From: Devosia sp. MC521 | GTDB lineage: Bacteria > Pseudomonadota > Alphaproteobacteria > Rhizobiales > Devosiaceae | NCBI RefSeq assembly: GCF_014127105.1 | Contig: NZ_CP059902.1 | Location: 2,141,001-2,205,000, forward strand | Length of the DNA stretch: 64,000 nt | Reading direction: 5' to 3' | Part shown: one piece after another, positions 1-64,000 of the stretch | Layout of the letters: every line of letters begins with the position of its first letter | Position numbering within the stretch: position 1 is the stretch's first letter | Notes under the pieces: generated by a model | The model's database searches: none | What the model was told of the DNA's origin: nothing | The model's input: only the letters and a program-made list of their open reading frames with translations | Translations under genes and position numbers: made by a program

Positions 1-345
1 ATCGACAAACAACAGCGTGCGGTGCCCCGTCTGCCGTTCAAATCGCGCCGTCTCAAAAACCTTTTTAAGGTCCGCGACCCCCGAAAAGATCGCGGAAATC
101 TGCACGAACTTATAGCCGATCTGATCGGCCAAGAGACGCGCCACAGTGGTCTTGCCCGTGCCGGGAGGCCCCCACAAAATCAGCGAGCCAAGTCGCCCCG
201 AGGCTAACATGCGGCGCAGTGTGCCGCCCTCACCCAACAGATGCGTTTGTCCGATGACCTCATCGAGGTTTTGCGGACGCAACTGGTCGGCGAGAGGCCG
301 GGCTCTATCAGTATCAGCAGGATCTGCAGCGAATAGATCAGACAT
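1..345 (-). CDS. rarA: Replication-associated recombination protein A (RarA/MgsA), N-terminal part
   Basis: Reading the minus strand from the ATG at 345 gives 115 residues open to the window edge. Residues 27-34 read NLDEVIGQ, the usual start of the AAA+ domain of clamp-loader-like ATPases, and residues 59-67 are a Walker A motif, GPPGTGKTT. The stretch that follows (QISAIFSGVADLKKVFE) is typical of RarA. This family acts at stalled replication forks together with SSB and RecA. The gene continues off the left end, so Walker B and the C-terminal tetramerisation domain cannot be checked. It starts 34 bases after the end of degQ and probably belongs to the same transcript. Confidence 0.9.
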   Translation of the reverse strand, partial: MSDLFAADPADTDRARPLADQLRPQNLDEVIGQTHLLGEGGTLRRMLASGRLGSLILWGPPGTGKTTVARLLADQIGYKFVQISAIFSGVADLKKVFETARFERQTGHRTLLFVD

Positions 346-379
346 GCCCGACCATTAGCAGGTTCCCTTCAAGCTTTCA

Positions 380-1837
380 CTAGCCGCTCACGATGAAACG
401 GCTGACCCGACCATCACGCTGAAGAATAATCTGCCATGTCCGCGTCCGCTGCGATGCCATTTGCGCAAAGCTGGCCGCATCCGTCATCTGAACCTCATTG
501 AGCTCCAGAATAATGTCGTCAACTTGCAAGCCCATGGCGTCAGCAGGCGAGCCGCGAACCACCTCGGTCACCATGATCCCCTGCGCGTCATAGGCAAGCC
601 CCTTGGCTTCCGCCAATGCCGGGTCGAGCTGACGCACAGTAATGCCTGAGAAGCGGCTATTGGCGTCGATCGTTGCCACGCTATTGGCATCGGTCTGCGG
701 CGCACTCTCAACCAAGAAGTTCACCGTCTCACTCACCCCGCCGCGCAACCGCTCCAGCTGCACAGTCTCGCCGAGGGGCCGCGTCGCCAACCGGAAATTA
801 AATGCTGCAGGGTCCTCAACGCGCAACCCGTCGATAGACAGGATAACATCGCCCGGACGGAAGTCCGCGCGCGCCGCCGGACCGCTCGGCGCCGTCTCCG
901 TAATCATCGCACCATACGGCGTATCCATAGCCAGGCTCTGCGCAATATCGGCGGTCACCTTCTGCAGTTTTGCACCGAACCAGGGCCGGATAATCTCCCC
1001 ACCCACAGCCCCCGCGTCAGCCACCACGCGCGCCATATTCGCTGGAATGGCAAAGCCGATACCCACCGAACCACCCGAGCGCGTGTAGATCGCCGTATTG
1101 ATCCCCACCAGACGCCCATCCATATCGACCAGCGCCCCGCCGGAGTTCCCCGGATTGATCGCCGCATCCGTCTGGATGAAAAACTCATAGTCCGACACAT
1201 CAACGCCGGTCCGCGCCAAGCCAGAAACAATACCGCTCGTCACCGTCTGCCCAACGCCAAACGGGTTCCCGATGGCCAGCACCAGATCCCCAACGAGCAG
1301 ATCGTCGCTGTCTGCAAACTCAAGCGCTGGGAATTCCACCCCAGCCGTATCCCGCACCTTCAGCACAGCAAGGTCCGTCTGTTCGTCCTGAACCACAACA
1401 TCAACCGCGAACTCGCGCCCATCGCTGAGTGAAATCCGCACGTCGGTCGCGCCTTTGATGACGTGAACATTCGTCAGGATCACCCCGCCCTCGCCCACGA
1501 TCACACCCGAACCGAGCGATTGAGATTCGCGGGGCCGTGTCTCGAAGAAATTTTGCCCGAAGAAACGCGAGAAAAACGGATCGGACGCAAAAGGCGAAGC
1601 CAATTGCTGCTCAATGCGCGTCGCATAAACGTTCACCACCGAGGGTGATGCAGCCTGAACAATCGGCGCAAACGACAATTGCACTGCCGCTTGCGACTGC
1701 GGCACCGCCCGAAGTGTGGCCCCGCTTTCTTGCGCCACACTGGGCGCACCATTGTGCAAACCCGCAAAACCAAGGCTTGCCGCGACCGCAACGCCGACCA
1801 CAGCGACTGACGAAAACATGAGATTGCGCAATGACAT
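380..1837 (-). CDS. degQ: Periplasmic serine protease, DegQ/HtrA family
   Basis: 485 residues if the ATG at 1837 is used. That start is preferred over an upstream in-frame ATG because a CGAGGT ribosome-binding sequence lies just before it and a signal peptide (LMFSSVAVVGVAVAASLGFAG) follows directly. The trypsin-like domain shows the full catalytic triad: His125 in TNVHVI, Asp155 in QTDLAVL and Ser232 in NPGNSGGAL. Two PDZ domains follow, the first around residues 270-360 and the second at the C terminus. The family degrades or refolds damaged envelope proteins. The gene is followed at 34 bases by rarA. It diverges from the decarboxylase gene, sharing about 250 bases of upstream DNA. Confidence 0.92.
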   Translation of the reverse strand: MSLRNLMFSSVAVVGVAVAASLGFAGLHNGAPSVAQESGATLRAVPQSQAAVQLSFAPIVQAASPSVVNVYATRIEQQLASPFASDPFFSRFFGQNFFETRPRESQSLGSGVIVGEGGVILTNVHVIKGATDVRISLSDGREFAVDVVVQDEQTDLAVLKVRDTAGVEFPALEFADSDDLLVGDLVLAIGNPFGVGQTVTSGIVSGLARTGVDVSDYEFFIQTDAAINPGNSGGALVDMDGRLVGINTAIYTRSGGSVGIGFAIPANMARVVADAGAVGGEIIRPWFGAKLQKVTADIAQSLAMDTPYGAMITETAPSGPAARADFRPGDVILSIDGLRVEDPAAFNFRLATRPLGETVQLERLRGGVSETVNFLVESAPQTDANSVATIDANSRFSGITVRQLDPALAEAKGLAYDAQGIMVTEVVRGSPADAMGLQVDDIILELNEVQMTDAASFAQMASQRTRTWQIILQRDGRVSRFIVSG

Positions 1838-1960
1838 ACCGGATACCTCGGAATCAAAACTCAAGGTCAAACCTGAGCTAATCTATCCCCCTAAAAGGCC
1901 TCGTAATTCTGTCATGAAAATGACCTTTAAACATTGTTGTTTCGAGGACGAAATTATCGT

Positions 1961-1989
1961 TTGCGCCCGGGGGCAAGCGGTCCTATATG
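1961..1989 (+). promoter_or_regulatory. Sigma70-type promoter of the decarboxylase gene
   Basis: A TTGCGC -35 (1961-1966) and a TATATG -10 (1984-1989) are separated by exactly 17 bases. Transcription would begin near 1996, leaving an untranslated leader of about 100 bases before the ATG at 2094. Found by eye only. Confidence 0.55.
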
Positions 1990-1995
1990 CAGCGC

Positions 1996-2093
1996 TCATT
2001 TCATAAGTTTCCATCGAGGAAACCGGGAGCTTTACCACCCTCGGAAACGTTGTGACCCTTTCATAACTCCAGCCCCGAAAGGCCTGTTGTCCA
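1996..2093 (+). promoter_or_regulatory. Structured leader of the ornithine/lysine decarboxylase mRNA (speF-like candidate)
   Basis: The leader holds a perfect 6-bp hairpin, GTTTCC at 2007-2012 and GGAAAC at 2018-2023 with a 5-base loop. Further short pairings are possible downstream, including GCC/GGC around the CCGAAA at about 2072-2083, close to the ribosome-binding region. In alphaproteobacteria genes of this decarboxylase family are often preceded by the conserved speF leader RNA. Membership of that RNA family is inferred from gene context and was not tested with a covariance model. Confidence 0.4.
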
Positions 2094-3275
2094 ATGACCG
2101 ACGAGCCGAAGACCGTGTACGCCAACACCTCCGCACTGATTGCGGCTGAGGCACCGGATTATCCCTCATTTCTTTTCTCGGAGCGGGAGTTCCACAAGGC
2201 CGTAAAGGTCTTCAAGAAGGGCTTTGACGGCCTTCTCACCTATGCCGTTAAGTGCAACCCTTCCCCACACATCATTGCCCAGCTGCATGCTGAAGGCCTG
2301 AAGGCGTTCGACGTTGCCTCGAACACCGAAATGGAACTCGTGCGCGATTACGCGCCGGGTGCCGTCATGCACTACAACAACCCGATCAAGAACAAGCGCG
2401 AAATCGCCCGCGCTTATGAAGAGTTCGGCGTTCGCTCTTTCACCATCGACCACCCACAGCAGCTCGACCAGCTCGCCTCCGTCGTCGGCCCAAGCCGCGA
2501 CGTTGAAGTGACCACTCGTTTCAAGGCCGGCAAGGCGCTGAAGTCCTATGACTTCGGCATCAAGTTCGGCGTCATGGAACAGGGCGCAGCGGAAATCGTG
2601 CAGGCCGTCGAAAAGATGGGCTACACACCAAGCCTGTGCTTCCACGTCGGCAGCCAGTGTGAAGACGCTTACGCCTATGAGCGCCACATTGCAGCAGCAT
2701 CGCGGATCGTCGAAGAAGCTGGCATCGAACTCAAGCGCCTCAATATCGGCGGCGGCTACCCAGCCCCCTACCCGACCAGCGAAGCGCCTCCGATGAGCCA
2801 CTACTTCGACACCATCAGCCAGGCCGTCTCCGATCACTTCGGCAAGACCAAACCTGAGCTGATCATCGAACCCGGTCGCGCTCTCGTCACTTCCTCGACC
2901 TCGCTACTGCTGCGCGTAAAACATCAGCGCGGCGGTCAGGCTGTCTACGTCAACGACGGTGCCTATGGCTCGCTGATGGAAGTGAAGTTCATGCACTTCA
3001 CCCCACCACTGCGCGTCTGGCGCGGCCCACGTGTCCACGACAACAATGGCGAATTCTCCGAATTCACCATCTGGGGCCCAACCTGCGACAGCTATGACGT
3101 TCTCCCACAGGTCTTCACCTTGCCGGCGGATATCGATGAAGACGATTGGATCGAATTCGGTCTGATGGGCGCCTACACCCAGGCCTCCCTCACCCCGTTC
3201 AACGGCTTCGATCGCCGCGACCAATACTGGGTCGACGAAATCTACACCGGCAAGGACATGGCTCCCGCCGAGTAA
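2094..3275 (+). CDS. Type III PLP-dependent ornithine/lysine decarboxylase
   Basis: 393 residues, the usual size of the short eukaryote-type (fold III, alanine-racemase-like) basic amino acid decarboxylases. The PLP-binding lysine is Lys53 in YAVKCNP. His184 in FHVGSQ, the glycine-rich GGGYPAPYP loop and EPGRALV contact the cofactor phosphate. Cys331 in WGPTCDSYDVL is the residue that crosses the dimer interface into the partner active site. It makes putrescine or cadaverine from ornithine or lysine, feeding polyamine synthesis in the cytoplasm. Alphaproteobacterial members often accept both substrates, so no gene symbol is given. It is a single-gene unit with its own promoter, leader and terminator. 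Confidence 0.9.
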   Translation: MTDEPKTVYANTSALIAAEAPDYPSFLFSEREFHKAVKVFKKGFDGLLTYAVKCNPSPHIIAQLHAEGLKAFDVASNTEMELVRDYAPGAVMHYNNPIKNKREIARAYEEFGVRSFTIDHPQQLDQLASVVGPSRDVEVTTRFKAGKALKSYDFGIKFGVMEQGAAEIVQAVEKMGYTPSLCFHVGSQCEDAYAYERHIAAASRIVEEAGIELKRLNIGGGYPAPYPTSEAPPMSHYFDTISQAVSDHFGKTKPELIIEPGRALVTSSTSLLLRVKHQRGGQAVYVNDGAYGSLMEVKFMHFTPPLRVWRGPRVHDNNGEFSEFTIWGPTCDSYDVLPQVFTLPADIDEDDWIEFGLMGAYTQASLTPFNGFDRRDQYWVDEIYTGKDMAPAE

Positions 3276-3300
3276 GGATTTTTATCCTACGCCAAATTAC

Positions 3301-3330
3301 AAAACGCCCTTGGGAAACCGAGGGCGTTTT
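3301..3330 (+). terminator. Intrinsic terminator after the decarboxylase gene
   Basis: AAAACGCCCT (3301-3310) pairs perfectly with AGGGCGTTTT (3321-3330) around a 10-base loop; the T run forms the 3' side of the stem. Confidence 0.9.
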
Positions 3331-3486
3331 GCTTAGCACGTCCTACCCCCCACCAGCCGCCACCCCGGGCTCGGCCCCAGATCTCTCTGCGCCGACCTGC
3401 CGTCGCTTTATGGAACTCCTCACTCGCCAGTGGCGCTCATCCCACTGACCCGCTACCCTATCCGCTCAAAAGTCGCGAGAGCACCG

Positions 3487-4029
3487 ATGCACATCCCGCC
3501 CCTATCCGATTTCGGAAACCGCATCATGATCCTTGGCCCCACCAACGCGGGCAAATCGACCTTCACCATCGCGCTCGCAAACAAGCTCGGCGTGCCAGCC
3601 ATCCACCTCGACCGCTATCGGCATTTGCCCAACACCATGTATGAGCAACGCCCCGACGCCGACTTCAAAGCGCTCCATGACGAAGCGGCCGCTCTCGACG
3701 GCTGGGTCATGGACGGCAGCTACTCCGCTCACTTCCCGGTCCGCCTCCCCCGCACCACAGGCATCATCGTTTTGGATGCAAACCTGCAGAAGCGCGTCAG
3801 CCGCTACATTTGGCGCACGATGTTCCAGAAGGACCGCCCCGGCGGTCTCGAAGGCAATCAGGACAAACTGACGCTCGAAATGTTTCGATGGTTATGGACA
3901 ACCCGTGACCGCACCGTCGCCGTCCGGGACTGGGTGAAACTGAGCGGCAAGCCCTATGTCTTTACGCGCAACCCGCAAGAAACAGCGGCGCTCTACGCCG
4001 CCTGGAACCTCAAAAACCCGCATGCTTAA
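3487..4029 (+). CDS. Small P-loop NTPase, adenylate-kinase/shikimate-kinase-like, role unknown
   Basis: 180 residues from the ATG at 3487; a longer reading from 3430 is possible but its first 19 residues look non-conserved. The Walker A motif GPTNAGKST lies near residues 16-24 and is followed by IALANKLGVPAIHLDRYRHLP. That layout is typical of the topology-modulation/FlaR type of putative kinases, in which an aspartate follows the second strand. WVMDGSYS near residue 77 and a later basic helix (LQKRVSRYIWRT) match the nucleotide-monophosphate-kinase fold. The substrate is unknown. It converges with the alpha operon and shares the bidirectional terminator at 4044-4073. Confidence 0.6.
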   Translation: MHIPPLSDFGNRIMILGPTNAGKSTFTIALANKLGVPAIHLDRYRHLPNTMYEQRPDADFKALHDEAAALDGWVMDGSYSAHFPVRLPRTTGIIVLDANLQKRVSRYIWRTMFQKDRPGGLEGNQDKLTLEMFRWLWTTRDRTVAVRDWVKLSGKPYVFTRNPQETAALYAAWNLKNPHA

Positions 4030-4043
4030 ATCCGGACAACAAA

Positions 4044-4073
4044 AAACCGACCCCAGTTTCCTGAGGTCGGTTT
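4044..4073 (-). terminator. Terminator of the rpoA-rplQ transcript, working in both directions
   Basis: AAACCGACC (4044-4052) pairs with GGTCGGTTT (4065-4073). On the minus strand the stem is followed by a run of six T, a strong intrinsic signal ending the long ribosomal block. On the plus strand it can also stop transcripts of the small NTPase gene. Confidence 0.88.
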
Positions 4074-4109
4074 CAAAGAGCTTATTCGCTGAGCCTAAGG
4101 CTCAATGAA

Positions 4110-4529
4110 TTATGCTGCTTCCGATTCATCAGATGCGAAGGATGGACCGGAGTCCAGGCCCTTTGCATTGACGTCGCGGTCAACGAATTCGATGACTGCG
4201 AGCGGAGCATTGTCGCCGTAGCGGAAGCCAGCCTTCAGAATGCGGATGTAACCGCCCTGACGCTCAGCATAACGTGGGCCGAGGGTCGAGAAGAGCTTCT
4301 GAACCTGACCTTCGTCACGGATCTGAGCGATTGCCTGACGACGAGCGTGCAGGTCACCGCGCTTGCCGAGGGTGATCAGCTTTTCTACGATCGGACGCAG
4401 ATCCTTCGCCTTTGGAAGGGTGGTGACGATCTGTTCGTGCTTGATCAACGCAGCAGCCATGTTTGCGAACATGGCCTTACGGTGAGAAGAAGTGCGGCTA
4501 AACTTGCGGCCGGAATTACCGTGGCGCAT
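4110..4529 (-). CDS. rplQ: 50S ribosomal protein L17
   Basis: 139 residues. The N terminus [20 protein letters not shown] is the family signature, and [24 protein letters not shown] closes the folded domain; the acidic tail is common in alphaproteobacteria. AGGAGA sits 5 bases before the ATG. It is the last gene of the alpha operon, 32 bases after rpoA, and is followed by the terminator. Confidence 0.97.
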
Positions 4530-4561
4530 GGTGGTCTCCTAAAAATCGTGGCAGCGCCGGA

Positions 4562-5581
4562 TCAATAATGATCTTCGTAGCGCTTAGCGAGGTCATCGAT
4601 ATTCTCGGGCGGCCAATTTGGCACGTCCATCCCGAGATGAAGCCCCATCTGTGCCAGGACTTCCTTGATTTCATTGAGCGACTTACGACCGAAGTTCGGC
4701 GTACGAAGCATTTCGGCTTCCGTCTTCTGGATGAGGTCGCCGATATAAACGATGTTGTCGTTCTTGAGGCAGTTTGCCGAACGAACCGACAGCTCGAGCT
4801 CGTCGACCTTCTTGAGCAATGCAGGGTTGAAGGCGAGTTCCGGAACAGTGTCCTGGGCCTTTTCCTTGCTTGGCTCTTCGAAGTTGACGAAGACCGAGAG
4901 CTGGTCCTGGAGAATGCGGGCGGCATAAGCCACTGCATCTTCCGGCGACACTGCACCATTGGTTTCGACCTGCAGGGTCAGCTTGTCCTTGTCGAGGCTT
5001 TCGCCCGCACGGGTAGCATCAACCTTATAGCTCACACGGCGAACCGGCGAGAAGAGAGCGTCAACTGGGATGTACCCAATTGGAGCGTCTTCAGGACGAT
5101 TCTTGTCGGCTGGGACATAGCCCTTGCCGGTGTTAACGGTGAACTCGATGTTGATCTCAGCGCCGTCGTCGAGATGGCAAATAACCAGCTCTGGGTTCAG
5201 CACTTCGATATCACCGGATACCTTGATATCACCTGCGGTAACAGCACCCGGGCCCTGACGTGTGAGAGTGAGGCGCTTAGGGCCTTCACCACCCATCTTC
5301 AGGGCGATTTCCTTGACGTTGAGCACGAGGTCAGTGATGTCCTCACGCACGCCCGGCAAGGACGAGAATTCGTGCAGGATGCCGTCGATCTGGATGGCGG
5401 TAACAGCCGCACCCTGAAGAGACGACAGCAGCACGCGACGCAGAGCATTGCCAAGGGTGAGGCCGTAACCGCGCTCAAGCGGCTCGGCAACTACCGAGGC
5501 CACGCGCGCGTTGTCGCTGCCCGAAACAATGTCCAGCTTGGTCGGCTTGATCAGTTCCTGCCAGTTCCTCTGGATCGTCAC
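4562..5581 (-). CDS. rpoA: DNA-directed RNA polymerase alpha subunit
   Basis: 339 residues, normal length. The N-terminal domain (about 1-235) carries the dimerisation and assembly motif [19 protein letters not shown]. The C-terminal domain has the helix-hairpin-helix region [19 protein letters not shown], whose arginine corresponds to the UP-element-contacting Arg265 of E. coli. This subunit scaffolds the polymerase and contacts activators. It lies between rpsK and rplQ as in most bacteria, 98 bases after rpsK, with a CTGCCG/CGGCAG hairpin (5640-5663) in that gap. Confidence 0.98.
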
Positions 5582-5679
5582 GGTATGGTCCTTTCAAATT
5601 AGCGGCCGCTAGAGCCGCTCCGCCGCAAACACAATAGAACTGCCGACCCGAAAAGGCCGGCAGCTTTCCAATGGTGTAA

Positions 5680-6072
5680 TTAGACGCGACGACGCTTACG
5701 CGGACGGCAGCCGTTGTGCGGGATCGACGTTACGTCGCGGATCGACGTTACGTTGAAGCCAGCAGCCTGCAGAGCGCGCAGGGCCGATTCACGGCCTGAA
5801 CCTGGACCACGAACTTCGACCTCAAGGGTCTTCATGCCGTGTTCCTGAGCCTTCTTTGCAGCGTCTTCTGCAGCTACCTGAGCAGCATATGGGGTCGACT
5901 TACGCGAACCCTTGAAACCCATCACGCCCGAGGAGGACCACGAAATCGTGTTACCCTGCATGTCAGCGATGGTAACCATCGTGTTATTGAACGAGGCGTT
6001 CACGTGAGCGACGCCAGAGGTGATGTTCTTGCGCTCTTTGCGACGGACGCGCGCGACTTCAGCTTTTGCCAT
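5680..6072 (-). CDS. rpsK: 30S ribosomal protein S11
   Basis: 130 residues from the ATG at 6072. An in-frame extension to 6165 is rejected because S11 begins [16 protein letters not shown] and the extension has no ribosome-binding site. The C terminus [10 protein letters not shown] is the conserved decoding-region tail. It lies between rpsM and rpoA. The 128-base gap before it contains a perfect 7-bp hairpin (CAAACCT 6136-6142 with AGGTTTG 6146-6152). Confidence 0.97.
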
Positions 6073-6200
6073 AAAGGTCCTCTTGGGTATCGGCGCTGCC
6101 GTAATACCAGCAGCTCCACCATGGAAGTAGCGGCCCAAACCTCCCAGGTTTGCCCGCCCCTCCAAATTCCAACACCGTTCCGCTTATGCGGACGCGGTAA

Positions 6201-6569
6201 TTACTTCTTCTTGCCTGCGATCGGCTTCGCTGGACCCTTACGGGTACGAGCGTTGGTGTGGGTGCGCTGACCACGGACCGGGAGGCCACGACGGTGACGC
6301 AGACCACGGTAGTTACCAAGGTCCATAAGACGCTTGATGTTCATCGCTACGGAACGGCGAAGGTCGCCTTCCACGATGTACTCGCGATCGATAGCTTCAC
6401 GAATCTGAATTACTTCAGCGTCGCTCAGCTCATTAACACGGCGTTCAGCCGGGATATTAACCGACGTGCAGATATCGGTAGCGAACTTAGCGCCAATACC
6501 GTGAATATACTGCAGCGCGATAACAACGCGCTTGTTGGTCGGGATATTGACGCCAGCAATACGAGCCAC
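6201..6569 (-). CDS. rpsM: 30S ribosomal protein S13
   Basis: 122 residues, [26 protein letters not shown] at the start and [13 protein letters not shown] near the end, both family signatures. It sits in the small-subunit head at the interface with the large subunit and touches P-site tRNA. It is the first gene of the alpha operon; the 177-base gap from adk suggests that processing or a separate promoter is possible there. Confidence 0.97.
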
Positions 6570-6746
6570 GTCTGCTCTCCTTCATTCACACGCGCCGTCA
6601 CGGCGGGTGCCTTTAAACAACAAGGGACCGGATTTCGACCCCCAACGATTGCGAGGAACCGAATCCAGCCCATTGATCCATGAGACTGATGCGGTTCTTT
6701 AAGGATAAGACCGGCCAGAGTCAACTGCCCTGCCCGGCCTTAGGAA

Positions 6747-7316
6747 TTACTTACCGAGTGCCGTTTTAATGGCTCCGGTGACCTGGTCAACCGGTTCCAT
6801 ACCATCGACAGCCTTCAGCAGACCCTTAGCGGTGTAATACTTCACCAAAGGGGCTGTCTGTTCAGCATAGACGCCCAGACGATTGCGAAGAACCTCTTCG
6901 TTGTCGTCTGCACGGGCGCCGCCCGATTCCTTAGCGCGATTGATAACACGCTTTACCAGTTCGTCAGCCTCTGCCTTGATCTCAACAACAGCATCAAGAG
7001 CAATACCCTTGTCTGCCAGCATCTGATCAAGCGCTTCAGCCTGAGCAATCGTGCGCGGGAAGCCATCGAGGACGAACCCCGACTTGCAGTCCTCTGCATC
7101 GATACGCTCGGAAACAATACCGTTCACAATCGCATCAGAGACGAGATCACCACGGTCAACCACTGCTTTAGCTTCGAGGCCAAGAGGGGTTTGCGCGGCA
7201 ATAGCCGCGCGCAGGATGTCGCCAGTAGAGAGCTGAGGGATACCGTAAGATTCTACGAGAATCTTAGCCTGTGTCCCCTTCCCTGCTCCCGGCGGCCCCA
7301 GAAGAATCAATCTCAT
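6747..7316 (-). CDS. adk: Adenylate kinase, short form
   Basis: 189 residues. The P-loop [10 protein letters not shown] lies at residues 7-16 and DGFPRT near residue 84. The lid region ([20 protein letters not shown]) is the short version without zinc cysteines, common in alphaproteobacteria. It converts ATP plus AMP to two ADP in the cytoplasm. Its ATG overlaps the secY stop by 4 bases, so the two are translationally coupled. Confidence 0.97.
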
Positions 7317-8647
7317 CGACGCTTACCTCCGAGACGGGACTTTTTCAAAAGCCCTTCATATTGCTGGGCAACCAAATGGCTCTGGATTTGGGTAACCGTA
7401 TCCAAAGTCACCGTGACCATGATCAGAAGCGATGTTCCGCCGATGAACTGGCTGACGGCCAGCTGGCTGAAGAACACTTCTGGCAAGAGGGCCACGAAGG
7501 TTAAGTACAGTGCGCCAGCCACGGTAATGCGGGTCAACACATAGTCGATGTGAGCCGCAGTCCGTTCACCCGGACGAATGCCCGGAATGAAGCCACCAGA
7601 ACGCTTGAGGTTGTCAGCCGTCTCGGTGGGGTTGAACACTATCGCCGTGTAGAAGAAAGCGAAGAAGATGATCAAGAAGGCAAATAGCGCCATATACAGC
7701 GGTTGCCCGCGGCCTAGTAGCGCAGTGACGGTTGTCAGCCACCCTGGAGCGTCGCCCTGAGCCGCAAACGACGCGATTGTCGTCGGCAGAAGCAGCAGCG
7801 AAGAACCGAAGATCACGGGAATCACACCAGCGGTGTTGAGCTTAAGCGGCAGGTGCGAGGTATCGCCCTGGAACAGCTTATTGCCAACCTGACGCTTGGG
7901 ATACTGGATCAGCAAGCGGCGCTGAGCGCGTTCAAAGAACACGATGATTGCGATCACGACGAGAGCCAGAAGCAGCATGCCGATGCCTGCGAAGGCTGGC
8001 AGAGCGCCTGTACGGCTCAACTCGAGGGTCTGAGCGATAGTCGAAGGCAAGTTTGCCACGATACCAGCAAAGATGATCAGCGAAATGCCGTTACCGACAC
8101 CGCGCGAGGTCATCTGCTCGCCCAGCCACATCAGGAACATAGTACCACCGACGAGGGTGATCACGGTCGAAATACGGAAGAACCAGCCTGGATTGAGAAC
8201 CACGCCCTGGCTGCCTTCCAGACCAACGGCAAGGCCGTATGCCTGAACCGCGCAGAACAACACCGCCAAATAGCGGGTGTACTGGTTCATCTTGCGGCGA
8301 CCCGCCTCCCCTTCCTTCTTCAGCGCTTCGAGACGCGGCGAAGCGGTCGCAACCACCTGCACAACGATCGAAGCAGTGATGTAAGGAATCAGGTTGAGGG
8401 CGAAAATTGCCATACGCTCAACAGCACCACCGGAGAACATGTTGAACATGCCGATGATGCCCTGCTGCGACTGTTCAAAAGTCGCGCGGAAAGCGTCAGG
8501 GTCAATACCTGGAACAGGAATGAAGGTGCCCAAACGATAAATAAGCAGCGCTCCCAGTGTGAACCAGATGCGCTGCTGCAGGGCCTTGGCCTTCGAAAAG
8601 GTCGAGAAACTTAAATTACGTGCCAGCTGTTCGGCTGCGGACGCCAT
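7313..8647 (-). CDS. secY: Preprotein translocase channel subunit SecY
   Basis: 444 residues with about ten hydrophobic segments. The first is [21 protein letters not shown], and the cytoplasmic loop with [14 protein letters not shown] is conserved. It forms the inner-membrane protein channel with SecE (also in this window) and SecG. It lies in the spc operon after rplO, separated by an intrinsic-terminator-like hairpin (8736-8763), and overlaps adk by 4 bases. Confidence 0.98.
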
Positions 8648-8735
8648 ATACCGCTCCTATGGCTTGAATGCCAAGTGCGCTCGGAGCGCCTAAGGAGCAT
8701 ACTAAATTGCCGCCCAGACGCAACAAACCAAAAAA

Positions 8736-8763
8736 GCGCACCCGGCCTCACGACCGGGTGCGC
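8736..8763 (-). terminator. Intrinsic terminator or attenuator between rplO and secY
   Basis: GCGCACCCGG (8736-8745) pairs perfectly with CCGGGTGCGC (8754-8763) around an 8-base loop. Read on the minus strand, the stem is followed immediately by six T. It lies 12 bases after the rplO stop and before secY. Confidence 0.85.
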
Positions 8764-8775
8764 TCACTGACTGGA

Positions 8776-9276
8776 TTAGACAGTGCGTGCTGGCTTCTTC
8801 CAGGTTTCCTTCACTGGGATCAGCTCAATCTTGCCACCAGCAGCTTCGATAGCTGCGGCAGCGCCCTTGGTTGCATAATCCACCTTGAAGGTAGCCTTGG
8901 AAGCCTTGAAGCCTTCTGCGCCGATCAGACGTACACCGTCCTTAGCGCGGCGGATAACGCCAGCAGCAATCAGAGCTGCCGAGTCGATAACTGCCTTGGC
9001 ATCAAGCTTGCCAGAGTCGATGTAAGCCTGGATGCGGTCAATGCGAACTTCGTTGAAATCCGAAGGATTCCAAGCATTGAAGCCACGCTTTGGCATACGC
9101 ATGTGAAGGGGCATCTGGCCGCCTTCAAAGCCGTTGATCGCAACACCAGAACGTGCAGTCTGGCCCTTGCCGCCACGGCCGCCGGTCTTACCAACGCCCG
9201 AACCGATGCCACGGCCCACGCGAACGCGGACCTTGTTTGCACCTGGGTTGTCGCGAAGTTCGTTCAAACGAGTCAT
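8776..9276 (-). CDS. rplO: 50S ribosomal protein L15
   Basis: 166 residues, starting [20 protein letters not shown] and with the glycine-rich [19 protein letters not shown] stretch that binds 23S rRNA. It is in the spc operon after rpmD (18-base gap). The C-terminal extension rich in Ala and Lys is usual for alphaproteobacteria. Confidence 0.97.
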
Positions 9277-9294
9277 TGTTCTACCGACCTTCTC

Positions 9295-9483
9295 TTACTC
9301 GCCGACGACGCGGACGAGGTGCCCGACCTTATTGATCATGCCACGTACTTCTGGCGTATCAATGAGCTCGCGCTGCTTGTTCATCTTGTTCAGCCCGAGA
9401 CCGATAAGGGTCGCGCGCTGGCTCTTTTCGCGGCGGATTGGCGAACCAACCTGCTTCACGATAATGGTCTTTTGATTGGCCAT
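9295..9483 (-). CDS. rpmD: 50S ribosomal protein L30
   Basis: 62 residues, the size of the short bacterial L30. [29 protein letters not shown] is the family core and [12 protein letters not shown] the second helix. It lies between rpsE and rplO, 21 bases after rpsE. Confidence 0.97.
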
Positions 9484-9504
9484 AGTTGTGTCTCCTGGCC
9501 GGTC

Positions 9505-10038
9505 TTACGCTTCGACCGAAGCTTCGCCGCGGCGAGCTTGCAGTTCCGAAACCTTAAGGCCGCGACGGGCAGCCACGGAACGTGGGCTATCAACGCGCTT
9601 GAGCGCATCGAAAGTAGCACGAACCATGTTGTACGGGTTAGCCGTACCCTGCGACTTAGCAACGATGTCGTTGATACCAAGCGTTTCGAAAACCGCACGC
9701 ATTGGACCACCGGCGATGATACCAGTACCCGGAACGGCTGCACGCAGGATCACCTTACCAGCGCCGTGGCGACCGGTAACATCGTGATGGAGCGTACGTG
9801 CGTCGCGGAGCGGCACGCGGATCATCTGGCGCTTAGCCTGTTCGGTTGCCTTACGGATCGCTTCAGGAACTTCACGGGCCTTACCGTGACCGAACCCAAC
9901 GCGACCCTTCTGGTCACCAACTACGACGAGGGCAGCGAAACCGAAGCGACGGCCGCCCTTCACTACCTTAGCCACACGGTTGATGTGGACCAGGCGATCG
10001 ACGAACTCGCTTTCGCGTTCTTGAACGTCTCTGCTCAT
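9505..10038 (-). CDS. rpsE: 30S ribosomal protein S5
   Basis: 177 residues. The double-stranded-RNA-binding domain ([32 protein letters not shown]) is followed by the conserved [15 protein letters not shown] and [13 protein letters not shown] segments. It contributes to translational accuracy. The residues of the [11 protein letters not shown] loop linked with spectinomycin binding appear wild type. It lies between rplR and rpmD. Confidence 0.97.
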
Positions 10039-10059
10039 AATCTTCTCTTCCTCGCCGTA

Positions 10060-10422
10060 TTAGAACTGCAGACCGCCCTCACGGGCAGCGTCTGCAAGGG
10101 CCTTAACACGGCCGTGATAGATGTAGGCGCCGCGGTCGAACACCACTTCGGTCACGCCAGCCTTCGAACCGCGCTCAGCAATCAGCTTGCCAATTGCAGC
10201 AGCGGCTTCGGCTGTACCACCGTTGGTGATGGTTGCACGAACGTCCTTGTCGAGCGTCGAAGCGGCAGCGAGTGTGCGGCCAGCTGCGTCGTCGATGATC
10301 TGTGCGTACATATTCTTGCCTGAACGGAAAACCGACAGACGTGGGCGACCGAAGGCACGAGCCTTGAGCGCCTTGCGGACACGAGCCTTGCGGCGGTCCG
10401 CACCCTTTGCAGAAATAGCCAT
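10060..10422 (-). CDS. rplR: 50S ribosomal protein L18
   Basis: 120 residues with [20 protein letters not shown] and [24 protein letters not shown], the 5S-rRNA-binding family signatures. It starts 12 bases after rplF. Confidence 0.97.
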
Positions 10423-10434
10423 AGGTGGCGCTCC

Positions 10435-10968
10435 TTACTTCTTCTTGCCTTCTTTGCGGAAGACCTGCTCGCCAGCGTAACGCACGCCCTTGCCCTTGTA
10501 GGGCTCAGGGGGACGCCAGCTGCGGATCTCAGCCGCAACCTGGCCAACAGCCTGCTTATCGATGCCAGTTACGACGATTTCCGTCGGAACCGGCACCGCA
10601 AGCGTGATGCCTTCAGGAGCGTTATAAATCACTTCGTGGCTGAAACCGAGCGAGAGCTTAACGTCCTTGCCCTGCATCGCGGCGCGGTAACCCACGCCCT
10701 GAATTGCCAACTTCTTTTCGAAGCCTGCGCTCACACCGGTGACCATGTTCTGGATCAGCGCGCGTGTGGTGCCCCAGGCAGCGCGAGCAAAACGGCTATC
10801 ATTTGCAGGAACAACGGAGATACCGTCGTCGCCCTGCTCTACGTTGACGATATCCATGAGCTGGAGGCTCAGTTCGCCCTTCGGGCCCTTTGCGGACACG
10901 GTACGACCATCGATCGTTACCGTAACACCGCTAACCGGGGCCACCGGTTTCTTGCCAGTACGTGACAT
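10435..10968 (-). CDS. rplF: 50S ribosomal protein L6
   Basis: 177 residues. Two tandem L6 folds are present; the C-terminal signature [24 protein letters not shown] is intact. L6 lies near the sarcin-ricin loop. It lies 47 bases after rpsH and 12 bases before rplR. Confidence 0.97.
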
Positions 10969-11015
10969 ATTCTTTCCTTGAGTAATCGTCTTACCGTACT
11001 TCTAAGCCAAATGGC

Positions 11016-11414
11016 TTAGAAGACGCGGCAGAGTACCTCGCCACCCACATTGGCAGCCTTAGCTTCGTGGTCGGCCATCACACCCTTAGGGGTGGAGAGG
11101 ATCGACACGCCGAGGCCATTAGCAACCTGTGGAATATTCTTGACGGAGGCGTAAACGCGACGGCCCGGACGCGACACGCGTTCGATGGTGCGGATAACGC
11201 CTTCATTGTCAGAATACTTCAGTTCAATTTCGTATTCGGCAGCGCCGTTTTCGAACTTGGTTTCCGAGTAGCCGCGAATAAAGCCCTCGGACTGAAGAAC
11301 GTCCAGCACACGACCACGGAGGGTCGACGCTGGGGTCGTTACGGTGTTCCGGCGACGCATTTGTGCGTTCCGGATACGGGTCAGCATATCGCCGATTGGA
11401 TCGGAAAAGCTCAT
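11016..11414 (-). CDS. rpsH: 30S ribosomal protein S8
   Basis: 132 residues, beginning [18 protein letters not shown] and ending [10 protein letters not shown]. In E. coli S8 represses the spc operon by binding its mRNA near rplE; the same could apply here, but the site was not identified. It follows rpsN by 12 bases. Confidence 0.97.
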
Positions 11415-11426
11415 CTTAGTTTCTCC

Positions 11427-11732
11427 TTACCAGCTCGACTTTACCAGACCCGGGATGAGACCCAAGTTGCCCAGCTGACGCAGGGCAATACGGCTCATCT
11501 TGAGCTTGCGGTAGTAAGCGCGCGGACGGCCCGACACTTCACAACGGTTGCGAACGCGGATCTGAGCCGAGTTGCGTGGAAGTTCAGCGAGCTTCAAGCT
11601 TGCCTTGAAGCGTTCTTCAATCGGCGTTTCCTGGTTCATCACAGTTGCCTTCAGCGCAGCGCGCTTATCGGCATACTGAGCGGCCAGAACTGCGCGCTTC
11701 TTGTTCTTTTCAATGGAACTGGTCTTTGCCAT
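11427..11732 (-). CDS. rpsN: 30S ribosomal protein S14, zinc-free form
   Basis: 101 residues, the long C-minus form. The core reads [21 protein letters not shown] with a single cysteine, so the zinc-binding CxxC pairs of the short form are absent. It is the usual form in alphaproteobacteria and lies between rplE and rpsH. Confidence 0.97.
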
Positions 11733-11762
11733 ATCCTGATCCTCTATCCCTTCCCTATCCGC

Positions 11763-12320
11763 TTACGCGCGGAATGGGAAGTTGAAAGCCTTAAGAAGCG
11801 CACGCGCTTCATCATCTGTACGGGCTGTGGTGCAAACCACGATATCCATACCCCAAACCTGATCGATCTGATCATAGTTAATTTCTGGGAAGATGATGTG
11901 TTCCTTGATACCCATGGCGTAGTTGCCACGGCCATCAAAGGCGTTCGGGTTGAGGCCACGGAAGTCGCGCACGCGAGGCAAAGCGATGTTTACTAGGCGG
12001 TCCATGAATTCATACATGCGGACGCCACGAAGGGTAACCTTCACGCCCAGCGGCATGTTTTCACGTACCTTGAAGCCTGCAATCGACTTGCGAGCGTAGG
12101 TGATGATTGGCTTCTGACCAGCGATGAGTTCCATCTGCTCAGCAGCGGACTTCACCTTCTTGGTGTCAGCAACGGCTTCACCAACGCCCATGTTCAGGAC
12201 GATCTTTTCCAGGCGCGGAAGCTGCATGACGTTCTTGTACTCGAACTGCTTGAGCAGCTCGGGCTTGATCGATTCGTCATACTGGGTGCGCAGGCGCGGA
12301 ACGTAAACGGTCTCAGCCAT
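11763..12320 (-). CDS. rplE: 50S ribosomal protein L5
   Basis: 185 residues from the ATG at 12320 ([16 protein letters not shown]). A start 9 codons upstream exists but lies inside rplX and does not fit the family. [19 protein letters not shown] and the C-terminal [18 protein letters not shown] are signatures of L5, which binds 5S rRNA. The start overlaps the end of rplX by 8 bases, which implies translational coupling. Confidence 0.97.
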
Positions 12321-12624
12321 TGATCGCATCTCCGGTGGTCTTAGCAACGCGGGTCTTCACGCCATCGGTGATCTGGAAACCAACACGGGTTGGCTTACCA
12401 TTCGCGTCTGCAACTGCAAGGTTCGACAGGTGGATCGGTGCTTCTTTCGAGAAGATACCGGAGTCCTGCGTAGCAGTCTGCTTCTGGTGGCGACGTACAA
12501 GGTTGATACCCTGTACGAGCGCACGGTTTTCGGTCGGGAAGATCTGCAAGACCGAACCGGTCTTACCCTTATCCTTACCTGCAAGGACGACTACCTTGTC
12601 GCCCTTCTTAATCTTGGCGGCCAT
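12313..12624 (-). CDS. rplX: 50S ribosomal protein L24
   Basis: 103 residues with an N-terminal KOW motif ([25 protein letters not shown]). L24 is an early assembly initiator of the large subunit. It overlaps rplN by 1 base upstream and rplE by 8 bases downstream. Confidence 0.97.
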
Positions 12625-12992
12625 TACAGCACCTCTGGGGCGAGCGAGATGATCTTCATTTGGTTCTTAGCGCGAAGTTCACGCGGAACTGGTCCGAAGA
12701 TACGGGTGCCGATTGGTTCTTTCTGATTGTTCAGAAGAACTGCGGCGTTCTTGTCGAAACGGATGACGGTGCCATCTGGGCGACGGATGTCGGTTGCGGT
12801 GCGAACGACCACAGCCTTCATTACCTGGCCCTTCTTAACGCGGCCACGCGGAATAGCGTCCTTGACCGAAACGACAATAATGTCGCCGACCGAGGCGTAC
12901 TTGCGATGCGAACCGCCCAGCACCTTGATGCACATTACTCGCTTGGCGCCGGAATTATCGGCGACGTCGAGGTTGGACTGCATCTGGATCAT
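12624..12992 (-). CDS. rplN: 50S ribosomal protein L14
   Basis: 122 residues, starting [21 protein letters not shown] and containing [20 protein letters not shown], both diagnostic of L14. It lies 62 bases after rpsQ, the wider gap that usually marks the S10/spc operon junction. Confidence 0.97.
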
Positions 12993-13054
12993 GACTGGAT
13001 GCCTTCTAGTTTGTCGGCAGCACCGCTAAACGGTGCGCCGACCTATTGTTTCTC

Positions 13055-13309
13055 TTACGCAGACACGGAAGAAGAAGCGTTATCCTGGACCAGAGCCCAA
13101 CGCTTGTTCTTGCTGATCGGCGCAGTTTCTTCGATCCAAACGATCTGACCGATTTTCGCGACGTTATTTTCGTCGTGAGCATGGTACTTCTTGGAACGAC
13201 GCACGGTCTTTTTCATAACCGGGTGCGTGAAACGGCGCTCGACACGAACCACGATGGTCTTGTCATTGGCGTCGGAGACCACAGTCCCCTGCAAAACGCG
13301 CTTTGGCAT
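13055..13309 (-). CDS. rpsQ: 30S ribosomal protein S17
   Basis: 84 residues. [21 protein letters not shown] and the [13 protein letters not shown] segment identify S17, a primary 16S rRNA binder. It is the last gene of the S10 operon, 12 bases after rpmC. Confidence 0.97.
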
Positions 13310-13321
13310 GGGTTTTATTCC

Positions 13322-13519
13322 TTACTTAGCTGCGTTCTTTTCGGCGAGGATGGTTTTGATCCGCGCGATATCGCGACGGACTTCCTTCACCCGAGCCGGC
13401 TTTTCCAGTTGCTGGGTAGCACGCTGGAAACGCAGGTTGAACTGTTCTTTCTTAAGGTCGACGAGCTGGTCTTTCAGTTCGTCTGCGGTTTTGGCCCGCA
13501 CATCACTGGAATTCATCAC
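13322..13519 (-). CDS. rpmC: 50S ribosomal protein L29
   Basis: 65 residues, mostly helical, with [46 protein letters not shown] sequence typical of L29 at the exit-tunnel rim. It begins 9 bases after rplP. Confidence 0.96.
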
Positions 13520-13528
13520 TCGTGTTCC

Positions 13529-13942
13529 TTAGTCAGCAATACGCGTAACGATACGCGTGGTGATCGGCAGCTTCATTGCACCGAGGCGAAGTGCCTCCTT
13601 TGCAACGTCTTCTGGTACGCCGTCAATCTCAAAAACGATACGACCAGGTTTTACACGTGCAGCCCAGTACTCCACGGAGCCCTTACCCTTACCCATACGG
13701 ACTTCGGTAGGCTTCTTGGAAACAGGCAGATCCGGGAAAATACGGATCCAAACACGACCCTGACGCTTCATTTCGCGAGTGATCGCGCGACGCGCAGCTT
13801 CGATCTGACGGGCAGTAACACGTTCTGGCTCAGTGGCCTTCAGTGCGTACTGACCGAATGCGAGGGTGGTACCGCCCTTGGCTTCGCCATGGATACGGCC
13901 CTTGTGGGCCTTGCGGAACTTAGTTCTCTTTGGTTGCAGCAT
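13529..13942 (-). CDS. rplP: 50S ribosomal protein L16
   Basis: 137 residues. [19 protein letters not shown] at the N terminus and [22 protein letters not shown] near residue 85 are diagnostic. L16 shapes the A-site region of the large subunit. It follows rpsC by 15 bases. Confidence 0.97.
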
Positions 13943-13957
13943 AATGAACTAACCTTC

Positions 13958-14689
13958 TTATGCGCGTTCGCGATCGCGGTCGCCACGCTCATGGCGTGGA
14001 GAACGCTGACCAGCACCTTCGCCACCTTCGGTAGCGCGACGCTCGTGAGCCGACGGATCATGCTCAAGGACTTCGCCCTTGAAGACCCAGACCTTGATAC
14101 CGATGATGCCGTAAGTGGTTGCGGCTTCTGCAGTACCGTAGTCGATGTCAGCACGGAGGGTGTGCAGTGGAACACGGCCTTCGCGGTACCATTCGGTACG
14201 AGCGATATCGGCGCCACCAAGACGACCACCAACGTTAACGCGGATACCACCAGCGCCCATACGGATCGCTGTCTGAACCGCACGCTTCATAGCGCGACGG
14301 AATGCCACACGGCGTTCCAGCTGCTGGGCAATGCCCTGAGCAACCAGAGTCGCGTCGGTTTCCGGCTTGCGCACTTCAACGATGTTGATGTGCACTTCGC
14401 TATCGGTGAACTTCTTCACCTTGGCGCGGATCTTGTCGATGTCTGCGCCCTTCTTGCCGATCACAATGCCTGGACGGGCAGTGTGGATCGACACGCGGCA
14501 CTTACGGTGCGGGCGTTCGATAACGATCTTGGAAACCGCAGCTGCCTTGAGCTCTTCCATGAGCATGGAACGAATCTTCAGGTCTTCCTGAAGAAGCGTG
14601 CCGTACTCACCACGGTTTGCGTACCAGCGGCTGTCCCAAGTGCGGTTGATACCGAGGCGGAAGCCGATTGGATTGATCTTCTGACCCAT
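13958..14689 (-). CDS. rpsC: 30S ribosomal protein S3
   Basis: 243 residues. [23 protein letters not shown] starts the protein and a type II KH domain ([18 protein letters not shown]) follows. The C-terminal tail beyond residue 215 is rich in Arg, Glu and Gly, as in other alphaproteobacteria. Its ATG overlaps the rplV stop by 1 base. Confidence 0.97.
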
Positions 14690-15069
14690 TATGCGGCCTC
14701 CTCAACTTGACGGACGACGATCGTCAGGTGCGAGAATGGCTTCTCAACACGAGCCGACTTGCCGCGACCACGAGCGTGGAAGCGCTTCATAACCAGCGAG
14801 TTACCGACGAAGGCTTCGGCAACAACGAGAGCGTCGCTGTCGAGACCGTGGTTGTTTTCAGCGTTGGCGATGGCGCTTTCCAGCACCTTCTTCACCTGGC
14901 CGGCGATACGCTTGTGGCTGAACTCGAGGTCGGACAGAGCACGCTCTACCTTCTTACCACGGATCAACTGCGCGACGAGGTTCAGCTTCTGAGGGCTGAT
15001 ACGCAGCATGCGCAGTACAGCCTTAGCCTCGTTATCCTTGAGAGCGCGCTCAGTCTTTGGCTTGCTCAT
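14689..15069 (-). CDS. rplV: 50S ribosomal protein L22
   Basis: 126 residues from the ATG at 15069 ([19 protein letters not shown]). The longer in-frame reading to 15150 runs into rpsS and does not resemble L22. The tunnel hairpin region ends [22 protein letters not shown]. Its stop overlaps the rpsC start by 1 base. Confidence 0.96.
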
Positions 15070-15070
15070 C

Positions 15071-15349
15071 TTACTTCCTCTTGGCCTTCTTGTCGGCCGC
15101 GTGACCGTAGTAGGTACGGGTCGGCGCGAATTCACCGAACTTGTGGCCAATCATGTCTTCAGTCACGAGGACTGGGACGTGCTTCTGACCATTGTGAACG
15201 CCGAACGTGATACCCACGAACTGCGGCAGGATCGTCGAGCGACGCGACCAAATCTTCACCACTTCGTGGCGACCAGATGACGCAGCCTTCTCGGCCTTCT
15301 TGAGCAGGTAACCGTCTACGAACGGCCCCTTCCAAATCGAACGGGTCAT
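15071..15349 (-). CDS. rpsS: 30S ribosomal protein S19
   Basis: 92 residues. [16 protein letters not shown] and [31 protein letters not shown] segments identify S19, which pairs with S13 in the subunit head. It begins 4 bases after rplB. Confidence 0.97.
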
Positions 15350-15353
15350 GTTG

Positions 15354-16193
15354 TTACCTGCCCTTCTTCACGTGACGGCTACGAACGATAAACTGGTCCG
15401 TTGCCTTGTTGGTACGCGTACGCTTGCCCTTAGTTGGCTTGCCCCACGGAGAAACCGGGTGACGGCCACCAGAGGTACGGCCTTCACCACCACCATGTGG
15501 GTGGTCGACCGGGTTCATGGTAACACCACGGTTGACTGGCTTGCGGCCGAGCCAACGGTTGCGACCTGCCTTACCGAGCGAGGTGTTAGCGTGGTCCTGG
15601 TTGGACACAGCACCAACAGTCGCAAGGCAAGTGCCGTGAACGCGACGCTGTTCACCCGAGTTCAGGCGAAGGATCGCCCAACCGGAGTCACGGCCAACGT
15701 ACTGAGCATAGGCGCCAGCAGAACGAGCGACCTGACCACCCTTGCGAGGCTTCAGTTCGATGTTGTGCACAATGGTGCCGACCGGCATGCGCTCGAGCGG
15801 CATTGCATTGCCTGGCTTCACGTCGACTGCGTTCATGGACGATACAACCTTGTCGCCAGCAGCAAGACGCTGTGGAGCAACGATGTAAGCCAGTTCGCCG
15901 TCTTCGTACTTAATCAGAGCGATCCAAGCGGTACGGTTCGGATCGTATTCGAGACGTTCTACGGTCCCGACTGCGTCGAACTTAACGCGCTTGAAATCGA
16001 TCAAACGGTACGAGCGCTTGTGACCACCACCACGGTGGAAAGCAGTGATGCGGCCGGTGTTATTACGACCACCGGATTTGCTGAGGCCTTCGGTCAAAGC
16101 CTTGACCGGTGCACCCTTCCACAGTTCCGAACGATCAGTCGTAACAAGCGTACGACGGCCTTCAGAGGTGGGATTGTAAGTCTTTAGAGCCAT
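15354..16193 (-). CDS. rplB: 50S ribosomal protein L2
   Basis: 279 residues. The C-terminal signature [20 protein letters not shown] contains the conserved histidine near the peptidyl-transferase centre. Full length and standard position between rplW (16-base gap) and rpsS. Confidence 0.98.
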
Positions 16194-16209
16194 TTTTGTC
16201 TCTTATCCC

Positions 16210-16503
16210 TTAGAGGCCGGTCGAGATGTCGATCGACTGACCTTCGGCCAGGGTCACAACTGCCTTCTTGACGTCGTTGCGAACACCAACACGACCACGG
16301 AAGCGCTTTACCTTGCCCTTGCGGACCAAAGTGTTAACAGCCTTCACCTTGACCGAGAAAAGCTGTTCAACAGCTGCCTTGATCTCAGTCTTGTTCGCGT
16401 CAATAGCAACATCGAAAACGACCTGGTTGGCTTCAGAAGCCATGGTCGACTTTTCCGTCACGACTGGGTTGCGGATAATGTCGTAAGCGGCAAGCTTGTT
16501 CAT
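16210..16503 (-). CDS. rplW: 50S ribosomal protein L23
   Basis: 97 residues, [19 protein letters not shown] at the start and [26 protein letters not shown] toward the end. L23 is the docking point for trigger factor and SRP at the tunnel exit. It overlaps rplD by 4 bases (ATGA). Confidence 0.97.
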
Positions 16504-17120
16504 GCGAACCTCGCTTCGAGCGCTTCAAGCGCTGCCTTGGTGAGGACGAGCTTGTCACGCTTCAGGATCGAAACAACGTTGATCCCCTGCACCGGCAGCA
16601 CGTCGATATTTGGGATGTTGCGAGCAGCAAGAGCGAAGTTCTGGTCAACGGTTGCACCGTCGATGATCAGAGCGTTAAGCCATTCCAGCTTGCCGAAAGT
16701 GGTGCGCAGAGCAGCAGTCTTAGCCTGAGCCTGTGCAACGCTGTCGAGAACGATCAGCGAGCCTGCAGCAGCCTTAGCCGAGAGAGCATGCTTGAGAGCC
16801 AAAGCACGGACCTTCTTTGGAAGATCGATAGCATGGCTACGCGGAGTTGGACCGAATGCACGGCCGCCACCACGGAACTGAGGAGCCTTACGGTCGCCGT
16901 GACGAGCGCCGCCAGAACCCTTCTGCTTTACAAACTTCTTACCGGTCAGTGCACCTTCAGAGCGGTTCTTGACGTCGTGGGTGCCAGCCATAGCCTTAAG
17001 CTGCTGGTAGCGAACCATACGGTGAAGAAGGTCAGCACGGACTTCAAGGCCGAACACGGCGTCCTGAAGTTCAACCTTGCCTGCGGACTTACCGTCGAGA
17101 GTGGTTACCTGGAGTTCCAT
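16500..17120 (-). CDS. rplD: 50S ribosomal protein L4
   Basis: 206 residues. The tunnel-loop region [25 protein letters not shown] is diagnostic. In gammaproteobacteria L4 represses its own operon; the region ahead of rpsJ here was not shown to carry that element. It starts directly after the rplC stop. Confidence 0.97.
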
Positions 17121-17816
17121 TTACTTCGATTCCCCCGCAGCAGCGGCTTCGAACGAACCCGGAAGGGCAACGTTCGCGGGAGCCGGCTTCTTGACGGCGT
17201 CCTTGACCATGATCCAAGCACCCTTGGAGCCCGGAACAGAACCCTGAACCATGATCAGACCACGTTCTACGTCGGTCTTCACAACAGTGAGGTTCTGAGT
17301 GGTGATGCGACGGTCGCCCATGTGGCCCGGCATCTTCTTGTTCTTGAAGGTACGGCCTGGGTCCTGACGCTGACCGGTCGAACCGATCGAGCGGTGAGAG
17401 ACAGACACACCGTGCGACGCACGAAGACCGCCAAAATTCCAGCGCTTCATACCGCCGGCAAAGCCCTTACCGATAGAGGTACCGGTCACGTCGACCAGCT
17501 GACCTTCGGCAAAGTGATCGGCCTTAAGAGTTGCACCAACCTCGATGAGGTTATCAGCGTCAACGCGGAATTCCGCGACGCGACGCTTCGGCTCAACCTT
17601 AGCGACAGCATACTGGCCACGTTCGGCCTTGCTGACGTTCTTGGCCTTTGCCTGGCCGGCGCCGAGCTGCAGGGCTACGTAGCCATCCTTCTCGGCGGTC
17701 CGCTGAGCTACCACCTGGCAGTTTTGCAGGCTCAGCACCGTTACAGGGACGTGGGATCCGTCCTCTGCAAAGATGCGGGTCATGCCCAGCTTCTGTGCGA
17801 TCAATCCAGAACGCAT
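17121..17816 (-). CDS. rplC: 50S ribosomal protein L3
   Basis: 231 residues. [20 protein letters not shown] starts the protein and the loop that reaches the peptidyl-transferase centre ([22 protein letters not shown]) is intact. It follows rpsJ by 84 bases. Confidence 0.97.
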
Positions 17817-17900
17817 AGGTTCTTACCTTTTCAATTGGCGCGCTGCCGGGTCATGGTTTCAGAGGACCCTTTTAACGGCAGGCGCGGAAACTTGTATGCT

Positions 17901-18209
17901 TTAGAGCTTGATTTCGACGTCGACGCCGGCGGCGAGGTCAAGCTTCATCAACGCATCGACCGTTTGAGGGGTCGGATCCACAATGTCAAGCAAACGCTTG
18001 TGGGTACGAATCTCAAACTGCTCACGCGACTTCTTATCGATGTGCGGCGAGCGGTTCACGGTGAACTTGTCGATGTGGGTCGGCAGCGGGATTGGACCGC
18101 GAACCTGAGCACCCGTACGCTTGGCGGTGTTGACGATTTCACGAGTCGACGTATCGAGCACGCGATGGTCAAACGCCTTGAGGCGAATGCGAATATTCTG
18201 ACCGTTCAT
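17901..18209 (-). CDS. rpsJ: 30S ribosomal protein S10 (NusE)
   Basis: 102 residues. [22 protein letters not shown] and [33 protein letters not shown] segments are diagnostic. S10 also acts as NusE in antitermination, linking the ribosome to NusG. It is the first gene of the S10 operon, 67 bases after tuf with a terminator-like hairpin in between. Confidence 0.97.
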
Positions 18210-18233
18210 CTTTTAAATCCTGACAAAAAGGAT

Positions 18234-18261
18234 CGCGGCGCGCAACAAAGCACGCGCCGCG
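18234..18261 (-). terminator. Terminator or attenuator between tuf and rpsJ
   Basis: CGCGGCGCG (18234-18242) pairs perfectly with CGCGCCGCG (18253-18261). On the minus strand the stem is followed by ATCC and then five T. It marks the end of the str operon and may let some polymerase through to rpsJ. Confidence 0.75.
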
Positions 18262-18276
18262 AGTGTCAAATTGTTC

Positions 18277-19467
18277 TTACTTCAGGATCGTAGCTACGAC
18301 GCCCGAACCAACAGTACGGCCGCCTTCACGGATAGCGAAGCGGAGCTTCTCTTCCATAGCGATCGGAACGATAAGCTGAACGTTGATATTCAGGTTATCC
18401 CCAGGCATCACCATTTCGGTGCCTTCTGGAAGGGTAACAATGCCGGTCACGTCGGTTGTACGGAAGTAGAACTGAGGACGGTAGTTACCGAAGAACGGAG
18501 TGTGGCGACCGCCTTCTTCCTTGGTGAGGATGTAAACCTCAGCAGTGAAGTCGGTGTGTGGCTGTACGGAACCTGGCTTGCAGAGAACCTGGCCGCGCTC
18601 AACCTGAGTGCGGTCGATACCACGGATCAGCGCGCCAACGTTGTCGCCTGCCTGACCGGAGTCGAGCAGCTTGCGGAACATTTCAACGCCGGTAACGGTG
18701 GTCTTCTGGGTTGCCTTGATGCCGACGATTTCGACTTCTTCGCCAACCTTGACGATACCACGTTCAACACGACCGGTCACAACAGTACCGCGACCCGAGA
18801 TCGAGAACACGTCTTCGATCGGGAGCAGGAACGGCTGGTCAACTGGACGTTCTGGCTGTGGGATGTACGCATCAACAGCGGCCATCAGTTCGAGAACAGC
18901 GTCATGGCCGAGAGCCTTGTTGCTGTCTTCGAGAGCTGCGAGAGCCGAGCCCTTGATGACTGGGATGTCGTCGCCTGGGAATTCGTACGAAGACAGAAGT
19001 TCACGAACTTCCATTTCGACGAGTTCGAGCAGTTCAGCGTCGTCAACCATGTCGCACTTGTTCAGGAACACGACCAGTGCTGGAACGCCAACCTGGCGAG
19101 CGAGCAGGATGTGTTCGCGAGTCTGTGGCATTGGGCCGTCAGCAGCCGACACAACCAGGATCGCGCCGTCCATCTGAGCAGCGCCGGTGATCATGTTCTT
19201 AACATAGTCAGCGTGGCCTGGGCAGTCGACGTGTGCGTAGTGGCGGTTCGCGGTTTCGTATTCAACGTGCGAAGTGTTGATGGTGATACCGCGTGCCTTT
19301 TCTTCTGGCGCGCTGTCGATCGACGCATAGTCCTTGAACGCTGCGCCGCCGGATTCAGCCAAAACCTTGGTGATCGCTGCGGTCAGCGAGGTCTTGCCGT
19401 GGTCAACGTGACCAATGGTGCCGATGTTGCAATGCGGCTTGGAGCGGGAAAATTTTTCCTTACCCAT
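18277..19467 (-). CDS. tuf: Translation elongation factor Tu
   Basis: 396 residues. The GTPase motifs are GHVDHGKTS (near residue 19), [13 protein letters not shown] and NKCD; the C-terminal domains end [15 protein letters not shown]. It delivers aminoacyl-tRNA to the A site. It follows fusA by 67 bases in the str operon. It is the only tuf in this window, although related genomes usually carry a second copy near tRNA-Trp and secE, which is absent here. Confidence 0.98.
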
Positions 19468-19534
19468 CGATTTTCTCCAAAATTGTCAGCGCAATCGCCG
19501 ACTTAAAGTTGAGATTAGTTAGCTTGCGCTGGTT

Positions 19535-21625
19535 TTAGGCGTACTTGGCCTGGACTTCGTCGGCAACCGCCTGCGGAACCTGTTCGTAGTGATCGAACAC
19601 CATGCTGTACTGTGCACGACCCTGGCTCATAGAGCGCAGCGAGTTCACATAGCCGAACATATTCGCGAGCGGAACAAACGCGTTCACGACCTGGACGACA
19701 CCACGGCTTTCAGTGCCCTGGATCTGACCACGACGAGAATTCAAGTCGCCGATTACGTCACCCATGTAGTCGTCTGGCGTGACAACTTCAACCTTCATGA
19801 TTGGTTCGAGAATCTTCGGACCAGCTTCACGAAGCGCTTCACGCAGACCTGCACGGCCGGCGATTTCGAAGGCGAGAACAGACGAGTCAACGTCGTGGTA
19901 TGCGCCGTCGGTCAGAGTGACCTTAACGTCAACCACTGGGAAGCCGATCAGCGGACCTGCGCCCATGACCGATTCCATGCCCTTCTGAACGCCTGGGATG
20001 TATTCGCGAGGAATAGCACCACCGACGATCGAGTTCACGAACTCGAAGCCCTTGCCAACTTCACCGGGTTCAACAGTGAACTTGATACGAGCGAACTGAC
20101 CCGAACCACCAGACTGCTTCTTGTGGCTGTAGTCCTTGTCCGACTTGCGCGTGATCGTTTCACGATACGCAACCTGCGGCTGACCGATGTTCGCTTCGAC
20201 CTTGAATTCACGCTTCATACGATCGACGAGAATATCAAGGTGAAGTTCACCCATACCCGAAATGATCGTCTGGCCCGATTCTTCGTCGGTCTTAACGCGG
20301 AACGATGGATCTTCAGCTGCCAGGCGGTTCAGGGCGAGGCCCATCTTTTCCTGGTCGGCCTTGGACTTTGGCTCGACGGAGATGTCGATAACCGGATCCG
20401 GGAAGATCATACGTTCAAGGATAACCTGTGCGTTCGCTGGGGTCAGGGTATCACCAGTGGTGGTGTCCTTGAGACCAACGATAGCAACGATATCGCCTGC
20501 GTAAGCTTCAGTGATCTGCTCGCGGCTGTTTGCGTGCATCTGGAACATGCGGCCAACGCGTTCGCGCTTGCCCTTCACGGTGTTTTCCAGCTGAATGCCA
20601 GCTTCGAGGTGACCCGAGTAGATGCGGCAGAAAGTCAGCGAACCCATGTGTGGGTCGTTGGCGATCTTGAACGCCAGCATGGAGAGCGGCTCGTTGTCGT
20701 CAGCGTGACGTTCGATTGGCTCTTCAGTCTTCGCGTCGATACCCTGGATAGCAGGAACGTCGGTCGGAGCTGGCAGGAAGTCGATAACGCCATCGAGGAG
20801 CGGCTGAACGCCCTTATTCTTGAAGGCAGAGCCAGCAAAAACGAGGAAGAACTTCGCATCAATAACGCCACGGCGAAGCAGACGACGGATGGTATCGTTG
20901 TCCGGTGTTTCACCGTTCAGATACGCTTCCATTGCTGCATCGTCCATTTCGACGGCAGCTTCGATCAGCTTTTCGCGGTATTCGACAGCCTTGTCCTTCA
21001 GATCCGCTGGGATCTCAAGAACGTCCCAGGCAGCGCCGAGTTCTTCGTTCTGCCAGACGAGTGCCTTCATCTCGATGAGATCGACAACGCCCTTGAACTC
21101 GGTTTCAGCGCCGATTGGCAGCTGAGCCGCGACGCCCTTGGCACCGAGACGCGAACCGATCATTTCGAGGCAGCGGTAGAAGTCTGCGCCGATCTTGTCC
21201 ATCTTATTGACGAAGATGAGACGTGGAACGTTGTACTTGTCAGCCTGGCGCCAAACGGTTTCAGTCTGAGGTTCAACACCAGCGTTCGCATCGAGCAGAG
21301 CCACAGCACCGTCGAGCACGCGCAGCGAACGTTCTACTTCAATGGTGAAGTCAACGTGGCCGGGGGTGTCGATGATGTTGAAGCGGTGCTGCACGCCATC
21401 ACGCGAGGTCCACGAAGTCGTGGTCGCTGCGGAAGTGATGGTGATGCCGCGTTCCTGCTCCTGCTCCATCCAGTCCATGGTCGAAGCGCCATCGTGGGTT
21501 TCACCCATCTTATGGTTCTTGCCAGTGTAATACAGGATGCGTTCAGTCGTAGTGGTCTTGCCAGCATCGATGTGAGCCATGATGCCGAAGTTACGGTACA
21601 GATTGATCGGAGTGGTACGTGCCAT
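19535..21625 (-). CDS. fusA: Translation elongation factor G
   Basis: 696 residues. The P-loop is [15 protein letters not shown] at about residues 17-31, followed by [20 protein letters not shown] and [10 protein letters not shown]. Domains II-V are complete to the C terminus. It drives translocation and, with RRF, ribosome recycling. It lies 12 bases after rpsG. Confidence 0.98.
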
Positions 21626-21637
21626 AATCGGTTCCTA

Positions 21638-22108
21638 CTACCAGCGGTAGTGCGAGAATGCACGGTTGGCGTCAGCCATACGGTGCGTGTCTTCGCGCTT
21701 CTTAACGGCCTGACCACGGCCGTTCATAGCATCCATGAGTTCGCCGGAAAGACGCTCACGCATGGTGTTTTCGCCGCGCTTACGAGCGGACTCGATGAGC
21801 CAACGAATGGCCAGAGCCTGCTGACGGTCAGCACGAACTTCGACAGGAACCTGGTACGTAGCACCGCCAACGCGACGCGAACGAACTTCAACAGCCGGAC
21901 GGATGTTGTCCAGAGCGCCGTGGAACACGGTGACTGGATCCTGCTTGGTCTTGGTTTCTACGATGTCAAAAGCACCGTAGACGATGGATTCGGCGGCGGA
22001 CTTCTTGCCGTCGAGCATCAGGTAATTCATGAACTTGGAGACGACGAGATCACCGAACTTTGGGTCCGGAATAACGTCACGCTTCTCTGCACGGTGGCGA
22101 CGGGACAT
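21638..22108 (-). CDS. rpsG: 30S ribosomal protein S7
   Basis: 156 residues, [20 protein letters not shown] at the start and [17 protein letters not shown] end (here [13 protein letters not shown]). S7 nucleates assembly of the 3' major domain of 16S rRNA and can repress the str operon in E. coli. It follows rpsL by 14 bases. Confidence 0.97.
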
Positions 22109-22122
22109 GACTCAAATACTCC

Positions 22123-22494
22123 TTACTTCGGACGCTTCGCGCCGTACTTCGAACGGCGTTGCTTACGATCCTTGACACTCTGCGTATCAAGAACACCGCG
22201 AAGCACGTGGTAACGAACACCTGGCAAGTCGCGTACGCGGCCGCCACGGATCAGAACAACAGAGTGCTCCTGCAGGTTGTGACCTTCGCCCGGAATGTAG
22301 GAGATCACTTCGCGCTGGTTGGTGAGACGTACCTTGGCAACCTTACGCAGTGCCGAGTTCGGCTTCTTTGGGGTCGTCGTGTACACACGGGAGCAAACGC
22401 CACGCTTCTGCGGGTTCGCTTCCATGGCGGGAACTTTGTTCCGCTTTGGCTTGCTGGCGCGTGGCTTGCGGATCAGCTGATTAATGGTGGGCAT
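22123..22494 (-). CDS. rpsL: 30S ribosomal protein S12, with arginine at the streptomycin-linked position 88
   Basis: 123 residues, starting [20 protein letters not shown] and ending [16 protein letters not shown]12 lies in the decoding centre and controls accuracy. Lys43 in [11 protein letters not shown] is retained. The second streptomycin-linked lysine, Lys88 in the usual [13 protein letters not shown], is arginine here ([13 protein letters not shown], codon CGC at 22231-22233). It is the first gene of the str operon, about 245 bases downstream of a well-formed promoter at 22745-22773. Confidence 0.97.
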
Positions 22495-23049
22495 TGCGCT
22501 CTTTCCATTGGTCCAAATTTATAAACGGTCAACACAAGCAAACCAAAGCGACGCCCACCTCACCCCATTAAGGATGCGGCAGCGCCTCAGTTGCAGAGGA
22601 CCACCCGCCCTATTACAGGCAGCAGTCATGCGCACAAGGATTTACTTCGTCTAATACCCGACAGTGTGTTTGATTGCCCTGGATTCCCGCGCTAGGTGGC
22701 AGGGACCCGGTGTGACAATCACGACCGACCGCTAAGGTAGGGGCTGTTTAGAGCCGATGACTCGCTCCGTCAAGGATTCTTTCTTGAACAACTCGAAGGG
22801 AAGCTATGCGTTTCCAGGGGTTCAGCGGGTCAAGAGGCTTTTCAGGAACCGGACGGATTAAGTAAAAACCGTTCGGCAACAAACACGAAATTGCATTAAC
22901 GATTTTTTCGCTAGGGTTAACAACTCCACAATTCCCGCGCACTTCCCATCTGTTCACACCTGGTTGAGGCGTTACCTCGAGGTGAAAGTTGACACGCAAA
23001 ATGGATCAACCCACTCGCGTTCTCAAATCATTTGCGCTCAAATGTCGCT
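22495..23049. other. Intergenic region: str operon promoter and leader, no convincing gene
   Basis: A 555-base region between divergently oriented rpsL and a flavin oxidoreductase gene. It holds the str promoter and a leader of about 245 bases. A possible 83-codon minus-strand reading frame (22748-22999) has no recognisable domain and no ribosome-binding site, so it is not called. No terminator or repeat was seen. Confidence 0.6.
22745..22773 (-). promoter_or_regulatory. Promoter of the str operon (rpsL-rpsG-fusA-tuf)
   Basis: On the minus strand a TTGACG -35 (22768-22773) and a TAAACA -10 (22745-22750) are separated by 17 bases. Transcription would start near 22738, giving a 245-base leader before rpsL. 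Confidence 0.7.
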
Positions 23050-24159
23050 ATGATCGCTCCCCTGCCCCGCAGCCCGAATACGGCCCTAAAAACAAACATT
23101 GTCATCATCGGCGCTGGGCAGGCTGGACTCAGTGCTGCTTATCATCTCACCCGCATGGGCTATGTGGCGCGTCGCGACTTCTATGTTTTAGACGCCAACC
23201 CCAACCCTGGCGGCGCTTGGCAACACCGTTGGCCCTCACTCACCCTCTCGACGGTCAATCGGGTTCACGACTTGCCGGGCATGCAGTTCGGCGCTTTCGC
23301 CAGTGGCCCAACGGTTCAAGCTGCACAAGCCGTACCCGCATATTACACGGCTTACGAAGCCCGTTTTGATCTTGAGGTTGTGCGTCCCATACGAGTGCAA
23401 GTGGTCTGCGACCGCGGCGAGCGCTTTCGTGTCGAAACCGACAAAGGCCTACTCTCCGCCCGGGGCATCATCAACGCCACCGGCACCTGGGAAAAGCCCT
23501 ATATCCCGCCCTACCCCGGTGCTGACACCTTTTTAGGCACCCAACTCCACACCAAGGACTATAAAACCGCTGAGCGCTTTATCGGCCAGCATGTTCTTAT
23601 CGTCGGCGGCGGCATTTCAGCGATCCAGTTGCTCGACGAGATATCGCAAGTCACCCAAACCACATGGGTTACCCGCACATCGCCTCGCTTCCTTACAAGA
23701 CCGTTTGATGAAGCCGCAGGCCGCGCTGCGGTCGCCATGGTCGAGGATCGCGTGCGTCAGGGTCTTCCTCCCAAGGCCGTCGTATCGGTGACTGGCTTAC
23801 CCGTCACCCCCGCCGTCGAAGCCCTGCAGCGGCGCGGCGTACTCAACCGCCTTCCCATGTTCTCTGAGATTACCCCCACCGGCGTCCGCTGGGCGGACGG
23901 GCAAGAGCGCGCTGTCGATACCATCCTATGGTGCACCGGTTTCCAGTCAGCGCTTGATCATCTCGCGCCCCTGAACCTGCGCGAACAATCCGGCGGCATT
24001 GTCATGACCGGCCGTCTCGCCACCCAAGTGGCCAAAGATCCCCGTATTCATTTGGTTGGCTATGGCCCTTCGGCGTCAACCGTAGGGGCCAACCGCGCCG
24101 GCGCCGCAGCCACGCGCGAGCTTATCGACTACCTCGGCTTGCAGCCTCCCACCCCCTGA
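23050..24159 (+). CDS. FAD-dependent oxidoreductase, flavin monooxygenase (CzcO/FMO-like)
   Basis: 369 residues from the ATG at 23050; a TTG six codons earlier is also possible and neither has a clear ribosome-binding site. Residues 16-30 read NIVIIGAGQAGLSAA, the FAD-binding Rossmann motif, and a second dinucleotide motif, VLIVGGGISAIQLLDEI, suits NADPH. GGAWQHRWPSL and the later WCTGFQSAL match flavoprotein monooxygenases of the CzcO/YdeN type, which oxidise S, N or carbonyl compounds. The substrate is unknown. It is a lone plus-strand gene inserted between rpoC and rpsL, genes that are usually adjacent. It converges on rpoC with a shared terminator. Confidence 0.8.
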   Translation: MIAPLPRSPNTALKTNIVIIGAGQAGLSAAYHLTRMGYVARRDFYVLDANPNPGGAWQHRWPSLTLSTVNRVHDLPGMQFGAFASGPTVQAAQAVPAYYTAYEARFDLEVVRPIRVQVVCDRGERFRVETDKGLLSARGIINATGTWEKPYIPPYPGADTFLGTQLHTKDYKTAERFIGQHVLIVGGGISAIQLLDEISQVTQTTWVTRTSPRFLTRPFDEAAGRAAVAMVEDRVRQGLPPKAVVSVTGLPVTPAVEALQRRGVLNRLPMFSEITPTGVRWADGQERAVDTILWCTGFQSALDHLAPLNLREQSGGIVMTGRLATQVAKDPRIHLVGYGPSASTVGANRAGAAATRELIDYLGLQPPTP

Positions 24160-24180
24160 GTTCAAACGGCAGAGACAAAA

Positions 24181-24204
24181 AAAGGGGCCCCGAAGGGCCC
24201 CTTT
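24181..24204 (-). terminator. Bidirectional terminator between rpoC and the flavin oxidoreductase gene
   Basis: AAAGGGGCCC (24181-24190) pairs perfectly with GGGCCCCTTT (24195-24204) around CGAA. On the minus strand the stem runs into a total of seven T, ending the rpoBC transcript. Confidence 0.92.
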
Positions 24205-24224
24205 CCTATTCAATGTCTTGTCGC

Positions 24225-28406
<4,182 letters not shown>

Positions 28407-28482
28407 CAGTTCTCTCCTCTATCCGCCCAGGCAGCGTTTTAACGCGCCTGAACGGAAGGTGATTAGGATTGGAAGTGCCGGA

Positions 28483-32622
<4,140 letters not shown>

Positions 32623-33032
32623 GAACGCTCCTGTTTATGTTTTGGGGCACCAATCCGGATCGCAAAATTCCGGTAGACGCCCTCGCTTGTCTCGGAGGCA
32701 GATATCCAAAGACCCGACTATCAGCCGTCGGCGCTCGGGATATATGCCTTGGTAGTCAAAAATTTTGGGCCGCAGACATCTCAAAATCCACTTTCGACCC
32801 GAAAAGTAGATCAATTGCTCGTTACAAACGCCAATCCCCCGCTCGTGGAGAAATCCACGGCGAGGTCTTCAAAGGCTTAAAACGCGCCTGAGACATCCAA
32901 ATTCGTCATATATTTCCGCAAATTAGCGCTGAAACCCATCCAATCGGCTCAGCGAATCGTCCCTATTAGAAACGACAAAGGCGAGATGGCACATATAGCG
33001 CCACCCCGCCAAATACAAGGGGTAAACTCAGA
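32623..33032. other. rplL-rpoB intergenic region (410 bases), leader of rpoBC
   Basis: No convincing gene is present. The region starts (in minus-strand order) with the attenuator hairpin at 32980-33010 and continues as a long AT-richer leader up to rpoB. Such a gap is conserved in position in many proteobacteria, where transcript processing and attenuation set rpoBC lower than rplJL. Confidence 0.6.
32980..33010 (-). terminator. Attenuator between rplL and rpoB
   Basis: On the minus strand GGCGGGGTGG (33001-33010) pairs with CCATCTCGCC (32980-32989), ten pairs including two G-U, followed by TTTGTCGTTTCT. The imperfect stem and broken T run suit a partial terminator rather than a full stop. 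Confidence 0.65.
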
Positions 33033-33404
33033 TTACTTGAGTTCGACCTTTGCGCCAGCTTCTTCAAGCTTCTTCTTGATGTCTTCAGCTTCAGCCTTCG
33101 ACACGCCTTCCTTGAGGGCCTTTGGAGCGCCTTCAACGAGTGCCTTAGCTTCGCCGAGACCGAGACCGGTGATCGCGCGAACTTCCTTGATCACGTTGAT
33201 CTTGTTGTCGCCGAACGATGCCAGGATGACGTCGAATTCGGTCTTTTCTTCAGCAGCAGCAGCTGGAGCGCCGCCAGCGGCAGCAACAGCAACTGGAGCA
33301 GCAGCAGAAACGCCCCACTTTTCTTCGAGAAGCTTGGAAAGCTCGGAAGCTTCCAGAACGGTCAAAGCGGAAAGTTCGTCTACGATTTTGGCGAGATCAG
33401 CCAT
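33033..33404 (-). CDS. rplL: 50S ribosomal protein L7/L12
   Basis: 123 residues. The N-terminal dimerisation helix is followed by an Ala-rich hinge (about residues 38-52), and then the factor-binding domain with [24 protein letters not shown] and [24 protein letters not shown] sequence. It forms the ribosomal stalk with L10. It lies 58 bases after rplJ. Confidence 0.98.
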
Positions 33405-33462
33405 TTGAGAATCTCTCTTTATTAGGTGTTAGTTCAAACCAGTCCCATAAGGGACAATGGGG

Positions 33463-33984
33463 TTACGCTGCTTCGTTGCTCTTTTCCGCATGAGCGGCCA
33501 ACACGCGCGCGATACCACCAGCCGGCGCCACGATAACCGACGCGATACGGGTTGCTGGCTGCTTGAGCATACCAGCGAGCGTTGCGCGCAGTTCGTTGAG
33601 CGAAGGCATAGTCGCCAGCGCCTTGACGTTATTCGCGTCAAGAGCGGTCGGGCCCATCACGCCACCAAGAACGACAAACTTTGCGTTCTTGTCAGCGAAC
33701 TTCTGCGCCAGCTTTGGCGCAACCATGGGATCTTCCGCATAAGCGATGACGATCGGACCTGTGAACAGGGCCGAAATGTCCGCGTGATCGGTTTCTTTAA
33801 GAGCAAGCTTGGCAAGACGGTTCTTCGCGACCTTCACGTAGCCACCTGCAGTCTTCACCTCACGGCGAAGCGACTCCAGATTAGCTACGGTCAGACCGGT
33901 GTTCTGCGCGAGTACGATCGACCCAGCGCCCGAAAGGGCTGACTGAAGCGATGCGACAAGCTCACGCTTTTCCGTTCTGTCCAC
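33463..33984 (-). CDS. rplJ: 50S ribosomal protein L10
   Basis: 173 residues from a GTG at 33984. This start is chosen because GGAGA (33991-33995) lies 6 bases before it and the protein then begins with the conserved DRTEKRELVASLQ; the longer in-frame reading to 34050 adds a hydrophobic stretch foreign to L10. It anchors L7/L12 dimers on the ribosome. Lies 292 bases after rplA with a structured leader between. Confidence 0.95.
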   Translation of the reverse strand: MDRTEKRELVASLQSALSGAGSIVLAQNTGLTVANLESLRREVKTAGGYVKVAKNRLAKLALKETDHADISALFTGPIVIAYAEDPMVAPKLAQKFADKNAKFVVLGGVMGPTALDANNVKALATMPSLNELRATLAGMLKQPATRIASVIVAPAGGIARVLAAHAEKSNEAA

Positions 33985-34276
33985 GGCTAGTCTCCACATA
34001 AAGCTCAGCAGATAAATGCTGAGCCATTGCCAATTGCTGCCCTCCCCCAAAAGGGAGGAGCAACGGTTAAACGCCTGTCAACCGCGCTGCCCGGCAGGGC
34101 AACTGGCCTGGTTCGAACACACCCTGCCCTTTCGGACCGAATATTGTTCTCACCCCATCTATGCTGGCATCTTTCGATATTAAGCGGACCCAAATTGGTC
34201 AGCACCGGCAGTCTCGGACAGGACTTAACGTCCCCAGGAGGGACGATACTGGGCGGCGTACCGCCCAGAATTCTTA
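33985..34276 (-). promoter_or_regulatory. rplA-rplJ intergenic region, probable L10 leader
   Basis: A 292-base gap with several potential stems: CTGGGCGG/CCGCCCAG (34249-34256 with 34261-34268, loop CGTA) just after rplA, GGAC/GTCC around 34220, and paired GCCCGGC/GCAGGGC-like sequences near 34090. In many bacteria L10 with L7/L12 binds a leader here to repress rplJL. The position fits, but the conserved kink-turn was not verified. Confidence 0.5.
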
Positions 34277-34972
34277 TTACTTGATTGCCGAAGCTGGCTC
34301 AACATGGACGCCTGGGCCCATGGTCGAGGAAACTGCAACCTTCTTGACGTAGGTGCCCTTAGCGCCAGCTGGCTTGGACTTCACAACTGCGTCGGTGAAA
34401 GCCTTGATGTTCTGGAGAAGTGCTTCTTCCGAGAACGAGACCTTACCAATACCTGCGTGGATGATACCGGCCTTTTCGACGCGGTACTCAACAGCACCGC
34501 CCTTGGCAGCGCCGACAGCACCCTTAACGTCCATGGTCACGGTGCCAACCTTAGGGTTTGGCATCAAGTTGCGTGGGCCGAGGATCTTACCAAGACGACC
34601 AACGAGTGGCATCATGTCTGGGGTAGCGATACAACGGTCGAAGTCGAGCTTACCGCCCTGGATGATTTCCAGGAGGTCTTCTGCGCCAACGATGTCTGCA
34701 CCAGCAGCCTTAGCTTCGTCAGCCTTAGCGCCACGTGCGAAAACAGCAACGCGAACAGTCTTACCGGTGCCGTTTGGCAGGGTAACAACGCCACGAACCA
34801 TCTGGTCAGCGTGACGTGGGTCAACACCGAGGTTCATTGCGATTTCGACGGTTTCGTCAAACTTAGCCGAAGCCTTGGACTTTACCAGAGTGATGGCTTC
34901 TTCGAGACCATACAGCTTGGTACGGTCGATACCTTCACGGCCAGCAGCGACCTTCTTAGCGATCTTTGCCAT
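34277..34972 (-). CDS. rplA: 50S ribosomal protein L1
   Basis: 231 residues. [21 protein letters not shown] and [14 protein letters not shown] are L1 signatures. It forms the mobile L1 stalk that handles E-site tRNA and in E. coli represses the L11 operon. It follows rplK by 5 bases. Confidence 0.98.
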
Positions 34973-34977
34973 AGTGA

Positions 34978-35406
34978 TTAGCCCTCGACCTGAATGCCCA
35001 TGGAACGGGCAGAGCCAGCAATCATCGAAACAGCAGCTTCGATGTTGTCAGCGTTAAGATCCTTCATCTTCTTCTCAGCAATTTCACGAAGCTGAGCTTC
35101 AGTGATCTTGCCAGCCGATTCCTTGCCTGGAAGCTTGGAGCCAGCCTTGAGGCCAACGGCCTTCTTGATGAAGTAGGTTACCGGCGGCTGCTTCATTTCG
35201 AAGGTGAAGCTCTTGTCGGCATAGGCGGTGATCACGACTGGAATCGGGGAACCCTTTTCCATTTCCTGCGTAGCCGCGTTGAAGGCCTTGCAGAATTCCA
35301 TGATGTTCAGACCGCGCTGGCCGAGTGCCGGGCCAATCGGTGGGGAAGGTGTTGCCGAACCGGCAGCAACCTGCAGCTTTACGTAGCCAACGATTTTCTT
35401 TGCCAT
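34978..35406 (-). CDS. rplK: 50S ribosomal protein L11
   Basis: 142 residues from the ATG at 35406 ([23 protein letters not shown]); an upstream ATG 5 codons earlier is rejected by family comparison. The C-terminal rRNA-binding domain contains [12 protein letters not shown]. It binds the GTPase-associated centre and is needed for RelA activation. The 98-base gap from nusG carries a GAGTGG/CCACTC hairpin (35466-35484). Confidence 0.97.
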
Positions 35407-35504
35407 GTATCGTCCTTTCAAAAGCTCACCGGAGTGAGCGATGACGCCGTGGTCGGAACCTTAGTGAGTGGCTGGCAACCACTCGGCACTCCCACGGGTT
35501 TGGA

Positions 35505-36035
35505 TCAGACCTTTTCGACCTGACCGTATTCGAGCTCTACCGGAGTAGGACGCCCAAAAATCGAAACTTCGACCTTGAGGCGCGAACGTTCTTCGTCCAC
35601 TTCCTCAACGACGCCGCTAAAGCTGGCAAACGGACCATCCGTAACACGGACGTTCTGACCAACTTCGAAAATGATAGAAGACTTCGGATGTTCGACGCCT
35701 TCCTGCACCTGCTGCAGGATCGACATCGCTTCCTTTTCCGAAATCGGCGAAGGGCGATTATCAGAACCGAGGAAGCCTGTCACCTTCGGCGTGTTCTTAA
35801 TCAGATGGAATGCCTCATCGGTCATGTCCATCTTCACCAGAACGTAGCCCGGGAAGAACTTGCGCTCGGTGTCAACCTTGCGACCACGGCGGATCTCAAC
35901 GACCTTCTCAGTCGGCACGATCACGTCTTCAAACAGGTGCTCGAGCTTCTTCTGCGCAACCTTTTGACGGATATCTTCCGCCACTTTGCGCTCAAAATTC
36001 GAGTAAGCCTGAACGATGTACCAGCGCTTGGCCAT
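35505..36035 (-). CDS. nusG: Transcription termination/antitermination protein NusG
   Basis: 176 residues. The NGN domain starts MAKRWYIVQAYSNFERKVAEDI and contains FFPGYVLVKMDM. The C-terminal KOW domain reads VRVTDGPFASFSGVVEEVDEERSRL. It rides on RNA polymerase and links it to Rho or to S10 of the ribosome. It begins 39 bases after secE. Confidence 0.98.
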   Translation of the reverse strand: MAKRWYIVQAYSNFERKVAEDIRQKVAQKKLEHLFEDVIVPTEKVVEIRRGRKVDTERKFFPGYVLVKMDMTDEAFHLIKNTPKVTGFLGSDNRPSPISEKEAMSILQQVQEGVEHPKSSIIFEVGQNVRVTDGPFASFSGVVEEVDEERSRLKVEVSIFGRPTPVELEYGQVEKV

Positions 36036-36074
36036 AAAGCGTCACCGCTCCCAAATAGCTAATGAATGAACCGC

Positions 36075-36269
36075 TTAACGGATCGACAGCAACATAGAGA
36101 CGAGCCAGGAGATGACCTGGTCGGCCAGCAGGAAGAACAAGCTAGCCAAGATAACCATGATCAGAACCATGATCGTAGAGATCACAACTTCGTTCCGACC
36201 AGGCCACGTGACCTTACTAACTTCCGAGCGAACCTGCTGGAAAAACTGGACTGGGTTCGTGCGGGCCAT
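36075..36269 (-). CDS. secE: Preprotein translocase subunit SecE
   Basis: 64 residues from the ATG at 36269 (MARTNPVQFFQQVRSEVSKVTWPGRNE). Longer in-frame readings reach 36542 but the extra sequence has no SecE character and would run past the promoter at 36343-36371. One membrane helix (VVISTIMVLIMVILASLFFLL) follows the conserved amphipathic helix, the short form found in alphaproteobacteria. It clamps SecY in the inner membrane. Confidence 0.95.
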   Translation of the reverse strand: MARTNPVQFFQQVRSEVSKVTWPGRNEVVISTIMVLIMVILASLFFLLADQVISWLVSMLLSIR

Positions 36270-36342
36270 GGGCATACAACTCGTCAAACTTGGTGCAAAA
36301 CCAAACGCCGCGCAGGAATCCCCCGCACGGCTAGAGATCGGT

Positions 36343-36371
36343 TGTCTAGAGCTTTTATCCAGCAAATGCAA
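36343..36371 (-). promoter_or_regulatory. Promoter of the secE-nusG-rplKA transcript
   Basis: On the minus strand a TTGCAT -35 (36366-36371) and a TAGACA -10 (36343-36348) are spaced by 17 bases. Transcription would start about 67 bases upstream of the secE ATG. Confidence 0.6.
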
Positions 36372-36535
36372 CAGGGGCATCATCAAGAATTGGCCAACAC
36401 CATAAGCCAGGCCCTCAACCGCGCGTAAACCATAAGTGCAAAACCCTGCCAAAGCCCCTTGCGGCGGGCGATTGGTTGAAATTGAATTAATTTCTGTTGG
36501 TAGTCGGCATTTCGACACTCTGGGGGGAGAGACCG

Positions 36536-36802
36536 ATGTCATTTGACGTAATCAGTTGCCAGTTGCTGCACGCATCACCGCACCGAGTCATTGCCGGGCG
36601 AGTCACCGGCAAGGTGCGGGTTCGTATCCGCGAGTCGTTCATGGGCAACGACACCGAATATGGGCTCGACCTGCCCGTTAAAGCCGATTGCGCCAACGCC
36701 TCGTCCGAAATCGTCCGCACAGCCCTTTTGGGTCATGCCGCCCGTCAACTGAACAAACTCAAATCCCGCCACCAAAGCAATCAGCGCATGGCGGCGGAAT
36801 AG
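36536..36802 (+). CDS. Small conserved-looking protein of unknown function
   Basis: 88 residues from the ATG at 36536, which has a strong GGGGGGAGAG ribosome-binding sequence just upstream; an earlier start at 36497 lacks one. The sequence has no signal peptide or membrane segment; the first half is likely beta-rich (HRVIAGRVTGKVRVRIRESF) and the second half helical and basic (LLGHAARQLNKLKSRHQ). The family was not recognised. It diverges from secE and converges on the glycosyltransferase gene, which ends 3 bases beyond it. Confidence 0.6.
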   Translation: MSFDVISCQLLHASPHRVIAGRVTGKVRVRIRESFMGNDTEYGLDLPVKADCANASSEIVRTALLGHAARQLNKLKSRHQSNQRMAAE

Positions 36803-36805
36803 TTT

Positions 36806-37624
36806 TTACCGTCCCTGCCCGTCCGCGCCGGCAAATGGAATCGCCTTCCGGAACAATCCGTTTTTCCGATTAGCGAAATGATCGCGCGCGTTGCGATAAC
36901 CATCAACCAGGCCATCGCGGAATCGCATCCAGCGGAATTGGATGGGGTGTTTGAATTTAAACGCGTGCCGCTCTTCGACATGGGCAATGTCACTCTTGCC
37001 CACCGAACGCATAACCGGATGCTCCTGCCCCAGCTGGCACACCATCCCCGGCAGCGTCTGCAAACGAGACAATGACTTCGCCGGCGCCTCAAACGGATTG
37101 TAGAGAACCAAATCCGTCTGCAACACACGAAACGCCGGATGCCCGAGCAGAGCCTTTGCCGCACGCGCATTCACTATATAGCCCGCCGCACCCATAGGGG
37201 TGGACCGGAAGGGATGGAGATCAACACCACCAGCCGTGGTTTGCACCTTAGGCAGAAGCCGCAAACGACGCCCCGTCGCCTCAAGGCGCAGGATATCAAT
37301 GTCGATTCCATCCAACTCGGCGAGCAGGCGCGGCAGCATGCTGGACAGCTCAGCATCATCTTCCAAGATCAGCGCGCGCTCATCGCCATTGGCCAGCATT
37401 GCCGCCCAAGCGCGCTCATGGCTCATCGTGCAAGCCAGCTCACGCGGCCGCAGATATTTTGGCTTCTCACTATTACAATAGAGCGCCAGCTGCTCAGCCG
37501 TCAGATCATCAGGCGTCGCCGATTCAATGCGCGTCCCAACCAGGCCAAGGCCGGCCAGTTGATGCTCCATGAACTCCCGACGATCCGGACGAGAGGCCAA
37601 ATTGATATAATAGATGGAAACCAC
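36806..37624 (-). CDS. Glycosyltransferase family 25 (LPS glycosyltransferase-like)
   Basis: 272 residues from a GTG at 37624, chosen because GGAG lies 7 bases upstream and the protein then opens with the family motif VSIYYINLASRPDRR. A longer reading to 37681 is less likely. TMSHERAW near residue 66 and the acidic motif ILEDDAE (Asp89-Asp90) are typical of family 25 enzymes, which add galactose or similar sugars to lipopolysaccharide or other cell-surface glycans. It lies between tRNA-Trp and the secE promoter, all in the same direction. Confidence 0.8.
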   Translation of the reverse strand: MVSIYYINLASRPDRREFMEHQLAGLGLVGTRIESATPDDLTAEQLALYCNSEKPKYLRPRELACTMSHERAWAAMLANGDERALILEDDAELSSMLPRLLAELDGIDIDILRLEATGRRLRLLPKVQTTAGGVDLHPFRSTPMGAAGYIVNARAAKALLGHPAFRVLQTDLVLYNPFEAPAKSLSRLQTLPGMVCQLGQEHPVMRSVGKSDIAHVEERHAFKFKHPIQFRWMRFRDGLVDGYRNARDHFANRKNGLFRKAIPFAGADGQGR

Positions 37625-37752
37625 GCTAAAACTCCGCTGCCGCCCGTCGATAAGACAGCGATCAAAGCGAGGCAAGCGCAATGGCGCTTCAAATCATTGA
37701 ACGATGTTGGTGAGATAAAAAGACTGGATCACTCGACAGTCAATTTAGTGCC

Positions 37753-37828
37753 TGGCAGGGGCTGGGGGACTCGAACCCACGACCCTCGGTTTTGGAGACC
37801 GATGCTCTACCAACTGAGCTAAACCCCT
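37753..37828 (-). tRNA. tRNA-Trp (anticodon CCA)
   Basis: A complete 76-base cloverleaf with the CCA end encoded. The acceptor AGGGGTT pairs with AGCCCCT (one G-U), the anticodon loop reads CTCCAAA, and GGTTCGAGTCC forms the T arm. It lies upstream of secE in the same direction, the conserved trpT-secE neighbourhood, but here a glycosyltransferase gene lies between them. Confidence 0.97.
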
Positions 37829-37841
37829 TCAGGCAAGGAGG

Positions 37842-37870
37842 TGTTTACTGAAAGGCTTCGCGGGATGCAA
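37842..37870 (-). promoter_or_regulatory. Promoter of tRNA-Trp
   Basis: On the minus strand a TTGCAT -35 (37865-37870) and a TAAACA -10 (37842-37847) with a 17-base spacer. The -10 ends 13 bases before the mature tRNA 5' end. Confidence 0.6.
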
Positions 37871-37983
37871 GGGGCTCAACGCGTCTTGCACAATCTGTTG
37901 AGGAAAACTCAATAGGATTGAGGCACATAATAGCCCAGAAACCCAAGCCTGCCGGGCGTTACAGCGTGTTGTGGAGAACTCTA

Positions 37984-38496
37984 ATGCGTGCCATCGGATT
38001 GTCTTTGTTGATGTTTTCCCTCGCCACCCCAGTGCTGGCAGGCTCGCCTTCCTGGTCATTCTCTCGCTCCTACAGCGACCAAACCTGCATTGCCGAGCTC
38101 AAAACCGGCTCAATGCGCGTCGGCATCATTGCCAATGTCGATGGTACTTATAGCGGCTTTATGCGCTCTCCCACGCTCCCACATACCACAGCAGTCACTT
38201 GGCAAGTGAAAGGTCACCCTTGGCAGAAGACTGACGGCTATTTTGATCGCGCCAACCGCGCTGTCATTCTCCCGGGCCTCAATCCACGCCTTCTGACTGA
38301 GCTCGCCCGTGGCAACCGCTTCGATCTTTATGTGCATGGCACCGGCGCGCGCCAGAACGCACTCGCCATCGGCACAACCAATCTGAGCCTCAAGGGCTCA
38401 GGCCGCGCTATTGCCCAACTGGCCTCCTGCGCCACTTGGAACACCTATGGCGTACCAACCACAGTGCTTTATTCTGGTTCAGTTTCAAGACAATAA
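37984..38496 (+). CDS. Exported protein of unknown function
   Basis: 170 residues from the ATG at 37984 with TGGAGA 7 bases before it. A clear signal peptide (MRAIGLSLLMFSLATPVLAG) ends near residue 20. The mature part has two cysteines that could form a disulfide (in DQTCIAE and ASCATWN) and beta-strand-like, polar sequence. It resembles the small invasion-associated/periplasmic proteins of rhizobia in layout only; no family was recognised. Stands alone between tRNA-Trp (divergent) and the cyclase gene. Confidence 0.7.
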   Translation: MRAIGLSLLMFSLATPVLAGSPSWSFSRSYSDQTCIAELKTGSMRVGIIANVDGTYSGFMRSPTLPHTTAVTWQVKGHPWQKTDGYFDRANRAVILPGLNPRLLTELARGNRFDLYVHGTGARQNALAIGTTNLSLKGSGRAIAQLASCATWNTYGVPTTVLYSGSVSRQ

Positions 38497-38561
38497 GCAT
38501 ACTTGCCGGAATGGTGCTAAAGAAGTATCGGGACCACGAAGAAGTTCCGAGGAATTGAATT

Positions 38562-39929
38562 TTGAGCACCACGACGCGTCGCACCCGATTTTTCTGGGAA
38601 GTCACGACCACCGAAGATCAAGATGCTGCACGCGCCGCGCTCACGACAATTATCAAGGCAAACACAGATCGCCTTGTTTCTATCTTCTACGACATCTTCC
38701 TAGAGGACGAGACCGCGTCAGCGTTCCTCTCGCACGGCGTTGTTCAGCAAAGGCTTAGCCCATCGCTGCGCGCGTGGATGCTCGATTTGATGTCTGCACA
38801 GCCGACAGGCGATTTGACTGCCTTCAATGCGCGCCAGATCAAGATCGGCGAAATCCATGCCCGCCTGAAAATTCCAGTACAACTGGTCCTCGCTGGCGGC
38901 AGCGTGCTGAAAACGGAAATCGGCTTCAAGTTGATCGAGGCAGGTTACCCCGAACGCACAGCCACCAACGCCATCATGATGGTCGATGATCTTATCGATT
39001 ATGCGATGCGCCTTATGAGTGCGGCCTATTTCAAAGACACCAAGCGCCACGTGCGCAACGACGAGGCCTTCCGCCTGTTTTCACTTGGTCAGGACATCAA
39101 TTTGGAGCGCGAAACGCAGCGCGCCGCATTGATGGAATGGAGCCAGACAGTCCTCTTTGGCCTGTTCGGCAATCGTGGCAGCGAGGCAGCAGGCACCCTG
39201 AGTTCCTCCACATTCGGCCTCTGGATTCGTCACCGTGCCGGCGTGCTGTTCCACGGCTCACCCATCCTGCCGACAATTGAAGAATTGATGCTGGCCGTCG
39301 ATAAAATCGCCCTGCCCCGCCTCAACACTGCCGATCCCAACACCGTGGCAGATCTTCAGCGTCGCGTGGACGAGATCAAATACCTCATCAATGACCTTTT
39401 CCAGTCCGCCTCTTCGGTTGAAAACGGCCGCGATCCGCTAACGCGCACGCTCAACCGACGCTTCTTGCCCTCGGTCCTGAGCCGAGAACTGTCGATGGCG
39501 CAGCAAGACCAAACGCCGCTCTCAGTGCTCATGGTCGATATCGATCATTTTAAGACGATCAACGACCAATACAGCCACTCTATCGGCGACTTGGTCCTCA
39601 GCCACACCGCCGAGACCCTATTGAGCTCCGTTCGCTCGAGCGATTTTGTGTTCCGCTACGGTGGCGAAGAATTCTTGATCGTGCTGGTGGAAACTGGCGC
39701 CGAGGAAGCCGCACTGATCGCCGAGCGCATTCGCAACGACATTCAGTCCCATGCGGTCAATGTGCCGGGTCATGGCCCCCTGCTCACCAGTGTCTCGATT
39801 GGCGTCGCGACCCACGGGGGGCATCCGGATTACGAATATCTTATCAACAGTGCCGACCGCGCGCTCTACACTGCCAAAAACTCCGGCCGTAACCGCATAA
39901 GTCTTGCGCCATCCGCGCCAAATCCTTGA
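38562..39929 (+). CDS. Globin-coupled sensor diguanylate cyclase (DosC-like)
   Basis: 455 residues from a TTG at 38562, supported by GAGGA 8 bases upstream; no ATG lies close enough. Residues about 10-165 are a globin-coupled sensor domain, with His99 in KIGEIHARLKIP as the probable haem ligand. A middle helical linker (about 170-285) follows. The GGDEF domain holds MVDIDHFKTINDQ and the active site GGEEF at residues 367-371. It would make cyclic di-GMP in response to oxygen. No allosteric RxxD inhibitory site was clearly seen before the GGEEF motif. It is a single-gene unit. Confidence 0.88.
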   Translation: MSTTTRRTRFFWEVTTTEDQDAARAALTTIIKANTDRLVSIFYDIFLEDETASAFLSHGVVQQRLSPSLRAWMLDLMSAQPTGDLTAFNARQIKIGEIHARLKIPVQLVLAGGSVLKTEIGFKLIEAGYPERTATNAIMMVDDLIDYAMRLMSAAYFKDTKRHVRNDEAFRLFSLGQDINLERETQRAALMEWSQTVLFGLFGNRGSEAAGTLSSSTFGLWIRHRAGVLFHGSPILPTIEELMLAVDKIALPRLNTADPNTVADLQRRVDEIKYLINDLFQSASSVENGRDPLTRTLNRRFLPSVLSRELSMAQQDQTPLSVLMVDIDHFKTINDQYSHSIGDLVLSHTAETLLSSVRSSDFVFRYGGEEFLIVLVETGAEEAALIAERIRNDIQSHAVNVPGHGPLLTSVSIGVATHGGHPDYEYLINSADRALYTAKNSGRNRISLAPSAPNP

Positions 39930-39950
39930 TCAGCCTAAAAAGCTGATCAA
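39926..39950 (+). terminator. Hairpin overlapping the stop codon of the cyclase gene
   Basis: TTGATCAGC (39926-39934) pairs perfectly with GCTGATCAA (39942-39950) around a 7-base loop. The following sequence (TCCTATTGGG) has few T, so it may protect the mRNA end rather than terminate strongly. Confidence 0.5.
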
Positions 39951-40345
39951 TCCTATTGGGCACAAAGACCTCTAGAAAGGCGTGTACGCACCAGATAACC
40001 GCATCTGTCCGTGTCCGGCTCTCCATTTTTTGGATTTCCGAACCCACTCATTTGCATGGCCTTGGCCATTACGGTTTTCTCGTTAGTCGCGCCTTTCAAA
40101 TGGCCACTCATTTTCAGGACTGCGCAGCGCCGCACTGATCGTCGCTGACAATGATATTTGCAGAGTCATCCACGACGGTTGCAACACCAGCTAAGGCGGC
40201 AAATTCTCCATCTATTGGAACGACGCACCGAGCCTGGGCATAGAGCACCTAGCTCCGGCTCGCCCCAAAAAGCCCAGGCTGCGCCCATCCAGCGGCCAAC
40301 AAGTGCCAGCCAAAAGCCAATAAAACGCCAATTTTTGGGGAGGAT
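39951..40345. other. Intergenic region without a recognised gene
   Basis: Nearly 400 bases between the cyclase gene and tRNA-Gly. Short open frames on both strands have no ribosome-binding sites or recognisable sequence. No repeat was seen. Confidence 0.6.
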
Positions 40346-40419
40346 TGGAGCGGGTAACGGGAATCGAACCCGTGTATTCAGCTTGGAAGGCTGCTGCTCT
40401 ACCATTGAGCTATACCCGC
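40346..40419 (-). tRNA. tRNA-Gly (anticodon TCC)
   Basis: A 74-base cloverleaf with encoded CCA. The acceptor GCGGGTA pairs with TACCCGC, the anticodon loop is CTTCCAA, and the T arm is GGTTCGATTCC. Divergent from the tRNA-Tyr pair. Confidence 0.96.
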
Positions 40420-40537
40420 CCGAAGGCATGTGGCATTCGATTAGCGCGAAGGACCCAATCAGCGCAAGAGTTCTCAAACGCAATGCCCAGAATTTCCTGC
40501 AATTAGAATTTCTTCCACAGCCTCTATTCCTAGCCTG

Positions 40538-40566
40538 TTGACACCAAAACCACTTTTGACGATAAG
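40538..40566 (+). promoter_or_regulatory. Promoter of the tRNA-Tyr genes
   Basis: TTGACA (40538-40543), a 17-base spacer and GATAAG (40561-40566). The first tRNA starts 47 bases after the -10, leaving a 5' trailer to be processed. Confidence 0.65.
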
Positions 40567-40612
40567 CCACACAACGAAGCGCGAAAGCGGTTCGCTTCCA
40601 TCTCAGAAATGT

Positions 40613-40697
40613 GGAGGGATGGGAGAGTGGTTAAATCCATCAGACTGTAAATCTGACGCCTCAGGCTACACTGGTTCGAATCCAGTTCCCTCCACCA
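40613..40697 (+). tRNA. tRNA-Tyr (anticodon GTA), copy 1
   Basis: An 85-base class II tRNA with a long variable arm and encoded CCA. The acceptor is GGAGGGA/TCCCTCC and the anticodon stem-loop CAGACTGTAAATCTG. It is identical to copy 2 except at the last acceptor pair. Confidence 0.96.
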
Positions 40698-40806
40698 CCC
40701 CCTCTCAGAGAACGCAAGTTCTCTTGTTAGGGCCTAAGTTCCAAAGACTTAGCTGATTAGGAAAAAGTTCGGAGCGAGATCCTCGCACGATGCCTACCCG
40801 TTATGT

Positions 40807-40891
40807 GGAGGGGTGGGAGAGTGGTTAAATCCATCAGACTGTAAATCTGACGCCTCAGGCTACACTGGTTCGAATCCAGTCCCCTCCACCA
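40807..40891 (+). tRNA. tRNA-Tyr (anticodon GTA), copy 2
   Basis: An 85-base class II tRNA with encoded CCA, 109 bases after copy 1. The acceptor is GGAGGGG/CCCCTCC: the seventh pair is G-C where copy 1 has A-T, a matched change on both sides. The rest of the gene is the same as in copy 1. Confidence 0.96.
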
Positions 40892-41007
40892 TCGGGACGC
40901 GCGAAAGCGCACTGTTTCTCATCCATCTTCGCAAATGTGTTAGCGGAAACCATCCCGCCCACCAGTCTGCGCTTGCTCCTTGGCCTGCGAAGCGATACCG
41001 CTCAGCC

Positions 41008-41760
41008 ATGAGCCGCAATAAATTTCCGCCTAAGCCAAAATACGATCCAGATACCGGCCCGGTATACCTTTATGGCCTGCACACTGTGCGCGCTGCATTG
41101 GAGAATCCCGGCCGCATTAAAAAGGCTTTGCTTGCAACGCCTAACGCCCTCAACCGACTCAAAGAGACGGGTGAGATCGGTAATGTGAAGGTCACTGAAA
41201 CCACCCCAAAGGACCTCGACCGCCTTCTCGGTGGCGAAGCCGTCCACCAGGGCGTGGCGCTTGAAGTTGACCCCGTCAGCCGCTTCGGCCTCAATGATAT
41301 CAAGAACCTACGCCTCGTCGTTGTGCTCGATCAGCTGACCGACCCACACAATGTCGGCGCGATTCTGCGTACAGCCTGTGCTTTTGGTGCAGACGCCGTC
41401 ATCACCACGGCTCGCCACTCGCCACGCGAAACTGGCGTCATGGCGAAAGCGGCCTCAGGCGCACTCGACCTGGTGCCGATGATCGAAGTCCGCAATCTGG
41501 CCGACACGCTCGAAGCCCTCAAAGAACGCGGCCTAACCGTGCTTGGCTTTGATTCTGATGCAGAAACACAGCTGAAGCCGCGCACCGACGACACCCCGCT
41601 TGCGGTTGTCATGGGCGCCGAAGGCAAAGGCCTGCGCCAGCGCACACGCGAACTCTGCGATGAAATGGTCCGCCTCGACATGCCGGGCCCAATCAAGTCG
41701 CTGAACGTGTCCAACGCCGCAGCTATTGCTCTGTTCGCTGCTACTGCCGGTCGCGCTTAA
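41008..41760 (+). CDS. rlmB: 23S rRNA (guanosine-2'-O-)-methyltransferase RlmB, SpoU/TrmH family
   Basis: 250 residues from the ATG at 41008; an in-frame extension back to 40813 runs through tRNA-Tyr and is rejected. The substrate-binding domain begins YLYGLHTVRAALENP. The SPOUT knot carries the three family motifs: LDQLTDPHNVGAILRTA, VMGAEGKGLR and SLNVSNAAAIALF. It methylates a ribose in 23S rRNA (G2251 in E. coli) using SAM. Its stop overlaps the start of the next gene by 1 base. Confidence 0.9.
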   Translation: MSRNKFPPKPKYDPDTGPVYLYGLHTVRAALENPGRIKKALLATPNALNRLKETGEIGNVKVTETTPKDLDRLLGGEAVHQGVALEVDPVSRFGLNDIKNLRLVVVLDQLTDPHNVGAILRTACAFGADAVITTARHSPRETGVMAKAASGALDLVPMIEVRNLADTLEALKERGLTVLGFDSDAETQLKPRTDDTPLAVVMGAEGKGLRQRTRELCDEMVRLDMPGPIKSLNVSNAAAIALFAATAGRA

Positions 41761-42149
41761 TGAGCACTTTTGAGCCATTCGCAGCAGCCCTACGCCTGTC
41801 TGGCGTAGCGGTTTCGCAAAAAGATCTCGACGCTGCGCTGAAGCAGTCGTCCACACGCTTTGAGCCTGAAGACGCTGACACTAGCCACTACGCGCAGATC
41901 GACTTGGATGTAACCAATCCGGTTCGCGCGATTCTCGATCTGGCAGAGACCTCCGGAGCGGCTATTGCCGCCATGCTGGATGATCGTCGTATCGGCAAGG
42001 CCGTGCTTGATATCGCTTTCGACTATCCGCCAGAAGGCGAAGCCATGTCGGCCCGCCTGCCTGCGCATGCAGCGGCAGCGATCGCAAGCCACGGAATTGA
42101 CATCGAAATTTCTGTCTACCTCACAGACGTGGAAGACGACGAAGAGTAA
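41760..42149 (+). CDS. Hypothetical protein coupled to rlmB
   Basis: 129 residues, start codon overlapping the rlmB stop (TAATG). It is acidic, with no signal peptide or membrane segment. The middle reads as a beta-strand (SHYAQIDLDV) and the C terminus ends in a run of Asp and Glu. The family was not recognised. The overlap suggests translation coupled to the methyltransferase. Confidence 0.65.
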   Translation: MSTFEPFAAALRLSGVAVSQKDLDAALKQSSTRFEPEDADTSHYAQIDLDVTNPVRAILDLAETSGAAIAAMLDDRRIGKAVLDIAFDYPPEGEAMSARLPAHAAAAIASHGIDIEISVYLTDVEDDEE

Positions 42150-42173
42150 ATTCTAAATGGCAGGGGGAGAGCC

Positions 42174-43409
42174 ATGAAGAACTGGGCAGGAAACATCACT
42201 TTCAACGCGGCCAAGATTGAACGGCCAACACGCGTGGAAGAGATCCAAGACATCGTGCGACGCGCAGACAAACTGCGCGTCGTCGGCTCTGGTCACTCGT
42301 TCAATACGATTGCCGACACAGATGGCACACTGATCACGCTGGCAGATATGCCCCGCGCCATCCGAGTTGACCCAACCACCAAAACCATCACGACCGGCGG
42401 CGGCATCACCTACGCGCGAATCCTGCCAGCGCTGGCAGAAAGCGGCCTTGGCCTCGCCACGGGGGCATCCCTGCCCCACATCACCATTGCGGGCGCTACA
42501 GCCACTTCTACGCACGGCTCTGGCGACGCCAATCAAAACCTATCCGCAGCCGTCAGCGCCCTGACCTTTGTTCGCGCAGACGGCGAGATCGTAAAGCTCC
42601 AGCGAGGTGATGCGGATTTTGATGGCGCAGTTGTCAATCTTGGCGCACTCGGCGTGGTCGTCGATATCACCCTCGACACAGTTCCCGCCTACGACATTGC
42701 TCAGACCGTGTTCACCGGCCTACCCGTAAGCACCGCACTGGCCGAGTTCGATGCGATCACCAGCTCCGCCTATAGCGTAAGCATGTTCACGCGCTGGAAC
42801 AGCACCAATGTCGACCAGCTCTGGCAGAAGGCACTGAGCGCCACCTACACACCTGCGCAGCACGCTTTCGGCGCTTCGTTGGCCGCGCACGCTCTTCATC
42901 CTATTGCCGAATTTGACGGAACAACCTGCACCCAACAAGGCGGCATCGCCGGATCATGGGGCGAGCGGATCTTCCACTTCCCCGCCTCCGCCACCCCATC
43001 TGCAGGCAATGAGCTGCAGTCGGAGTTTTACGTCGACCGGAAAAACGCGGTCGCCGCCTTTGCCGCGCTTTACGCCATCCAACAGCAATTCAACCACACA
43101 CTTTACGTGTCCGAAATCCGCACCATGGCGGCAGACACGCTCTGGATGAGCGGCGCCTACGGCCGCGACACTGTCGGTTTCCACTTCACATGGAAGCCGG
43201 ACGCCGCAGCCGTCTCAACCGCCGTCGACATCATAGAAGCAACTCTCGCGCCGTTCGAGCCACGCCCGCACTGGGCGAAAGTGTTCAACATGGCCCCGAC
43301 CGTGGTGCAATCGCGCTACCCGAAGCTTGCCGAGTTTAAGCAGCTCGCCAATCGCTTCGATCCAGACGGAAAGTTCCGTAATTCCTACCTGACTAAGCTC
43401 CTCTTCTAA
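42174..43409 (+). CDS. Alditol oxidase (AldO/xylitol oxidase type), covalent FAD
   Basis: 411 residues, the normal length of bacterial alditol oxidases. The FAD domain opens NWAGNITFNAAKIERP and has GSGHSFN with His41, the position of the covalent flavin link (His46 in Streptomyces AldO). The active-site set EIR (Glu314, Arg316), His337 in GFHFTW and Lys369 in HWAKVF keeps the spacing of AldO (320, 322, 343, 375). It oxidises the terminal hydroxyl of polyols such as xylitol or sorbitol with oxygen, making hydrogen peroxide. A GGGGGAGAG ribosome-binding site precedes it, and a terminator follows. L-gulonolactone-type oxidases are the alternative but fit less well. Confidence 0.85.
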   Translation: MKNWAGNITFNAAKIERPTRVEEIQDIVRRADKLRVVGSGHSFNTIADTDGTLITLADMPRAIRVDPTTKTITTGGGITYARILPALAESGLGLATGASLPHITIAGATATSTHGSGDANQNLSAAVSALTFVRADGEIVKLQRGDADFDGAVVNLGALGVVVDITLDTVPAYDIAQTVFTGLPVSTALAEFDAITSSAYSVSMFTRWNSTNVDQLWQKALSATYTPAQHAFGASLAAHALHPIAEFDGTTCTQQGGIAGSWGERIFHFPASATPSAGNELQSEFYVDRKNAVAAFAALYAIQQQFNHTLYVSEIRTMAADTLWMSGAYGRDTVGFHFTWKPDAAAVSTAVDIIEATLAPFEPRPHWAKVFNMAPTVVQSRYPKLAEFKQLANRFDPDGKFRNSYLTKLLF

Positions 43410-43420
43410 GACAGCAAAAA

Positions 43421-43447
43421 GCCCGGCAAGATCATCTCTTGCCGGGC
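43421..43447. terminator. Bidirectional terminator between alditol oxidase and deacetylase genes
   Basis: GCCCGGCAAGA (43421-43431) pairs perfectly with TCTTGCCGGGC (43437-43447). The minus-strand side is followed by five T; on the plus strand by AATTTATTTG. Confidence 0.9.
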
Positions 43448-43475
43448 AATTTATTTGCGCCTGAGGCGATAGCGG

Positions 43476-44363
43476 CTAAAACTGATTGGCGTTCGTTTCG
43501 CGGTCGGCGGTGATCACCGGACGCCCAAATACGCCAGGCTTGCTCGGCTCAAGATGGACCACGGAATACCCACGTGCCGCCAGTTCCGACAGGAACTCGG
43601 GCAGCATATCCACCGTGCGCTGGTGAATATCATGGAACAGGATCACACCACTCCCCCGCGCATCGAGGCGATCGAGCGTCCGCTGAGCCACGACCGCTGG
43701 CGTATCCTTGTAGTAGTCCTTGGAGTCGATATCGACGTCCAGAACGACCATATCGCCACCCATGAGAGCTGTGCGCAGGAAACCGTCTTGCGCCAGATAA
43801 GGGAAGCGGAAGAATGGGGCTAGACCATTGCCCGCGCCACGCAGCGCATCAGACACCGCCTGCTCACCCCGCGTAATTTCCGCGTAGGCAGCCTGGCGGC
43901 TCAACGTCGTCAAATCGACATGCTCAAAGGTGTGGCTACCGACACTATGGCCGCGCGTTGCCACCATCCGCGCAATCTCCGGATGCGCCTGCGCTGAAGC
44001 GCCAAGCATCAAGAACGTCGCTTTCACGCCGAACTGGTCTAGCGTGTCAAGAATGGCCGGTGTCTTGCCGGGGCGTGGACCATCATCAAAAGTGATGATC
44101 ACTTCGCCGGGGTTAAGTATGATGTCGGTGGTCGCCGCAACGGTCAGCACACGCCCCGCGATATTGCTGGCGGCAAAAATACGCGGCGGCATCGCCTGCT
44201 CCAAACGAATATCAGCTGGAAGATATGCACTCACACTGGCCGTGGTTTCCACAGTAGGGATTGGCTGTGAGATCAGGTCCGTCTGCTTGGGCGGCTTGGC
44301 GCAGCCAGCAAGAGCACTTGCCACAATTCCGGTAACACAAAGCGCACCCAACAACCGCACCAC
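43476..44363 (-). CDS. Polysaccharide deacetylase lipoprotein (NodB homology domain)
   Basis: 295 residues from a GTG. The N terminus is a lipoprotein signal with the lipobox ALAGC (Cys21), so the protein is probably anchored in the periplasm. The NodB domain has TFDDGP at 91-96 with the catalytic Asp pair, HSVGSHTFEH with the metal-binding His144 and His148, RFPY, and VILFHDI with the late His. The family removes N-acetyl groups from glycans such as peptidoglycan or chitin-like polymers. The target here is not known. Confidence 0.88.
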   Translation of the reverse strand: MVRLLGALCVTGIVASALAGCAKPPKQTDLISQPIPTVETTASVSAYLPADIRLEQAMPPRIFAASNIAGRVLTVAATTDIILNPGEVIITFDDGPRPGKTPAILDTLDQFGVKATFLMLGASAQAHPEIARMVATRGHSVGSHTFEHVDLTTLSRQAAYAEITRGEQAVSDALRGAGNGLAPFFRFPYLAQDGFLRTALMGGDMVVLDVDIDSKDYYKDTPAVVAQRTLDRLDARGSGVILFHDIHQRTVDMLPEFLSELAARGYSVVHLEPSKPGVFGRPVITADRETNANQF

Positions 44364-44440
44364 AACACCCGACGCAAAGCTTTCAACTAAGCCCTACACT
44401 TGGCGATTATGGTTAATATTGTTCTACTCAGCGCGCAGAA

Positions 44441-44905
44441 TTACTGTATCGACCGCGACTTCGCTTTACGCGCTAAAGTATCGAGAGCGCTCAAAAAAGC
44501 AGAGCGATCGGCCGCCCGGAAGCTTGCGTTAAAGCTCTGCATCTCCCCGGTTTCGCGCAAATGGGCCCGCAAATCGCGCATCGCCAATGCCATGCCAATA
44601 GACGCTGGAGTGAACTCTTTGCCGGTGAAGCCCAGCACATGACAACCCTTGTCGATTGCGCGACTGGCCAGAGGAATATCGGCGGTCAAAACGATGTCAT
44701 TCGAGGTGGCATTTTCGACAATCCAATCATCTGCCGCATCAGCGCCAGCGGGGACGATAACCACCTGCACCATCGGATCACGCGACGGACGCACTCCGCC
44801 GTTCGAAACATAGACCACGACCAATTCAAGGCGCTCAGCGACACGCTTCGCCTCTTCCTTGACTGGACACGCATCAGCATCAACGAAGATTTTTGGATTA
44901 GCCAA
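44441..44905 (-). CDS. YaiI/YqxD family protein (UPF0178)
   Basis: 154 residues. It opens with the family signature IFVDADACPVKEEAKRVAERL, and contains IVLTADIPLASRAIDKG and a FTPASIGMALAMRDL motif, both characteristic. The fold is PIN-like with conserved aspartates (D-A-D at the start, TAD in the middle), but no biochemical role is established. It is followed by the deacetylase gene on the same strand, 77 bases away. Confidence 0.88.
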   Translation of the reverse strand: MANPKIFVDADACPVKEEAKRVAERLELVVVYVSNGGVRPSRDPMVQVVIVPAGADAADDWIVENATSNDIVLTADIPLASRAIDKGCHVLGFTGKEFTPASIGMALAMRDLRAHLRETGEMQSFNASFRAADRSAFLSALDTLARKAKSRSIQ

Positions 44906-44976
44906 ACTACATCACCTGAAACACATTCATTACGAATTTGCAGCGCAACGCACTGGATTCACTCATCTTTAAAACA

Positions 44977-45008
44977 GGAAGGCCGGGAGGTTTAGCTCCC
45001 GGACTTCC
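44977..45008 (-). terminator. Terminator of the formaldehyde dehydrogenase gene
   Basis: On the minus strand CCGGGAG (44996-45002) pairs with CTCCCGG (44983-44989), with outer GGAAG/CTTCC pairs, followed by TGTTTT. Confidence 0.8.
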
Positions 45009-45025
45009 AATTGCATCAAGCCGCC

Positions 45026-46153
45026 TTAGTAAACGACCACAGAGCGAATGCTTTCGCCCTTATGCATCAGCTCAAAGCCCTTGTTGATGTCTTCGAGACG
45101 CAGCGTGTGGGTAATCATCGGATCGATTTCGATCTTGCCGTCGAGGTACCAATCAACAATCTTCGGCACATCCGTACGGCCCTTTGCACCACCGAAGGCA
45201 GTGCCCATCCAAGTGCGGCCTGTGACCAGCTGGAATGGACGGGTGGAAATTTCCTGACCTGCGCCAGCCACACCGATAACGACCGACTTACCCCAACCTC
45301 GATGGCTGCACTCGAGCGCCTGACGCATAACCTTGGTGTTACCCGTGCAGTCAAAAGTGTAGTCAGCGCCACCAATGAGATCGCCACGGCGCTTGGTCAA
45401 ATTGGTGATGTAGGGAACAACATCTTCGCCAATCTCAAGCGGATTGACGAAGTGGGTCATGCCGAAGCGCTCACCCCATTCCTTCTTGGAATTGTTGATA
45501 TCGACGCCAATGATCATATCCGCACCAGCAAGGCGTAGACCCTGGATCACATTGAGGCCGATACCGCCGAGACCGAACACAACAGCCGTCGCGCCGATCT
45601 CAACCTTAGCGGTATTGATCACCGCACCAATGCCAGTGGTCACACCGCAACCGACGTAGCAAACCTTATCGAAGGCCGCCGAGGAGTCGATCTTCGCCAC
45701 CGCGATTTCTGGCATGACGGTGTAGTTCGAGAACGTCGAACACCCCATGTAGTGATAGATCGGCTTGCCTTCGAAGGAGAAGCGCGAGGTACCATCTGGC
45801 ATCAAGCCCTGACCCTGGGTCGAACGGATCGAAGTGCAGAGATTGGTCTTACCCGAACGGCAAGCGTAACACTCACGGCATTCTGGCGTGTACAGCGGGA
45901 TGACGTGGTCGCCCTTCTTGAGCGAAGTCACACCCGGACCAACGTCAACAACAACGCCTGCGCCTTCATGGCCAAGGATCGACGGGAAAATGCCTTCTGG
46001 GTCAGCGCCGCTCAGCGTGAAATCGTCAGTATGGCAAAGGCCAGTCGCCTTAATTTCGATGAGAACTTCGCCAGCCTTGGGGCCTTCGAGATCAACCTCG
46101 ACAATTTCCAAGGGTTTGCCAGCGGCAAAGGCAACGGCTGCACGCGTCTTCAT
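45026..46153 (-). CDS. S-(hydroxymethyl)glutathione dehydrogenase / class III alcohol dehydrogenase
   Basis: 375 residues from the ATG at 46153, with GGAGG 8 bases before it; the upstream in-frame extension is rejected. Catalytic zinc ligands are in CHTDD and LGHEGAG, the four structural-zinc cysteines in [17 protein letters not shown], and the NAD motif is GLGGIGLN. Class III features (STFSNYTV and the long form) identify the glutathione-dependent formaldehyde dehydrogenase, also active as S-nitrosoglutathione reductase. The gene is usually called adhC, frmA or flhA, so no single symbol is given. It is a single gene with its own terminator. Confidence 0.95.
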
Positions 46154-46322
46154 GTGAAGGGCCTCCAAAGATCGTTCGGCACATATAAGAACCGCATAGC
46201 TAGCAGCGACCGCCCCCAGCAACAAGTTCAAGCAGAACAAAAGCGCTCCCAGACCAACAGGCAAATACCACAAACGTCCGCAACCAAAACGTTACGCACA
46301 GTCAGCACAAGGCAGGTGCTGC

Positions 46323-47006
46323 TTAGATTTTTCCGAGGGCGATGACGATATTGACGGTGGCGGCAAACAGCGTGGTGTTGAAGAAATATGAAAAAACAGA
46401 ATGACGCATCACCATCCGCCGCATCCCGTTGGACGTCACCTTTATGTCCGAGACCGCGAAGGCCGTAGCCAGCACATAAGAGAAATAGAGAAAGGTTGAA
46501 ATGTCCGGCTCATCATCGCCGGGCACCTGCATATGCCGCTCACCTTCTCCATCATCATTCGGCCGATAATATTCATAGGCATAATGCAGCGCCGCCATAG
46601 TGTGGATGGTGAACCACCCCAAAACGACAGAACTCACGCTCGCCGCGACACCCCAAATGTCCGGCTCGTCGCCACCGTGCAGCGCCAGAAAAATCGACAC
46701 GACTGACGCGACAACGACGATAAGCGTAACCAAGAAGATACCAGCAACAGGGGTATCCTCAGCGCTCGCGTGCGTCCGCAAATAGTGCCCGGTGAGATGC
46801 GGAATGCGCAACAAGGTCAGCAGCAGAAACACTGAGAACATGGCGATCGCCGCCAAGCTAAAGGCAAATGACGGCATCAGAAAAAGCGTAACAACAAGAA
46901 CACCTATTCCGACCAAAAGGCTCACACTGAACGCCATATGGCGCGGCATTATCCGCTCAATAAAGGGTTTGGCCGCGCGCTGTGGCATTGGCAAATACAG
47001 TCCCAC
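46323..47006 (-). CDS. DUF1345 family membrane protein
   Basis: 227 residues with about five hydrophobic helices. Two family signatures are present: WFTIHTMAALHYAYEYY after the third helix and FLYFSYVLATAFAVSDIKV before the last ones, then RRMVMRHSVFSYFFNTTLFAATVNI. The function of this family is unknown. It follows the xylFHG terminator and is probably a separate unit. Confidence 0.85.
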   Translation of the reverse strand: MGLYLPMPQRAAKPFIERIMPRHMAFSVSLLVGIGVLVVTLFLMPSFAFSLAAIAMFSVFLLLTLLRIPHLTGHYLRTHASAEDTPVAGIFLVTLIVVVASVVSIFLALHGGDEPDIWGVAASVSSVVLGWFTIHTMAALHYAYEYYRPNDDGEGERHMQVPGDDEPDISTFLYFSYVLATAFAVSDIKVTSNGMRRMVMRHSVFSYFFNTTLFAATVNIVIALGKI

Positions 47007-47016
47007 AAAATGAGAA

Positions 47017-47038
47017 GGCGCCGACCTGTGTCGACGCC
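47017..47038 (-). terminator. Terminator after xylG
   Basis: On the minus strand GGCGTCGAC (47030-47038) pairs with GTCGGCGCC (47017-47025), nine pairs with one G-U and a 4-base loop, followed by TTCTCATTTTG. Confidence 0.65.
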
Positions 47039-47052
47039 CTTGTATAACGCGC

Positions 47053-47835
47053 TTAGCTCTTTAAGGCTCCCGGCCCCGGCGTCGCTCCGGGGGGTACCTT
47101 GCCCATGATGATCATGCCCAGGACTTCGTCCTTTGTCACATCTTCAGTCCGTGCTTCTCCGACCACCTGACCATTCTTCATGACCACCAGACGATCCGCC
47201 AAATCGAAGACATCGTGGATATCGTGACTGATAAGGAAAATCCCGATGCCGTCCGATTTGAGCTGTTTGATCAGCTCCCCCACCTGTGCCGTTTCTTGCG
47301 GCCCGAGTGCAGCGGTCGGCTCATCCATGATCAGAATGCGGGCGTTAAACAGAATAGCGCGAGCAATGGCCACCGATTGACGCTGACCACCGGACAGCGC
47401 CTTCACTGGCTCTTTAAAGCGACGGAAATTCGGATTGAGCCGCCCCATCACTTCACGCGCTTTGGATTCCATCGCCGCATCGTCAAGCGTACCGAGCGCA
47501 GTGGTAATCTCACGACCGAGGAAAAGATTGGCCGCAGCATCGACGTTATCTGCCACCGCTAGCTGCTGGTAGATGGTCTCGATGCCATAAGCTTTTGCAT
47601 CGCGAGGATTGTTGATGCTGGCGCTTTGGCCTTTGATCTTAATCTCGCCGCTGTCGCGCTTATAGGCGCCGGACAAGATCTTGATCAGTGTCGACTTCCC
47701 CGCTCCGTTGTGACCAAGCAGCCCGACAACTTCGCCTTCATGGAGCGTCACCGAGGCCTGATCAACAGCGCGGATGCCGCCGAACGAGATAGAGATATCG
47801 GTCATTTCGACCAGTGGAGTTTTTGCATCCAACAT
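47053..47835 (-). CDS. xylG: Sugar ABC transporter ATP-binding protein, xylose type, single domain
   Basis: 260 residues from the ATG at 47835, with AGGAG 8 bases upstream. Walker A is GHNGAGKST, the signature [15 protein letters not shown], and Walker [12 protein letters not shown]. Most CUT2 sugar transporters have a 500-residue protein with two ABC domains; this one has a single domain, as in FrcA of rhizobia, so it must act as a homodimer. It lies 11 bases after xylH in the xylFHG operon. Confidence 0.87.
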
Positions 47836-47846
47836 GACCGCAACTC

Positions 47847-49166
47847 CTAAAGCTTGTTCCGGCGGTACAGCGTGTCGAGCCACACTGCGAACACCAAAAC
47901 GATACCAACAACGATGGATTGCAGCGGGCTATCCATGCCCATAAGCACCATGCCGGACTGTAACGACTGCATTACCAATGCACCCAGCAAAGCACCGGCA
48001 ATCGTGCCCACCCCACCTGCGAGGGACGTTCCGCCAATCACGGCAGCCGCAATGACATAGAGTTCATCGAGCGTACCAAGTGCATTGGTTGCGGCGTTCA
48101 GTCGGGCCGAGGAAATCGCCGCTGCAATGGCGCAGAGGCCACCCATCAGCATGAAAATCTTCACCGTCACCCAACGGGTATTGATCCCGGCGAGTTCCGC
48201 CGCTTCCGGATTGCCACCCATGGCATAGACGTAGCGACCAAAGCGCGTGCGAGTGGCAAGGAATGTCATCACCACGCCCACACCCAAAGCGATCAGCACT
48301 GGAATGGCGATGCCATGGGAAATGAACAACCCGCCTTCTGGTACAGTAATCCCATTCGCCTGCGCATAATTGGCGGCGATGCGTGTCGGCCACGGATAGC
48401 CATTGGCCACCAAAACTGCACCAATAGTTAGGCCGCAACCGATGACTGCCAAGGCAACTTCAGCCCAAATTGGCCGCTGTGGGAACTGGAACCGATGGCG
48501 CTGACGGCGACCAAGATAAAGCCCACCGACAATAGCCGCACAGGCCGCAAGACCGATCACCCAGCTCCAAAACGCCCCGACAGACCCAGAAGGGCCGCCG
48601 CCGATGAGCTGGAAAGTGGAATCCATCGGAGCCACAGTGCGCCCCGCCGTGACCCACCATGCAGCGCCCCGCCAGACGAGGTAGCCACCCAAGGTGACAA
48701 TAAAGGCCGGCACACGCAGATAAGCGATAATTGCGCCCTGAATGGCCCCAATGCCAACACCACAGGCGAGGCCGATAACCAGCGAAAGCGACCAAATCAT
48801 CGGATGGCCCAAGCCAAGACCGAGGTTGATCGGCAGGAACTGGGTCTGCGTCACGCCCATAATCATGCCGACCACACCAAGTATGGAGCCGACGGACAGA
48901 TCAATATTGCGCGTCACGATCACCAGCACCATGCCAGTGACCATCACTGCCACAGACGCAGTTTGGACTGAGAGATTCCAAAGATTGCGCGGGGTCAGAA
49001 ACAGACCACCTGAGAAAATATGAAAGCCGATCCAAATGATCGCCAAAGCGCCGACCATGCCCAGCAGACGCGTATCGATCTCCGTAGCCAGCAAGAACCT
49101 CTGAAGCGGGTTCTGCACATTGCTACTCGGATGTGAAATATTCGATGTGGCTGGTAAAACGGCCAT
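47847..49166 (-). CDS. xylH: Sugar ABC transporter permease, XylH-like
   Basis: 439 residues from the ATG at 49166 after a GGGGGAAG site. Many hydrophobic helices are present; [14 protein letters not shown] and [17 protein letters not shown] are signatures of CUT2 permeases. The extra length (about 100 residues over RbsC) with an inserted middle segment fits xylose permeases. It forms the inner-membrane channel with XylG. Two strong hairpins lie between it and xylF. Confidence 0.88.
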
Positions 49167-49185
49167 CAACTTCCCCCATTAAGAT

Positions 49186-49247
49186 GCGCCCCGGCGGACC
49201 GGGGCGCAACAGAGCGGTGATTGGAGGCGAATGCACCGCGCCTCCAA
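49186..49247 (-). promoter_or_regulatory. Pair of hairpins between xylF and xylH
   Basis: Two perfect stems lie in the 99-base gap: TTGGAGGC/GCCTCCAA (49221-49228 with 49240-49247), and GCGCCCCGG/CCGGGGCGC (49186-49194 with 49199-49207, loop CGGA). Neither has a T run. Such elements downstream of binding-protein genes usually stabilise the first part of the mRNA so that more binding protein is made than permease. Confidence 0.7.
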
Positions 49248-49265
49248 CTCCGAGATGTAAGTAGA

Positions 49266-50297
49266 TCAGCAGGCAGAGACCGAACCGGCAGCTACACCCT
49301 GACAAACAACGTCCTTAGAGACCCAGCCAGCGTCGATCACAACGTTGAGGTTGTCTTTGGTGATGGCGACAGGCGCGATGAAGAACGCGTTCATTTCGAC
49401 GCCCTTTGGACCGCCGGAGAACGGCACAACGCCAGTCACTTCGTTCAGCGCCTTCCCACCAGCCAACTCGAGCGCCACTTCAGCGGCTTTCTTGCCAAGC
49501 TCACGTGCGTCTTTCCAAACCGAAACGGTCTGAGTGCCGAGCGCAATGCGATTGAGCGCAGCATGATCGCCGTCCTGCCCGGACACTGGTACAGAACCAG
49601 CGAGCCCCTGGGCGGCAAGAGCTGCAATCGCGCCACCGGCAGTGCCGTCATTCGAAGCGACAACGGCGTCGACTTCATTGTTATTGGCGGTCAGGAACTG
49701 CTCCATGTTCGCCTGAGCGACTTCCGGGTTCCAGTTGTCGGTATAGGCCTCGCCGACATTCTTGATCTTGCCAGCATCGATACCAGCCTTCAGCACTTCC
49801 ATCTGGCCTTCGAACAGGAAGTCCGCGTTGGGGTCAGCCGAGTTGCCCTTGATGAAGACAAAATTGCCTTCCGCGACGACGGCAGCAACACCTGAAGCCT
49901 GTAGGCGGCCCACTTCCTTGTTATCGAAGGTGAGGTAAAAAGCGTCTGGATTTTCGATCAGACGGTCATAACCAACGACTGGAATGCCTTCAGCTACTGC
50001 TGCTGCCACCGCCGGCCCAACAGCTTCGCTGTCCTGCGCCAGAACGATGATAGCGTCAGCGCCCTGGCTGATCAGGCTTTCGATATCGGTGAGCTGCTTG
50101 GAAGCCGACGACTGCGCGTCAGCAGAAATATACTTCGCACCAGCGGCATCCAAGATACCCTTGATAGCGGCTTCGTCGGTTTTCCAGCGTTCTTCCTGGA
50201 AGTTATTCCAAGACACGCCAACGGTAATCTCATCCTGCGCAATGGCCGATCCGGCAAGCACAGTCGATGCAAGCAGAACTGCTGCAAACTTGTTCAT
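49266..50297 (-). CDS. xylF: Sugar ABC transporter periplasmic binding protein, XylF-like
   Basis: 343 residues from the ATG at 50297, with GGAGG 7 bases upstream; the longer open frame is rejected. A signal peptide [20 protein letters not shown] leads to the mature start [22 protein letters not shown], which matches the D-xylose-binding subgroup (short loop with ERW). [13 protein letters not shown] and PVSGQDGD are typical of the periplasmic-binding fold I. The ligand is inferred to be xylose or a related pentose, as no xylA or xylB is visible nearby. Confidence 0.87.
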
Positions 50298-50379
50298 ATC
50301 TGTCCTCCCAATGGGCAGTTTTCTGCCCGTCTGCAGGCTGGCGGCATAACCCCAACCAGGCGCCGCTCCCTGCGCCATG

Positions 50380-50421
50380 AGCAATATTTTTACTGCTCGA
50401 AAAAACCTGTCGCATGCGACA
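50380..50421. promoter_or_regulatory. Candidate ROK operators in the xylF-xylR divergent region
   Basis: Two inverted repeats lie side by side between the divergent genes. The first is a 20-base element with GAGCA/TGCTC arms and an AT-rich centre (50380-50399). The second is a 14-bp perfect palindrome, TGTCGCATGCGACA (50408-50421). Their place next to a ROK repressor gene makes them the likeliest binding sites for it, but this is inference. Confidence 0.5.
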
Positions 50422-50517
50422 ACGTGACGTGTCAATCTGGAATCGGAGGGCGACACCTTTCCCCGGTCAAACAACGAATCGGGGTATGTCAGAAAGAATA
50501 AACAGGGAGAACTGTGC

Positions 50518-51759
50518 GTGGCGCGGACCGTCAGCGATAGCGATAGCCTGCGTCGGCAGAACCGCAGCCTGCTGCTTGGCGCACTGCGCGATCGCGGCCC
50601 TCAATCCCGCACGGTCCTAGCGACCACTACTGGCCTCAGCCACGCCAGCGTCACCGCCATCATGCAGGATCTGCTAGCGCAGAAGATTGTTACCGAATTG
50701 GTCAGCCAGAGCAGCAATGACAGCCGCTCGCGTGGTCGCCCTTCGACACTAGTCGGTTTTAAGCGCGATGCAGCCTATGGCGCGCTCTTTGAGATTGACG
50801 TCAATCGCTGCCGCCTGTCGCTCGTTGACTATAGTGGCGTACTCGTTGATCGGATCGAGACCGAACTTGGCCCCGCCAGTTTCAAGGACGCCCCGCCAGT
50901 ACAGTTTATCGCAGAACGGTTGGCCGCACTCGAAAAACGCAATCCAAGCGCCTATGCCGCGCTACGCCGGATAGCCATATCGGTCCAAGGTATTCTGGTC
51001 CGCGATGGGACTGGACTTAAATGGTCACCGATAAAGCACTTCACTGGCAATGATATCACCACTGAACTCACTGGCTTAACCGGCCTGCCAGTGTCGCTAC
51101 ACAAGCGCGGTAGCCTGTTGGCCGAAGGCACACGTTGGGTTGATGAGCGTCTACAGGACGCAAGCATCGCAACGGTATTCATCGGCTCCACCGTTGCCAT
51201 TGGGCTCAGCCTAGATCCCCATGCCACAGGACAAAGCAGTAACGGCGCCACCGAGTTCGGCCATATGAACCACAGCCCTGGCGGTGCCCTTTGCCGCTGT
51301 GGTGCCCGTGGGTGCATTGAGGCCTATGCCGCCGACTATGGCGTACTGCGCTCGGCTTTCTCGGTCCCCGACACTACGCCCCCGGCCCACTCTGTGCCTA
51401 CGGCTCAATACGAGGCGCTGATTTCTCGGGCGCAACACGGTGATCGTGAAGCCATACACGCATTTGCCGTCGCCGGTCGCGCCATTGGCTACGGGCTCGC
51501 TCGCATGCTTTCCATGCACGACCCTAGCCACATCGTCATCGTCGGCCCGGGCGCACGCGCCTTGCCCTTGATGCAACATGAGATAGAAAACGCCCTACAA
51601 AGCGCCCTCGTCTGCCGCATAAATGGCATTCCTGAGCTGATCGTCCACATGGACGAAAAAGAACCCATCTTCCGCGGTCTGCAAATGAAAACGCTCCGCG
51701 ACATCGATCACCTCGACTTCGCCCCACTCTCGACTTCCGATAGAATATTGGGCAAATAG
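50518..51759 (+). CDS. ROK family transcriptional repressor, XylR-like
   Basis: 413 residues from a GTG at 50518, with AGGGAGA 7 bases upstream. The N-terminal winged helix includes [28 protein letters not shown]. The ROK sugar-kinase-like domain carries the zinc motif [22 protein letters not shown]. The gene diverges from xylF and very probably controls it in response to xylose or another sugar. Confidence 0.87.
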
Positions 51760-51823
51760 TTGAGGCTTGCGAATAAAACGAACAAATCACTGCCATCGCG
51801 CAGAAAGTACTGAGGCGAAACTG

Positions 51824-53251
51824 GTGAACCATCCCGTTATTCCTGTCATTCTCGCTGGCGGTCAGGGCACACGTCTATGGCCGATGTCCCGCGCGGCACG
51901 CCCAAAGCAGTTTCTGCCGCTCACCGGAGAGAAAAGCCTCTATCAACTCACGCTTGAGCGCGTTGCACGGCCCGACGTTTATGCAGCGCCGATCGTCATC
52001 ACCAATAGCGAGTATCGCTTCATCGTGGCCGAGCAGGCCGCGGAATGTCATCAGTCGCTTGCCGCAATTTTGCTTGAACCAGTGGCCCGAAACACAGCTG
52101 TCGCTATCGCGAGCGCCGCCGTTTATGCACGACAGAAGTTCGGTGAGGATGCAATCCTTCACATTCTGGCATCAGATCACGACATCGACGCATCGGCCGA
52201 CTACTATAGCGCCGTGACGCGCGCGGCCAATGCTGCGCGTGCGGGCAAGCTCGTCACCTTTGGCATTGCCCCCACACATCCTGAAACGGGCTATGGCTAT
52301 ATCCAATCAGCAGCGAGTGTCGGTGCGGAAGCGCAGCCGGTTGACCGCTTTGTTGAAAAGCCAAACCTAGATCGTGCAACGGAAATGCTGGCAACAGGCG
52401 GATATCTTTGGAACTCCGGAATGTTCATGCTGGCCGCTCAAGCAATCCTTGAGGAGTGTGAAGCGCTAGCTCCTGAGACCTATAGAGCGGCCACAGACGC
52501 CGTGGCTTCTGCCAAGAGCGATCTCGATTTTGTTCGTCTCGATGAGGCTAGCTTCGCCCAAGCGCCGAACATTTCCATAGACTACGCTATCTTCGAGAAA
52601 ACCAAAAAAGCGGCGGTCATAGCCGTAGATTTCGCATGGTCAGATCTCGGCAGCTGGGACGCCGTCTGGAAGAACAGTTCTCGTGACGCGTCTGGAAACC
52701 TTGTGCAAGGAAAAGCGACGCTCGAAAACGTATCGCAGTCCCTCGTTATTTCCGACCACGCCCACGTTGCGGTCAACGGCCTCGACAATGTCGCTGTAAT
52801 CGCGACAAACGACGCCGTCTATGTCGGAAAACTATCCGAGGCGCAAAAGGTCGGCGACATCGTTAAACGCCTCCGCAAGGACGAGGCCACTGCTCCGCTC
52901 ACTGAAATCCACCGAACGGCATACCGGCCTTGGGGTGGATATTCGTCGATCCTTAGCGGCGACCGTTTCCAAGTGAAGCGCCTGTTCGTTAAGCCGGGTA
53001 AAAAGCTGAGCTTGCAGAAGCATCACCACCGCGCTGAACATTGGATTGTGGTGCGCGGAACTGCGCTCGTCACCATCGACGGCACAGTCACGGAAATTTC
53101 GGAAAACCAGTCGATCTACTTGCCCCTCGGTTGCGTCCATCGCCTGGCGAACCCCGGCAAGATTCTATTGGAGTTGATCGAAGTTCAAACGGGCTCTTAT
53201 TTAGGCGAGGATGACATCATCCGCATCGAAGACGAATTCGGTCGTAGCTAA
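51824..53251 (+). CDS. Mannose-1-phosphate guanylyltransferase / mannose-6-phosphate isomerase
   Basis: 475 residues from a GTG at 51824, preferred over an upstream frame because GAGG lies 8 bases before it and the protein then starts right at the nucleotidyltransferase fold. Residues 11-20 are LAGGQGTRLW and the middle FVEKPNLDRA is the sugar-phosphate signature. The C-terminal cupin isomerase domain has RPWGGYSSI, FQVKRLFVKPGKKLSLQKHHHRAEHW and LGCVHRLANPG. The bifunctional enzyme (ManC/CpsB/XanB type) makes GDP-mannose for surface polysaccharides. It is a single gene with a strong terminator. Confidence 0.92.
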   Translation: MNHPVIPVILAGGQGTRLWPMSRAARPKQFLPLTGEKSLYQLTLERVARPDVYAAPIVITNSEYRFIVAEQAAECHQSLAAILLEPVARNTAVAIASAAVYARQKFGEDAILHILASDHDIDASADYYSAVTRAANAARAGKLVTFGIAPTHPETGYGYIQSAASVGAEAQPVDRFVEKPNLDRATEMLATGGYLWNSGMFMLAAQAILEECEALAPETYRAATDAVASAKSDLDFVRLDEASFAQAPNISIDYAIFEKTKKAAVIAVDFAWSDLGSWDAVWKNSSRDASGNLVQGKATLENVSQSLVISDHAHVAVNGLDNVAVIATNDAVYVGKLSEAQKVGDIVKRLRKDEATAPLTEIHRTAYRPWGGYSSILSGDRFQVKRLFVKPGKKLSLQKHHHRAEHWIVVRGTALVTIDGTVTEISENQSIYLPLGCVHRLANPGKILLELIEVQTGSYLGEDDIIRIEDEFGRS

Positions 53252-53285
53252 AAATAAGGGGCGCCCAGGAGGTGCCCCTTATTTT
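53251..53285. terminator. Bidirectional terminator shared with cysNC
   Basis: AAAATAAGGGGC (53251-53262) pairs perfectly with GCCCCTTATTTT (53274-53285), ending both the guanylyltransferase and cysNC transcripts. The right arm covers the cysNC stop codon. Confidence 0.9.
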
Positions 53286-55170
53286 AGAGCTTGAGGAAGA
53301 TGTGAAGCTGATCCGCCAGCTCGACTGTCTCCCCTTCCGCTCCGTGCAATACCAATTCTGGCTGCCTCGGCACTTCAAATGGCGAGTCTATGCCGGTAAA
53401 ATTCTTGATCTCCCCAGCCCGCGCCTTCTTGTAGAGACCCTTCGGGTCCCGTGCCTCACAGACCTCAATCGGCGTATCGACATAGACTTCGGTAAACTCG
53501 ATATCGCCCGCTATCTCACGCGCCAACCGCCGTTCATTCTCAAAGGGTGAGATAAACGACACGAGTACAATCAGCCCGGCGTCCGCCATAAGCTTAGCCA
53601 CTTCCGACACACGTCGGATGTTTTCTACTCGCGCCGCCTCAGTGAACCCAAGGTCCTTGTTGAGCCCGTGGCGAACATTGTCACCGTCCAAGATATAGGC
53701 GTGTCGGCCTTCGGCCGTCAGGCGTTTCTCCAGCAAATTGGCAATGGACGACTTTCCAGAGCCGGATAGCCCGGTGAACCAGATGATCCGCGGCTCCTGG
53801 CCCTTTAGACGCGCCCGCACCTCCCGGTTAACGTCAAAACTTTGATACGTCAGGTTTTGGGCTCGGCGAAGGCCAAAGTCGATCGTCCCCGCGGCCAGCG
53901 TCGCATTGCTCAAACGATCAATCAGAATAAACCCGCCCGTCACCGCGTTCGTCCCATACGGATCAAACGCAATCGCCTTATCCGTCGCCAGCGTCACCGT
54001 CGCGACTTCGTTGAGATCAACCTTTGTCGCTGCGGCGTGCTCCAGCGTATTGACGTTGGTGCGGTATTTGATGTCGGTAATCGTCGCAGGGACCAGCTGC
54101 CCACCGATTTTCAGCAAATAGGAACGCCCAGCAAAAGCGGGCTCTTCATGCATCCAGACCAGCCGCGCCTGAAACTGATTGGAAAACTCCGGTGTTTCCC
54201 CGGGCCGAGACAAGACCTCGCCACGCGACACCTCTACTTCACGATCCAGCACCAGCGTCACCGCCTGTCCGGCGCCTGCCTGGGAGAGGTCGCCATCCAT
54301 AGTGACAATCCGGTTGATCACTGCGGGCTTACGCGATGAGGCAACCAAAACCTCGTCCCCCACCGCGATACTGCCCGTCGCTATCGTGCCTGAGAACCCG
54401 CGAAAATCGAGATTGGGCCGGTTCACCCATTGCACGGGAAATCGAAACTGGTCTGCACTCCGGTCCGACGAAACATTAATCGTCTCCAGATACGGCACCA
54501 GCGGCAGGCCCGTATACCAGGGCGTCTGCCCAATCGTGGTCACGATATTATCCCCTCGCAGTGCCGACACAGGAATGGCGGCCAGCGTCTTAAAGCCCAG
54601 AGTCTCAGCAAAGGCCCCGTATTCAGACACGATCCGATCAAACACCCCTTGGTCGTAATCCACCAAGTCGATCTTATTGACCACCAGCACCACGTGCTTC
54701 ACGCCGATGAGCGAGAGAATAAAACTGTGGCGGCGCGTCTGAGTCAGCACGCCCTTGCGCGCATCGATCAGCACCAGCGCCAGATCCGCGTTCGAAGCCC
54801 CCGTCGCCATGTTGCGGGTATATTGCTCGTGCCCCGGCGTATCGGCGACAATGAACTTGCGCTTGTCGGTCGAGAAAAACCGATAGGCTACGTCAATAGT
54901 AATGCCTTGCTCCCGCTCAGCACCCAGCCCATCAACCAAGAGCGAAAAATCAATTCCCTCATCACCAACGCTGCGATTGCGCGACTCTTTCTTTAAGCTC
55001 GCCAACTGATCGTCCAAGATCTGCTGGCTGTCATAGAGCAACCGCCCAATCAGCGTCGATTTACCGTCATCCACGCTCCCACAGGTGAGGAAGCGCAGCA
55101 GCGATTTCTCCTTCTGCTGACCGAGCCAGATATCGAGATCATTCTCCGCAAGAGCCATAACAGCAGACAT
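53284..55170 (-). CDS. cysNC: Bifunctional sulfate adenylyltransferase subunit 1 / adenylylsulfate kinase
   Basis: 628 residues. The N-terminal GTPase (CysN) has GSVDDGKSTLIGRLLYD near residue 31, DTPGHEQYTRNM and NKIDLVDYD. The C-terminal APS kinase (CysC) starts around residue 450, with the P-loop GLSGSGKSS at 467-475. Together with CysD it activates sulfate to APS and then PAPS. The fusion is the NodQ-type arrangement of rhizobia and relatives. It overlaps cysD by 1 base. Confidence 0.96.
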   Translation of the reverse strand: MSAVMALAENDLDIWLGQQKEKSLLRFLTCGSVDDGKSTLIGRLLYDSQQILDDQLASLKKESRNRSVGDEGIDFSLLVDGLGAEREQGITIDVAYRFFSTDKRKFIVADTPGHEQYTRNMATGASNADLALVLIDARKGVLTQTRRHSFILSLIGVKHVVLVVNKIDLVDYDQGVFDRIVSEYGAFAETLGFKTLAAIPVSALRGDNIVTTIGQTPWYTGLPLVPYLETINVSSDRSADQFRFPVQWVNRPNLDFRGFSGTIATGSIAVGDEVLVASSRKPAVINRIVTMDGDLSQAGAGQAVTLVLDREVEVSRGEVLSRPGETPEFSNQFQARLVWMHEEPAFAGRSYLLKIGGQLVPATITDIKYRTNVNTLEHAAATKVDLNEVATVTLATDKAIAFDPYGTNAVTGGFILIDRLSNATLAAGTIDFGLRRAQNLTYQSFDVNREVRARLKGQEPRIIWFTGLSGSGKSSIANLLEKRLTAEGRHAYILDGDNVRHGLNKDLGFTEAARVENIRRVSEVAKLMADAGLIVLVSFISPFENERRLAREIAGDIEFTEVYVDTPIEVCEARDPKGLYKKARAGEIKNFTGIDSPFEVPRQPELVLHGAEGETVELADQLHIFLKL

Positions 55171-56078
55171 CAGAAATACCCTTCCTGCTTTTTCTTCTCC
55201 ATCGACCCCACAGAGTCGCTGTCGATCAACCGCCCCTCACGTTCCGAGGTCCGGCTCGCCTGCATTTCCATGATGATACTGGGAAGGTCTGAGGCCGAAG
55301 ATCGAATGGCGCCGGTGAGCGGATAGCAACCAAGCGTTCGGAACCGCACCACCTCTTCTTTCGGCGTCTCACCGGGCAACAATGGCAGGCGCTCATCATC
55401 GACCATGATCAGCGTGCCAGAGCGTTCCACCACCGGGCGCGCCTTAGCGAAATAGAGCGGCACAATTGGAATGTTCTCAGCGTAGATATAGGTCCACACG
55501 TCCAACTCGGTCCAATTGGAGATCGGAAATACGCGCATGCTCTCACCGGGATTGAGCCGCGTATTAAACGTCCGCCACAGCTCTGGTCGCTGGTTCTTCG
55601 GATCCCAAGCATGGGAAGCATTGCGATGCGAGAACACACGCTCCTTGGCACGCGATTTTTCTTCATCTCGCCGTGCCCCGCCAATCGCCGCATCATACTG
55701 CCCAGCAGTGAGCGCCTGACGCAGCGCCGCGGTTTTCATAATGTCAGTATAGCGCGACGAACCGTGATCGAAGGGATTGATCCCATCCCGGACACCATCC
55801 TGATTGGTGTGGCGGATCAGATCAAAGCCATAGTCCTCAGCCGTCTGATCTCGAAACGCGATCATTTCGCGGAACTTGAAAGTCGTATCGACGTGTAGGA
55901 GCGGGAAAGGAATCTTGCTTGGATAGAAAGCCTTGCGCGCCAAATGTAGCAGCACACTAGAATCCTTACCGATGGAGTACATCATCACGGGACGCTCGAA
56001 GCTCGCCGCAACCTCCCGCAGGATCTCAATACTTTCGGCTTCCAGGGCCTGCAGATGGGTTAGTCGTGTCGTCGTCAC
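55170..56078 (-). CDS. cysD: Sulfate adenylyltransferase subunit 2
   Basis: 302 residues from a GTG, the size of CysD/NodP. The PP-loop motif [14 protein letters not shown] near residue 34 binds [15 protein letters not shown] and [15 protein letters not shown] are family signatures. It forms the ATP sulfurylase with CysN. A perfect hairpin (56100-56123) sits just upstream of its ribosome-binding sequence. Confidence 0.95.
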
Positions 56079-56385
56079 GTCGCATCCACTCCAAACTAAT
56101 TACTGCCAACTCCAAGGCAGTAAACTTGGCCGGAAACTAGTGCCGAAACACCTCCATAGACAAGCCATCAACTCGCCCAAACCCTTTCATTACAATAGGT
56201 TGGAGCAAATTTGTGCAACACTTACTCAAGCCACAACAATCCAGTGCGGAACGCACCACAGTTAGATTACTCTTGATGCGCGATAGGCCCAGCGAACGAA
56301 AAAAAAGTTCTACCCAGCAAAAACGTGGACAGTGCGCGCATGCTATTGCCCTCACCAAAGCGAGGTGCTAATTCGCTGCCTGTGT
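56079..56385. other. Upstream region of cysD and of tRNA-Thr
   Basis: A 307-base divergent region without a gene. TTACTGCC (56100-56107) pairs perfectly with GGCAGTAA (56116-56123), an 8-bp hairpin lying 21 bases before the cysD start in its leader or operator. An A run at 56301-56308 is near the tRNA-Thr side. No clear -35/-10 pair was found. Confidence 0.5.
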
Positions 56386-56461
<76 letters not shown>

Positions 56462-56470
56462 AAAATCCCA

Positions 56471-56626
56471 ATGAAATCAATGGCCGATGCCACGCCCGAC
56501 TGGGACGACTTGGCATTGGGACGACATTGGGACGACCGTCCGAGAATCAAGAATGGCCGCATCGATCCTTCTGTGGACAACCAAGCACCTGTGGCCGCTC
56601 ACGAATTAGAGGAATTGCTATCCTGA
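56471..56626 (+). CDS. Possible 51-residue acidic protein next to tRNA-Thr
   Basis: An open frame of 51 codons starts 9 bases after the tRNA. It reads MKSMADATPDWDDLALGRHW and goes on with a second WDD, ending HELEELLS. The protein-like composition and the repeated WDD motif suggest coding, encoded by an 11-base direct repeat. There is no clear ribosome-binding site, so it may instead be non-coding sequence or a remnant of an integrated gene. Confidence 0.3.
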   Translation: MKSMADATPDWDDLALGRHWDDRPRIKNGRIDPSVDNQAPVAAHELEELLS

Positions 56627-56769
56627 GTAGTAATTTCTCGATCACTCCAGATCAGGAGCATTTTGGCAACTTCCGGTCACCTCTTGCGGTCAATGAATAG
56701 GACGTGCGCTGGACAAGCCGGAATTCCCGACTATTGATGAGGCCAGTCGTAATTCTGGGGGGGGACCAC

Positions 56770-57105
56770 ATGGACAAGATCCAAGAGATCGAATTCAAGC
56801 TCGACAACAAAACAGTGGTGCTATGCCACTTAATCGAGCGCGGCTACGTGTTCGACGTGGACATCATCTACCCTCCGCATGGCCAATGGGTAACGAAGAC
56901 GTTGCATGAGAAGGCCATCAAGTTGGTGGCCGACAGGGCCTTTGAGGCGGCCGTGGCCGATGTGCTGAGCTACACTGCCGCCAATGGTCACGCCCTGATC
57001 GAAATCGACAACCCTTGCAACACTGAGTTCCTACAGAAACAGGATCAGATCGCGGTGCTGCAAACCCTTGGCCAGTCACTTCCGGTCAAGGTCAATGGAC
57101 TTTGA
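56770..57105 (+). CDS. Hypothetical protein paired with a probable nuclease
   Basis: 111 residues from the ATG at 56770, preceded by a run of G; an upstream start at 56704 is less likely. No known domain was recognised. The sequence starts IQEIEFKLDNKTVVLCHLIE and is predicted to be mixed alpha/beta with no membrane segment. Its last 11 bases overlap the start of the nuclease-like gene, so the two are translated as a unit. Confidence 0.6.
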   Translation: MDKIQEIEFKLDNKTVVLCHLIERGYVFDVDIIYPPHGQWVTKTLHEKAIKLVADRAFEAAVADVLSYTAANGHALIEIDNPCNTEFLQKQDQIAVLQTLGQSLPVKVNGL

Positions 57106-57694
57106 CGATCTCGTCGAGGCCGTAGCAGCTCCGGAAAAGCGAGCGGGGAAGGTCCCCGACGGCATCGAGCACAAGATGCACGAAGGCGCGGTTATGGTGG
57201 CCTATGCCATGCACTTGCTACGGACTTCGGGTGCAGACCACGTCCGAATCCATCCCGACGGCGAACATGGCAAGCGCTTCGATTTCACCGGCTGGCTAGC
57301 CCGCCGCGGCTTCGAGAAGGCCACGTCGACGGGGACGACCAGTTACGGTGGTGAATATCGGCACCCTGACGGCTGGCGCATTACGATCCACCCTTCCTCG
57401 GGCAAAGGCGATGTCGTGGCTGAGGTCGGCAACCACGTCATCTCCGCGGAGTGCAAAGGCGGTACTATCAACACCAGACACTCGGGCCAGGTATCTCGGC
57501 TCTACAAGGGGCTGTGCGAGACAGTGGGTCTCCTGATGGCCAGCGAAAGCCCTGGGCGCCAGGTAGCCGTCGTGCCATACACGGAGAGTACGCTACGCTT
57601 AGCGAAACGGATGGCCCCCAGATGTGCCCTGGCCGGCATAGAGCTGTCGCTGGTCGGCAGTCGGGGTGAGGTCATCGACGTGACGCCCGACTAG
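57095..57694 (+). CDS. Probable PD-(D/E)XK-fold nuclease
   Basis: 199 residues from the ATG at 57095, inside the end of the previous gene. Asp106 in GKGDVVAEV and Glu119-x-Lys121 in SAECKGG have the spacing and strand setting of the PD-(D/E)XK active site, and GQVSRLYKGLCETVG is a plausible helix after it. The N terminus is acidic. This is the fold of restriction and repair nucleases, assigned here by eye only. The gene converges with the thermonuclease gene, sharing the CTAG at 57691-57694 as both stops. Confidence 0.55.
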   Translation: MDFDDLVEAVAAPEKRAGKVPDGIEHKMHEGAVMVAYAMHLLRTSGADHVRIHPDGEHGKRFDFTGWLARRGFEKATSTGTTSYGGEYRHPDGWRITIHPSSGKGDVVAEVGNHVISAECKGGTINTRHSGQVSRLYKGLCETVGLLMASESPGRQVAVVPYTESTLRLAKRMAPRCALAGIELSLVGSRGEVIDVTPD

Positions 57695-58113
57695 CACCAG
57701 AACTCGCGCCCGTTGGGCCAGCGCCGCGCCAGCCCCTCGGCGATCAGGATGTCCCCGACATCCGTGCCACCGATGCGAATCGTTGCCAGCACCCGCCCGT
57801 AGCGATCCTCGCCGCCGGCATCGACGGTGAACGAGTTGCCATTCAGGAGCTGCAGCAGCCGAGCACTGGCCCGATGCGCCAGCGCCACCTCGGCCTGGCC
57901 GCCGCAAATATCATTATAGGGCTCGGGCGTGTCGTAGCTCTCGAGCCGCAGGTTGACGCCCCGGAGCCAGATCGTGTCGCCATCGACGACGCACGTGATG
58001 CGCTCGCGACCGCACATGCGGAAGTTCTCGCGGAATTCCTGGCCGGACACCGGCAGCGTGCCGAGGGTGGTGGCGAACAGGGTGATGGCGGCGATGATGC
58101 GGGTACTGATCAT
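57691..58113 (-). CDS. Secreted thermonuclease-like protein (SNase family)
   Basis: 140 residues from the ATG at 58113, which starts a signal peptide (MISTRIIAAITLFATTLG). The SNase domain shows VVDGDTIWLRG (Asp44, Asp46), LRLESYDTPE and EDRYGRVLATIRIGGTDVGDILIAEGLARRW. The last are the conserved arginine and C-terminal helix of the family. It would cut DNA or RNA in the periplasm or outside. Such genes are common on conjugative plasmids and islands of alphaproteobacteria. Confidence 0.85.
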   Translation of the reverse strand: MISTRIIAAITLFATTLGTLPVSGQEFRENFRMCGRERITCVVDGDTIWLRGVNLRLESYDTPEPYNDICGGQAEVALAHRASARLLQLLNGNSFTVDAGGEDRYGRVLATIRIGGTDVGDILIAEGLARRWPNGREFWC

Positions 58114-58266
58114 GCTGGTGGGATAGCACAAATCCCAGTGTTGCTCACCACCCCCCATCGCCATCGGATTGAACCGAACGGGACGATGTCGCTTTGAACC
58201 ACATAAGCATGGGCGCAAACGCCCCGGACGCGGTCGTCAAGGCCGATCCCGGTCGCTTAAACCGTA

Positions 58267-58566
58267 TTAGCGCCCGTAGCCGTCGTCTTCGCCGCGCAGC
58301 GCAGCCTGGCGGCGCTCGACGAGCCCCCTGATGGCTGTGAGCATGCGCTCGAGCTCTTCGTCGACGTCGGGGCCCGTGTGCCGCACGACAGTTCGAATCG
58401 ATGGCGAGCCGAGCAGCCGGCGCAGCTCCCCAGCATCGCCGGCGCGGATGACATAGACGCCAGCGCGCTGCTCGAGGTCGACGACGACAAGATTTTCTGC
58501 CAGCGGCAGCGCCTCCGGGATGATGTGCCGATCGCCATCGAGGGTGATCGCGAAGCTCCACTTCAT
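58267..58566 (-). CDS. Hypothetical protein of the island
   Basis: 99 residues, starting MKWSFAITLDGDRHIIPEAL. Beta-strands are likely in the first half and a charged helix in the second. No family was recognised. It overlaps the metallophosphoesterase gene by 4 bases and ends in a Tyr-Gly-Arg tail after acidic residues, as that protein does. Confidence 0.6.
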   Translation of the reverse strand: MKWSFAITLDGDRHIIPEALPLAENLVVVDLEQRAGVYVIRAGDAGELRRLLGSPSIRTVVRHTGPDVDEELERMLTAIRGLVERRQAALRGEDDGYGR

Positions 58567-59165
58567 CGTCCGTATCTATCGTCTTTATCGGCGTCTTCGG
58601 TGACCTCCGGCGGCGACCAGAACGGCGGCAGCGTGGCCAAGCGGGCTTGGATCTCGGGGAAACTGACAGGCATATACCCCCATGCATCGACCCCGACATC
58701 GAGCTGCTGGGAATTTCCCGGCATCTGATTGTGCGAGTGCCCGAACAACTGGATCGCCCCGTGGAACGACTTGTTCCAGGTCTTGCCGGCGTAGTGGTCG
58801 AGCACGATGCTGATGCCGTCGATCTTCAAGAAAGCACGGTGGTCCTTCGACGCCCACGGTAGATCGATGGTCGCTTCGTGGTCGTGGTTTCCGATGACGA
58901 GGCACTTGTCGCCGTTCAACGCGTCGAAGTACTCGCGGATCTGCGGTCCCTTCAGCCGCCAGTGAGCGAAGTCACCGACGACGTAGATCGTATCCTTCGG
59001 CGCGACGACACTGTTCCATGCGTCGATCATGAAGCGATCCATTTCGCCGACGGATGAGAACGGCCGGTTGCAGGTCTTGATGATGTTAGCATGGCCGAAG
59101 TGCGGATCGGCCGTGAACAGTGTCCTTCCGTGGGGCTTGGCATGCTTGTCGTGGCGCTTCGACAT
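58563..59165 (-). CDS. Phage-type metallophosphoesterase
   Basis: 200 residues. All motifs of calcineurin-like phosphoesterases are present: TADPHFGH (Asp20, His22), VGDF (Asp65), GNHD (Asn93, His94), His124 and FGHSHN (His143, His145). Similar small proteins are frequent in tailed phages and islands, where they may act on nucleotides or cyclic nucleotides; the substrate is unknown. The gene overlaps the next one by 4 bases. Confidence 0.85.
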   Translation of the reverse strand: MSKRHDKHAKPHGRTLFTADPHFGHANIIKTCNRPFSSVGEMDRFMIDAWNSVVAPKDTIYVVGDFAHWRLKGPQIREYFDALNGDKCLVIGNHDHEATIDLPWASKDHRAFLKIDGISIVLDHYAGKTWNKSFHGAIQLFGHSHNQMPGNSQQLDVGVDAWGYMPVSFPEIQARLATLPPFWSPPEVTEDADKDDRYGR

Positions 59166-59267
59166 CGTGGGTTCTCCGGGGCTTGCAATCGATTATCAAA
59201 GCGAAGGATGAAACCTACCAGCGATTTCGCGTTCGCGGCGCTCAAGCTCGATACCGGCGGACGGTCG

Positions 59268-59936
59268 TTATGCTGACTTCCTCTGCTCGACGGGCTCGGC
59301 CAGGCTCTTGCGATATCTGACGAGGCCCAGCTGCCATGCGTGGATGCGCTGCCATGTCAGCTCTTCGAGATCGTCGGTGTTGAAGAACACCTGCTCGCAG
59401 ACGGCAACGATCATGTCCTCGTCGGAGAAAGTGCCGACACCCGGGTCGACGGATCCAAGTTCGAGCATGATGGCCCGAGCGCTGCCATGGTCCAGACGGA
59501 AGCGGGGCTCACAGCTCAACGAGTAGTGCAAGCCGCGGGCGACGTGCTCGAGTATCCAGCGCGGCGTCGTGAGATGACGATTGGCCATCAGCTCGCGCCA
59601 GCCGGCGGTATTGCAGAACTCGCCTGCGAAGCGGGCCTCGCCCTGGTGGCGACGCTCGGCCATGCACTCGGCGTAGACAGGCCGGTAGCCCAAATCCTTG
59701 GCATGGGCATCGAGCCATGGCGCATCATCGAAAGCCGGATGGATCGTGTAGACACGCCCATCCGTGTGCCGCTCGAGTGCGAACATGTGCATCCAGCTCC
59801 GAGCCGACAGGCCCGGCCACGGGCCGTAGTTCGCGAGCGGGAGCGACGGGCCCGGCGGTTTCGCGGCGACGGCCGGCGCCGGCATGGATGCGAAGAGGTC
59901 GAGCTGACGGGGGGCGGGCTTTGTCTTGGTACCCAT
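59268..59936 (-). CDS. Hypothetical protein with a sliding-clamp binding peptide
   Basis: 222 residues from the ATG at 59936, with AGGAGG 6 bases before it; the upstream extension overlaps the ATPase gene and is rejected. Near the N terminus residues 11-15 read QLDLF, exactly the beta-sliding-clamp binding pentapeptide. A Pro-rich linker (17-50) follows, then a folded region with many aromatic residues (WMHMFALERHTDGRVYTIHP, AGWRELMANRHL). The rest of the protein was not recognised. Confidence 0.65.
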   Translation of the reverse strand: MGTKTKPAPRQLDLFASMPAPAVAAKPPGPSLPLANYGPWPGLSARSWMHMFALERHTDGRVYTIHPAFDDAPWLDAHAKDLGYRPVYAECMAERRHQGEARFAGEFCNTAGWRELMANRHLTTPRWILEHVARGLHYSLSCEPRFRLDHGSARAIMLELGSVDPGVGTFSDEDMIVAVCEQVFFNTDDLEELTWQRIHAWQLGLVRYRKSLAEPVEQRKSA

Positions 59937-59937
59937 A

Positions 59938-60921
59938 TCAAACCTCCTGATAGAGCCGGCGCCCGGTGACCCGACGCAGCCCGATGGCGCGCAGGATCGC
60001 CGGCGGGCAAGGTTTCGGACCGGCCTGGGCGGCATAGACGGTCTGCCTGGTGACGCCCCATGCCCGGGCAGCAGCGGCGGCAGTGTACTCGGACTCGATC
60101 GCCCCGGAGAAGTAGAACGACAGCCCGAGGGCCTTCGCGACCTGCTCGGCCATGGTGGTCTTGCCGCTGCCGGCCGGGCCGATCAGGGCGACGTTCTGGC
60201 GCGCGGCGATGCACTGCAGCACCAGCGGGAAGCGCTCATGATACGGGCCGTCCTCAAGGAGGACCTGCGGACCGCCCTTCAAGTTCACCTCGACCTGCGC
60301 GATGCCGATCTGGGAATGCTGGCGGACCAGCTCGGGCAGCTCGGCCTGCGTCACCACGCCTTCGCGGGCACCGGCGACGAGGACCTGCAGGAGCTGCTGG
60401 ATGGCGCCGACGTCGAGCTCAGGTGCAGTGGTGGCAGCAGCCGGCGGTGGTAGCTGGCGGGTCTGCTTGGCTCGGTGCAGAAAAAGTAGTGCTGCCAAGT
60501 TGGCCGCCAGATCGCCCCAACCCTCTCGGGCATAGATCCGCATCTGGAGATCTTTGTGGTCGGCTCCTGCGCCAGCTGCCACCCGGATCGCATCGAAATC
60601 ATCGCTGTCGCGATCCTCGGTCCGGCGGGCATTGTTGGCGTCGTCCAGGATGTCCCATGCCTTGCCAGCGCCGTCGAAAGAACCGATCTCGCGCAGCTCA
60701 CGAAGATCCTGCACCGCTTCGTCCAGCGCCGCGGCGTCGACACCTGTGTACTCGGGTGCCTGGATCTCGATGCCTTCGGTGACGTCTCCCTCTTGGTCCA
60801 AACGAGAGCAGAAATCGACCCACCAATCGTGGCCGACGGGGGTCGCTTCCCACGGCCATGCCTTGACCAGATTCTTGATGAGTGTGGCGCAGCGGCCGGG
60901 TCCGAAGTTCGTGATTGCCAT
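59938..60921 (-). CDS. Truncated AAA ATPase fused to a helix-turn-helix-like tail
   Basis: 327 residues. The first 240 are poorly conserved, with acidic and Ala-rich helices. Residues 248-256 are a Walker A motif, GPAGSGKTT, followed by MAEQVAKALGLSFYFSGAIESEY, typical of phage and CobS/MoxR-like AAA ATPases. The sequence then switches to TAAAAARAWGVTRQTVYAAQ and on to GPKPCPPAILRAIGLRRV, which resembles a small phage helix-turn-helix protein. Walker B, sensor and arginine-finger regions are missing, so ATPase activity is unlikely. Probably the product of a deletion that joined two genes. Confidence 0.6.
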   Translation of the reverse strand: MAITNFGPGRCATLIKNLVKAWPWEATPVGHDWWVDFCSRLDQEGDVTEGIEIQAPEYTGVDAAALDEAVQDLRELREIGSFDGAGKAWDILDDANNARRTEDRDSDDFDAIRVAAGAGADHKDLQMRIYAREGWGDLAANLAALLFLHRAKQTRQLPPPAAATTAPELDVGAIQQLLQVLVAGAREGVVTQAELPELVRQHSQIGIAQVEVNLKGGPQVLLEDGPYHERFPLVLQCIAARQNVALIGPAGSGKTTMAEQVAKALGLSFYFSGAIESEYTAAAAARAWGVTRQTVYAAQAGPKPCPPAILRAIGLRRVTGRRLYQEV

Positions 60922-60940
60922 TCTGATAGTCTCCTGCCGG

Positions 60941-60971
60941 CGTCGCGGCGTGTTGGGTCTAGGCCGCGACG
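60941..60971 (-). repeat. Strong hairpin between island genes
   Basis: CGTCGCGGC (60941-60949) pairs perfectly with GCCGCGACG (60963-60971) around a 13-base loop in the 63-base gap. No T run follows on the minus strand, so it is an mRNA structure, processing site or protein-binding site rather than a terminator. Confidence 0.6.
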
Positions 60972-60984
60972 AGGCGGCGGGGTC

Positions 60985-61233
60985 TTAGGGGGTCCAGGAA
61001 TAGAGGCCGACGACGGGGCGATCCCAGCCGGCGGCACGGAGCATGGGGAGCACCTCGGTGGTGCGGCCCTGGAACTCGGGCATCTGCTCGCCGTGCTGGT
61101 CGAAAACCAGCGTCATGCCATTTGTGAAATGGTAGACCTCAGCGATCTCACGGGTCAGATGGACGACAGCGGCATCGGCGAACGCGATCTCGGCCGGCGT
61201 CATGAAGCGGGGCTCCTCGCAGCACTCGATCAT
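60985..61233 (-). CDS. Small hypothetical island protein
   Basis: 82 residues from the ATG at 61233, which overlaps the stop of the upstream gene (ATGA); a longer reading to 61452 lies inside that gene and is basic and unlike a protein. No domain was recognised. The sequence is largely helical with FMTPAEIAFADAAVVHLTREIA. Confidence 0.55.
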   Translation of the reverse strand: MIECCEEPRFMTPAEIAFADAAVVHLTREIAEVYHFTNGMTLVFDQHGEQMPEFQGRTTEVLPMLRAAGWDRPVVGLYSWTP

Positions 61234-62009
61234 GACGCAAACTTCTTGAGCTGGGTGTCCTGATAGGACGCCAGAATCTTGCGGGCGACGCCGACGGCGG
61301 CGTCGTGGTTTGCGCTGCCGAAGCTGGCGCAGCACCAGTGCCCCCAAGGACTGTCCTTGCCGTCCCAGCCAACATTGTTGGGCTCGCTGGAATGGTCCGC
61401 ATCCAGGCCCGTCATGTGCCGGCATGCTGCGACGATCGTGTCCTCGGACCATTCCAACGGAGCCCTGTCGCGGACCACCTTCGCTACATCGCGAGCGAAC
61501 CTGTTCGACTTGATCTCGACGCGGCGGAGCGTCTTCGTCATCTCGTCGACGTCGGTCTGGTAGATCGTCTCCTTGACCGAGAGGCGCTCGAGGATCAGAC
61601 GGTCGGCCTCGGCCATGAACGAGCCGAGCGTTGCCAGTTGACGGTCGATGTTCCTGCGGGTCTCAATCACCGTCTTTGCCCAGAGCGCCTCGGCAGCAGC
61701 CCGCTTCTCCGCACGTTGGGCGTCGACGACGATATCGTACGCGTCCTGCCGGGCACGCTGGGCAATGGCATCGGCCATCGAGGCCTGCAGGGCATCGAGG
61801 CGGTCCTGGTAGTCCACGACTGCAGAGGCGGCGTTCCAGACGACGTCGTATCCGGTGCTGCGGACTTTGATCGAGATCCCGCACGGACGGAGCACCGGCT
61901 TCCCGGCCGGCGTCCACAGCAGCCAGAACTGCTGGGTTGCTGGAGCTGCAAGCACGCCCGGGACAGTCTCAATCCAAGTGAGGTCAACGAGTTTCGGTGC
62001 GGCTCCCAT
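61230..62009 (-). CDS. Hypothetical island protein with coiled coil
   Basis: 259 residues; the ATG at 62009 overlaps the upstream stop by 1 base. A long Ala/Arg/Glu-rich helical region (about residues 65-155) probably forms a coiled coil, and the C-terminal third carries WSEDTIVAACRHMTGLDA and two cysteines in HWCCASFG. No family was recognised. It is part of a compact run of minus-strand genes. Confidence 0.6.
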   Translation of the reverse strand: MGAAPKLVDLTWIETVPGVLAAPATQQFWLLWTPAGKPVLRPCGISIKVRSTGYDVVWNAASAVVDYQDRLDALQASMADAIAQRARQDAYDIVVDAQRAEKRAAAEALWAKTVIETRRNIDRQLATLGSFMAEADRLILERLSVKETIYQTDVDEMTKTLRRVEIKSNRFARDVAKVVRDRAPLEWSEDTIVAACRHMTGLDADHSSEPNNVGWDGKDSPWGHWCCASFGSANHDAAVGVARKILASYQDTQLKKFAS

Positions 62010-62929
62010 CACCGTACCTCGATTTCCTCATCGCCGCGGCGGATGATCACCGAGCGACGGTCGGAGCCAGGACCGCTGGCGGGGGTGCCATTGCACTTGC
62101 CCGGTGCCCACTCGAGGACATCGCAGTCCTCATCATCGACCTCGTCCTCGTCGCGCTGGGCAGAGGCAGCGGCGTAGGCAGTCTCGGTTTGGATCTCGCG
62201 GATCAGGGCCTCGTCATCGGGCGTCATGGTGTAAGCGGTGCCGATATGAAGGTTTTTGAACTGCCGGTCGGAGACGTTGGACCAGTTGCCAACGCCGGCG
62301 GCGGCCATGACATGGGCGGCATCCTCCTCGCTGGGCAGGTCCTCCTCGGCGATCAAACCGGCATCGAAGGCAGCCTTGCGGGCCAATAGCTCGCGCTTGC
62401 GGCGCATGCGGTCGATCTCGAGAGTCAGCCCAGCGACCGTCTCAGTATCGACGGCCTCGATCCGCTCGAGGAGCTTCTCTCGGTCGCGGATGAGATCATG
62501 GACGAAGCCAACAAGGTCGATGCCCTGGGAAGCGTCCTCGTCGTCGTCGGAGAGGTTCTCATACAGCTCAGCGATGGTGCCGGCGCCGTAGCCGGTGGAC
62601 TCCCCGAGCAGCCACATATCGATCTCGAACCTGCGACGTCCTCCCGTCAGAGATGCCACGCCGATCTGGACGTCGATCGACGTGAGAACGTCGCGCAGCC
62701 CGTGCAGCGTGCGGGTCGTATCGGCCAGATGGTCGATCGTGAAGCGATCGACGGGATGGCCGCGCTCGGCGGAGCCGTCGAAGGCCTTCACGGCATTTTC
62801 TTCCTCGGCGACGAGGTAGCCCTCGACGGAAAGAAGATGGTCGATCATCTCGTCCAGGTTCTCCTTCGAGAACGGGACATCCAGACAAGGCTTCGCCGTG
62901 GCGCCCGAAGGCGCGGAATTTTTCGTCAT
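62009..62929 (-). CDS. Hypothetical acidic island protein
   Basis: 306 residues, strongly acidic, with a helical, coiled-coil-like middle (LIRDREKLLERIEAVDTETV, then TLEIDRMRRKRELLARKAAF) and a C-terminal acidic loop (DEDEVDDEDCDV). No signal peptide, membrane segment or known motif was seen. The start MTKNSAPSGATAKP is the first ATG after the upstream gap of 32 bases. Confidence 0.6.
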   Translation of the reverse strand: MTKNSAPSGATAKPCLDVPFSKENLDEMIDHLLSVEGYLVAEEENAVKAFDGSAERGHPVDRFTIDHLADTTRTLHGLRDVLTSIDVQIGVASLTGGRRRFEIDMWLLGESTGYGAGTIAELYENLSDDDEDASQGIDLVGFVHDLIRDREKLLERIEAVDTETVAGLTLEIDRMRRKRELLARKAAFDAGLIAEEDLPSEEDAAHVMAAAGVGNWSNVSDRQFKNLHIGTAYTMTPDDEALIREIQTETAYAAASAQRDEDEVDDEDCDVLEWAPGKCNGTPASGPGSDRRSVIIRRGDEEIEVR

Positions 62930-62961
62930 GGTGTTTGAGCTCCCCTGAGCTGGTTTGGCCG

Positions 62962-63162
62962 TTAAGGCCGGATGTCGTCAGTCATCAAGAAGTCGGGCCA
63001 GTCGATGTCGTCGATGGTTTCGACGGGAATGGTCACGGCCGGAGATGGGGCTGCTGCCTTCGTGGGCGTGAAGGTAGTGAACCCGCGCTGGGCGGTCGCT
63101 GGCGTAGGCCTGGAAGGTGCCTGAGCTGCCGGTTGGGGCTTGCCAGTGAAGGGGGTGAACAT
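62962..63162 (-). CDS. Short Pro/Ala/Thr-rich island protein
   Basis: 66 residues starting MFTPFTGKPQPAAQAPSRPT and ending DDIDWPDFLMTDDIRP. It is low in complexity and probably disordered, with an acidic tail. It is the first gene of the minus-strand island run and lies directly downstream of the repeat-rich regulatory region. It has only a weak ribosome-binding site, so its reality is moderately uncertain. Confidence 0.5.
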   Translation of the reverse strand: MFTPFTGKPQPAAQAPSRPTPATAQRGFTTFTPTKAAAPSPAVTIPVETIDDIDWPDFLMTDDIRP

Positions 63163-63563
63163 TCTAATTTCTGGTCCGATTTCGTGTTGACTTTTCCAGG
63201 ATGGGGACAGCCAAAGCGGCTGTCAACCACCCGAAATCGGCCCAAAACGACCCGTTTGGGTGTGGTAACAACAATCCTTGGTCGGGTAACACTTTTATAG
63301 AAGCGACCCATGGATCGTTGCTCGCAAACCATTGGATTGAAATGGCAATCCAGCGTTTTTTGAGCTGTGGGAAAAATGCATCGCATTTGATGCTCATCGT
63401 AGTAGTCGGATATTTTTTCGCTTCGGGCGACTCAAGGTGGGCGCCGGAGGCTCGAAATGGGTCTCTTGGAACGATTTTGCGTTGGTGCATCGATTCGTCC
63501 TGGTTCCATGCGTGGCCGTCGGGCAAATTCTGCGGCGGGCCATGGCGGCGAAGGAGAGAGACG
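63163..63563. promoter_or_regulatory. Divergent regulatory region of the island
   Basis: A 400-base region between divergent genes. It contains GACAGCC/GGCTGTC (63206-63212 with 63218-63224, 5-base loop), CCCAAA/TTTGGG (63241-63246 with 63255-63260) and two direct copies of GGTAACA at 63264-63270 and 63285-63291, 21 bases apart or about two helical turns. On the minus strand the first repeat overlaps a TTGACA sequence. These look like operator sites of a phage-type repressor. Long open frames here are considered spurious. Confidence 0.5.
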
Positions 63564-64000
63564 ATGAAGAGCATTTTGGCAGCGATCGCGCGCGTGATGC
63601 GTGCAATGCGGGCGACGGCCTGGCGGTGGGTGCAGGTCGGTGGTCGGTGGATTCAGGAGATGATCCCAGGCGGTGCGCCGGAACCGGTTGGACCGTCCGC
63701 CGACGTCGTGGCCGAGGTTGAAGCCGCCCAGGCCGAGCCGTCAGCTAGGGCGGTTGACGACATAGGACCCGTGAAGACCTTGGCGCGTCTGATGTGGGCC
63801 GGCGTCGCACTTCGTCCGGAGCACATGGAAGGCATCACGGAGCGAGAGCTCGACTGGCTTCGCGTTCTCGACCAGGGAATGCTGCACACACTGGCGGTTG
63901 CGGACAAAGAACAGATCGATGCTCACATGCGCGGCCGCGCTCCCATCAAGGGAATGCTGCCGTTCGATCCCGCAGCGGTCGAGGACATGAAGCGGGCTCA
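63564..64000 (+). CDS. Hypothetical island protein, C-terminally incomplete
   Basis: 145 residues are visible from the ATG at 63564 before the window ends. AGGAGAGAG precedes the start by 6 bases. The N terminus MKSILAAIARVMRAMRATAW is an amphipathic or weakly hydrophobic helix that may associate with membranes, followed by an acidic Ala-rich linker and a helical region with ERELDWLRVLDQGMLHTLAVA. The family was not recognised, although similar Arg- and Trp-rich N termini occur in phage-related proteins of rhizobia. Confidence 0.6.
   Translation, partial: MKSILAAIARVMRAMRATAWRWVQVGGRWIQEMIPGGAPEPVGPSADVVAEVEAAQAEPSARAVDDIGPVKTLARLMWAGVALRPEHMEGITERELDWLRVLDQGMLHTLAVADKEQIDAHMRGRAPIKGMLPFDPAAVEDMKRA

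Follow-up and report, generated by a model that had tools for sequence, protein, structure and literature searches.

The open reading frame at 59938-60921 of the window (the whole stretch of DNA analysed here, 64,000 nucleotides of the Devosia sp. MC521 genome) is probably a chimeric gene remnant that lies in a 51.5-kb integrative element, stems from illegitimate recombination, has no ATPase activity and most likely serves no function. It carries the start of a phage MoxR-type AAA core followed by the end of a small helix-turn-helix (HTH)-like protein. This agrees with the initial annotation, which had described an AAA ATPase cut after Walker A and joined to an HTH-like tail: the AAA profile ends at residue 280 and the HTH-like profile is confident from 281. 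The features concerned are given below; positions beyond the window continue its numbering.

59938-60921, minus strand: chimeric ORF, 327 aa, ATG start, frame open over its full length
60421-60921, minus strand: residues 1-167, N-terminal region for which no relatives were found
60082-60258, minus strand: residues 222-280, start of the phage MoxR-type AAA core (beta-1, Walker A 248-255, alpha-1, beta-2)
60084/60085, minus strand: junction, at about codons 279/280
59938-60084, minus strand: residues 280-327 and stop codon, end of the small HTH-like protein family
59268-59936, minus strand: next gene, 222 aa
58563-59165, minus strand: phosphoesterase (phrog_547)
60985-61233, 61230-62009 and 62009-62929, minus strand: three same-strand genes upstream of the chimera
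56386-56461, plus strand: tRNA-Thr, within which the left attachment repeat starts at 56411
106335-107801 (window-continuous): tyrosine integrase, adjoining the right attachment repeat

The AAA portion is assigned by several lines of evidence. Residues 222-280 match the phage AAA family phrog_249 in PHROGs, and a profile of 86 relatives, consisting of the best 80 of 174 confirmed viral-contig loci and 6 others (L002, three phages and two whole-genome loci), matches the same residues with 75.8 bits (E 1.7e-25 as a one-sequence search) and ends at 280. The 86 include near-copies and represent 83 distinct core sequences. Another scan, of genome contigs and represented by the best 80 of 176 relatives, gave mostly matches of 34-35 residues around Walker A and was not used; an earlier scan of genome contigs gave no relative. 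Over residues 222-280 the chimera resembles phrog_249 ATPases (annotated 'porphyrin biosynthesis') such as Sinorhizobium phage phiM5 gp64, Mycobacterium phage Lolly9 gp134 and Rhizobium phage P106B gp25; these relatives, however, extend far past Walker A and in most loci adjoin a DUF7192-like ORF, neither of which is true of the chimera. A continuation of the AAA similarity past residue 280 was considered and rejected: the phrog_249 and L002 matches do extend to residue 296, yet for phrog_249 the gain from the tail is a mere 1.3 bits, and the end of the 86-relative profile (best 80 of 174 plus 6) at 280 also speaks against it.

In the ATPase part, a Walker A motif, GxxxxGK[T/S], follows beta-1 (G248-T255), and 25 residues are retained past its lysine, K254, in keeping with the 20 or so counted in the initial annotation. 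Walker B, expected about 58-69 residues from the start of Walker A, is absent, whereas 84 of the 86 relatives (best 80 of 174 plus 6; exceptions L050 and L036) carry a Walker-B-like motif, by a loose pattern, 50-80 residues past Walker A. Counting from where Walker A starts, the chimera has 80 residues, whereas the 86 relatives (best 80 of 174 plus 6) have a median of 228; the shortest uncut ORF among them measures 181 residues (L036) and the next at least 211. Four members of this set (L054, L060, L063 and L100) run into a contig end, and no uncut ORF in it ends as near Walker A as the chimera does. Of 21 positions invariant over 23 hand-picked relatives from the 86 (best 80 of 174 plus 6), 6 precede the junction, and the other 15, past it, are missing from the chimera; the lost positions include what we take to be the sensor 1 Asn, the arginine finger and sensor 2.

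The model of the intact relative L002 is good (block-mean pLDDT 88-98 for residues 181-420), with strands that include 200-203, 225-228, 260-265, 300-306 and 332-335, and its best solved folds are the MoxR-type AAA+ proteins NorQ and CbbQ (PDB 9qh4 and 6l1q; E 3.4e-14 and 7.0e-14, respectively), compared with which the chimera retains only the first part of the core. The model of the chimera reaches pLDDT 92-97 (by tens) for residues 221-270 and averages 64.8 overall; it has no strand in 241-279, and at a threshold of E 0.001 it matched none of the solved folds, a result that counts little for so weak a model. The alignment behind it had rows for the AAA part only, and the low confidence of the tail is not evidence. 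The absence of these strands agrees with the fold as known: for motor-type P-loop proteins a passage of PMC7758060 gives the sheet order 2-3-4-1-5; beta-1 and beta-2, the sole core strands kept in the chimera, are thus not neighbours. Since Walker B is gone, hydrolysis of ATP by the chimera would be very unlikely. Binding of nucleotide also appears unlikely, yet is conceivable because binding of both nucleotides and DNA is described, in an excerpt of PMC10119929, for designed beta-(P-loop)-alpha polypeptides. The earlier suggestion that the protein binds nucleotide without hydrolysing it is therefore not borne out, as the chimera no longer has the strands bearing Walker B and the motifs after it, and its model is strandless in 241-279.

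The tail comes from a second family. Searched alone, its final 47 residues have matches in 8 of 75 same-genus genomes, own included (best E 3.5e-12 in another genome), whereas residues 1-280 match only the genome's own sequence among the 75, so that the two parts belong to two families. As the initial annotation had anticipated, searching both parts separately thus yields hits in two families, and full-length ATPase relatives exist. The relatives of the tail are separate proteins of about 113-118 aa (L003, L004 and L029) with whose C-termini it aligns, the last 47 residues being 57-64% identical (64% in the closest, L023/L029); the N-terminal 65 or so residues of these proteins are missing from the chimera. 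When 7 HTH-like relatives are combined into a profile, its match covers residues 263-327; the pairing confidence is 0.5-0.9 over 263-280, the part shared with the AAA match, and high from 281. Since the AAA match claims 222-280 and the HTH-like pairing is confident from 281, the junction is set at 279/280, with a leeway of a few codons. Seen from the tail side its position is somewhat less sharp, because the HTH-like profile reaches back to 263 with middling confidence. The tail is accordingly 48 residues long (280-327), not 49 as first counted, and the view that it is the C-terminal part of a small protein which probably binds DNA is supported.

The tail family may be a DNA-binding HTH protein, as suggested by weak sequence matches to Pfam HTH_23 (E 0.025) and to 8 PDB sequences (E 0.03-0.96) that we take to be HTH proteins. 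In viral contigs (125 stretches) no relative of this family was confirmed, and in phages it had no match. Gene order is partly shared with the intact relatives, as a phosphoesterase lies downstream in both. Three of the 7 other same-genus genomes that match the tail were examined, and in all three it follows the intact HTH-like gene, immediately in L027 and L029 and after a gap that could hold one gene in L028; in the window, one gene separates the chimera's tail from the phosphoesterase. L028 is collinear with the window further upstream and has an intact HTH-like gene and no ATPase.

The reading frame is embedded in an operon. Its ATG is preceded by AGGAG, and the AGGAGG for the next ATG (59936) sits inside the last codons of the tail; the frame is open through the junction and the operon continues, just as had been noted at the outset. 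The 3' end of the frame coincides with the C-termini of the HTH-like family's own proteins. A promoter and terminator scan gave nothing better than shuffles. The N-terminal 167 or 170 residues had no relative in viral contigs or phages. Residues 16-41 (60799-60876, minus strand) weakly match the C-terminal part of phrog_16354 (E 2e-4), a 76-aa phage family with no assigned function, and because of this match the N-terminus may itself be another fused module. A literature search listed no paper on the chimeric gene.

The chimera is part of a roughly 51.5-kb element integrated in tRNA-Thr, as indicated by attachment repeats, an integrase and steps in G+C content at both ends. A 24-bp exact repeat occurs at 56411 and at window-continuous 107915; G+C steps up at the tRNA, from about 0.53-0.58 to 0.63, and drops near 108 kb, from 0.66 to 0.51; the interior shows some dips. 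A second repeat, of 22 bp, lies just inside both ends (56517 and 107769). Head, tail and terminase families were absent at E 0.01 from the 25 of 57 predicted element genes scanned against PHROGs (chimera not counted).

Other genes of the element show shortening as well. A second AAA gene at 79555-81027 (L017:15555-17027, minus strand) lacks 34 aa, in frame, by comparison with a paralogue at 102542-104119 that is 68% identical; the lost piece contains ATAN and a DR motif, which presumably resemble sensor 1 and the arginine finger. The two genes belong to similar blocks, 77626-81027 and 101028-104119, within the one element, one of them shortened beside a transposase, and between the blocks lie a manganese catalase gene and a glycosyltransferase gene. 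A phosphoesterase copy is likewise shortened next to a transposase. No separate AAA back half was found within 144 kb by tblastn and profiles, and the other AAA genes scoring there each have their own P-loop. One such gene, 74727-75746 beside a McrBC-like gene, matches L002 residues 200-346 (E 1e-6) and was considered as the rest of the AAA core; having its own P-loop, it is a different protein.

Taken together, decay is the best supported of the three origins offered in the initial annotation, namely decay, assembly error and functional fusion. In the sequence of events that we consider most likely, illegitimate recombination would have fused the 5' part of a phage MoxR-type AAA gene, with the frame kept, to the final 48 codons of a small HTH-like gene, either (i) through a deletion in an element holding both genes or (ii) through module exchange between two related elements, with a breakpoint within the HTH-like gene. 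The AAA core from beta-3 on, the usual DUF7192 gene and the front of the HTH-like gene would have been left out. Exchange is as plausible as deletion, because the collinear L028 has no ATPase; no ancestor in which the AAA gene and the HTH-like gene are both intact was found. The open frame that ends at the HTH-like family's own C-terminus and the AGGAG before the ATG are a counterpoint to decay; the frame could have persisted through an in-frame junction arising by chance and the gene's embedding in an operon. In this regard, PMC6379469 describes, in the part concerned with 'grounded' prophages, that these are prone to deletions and new ORFs, and the loss of genes together with a new ORF formed by deletion in an integrated element would be alike here. 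That review covers the process generally and not this chimera, and the present element showed no head, tail or terminase family among the 25 of its 57 genes scanned.

A misjoin of two genes during assembly would also look like a junction at one point. The genome, however, is a single contig of 3.78 Mb, 99.94% complete, and the halves that such an error should have left elsewhere do not appear in it: the best match to the back half of L002 is at E 0.18, and with a complete HTH-like relative as query the tail itself and a single further match at E 0.53 came up, both being distant queries of limited sensitivity, while all 13 phrog_249 matches begin at or before the P-loop region, leaving no headless back half. 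Additionally, no repeat of at least 13 bases at the junction occurs within 144 kb, a 201-base segment spanning it is single-copy in the genome (apart from 8 weak matches of 16-34 bases), and the reading frame is preserved. Because these searches found the missing halves nowhere else in a one-contig genome and no such repeat at the junction, assembly error, which the initial annotation had left as an option, is unlikely. That the ORF represents an established family of this length and domain order, and not a truncation, is hardly credible. The open frame alone speaks for it, and such a family, named at the outset as the case against a truncation, was sought and not found. The full protein matches 6 of 101 genomes, and both parts together occur only in its own. 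Residues 1-280 are found in 1 of the 75 genus genomes, again its own, and in 3 of 397 genomes of the order, two of these over the P-loop region alone (at most 6 candidates scored per genome). Viral contigs yielded one relative, over the AAA part only, and no exact copy of the junction in a pattern search, and among the 327 phage records that matched, none reaches 80% coverage of the query.

Also improbable is a working fusion that would regulate the element, with a P-loop fragment binding nucleotide or phosphate and a DNA-binding tail. The open frame, the Shine-Dalgarno-like sequence and the operon position are consistent with it, as are the confident modelling of the P-loop part (pLDDT 92-97 for 221-270) and the ligand binding of the designed polypeptides in the excerpt of PMC10119929. 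On the other hand, the chimera has lost the strands that come later in the core as well as 15 of the 21 invariant positions, Walker B included, the HTH part is without the first half of its family, and both parts coincide in just 1 of 101 genomes; the strandless 241-279 segment and the missing solved-fold match point the same way, with little weight given the weak model (mean pLDDT 64.8). There is a very slim chance that a natural beta-alpha-beta P-loop fragment acts here as a soluble nucleotide- or phosphate-binding module which, coupled to a DNA-binding tail, would make a new regulator of the element. The fragment is cut much like the models of ancestral P-loop peptides, and, if functional, it would be a natural test of whether a beta-P-loop-alpha-beta piece alone is a ligand-binding module.

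The gene that the AAA family normally has beside it deserves separate mention. A DUF7192-like ORF is present in 75 of the 86 AAA loci (best 80 of 174 plus 6). It follows the ATPase in 67 of them and precedes it in 8; all 75 share the ATPase's strand, and 71 lie within 300 bases of it. These ORFs were found with a profile of our own iterated on the same loci, and Pfam confirmed PF23822 in all four tested. The remaining 11 of the 86 loci (best 80 of 174 plus 6) are without one, some being cut by the end of the stretch. The pairing with a phage MoxR-type AAA gene is seen in L002, L032, L033, L035 and most of L037-L116. No DUF7192-like ORF was found by profile search within 144 kb around the chimera; PF23822 matched 0 of 75 genomes of the genus, where the control matched nowhere either, so that absence is not demonstrated. 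A search of one literature library gave no paper on DUF7192. NorQ and CbbQ operate with VWA-domain partners and, because its AAA partner folds like them, DUF7192 may by analogy be the phage counterpart of a VWA-type partner.

A recombination chimera in a mobile element is ordinary, and remnants of this kind are expected there. What sets this case apart is its unusually clean delimitation: the parent families, the junction and the intact relatives are all known, and the chimera should therefore not be annotated as an ATPase. The common phage AAA-DUF7192 gene pair, with an AAA partner resembling NorQ and CbbQ, is perhaps the more interesting lead.
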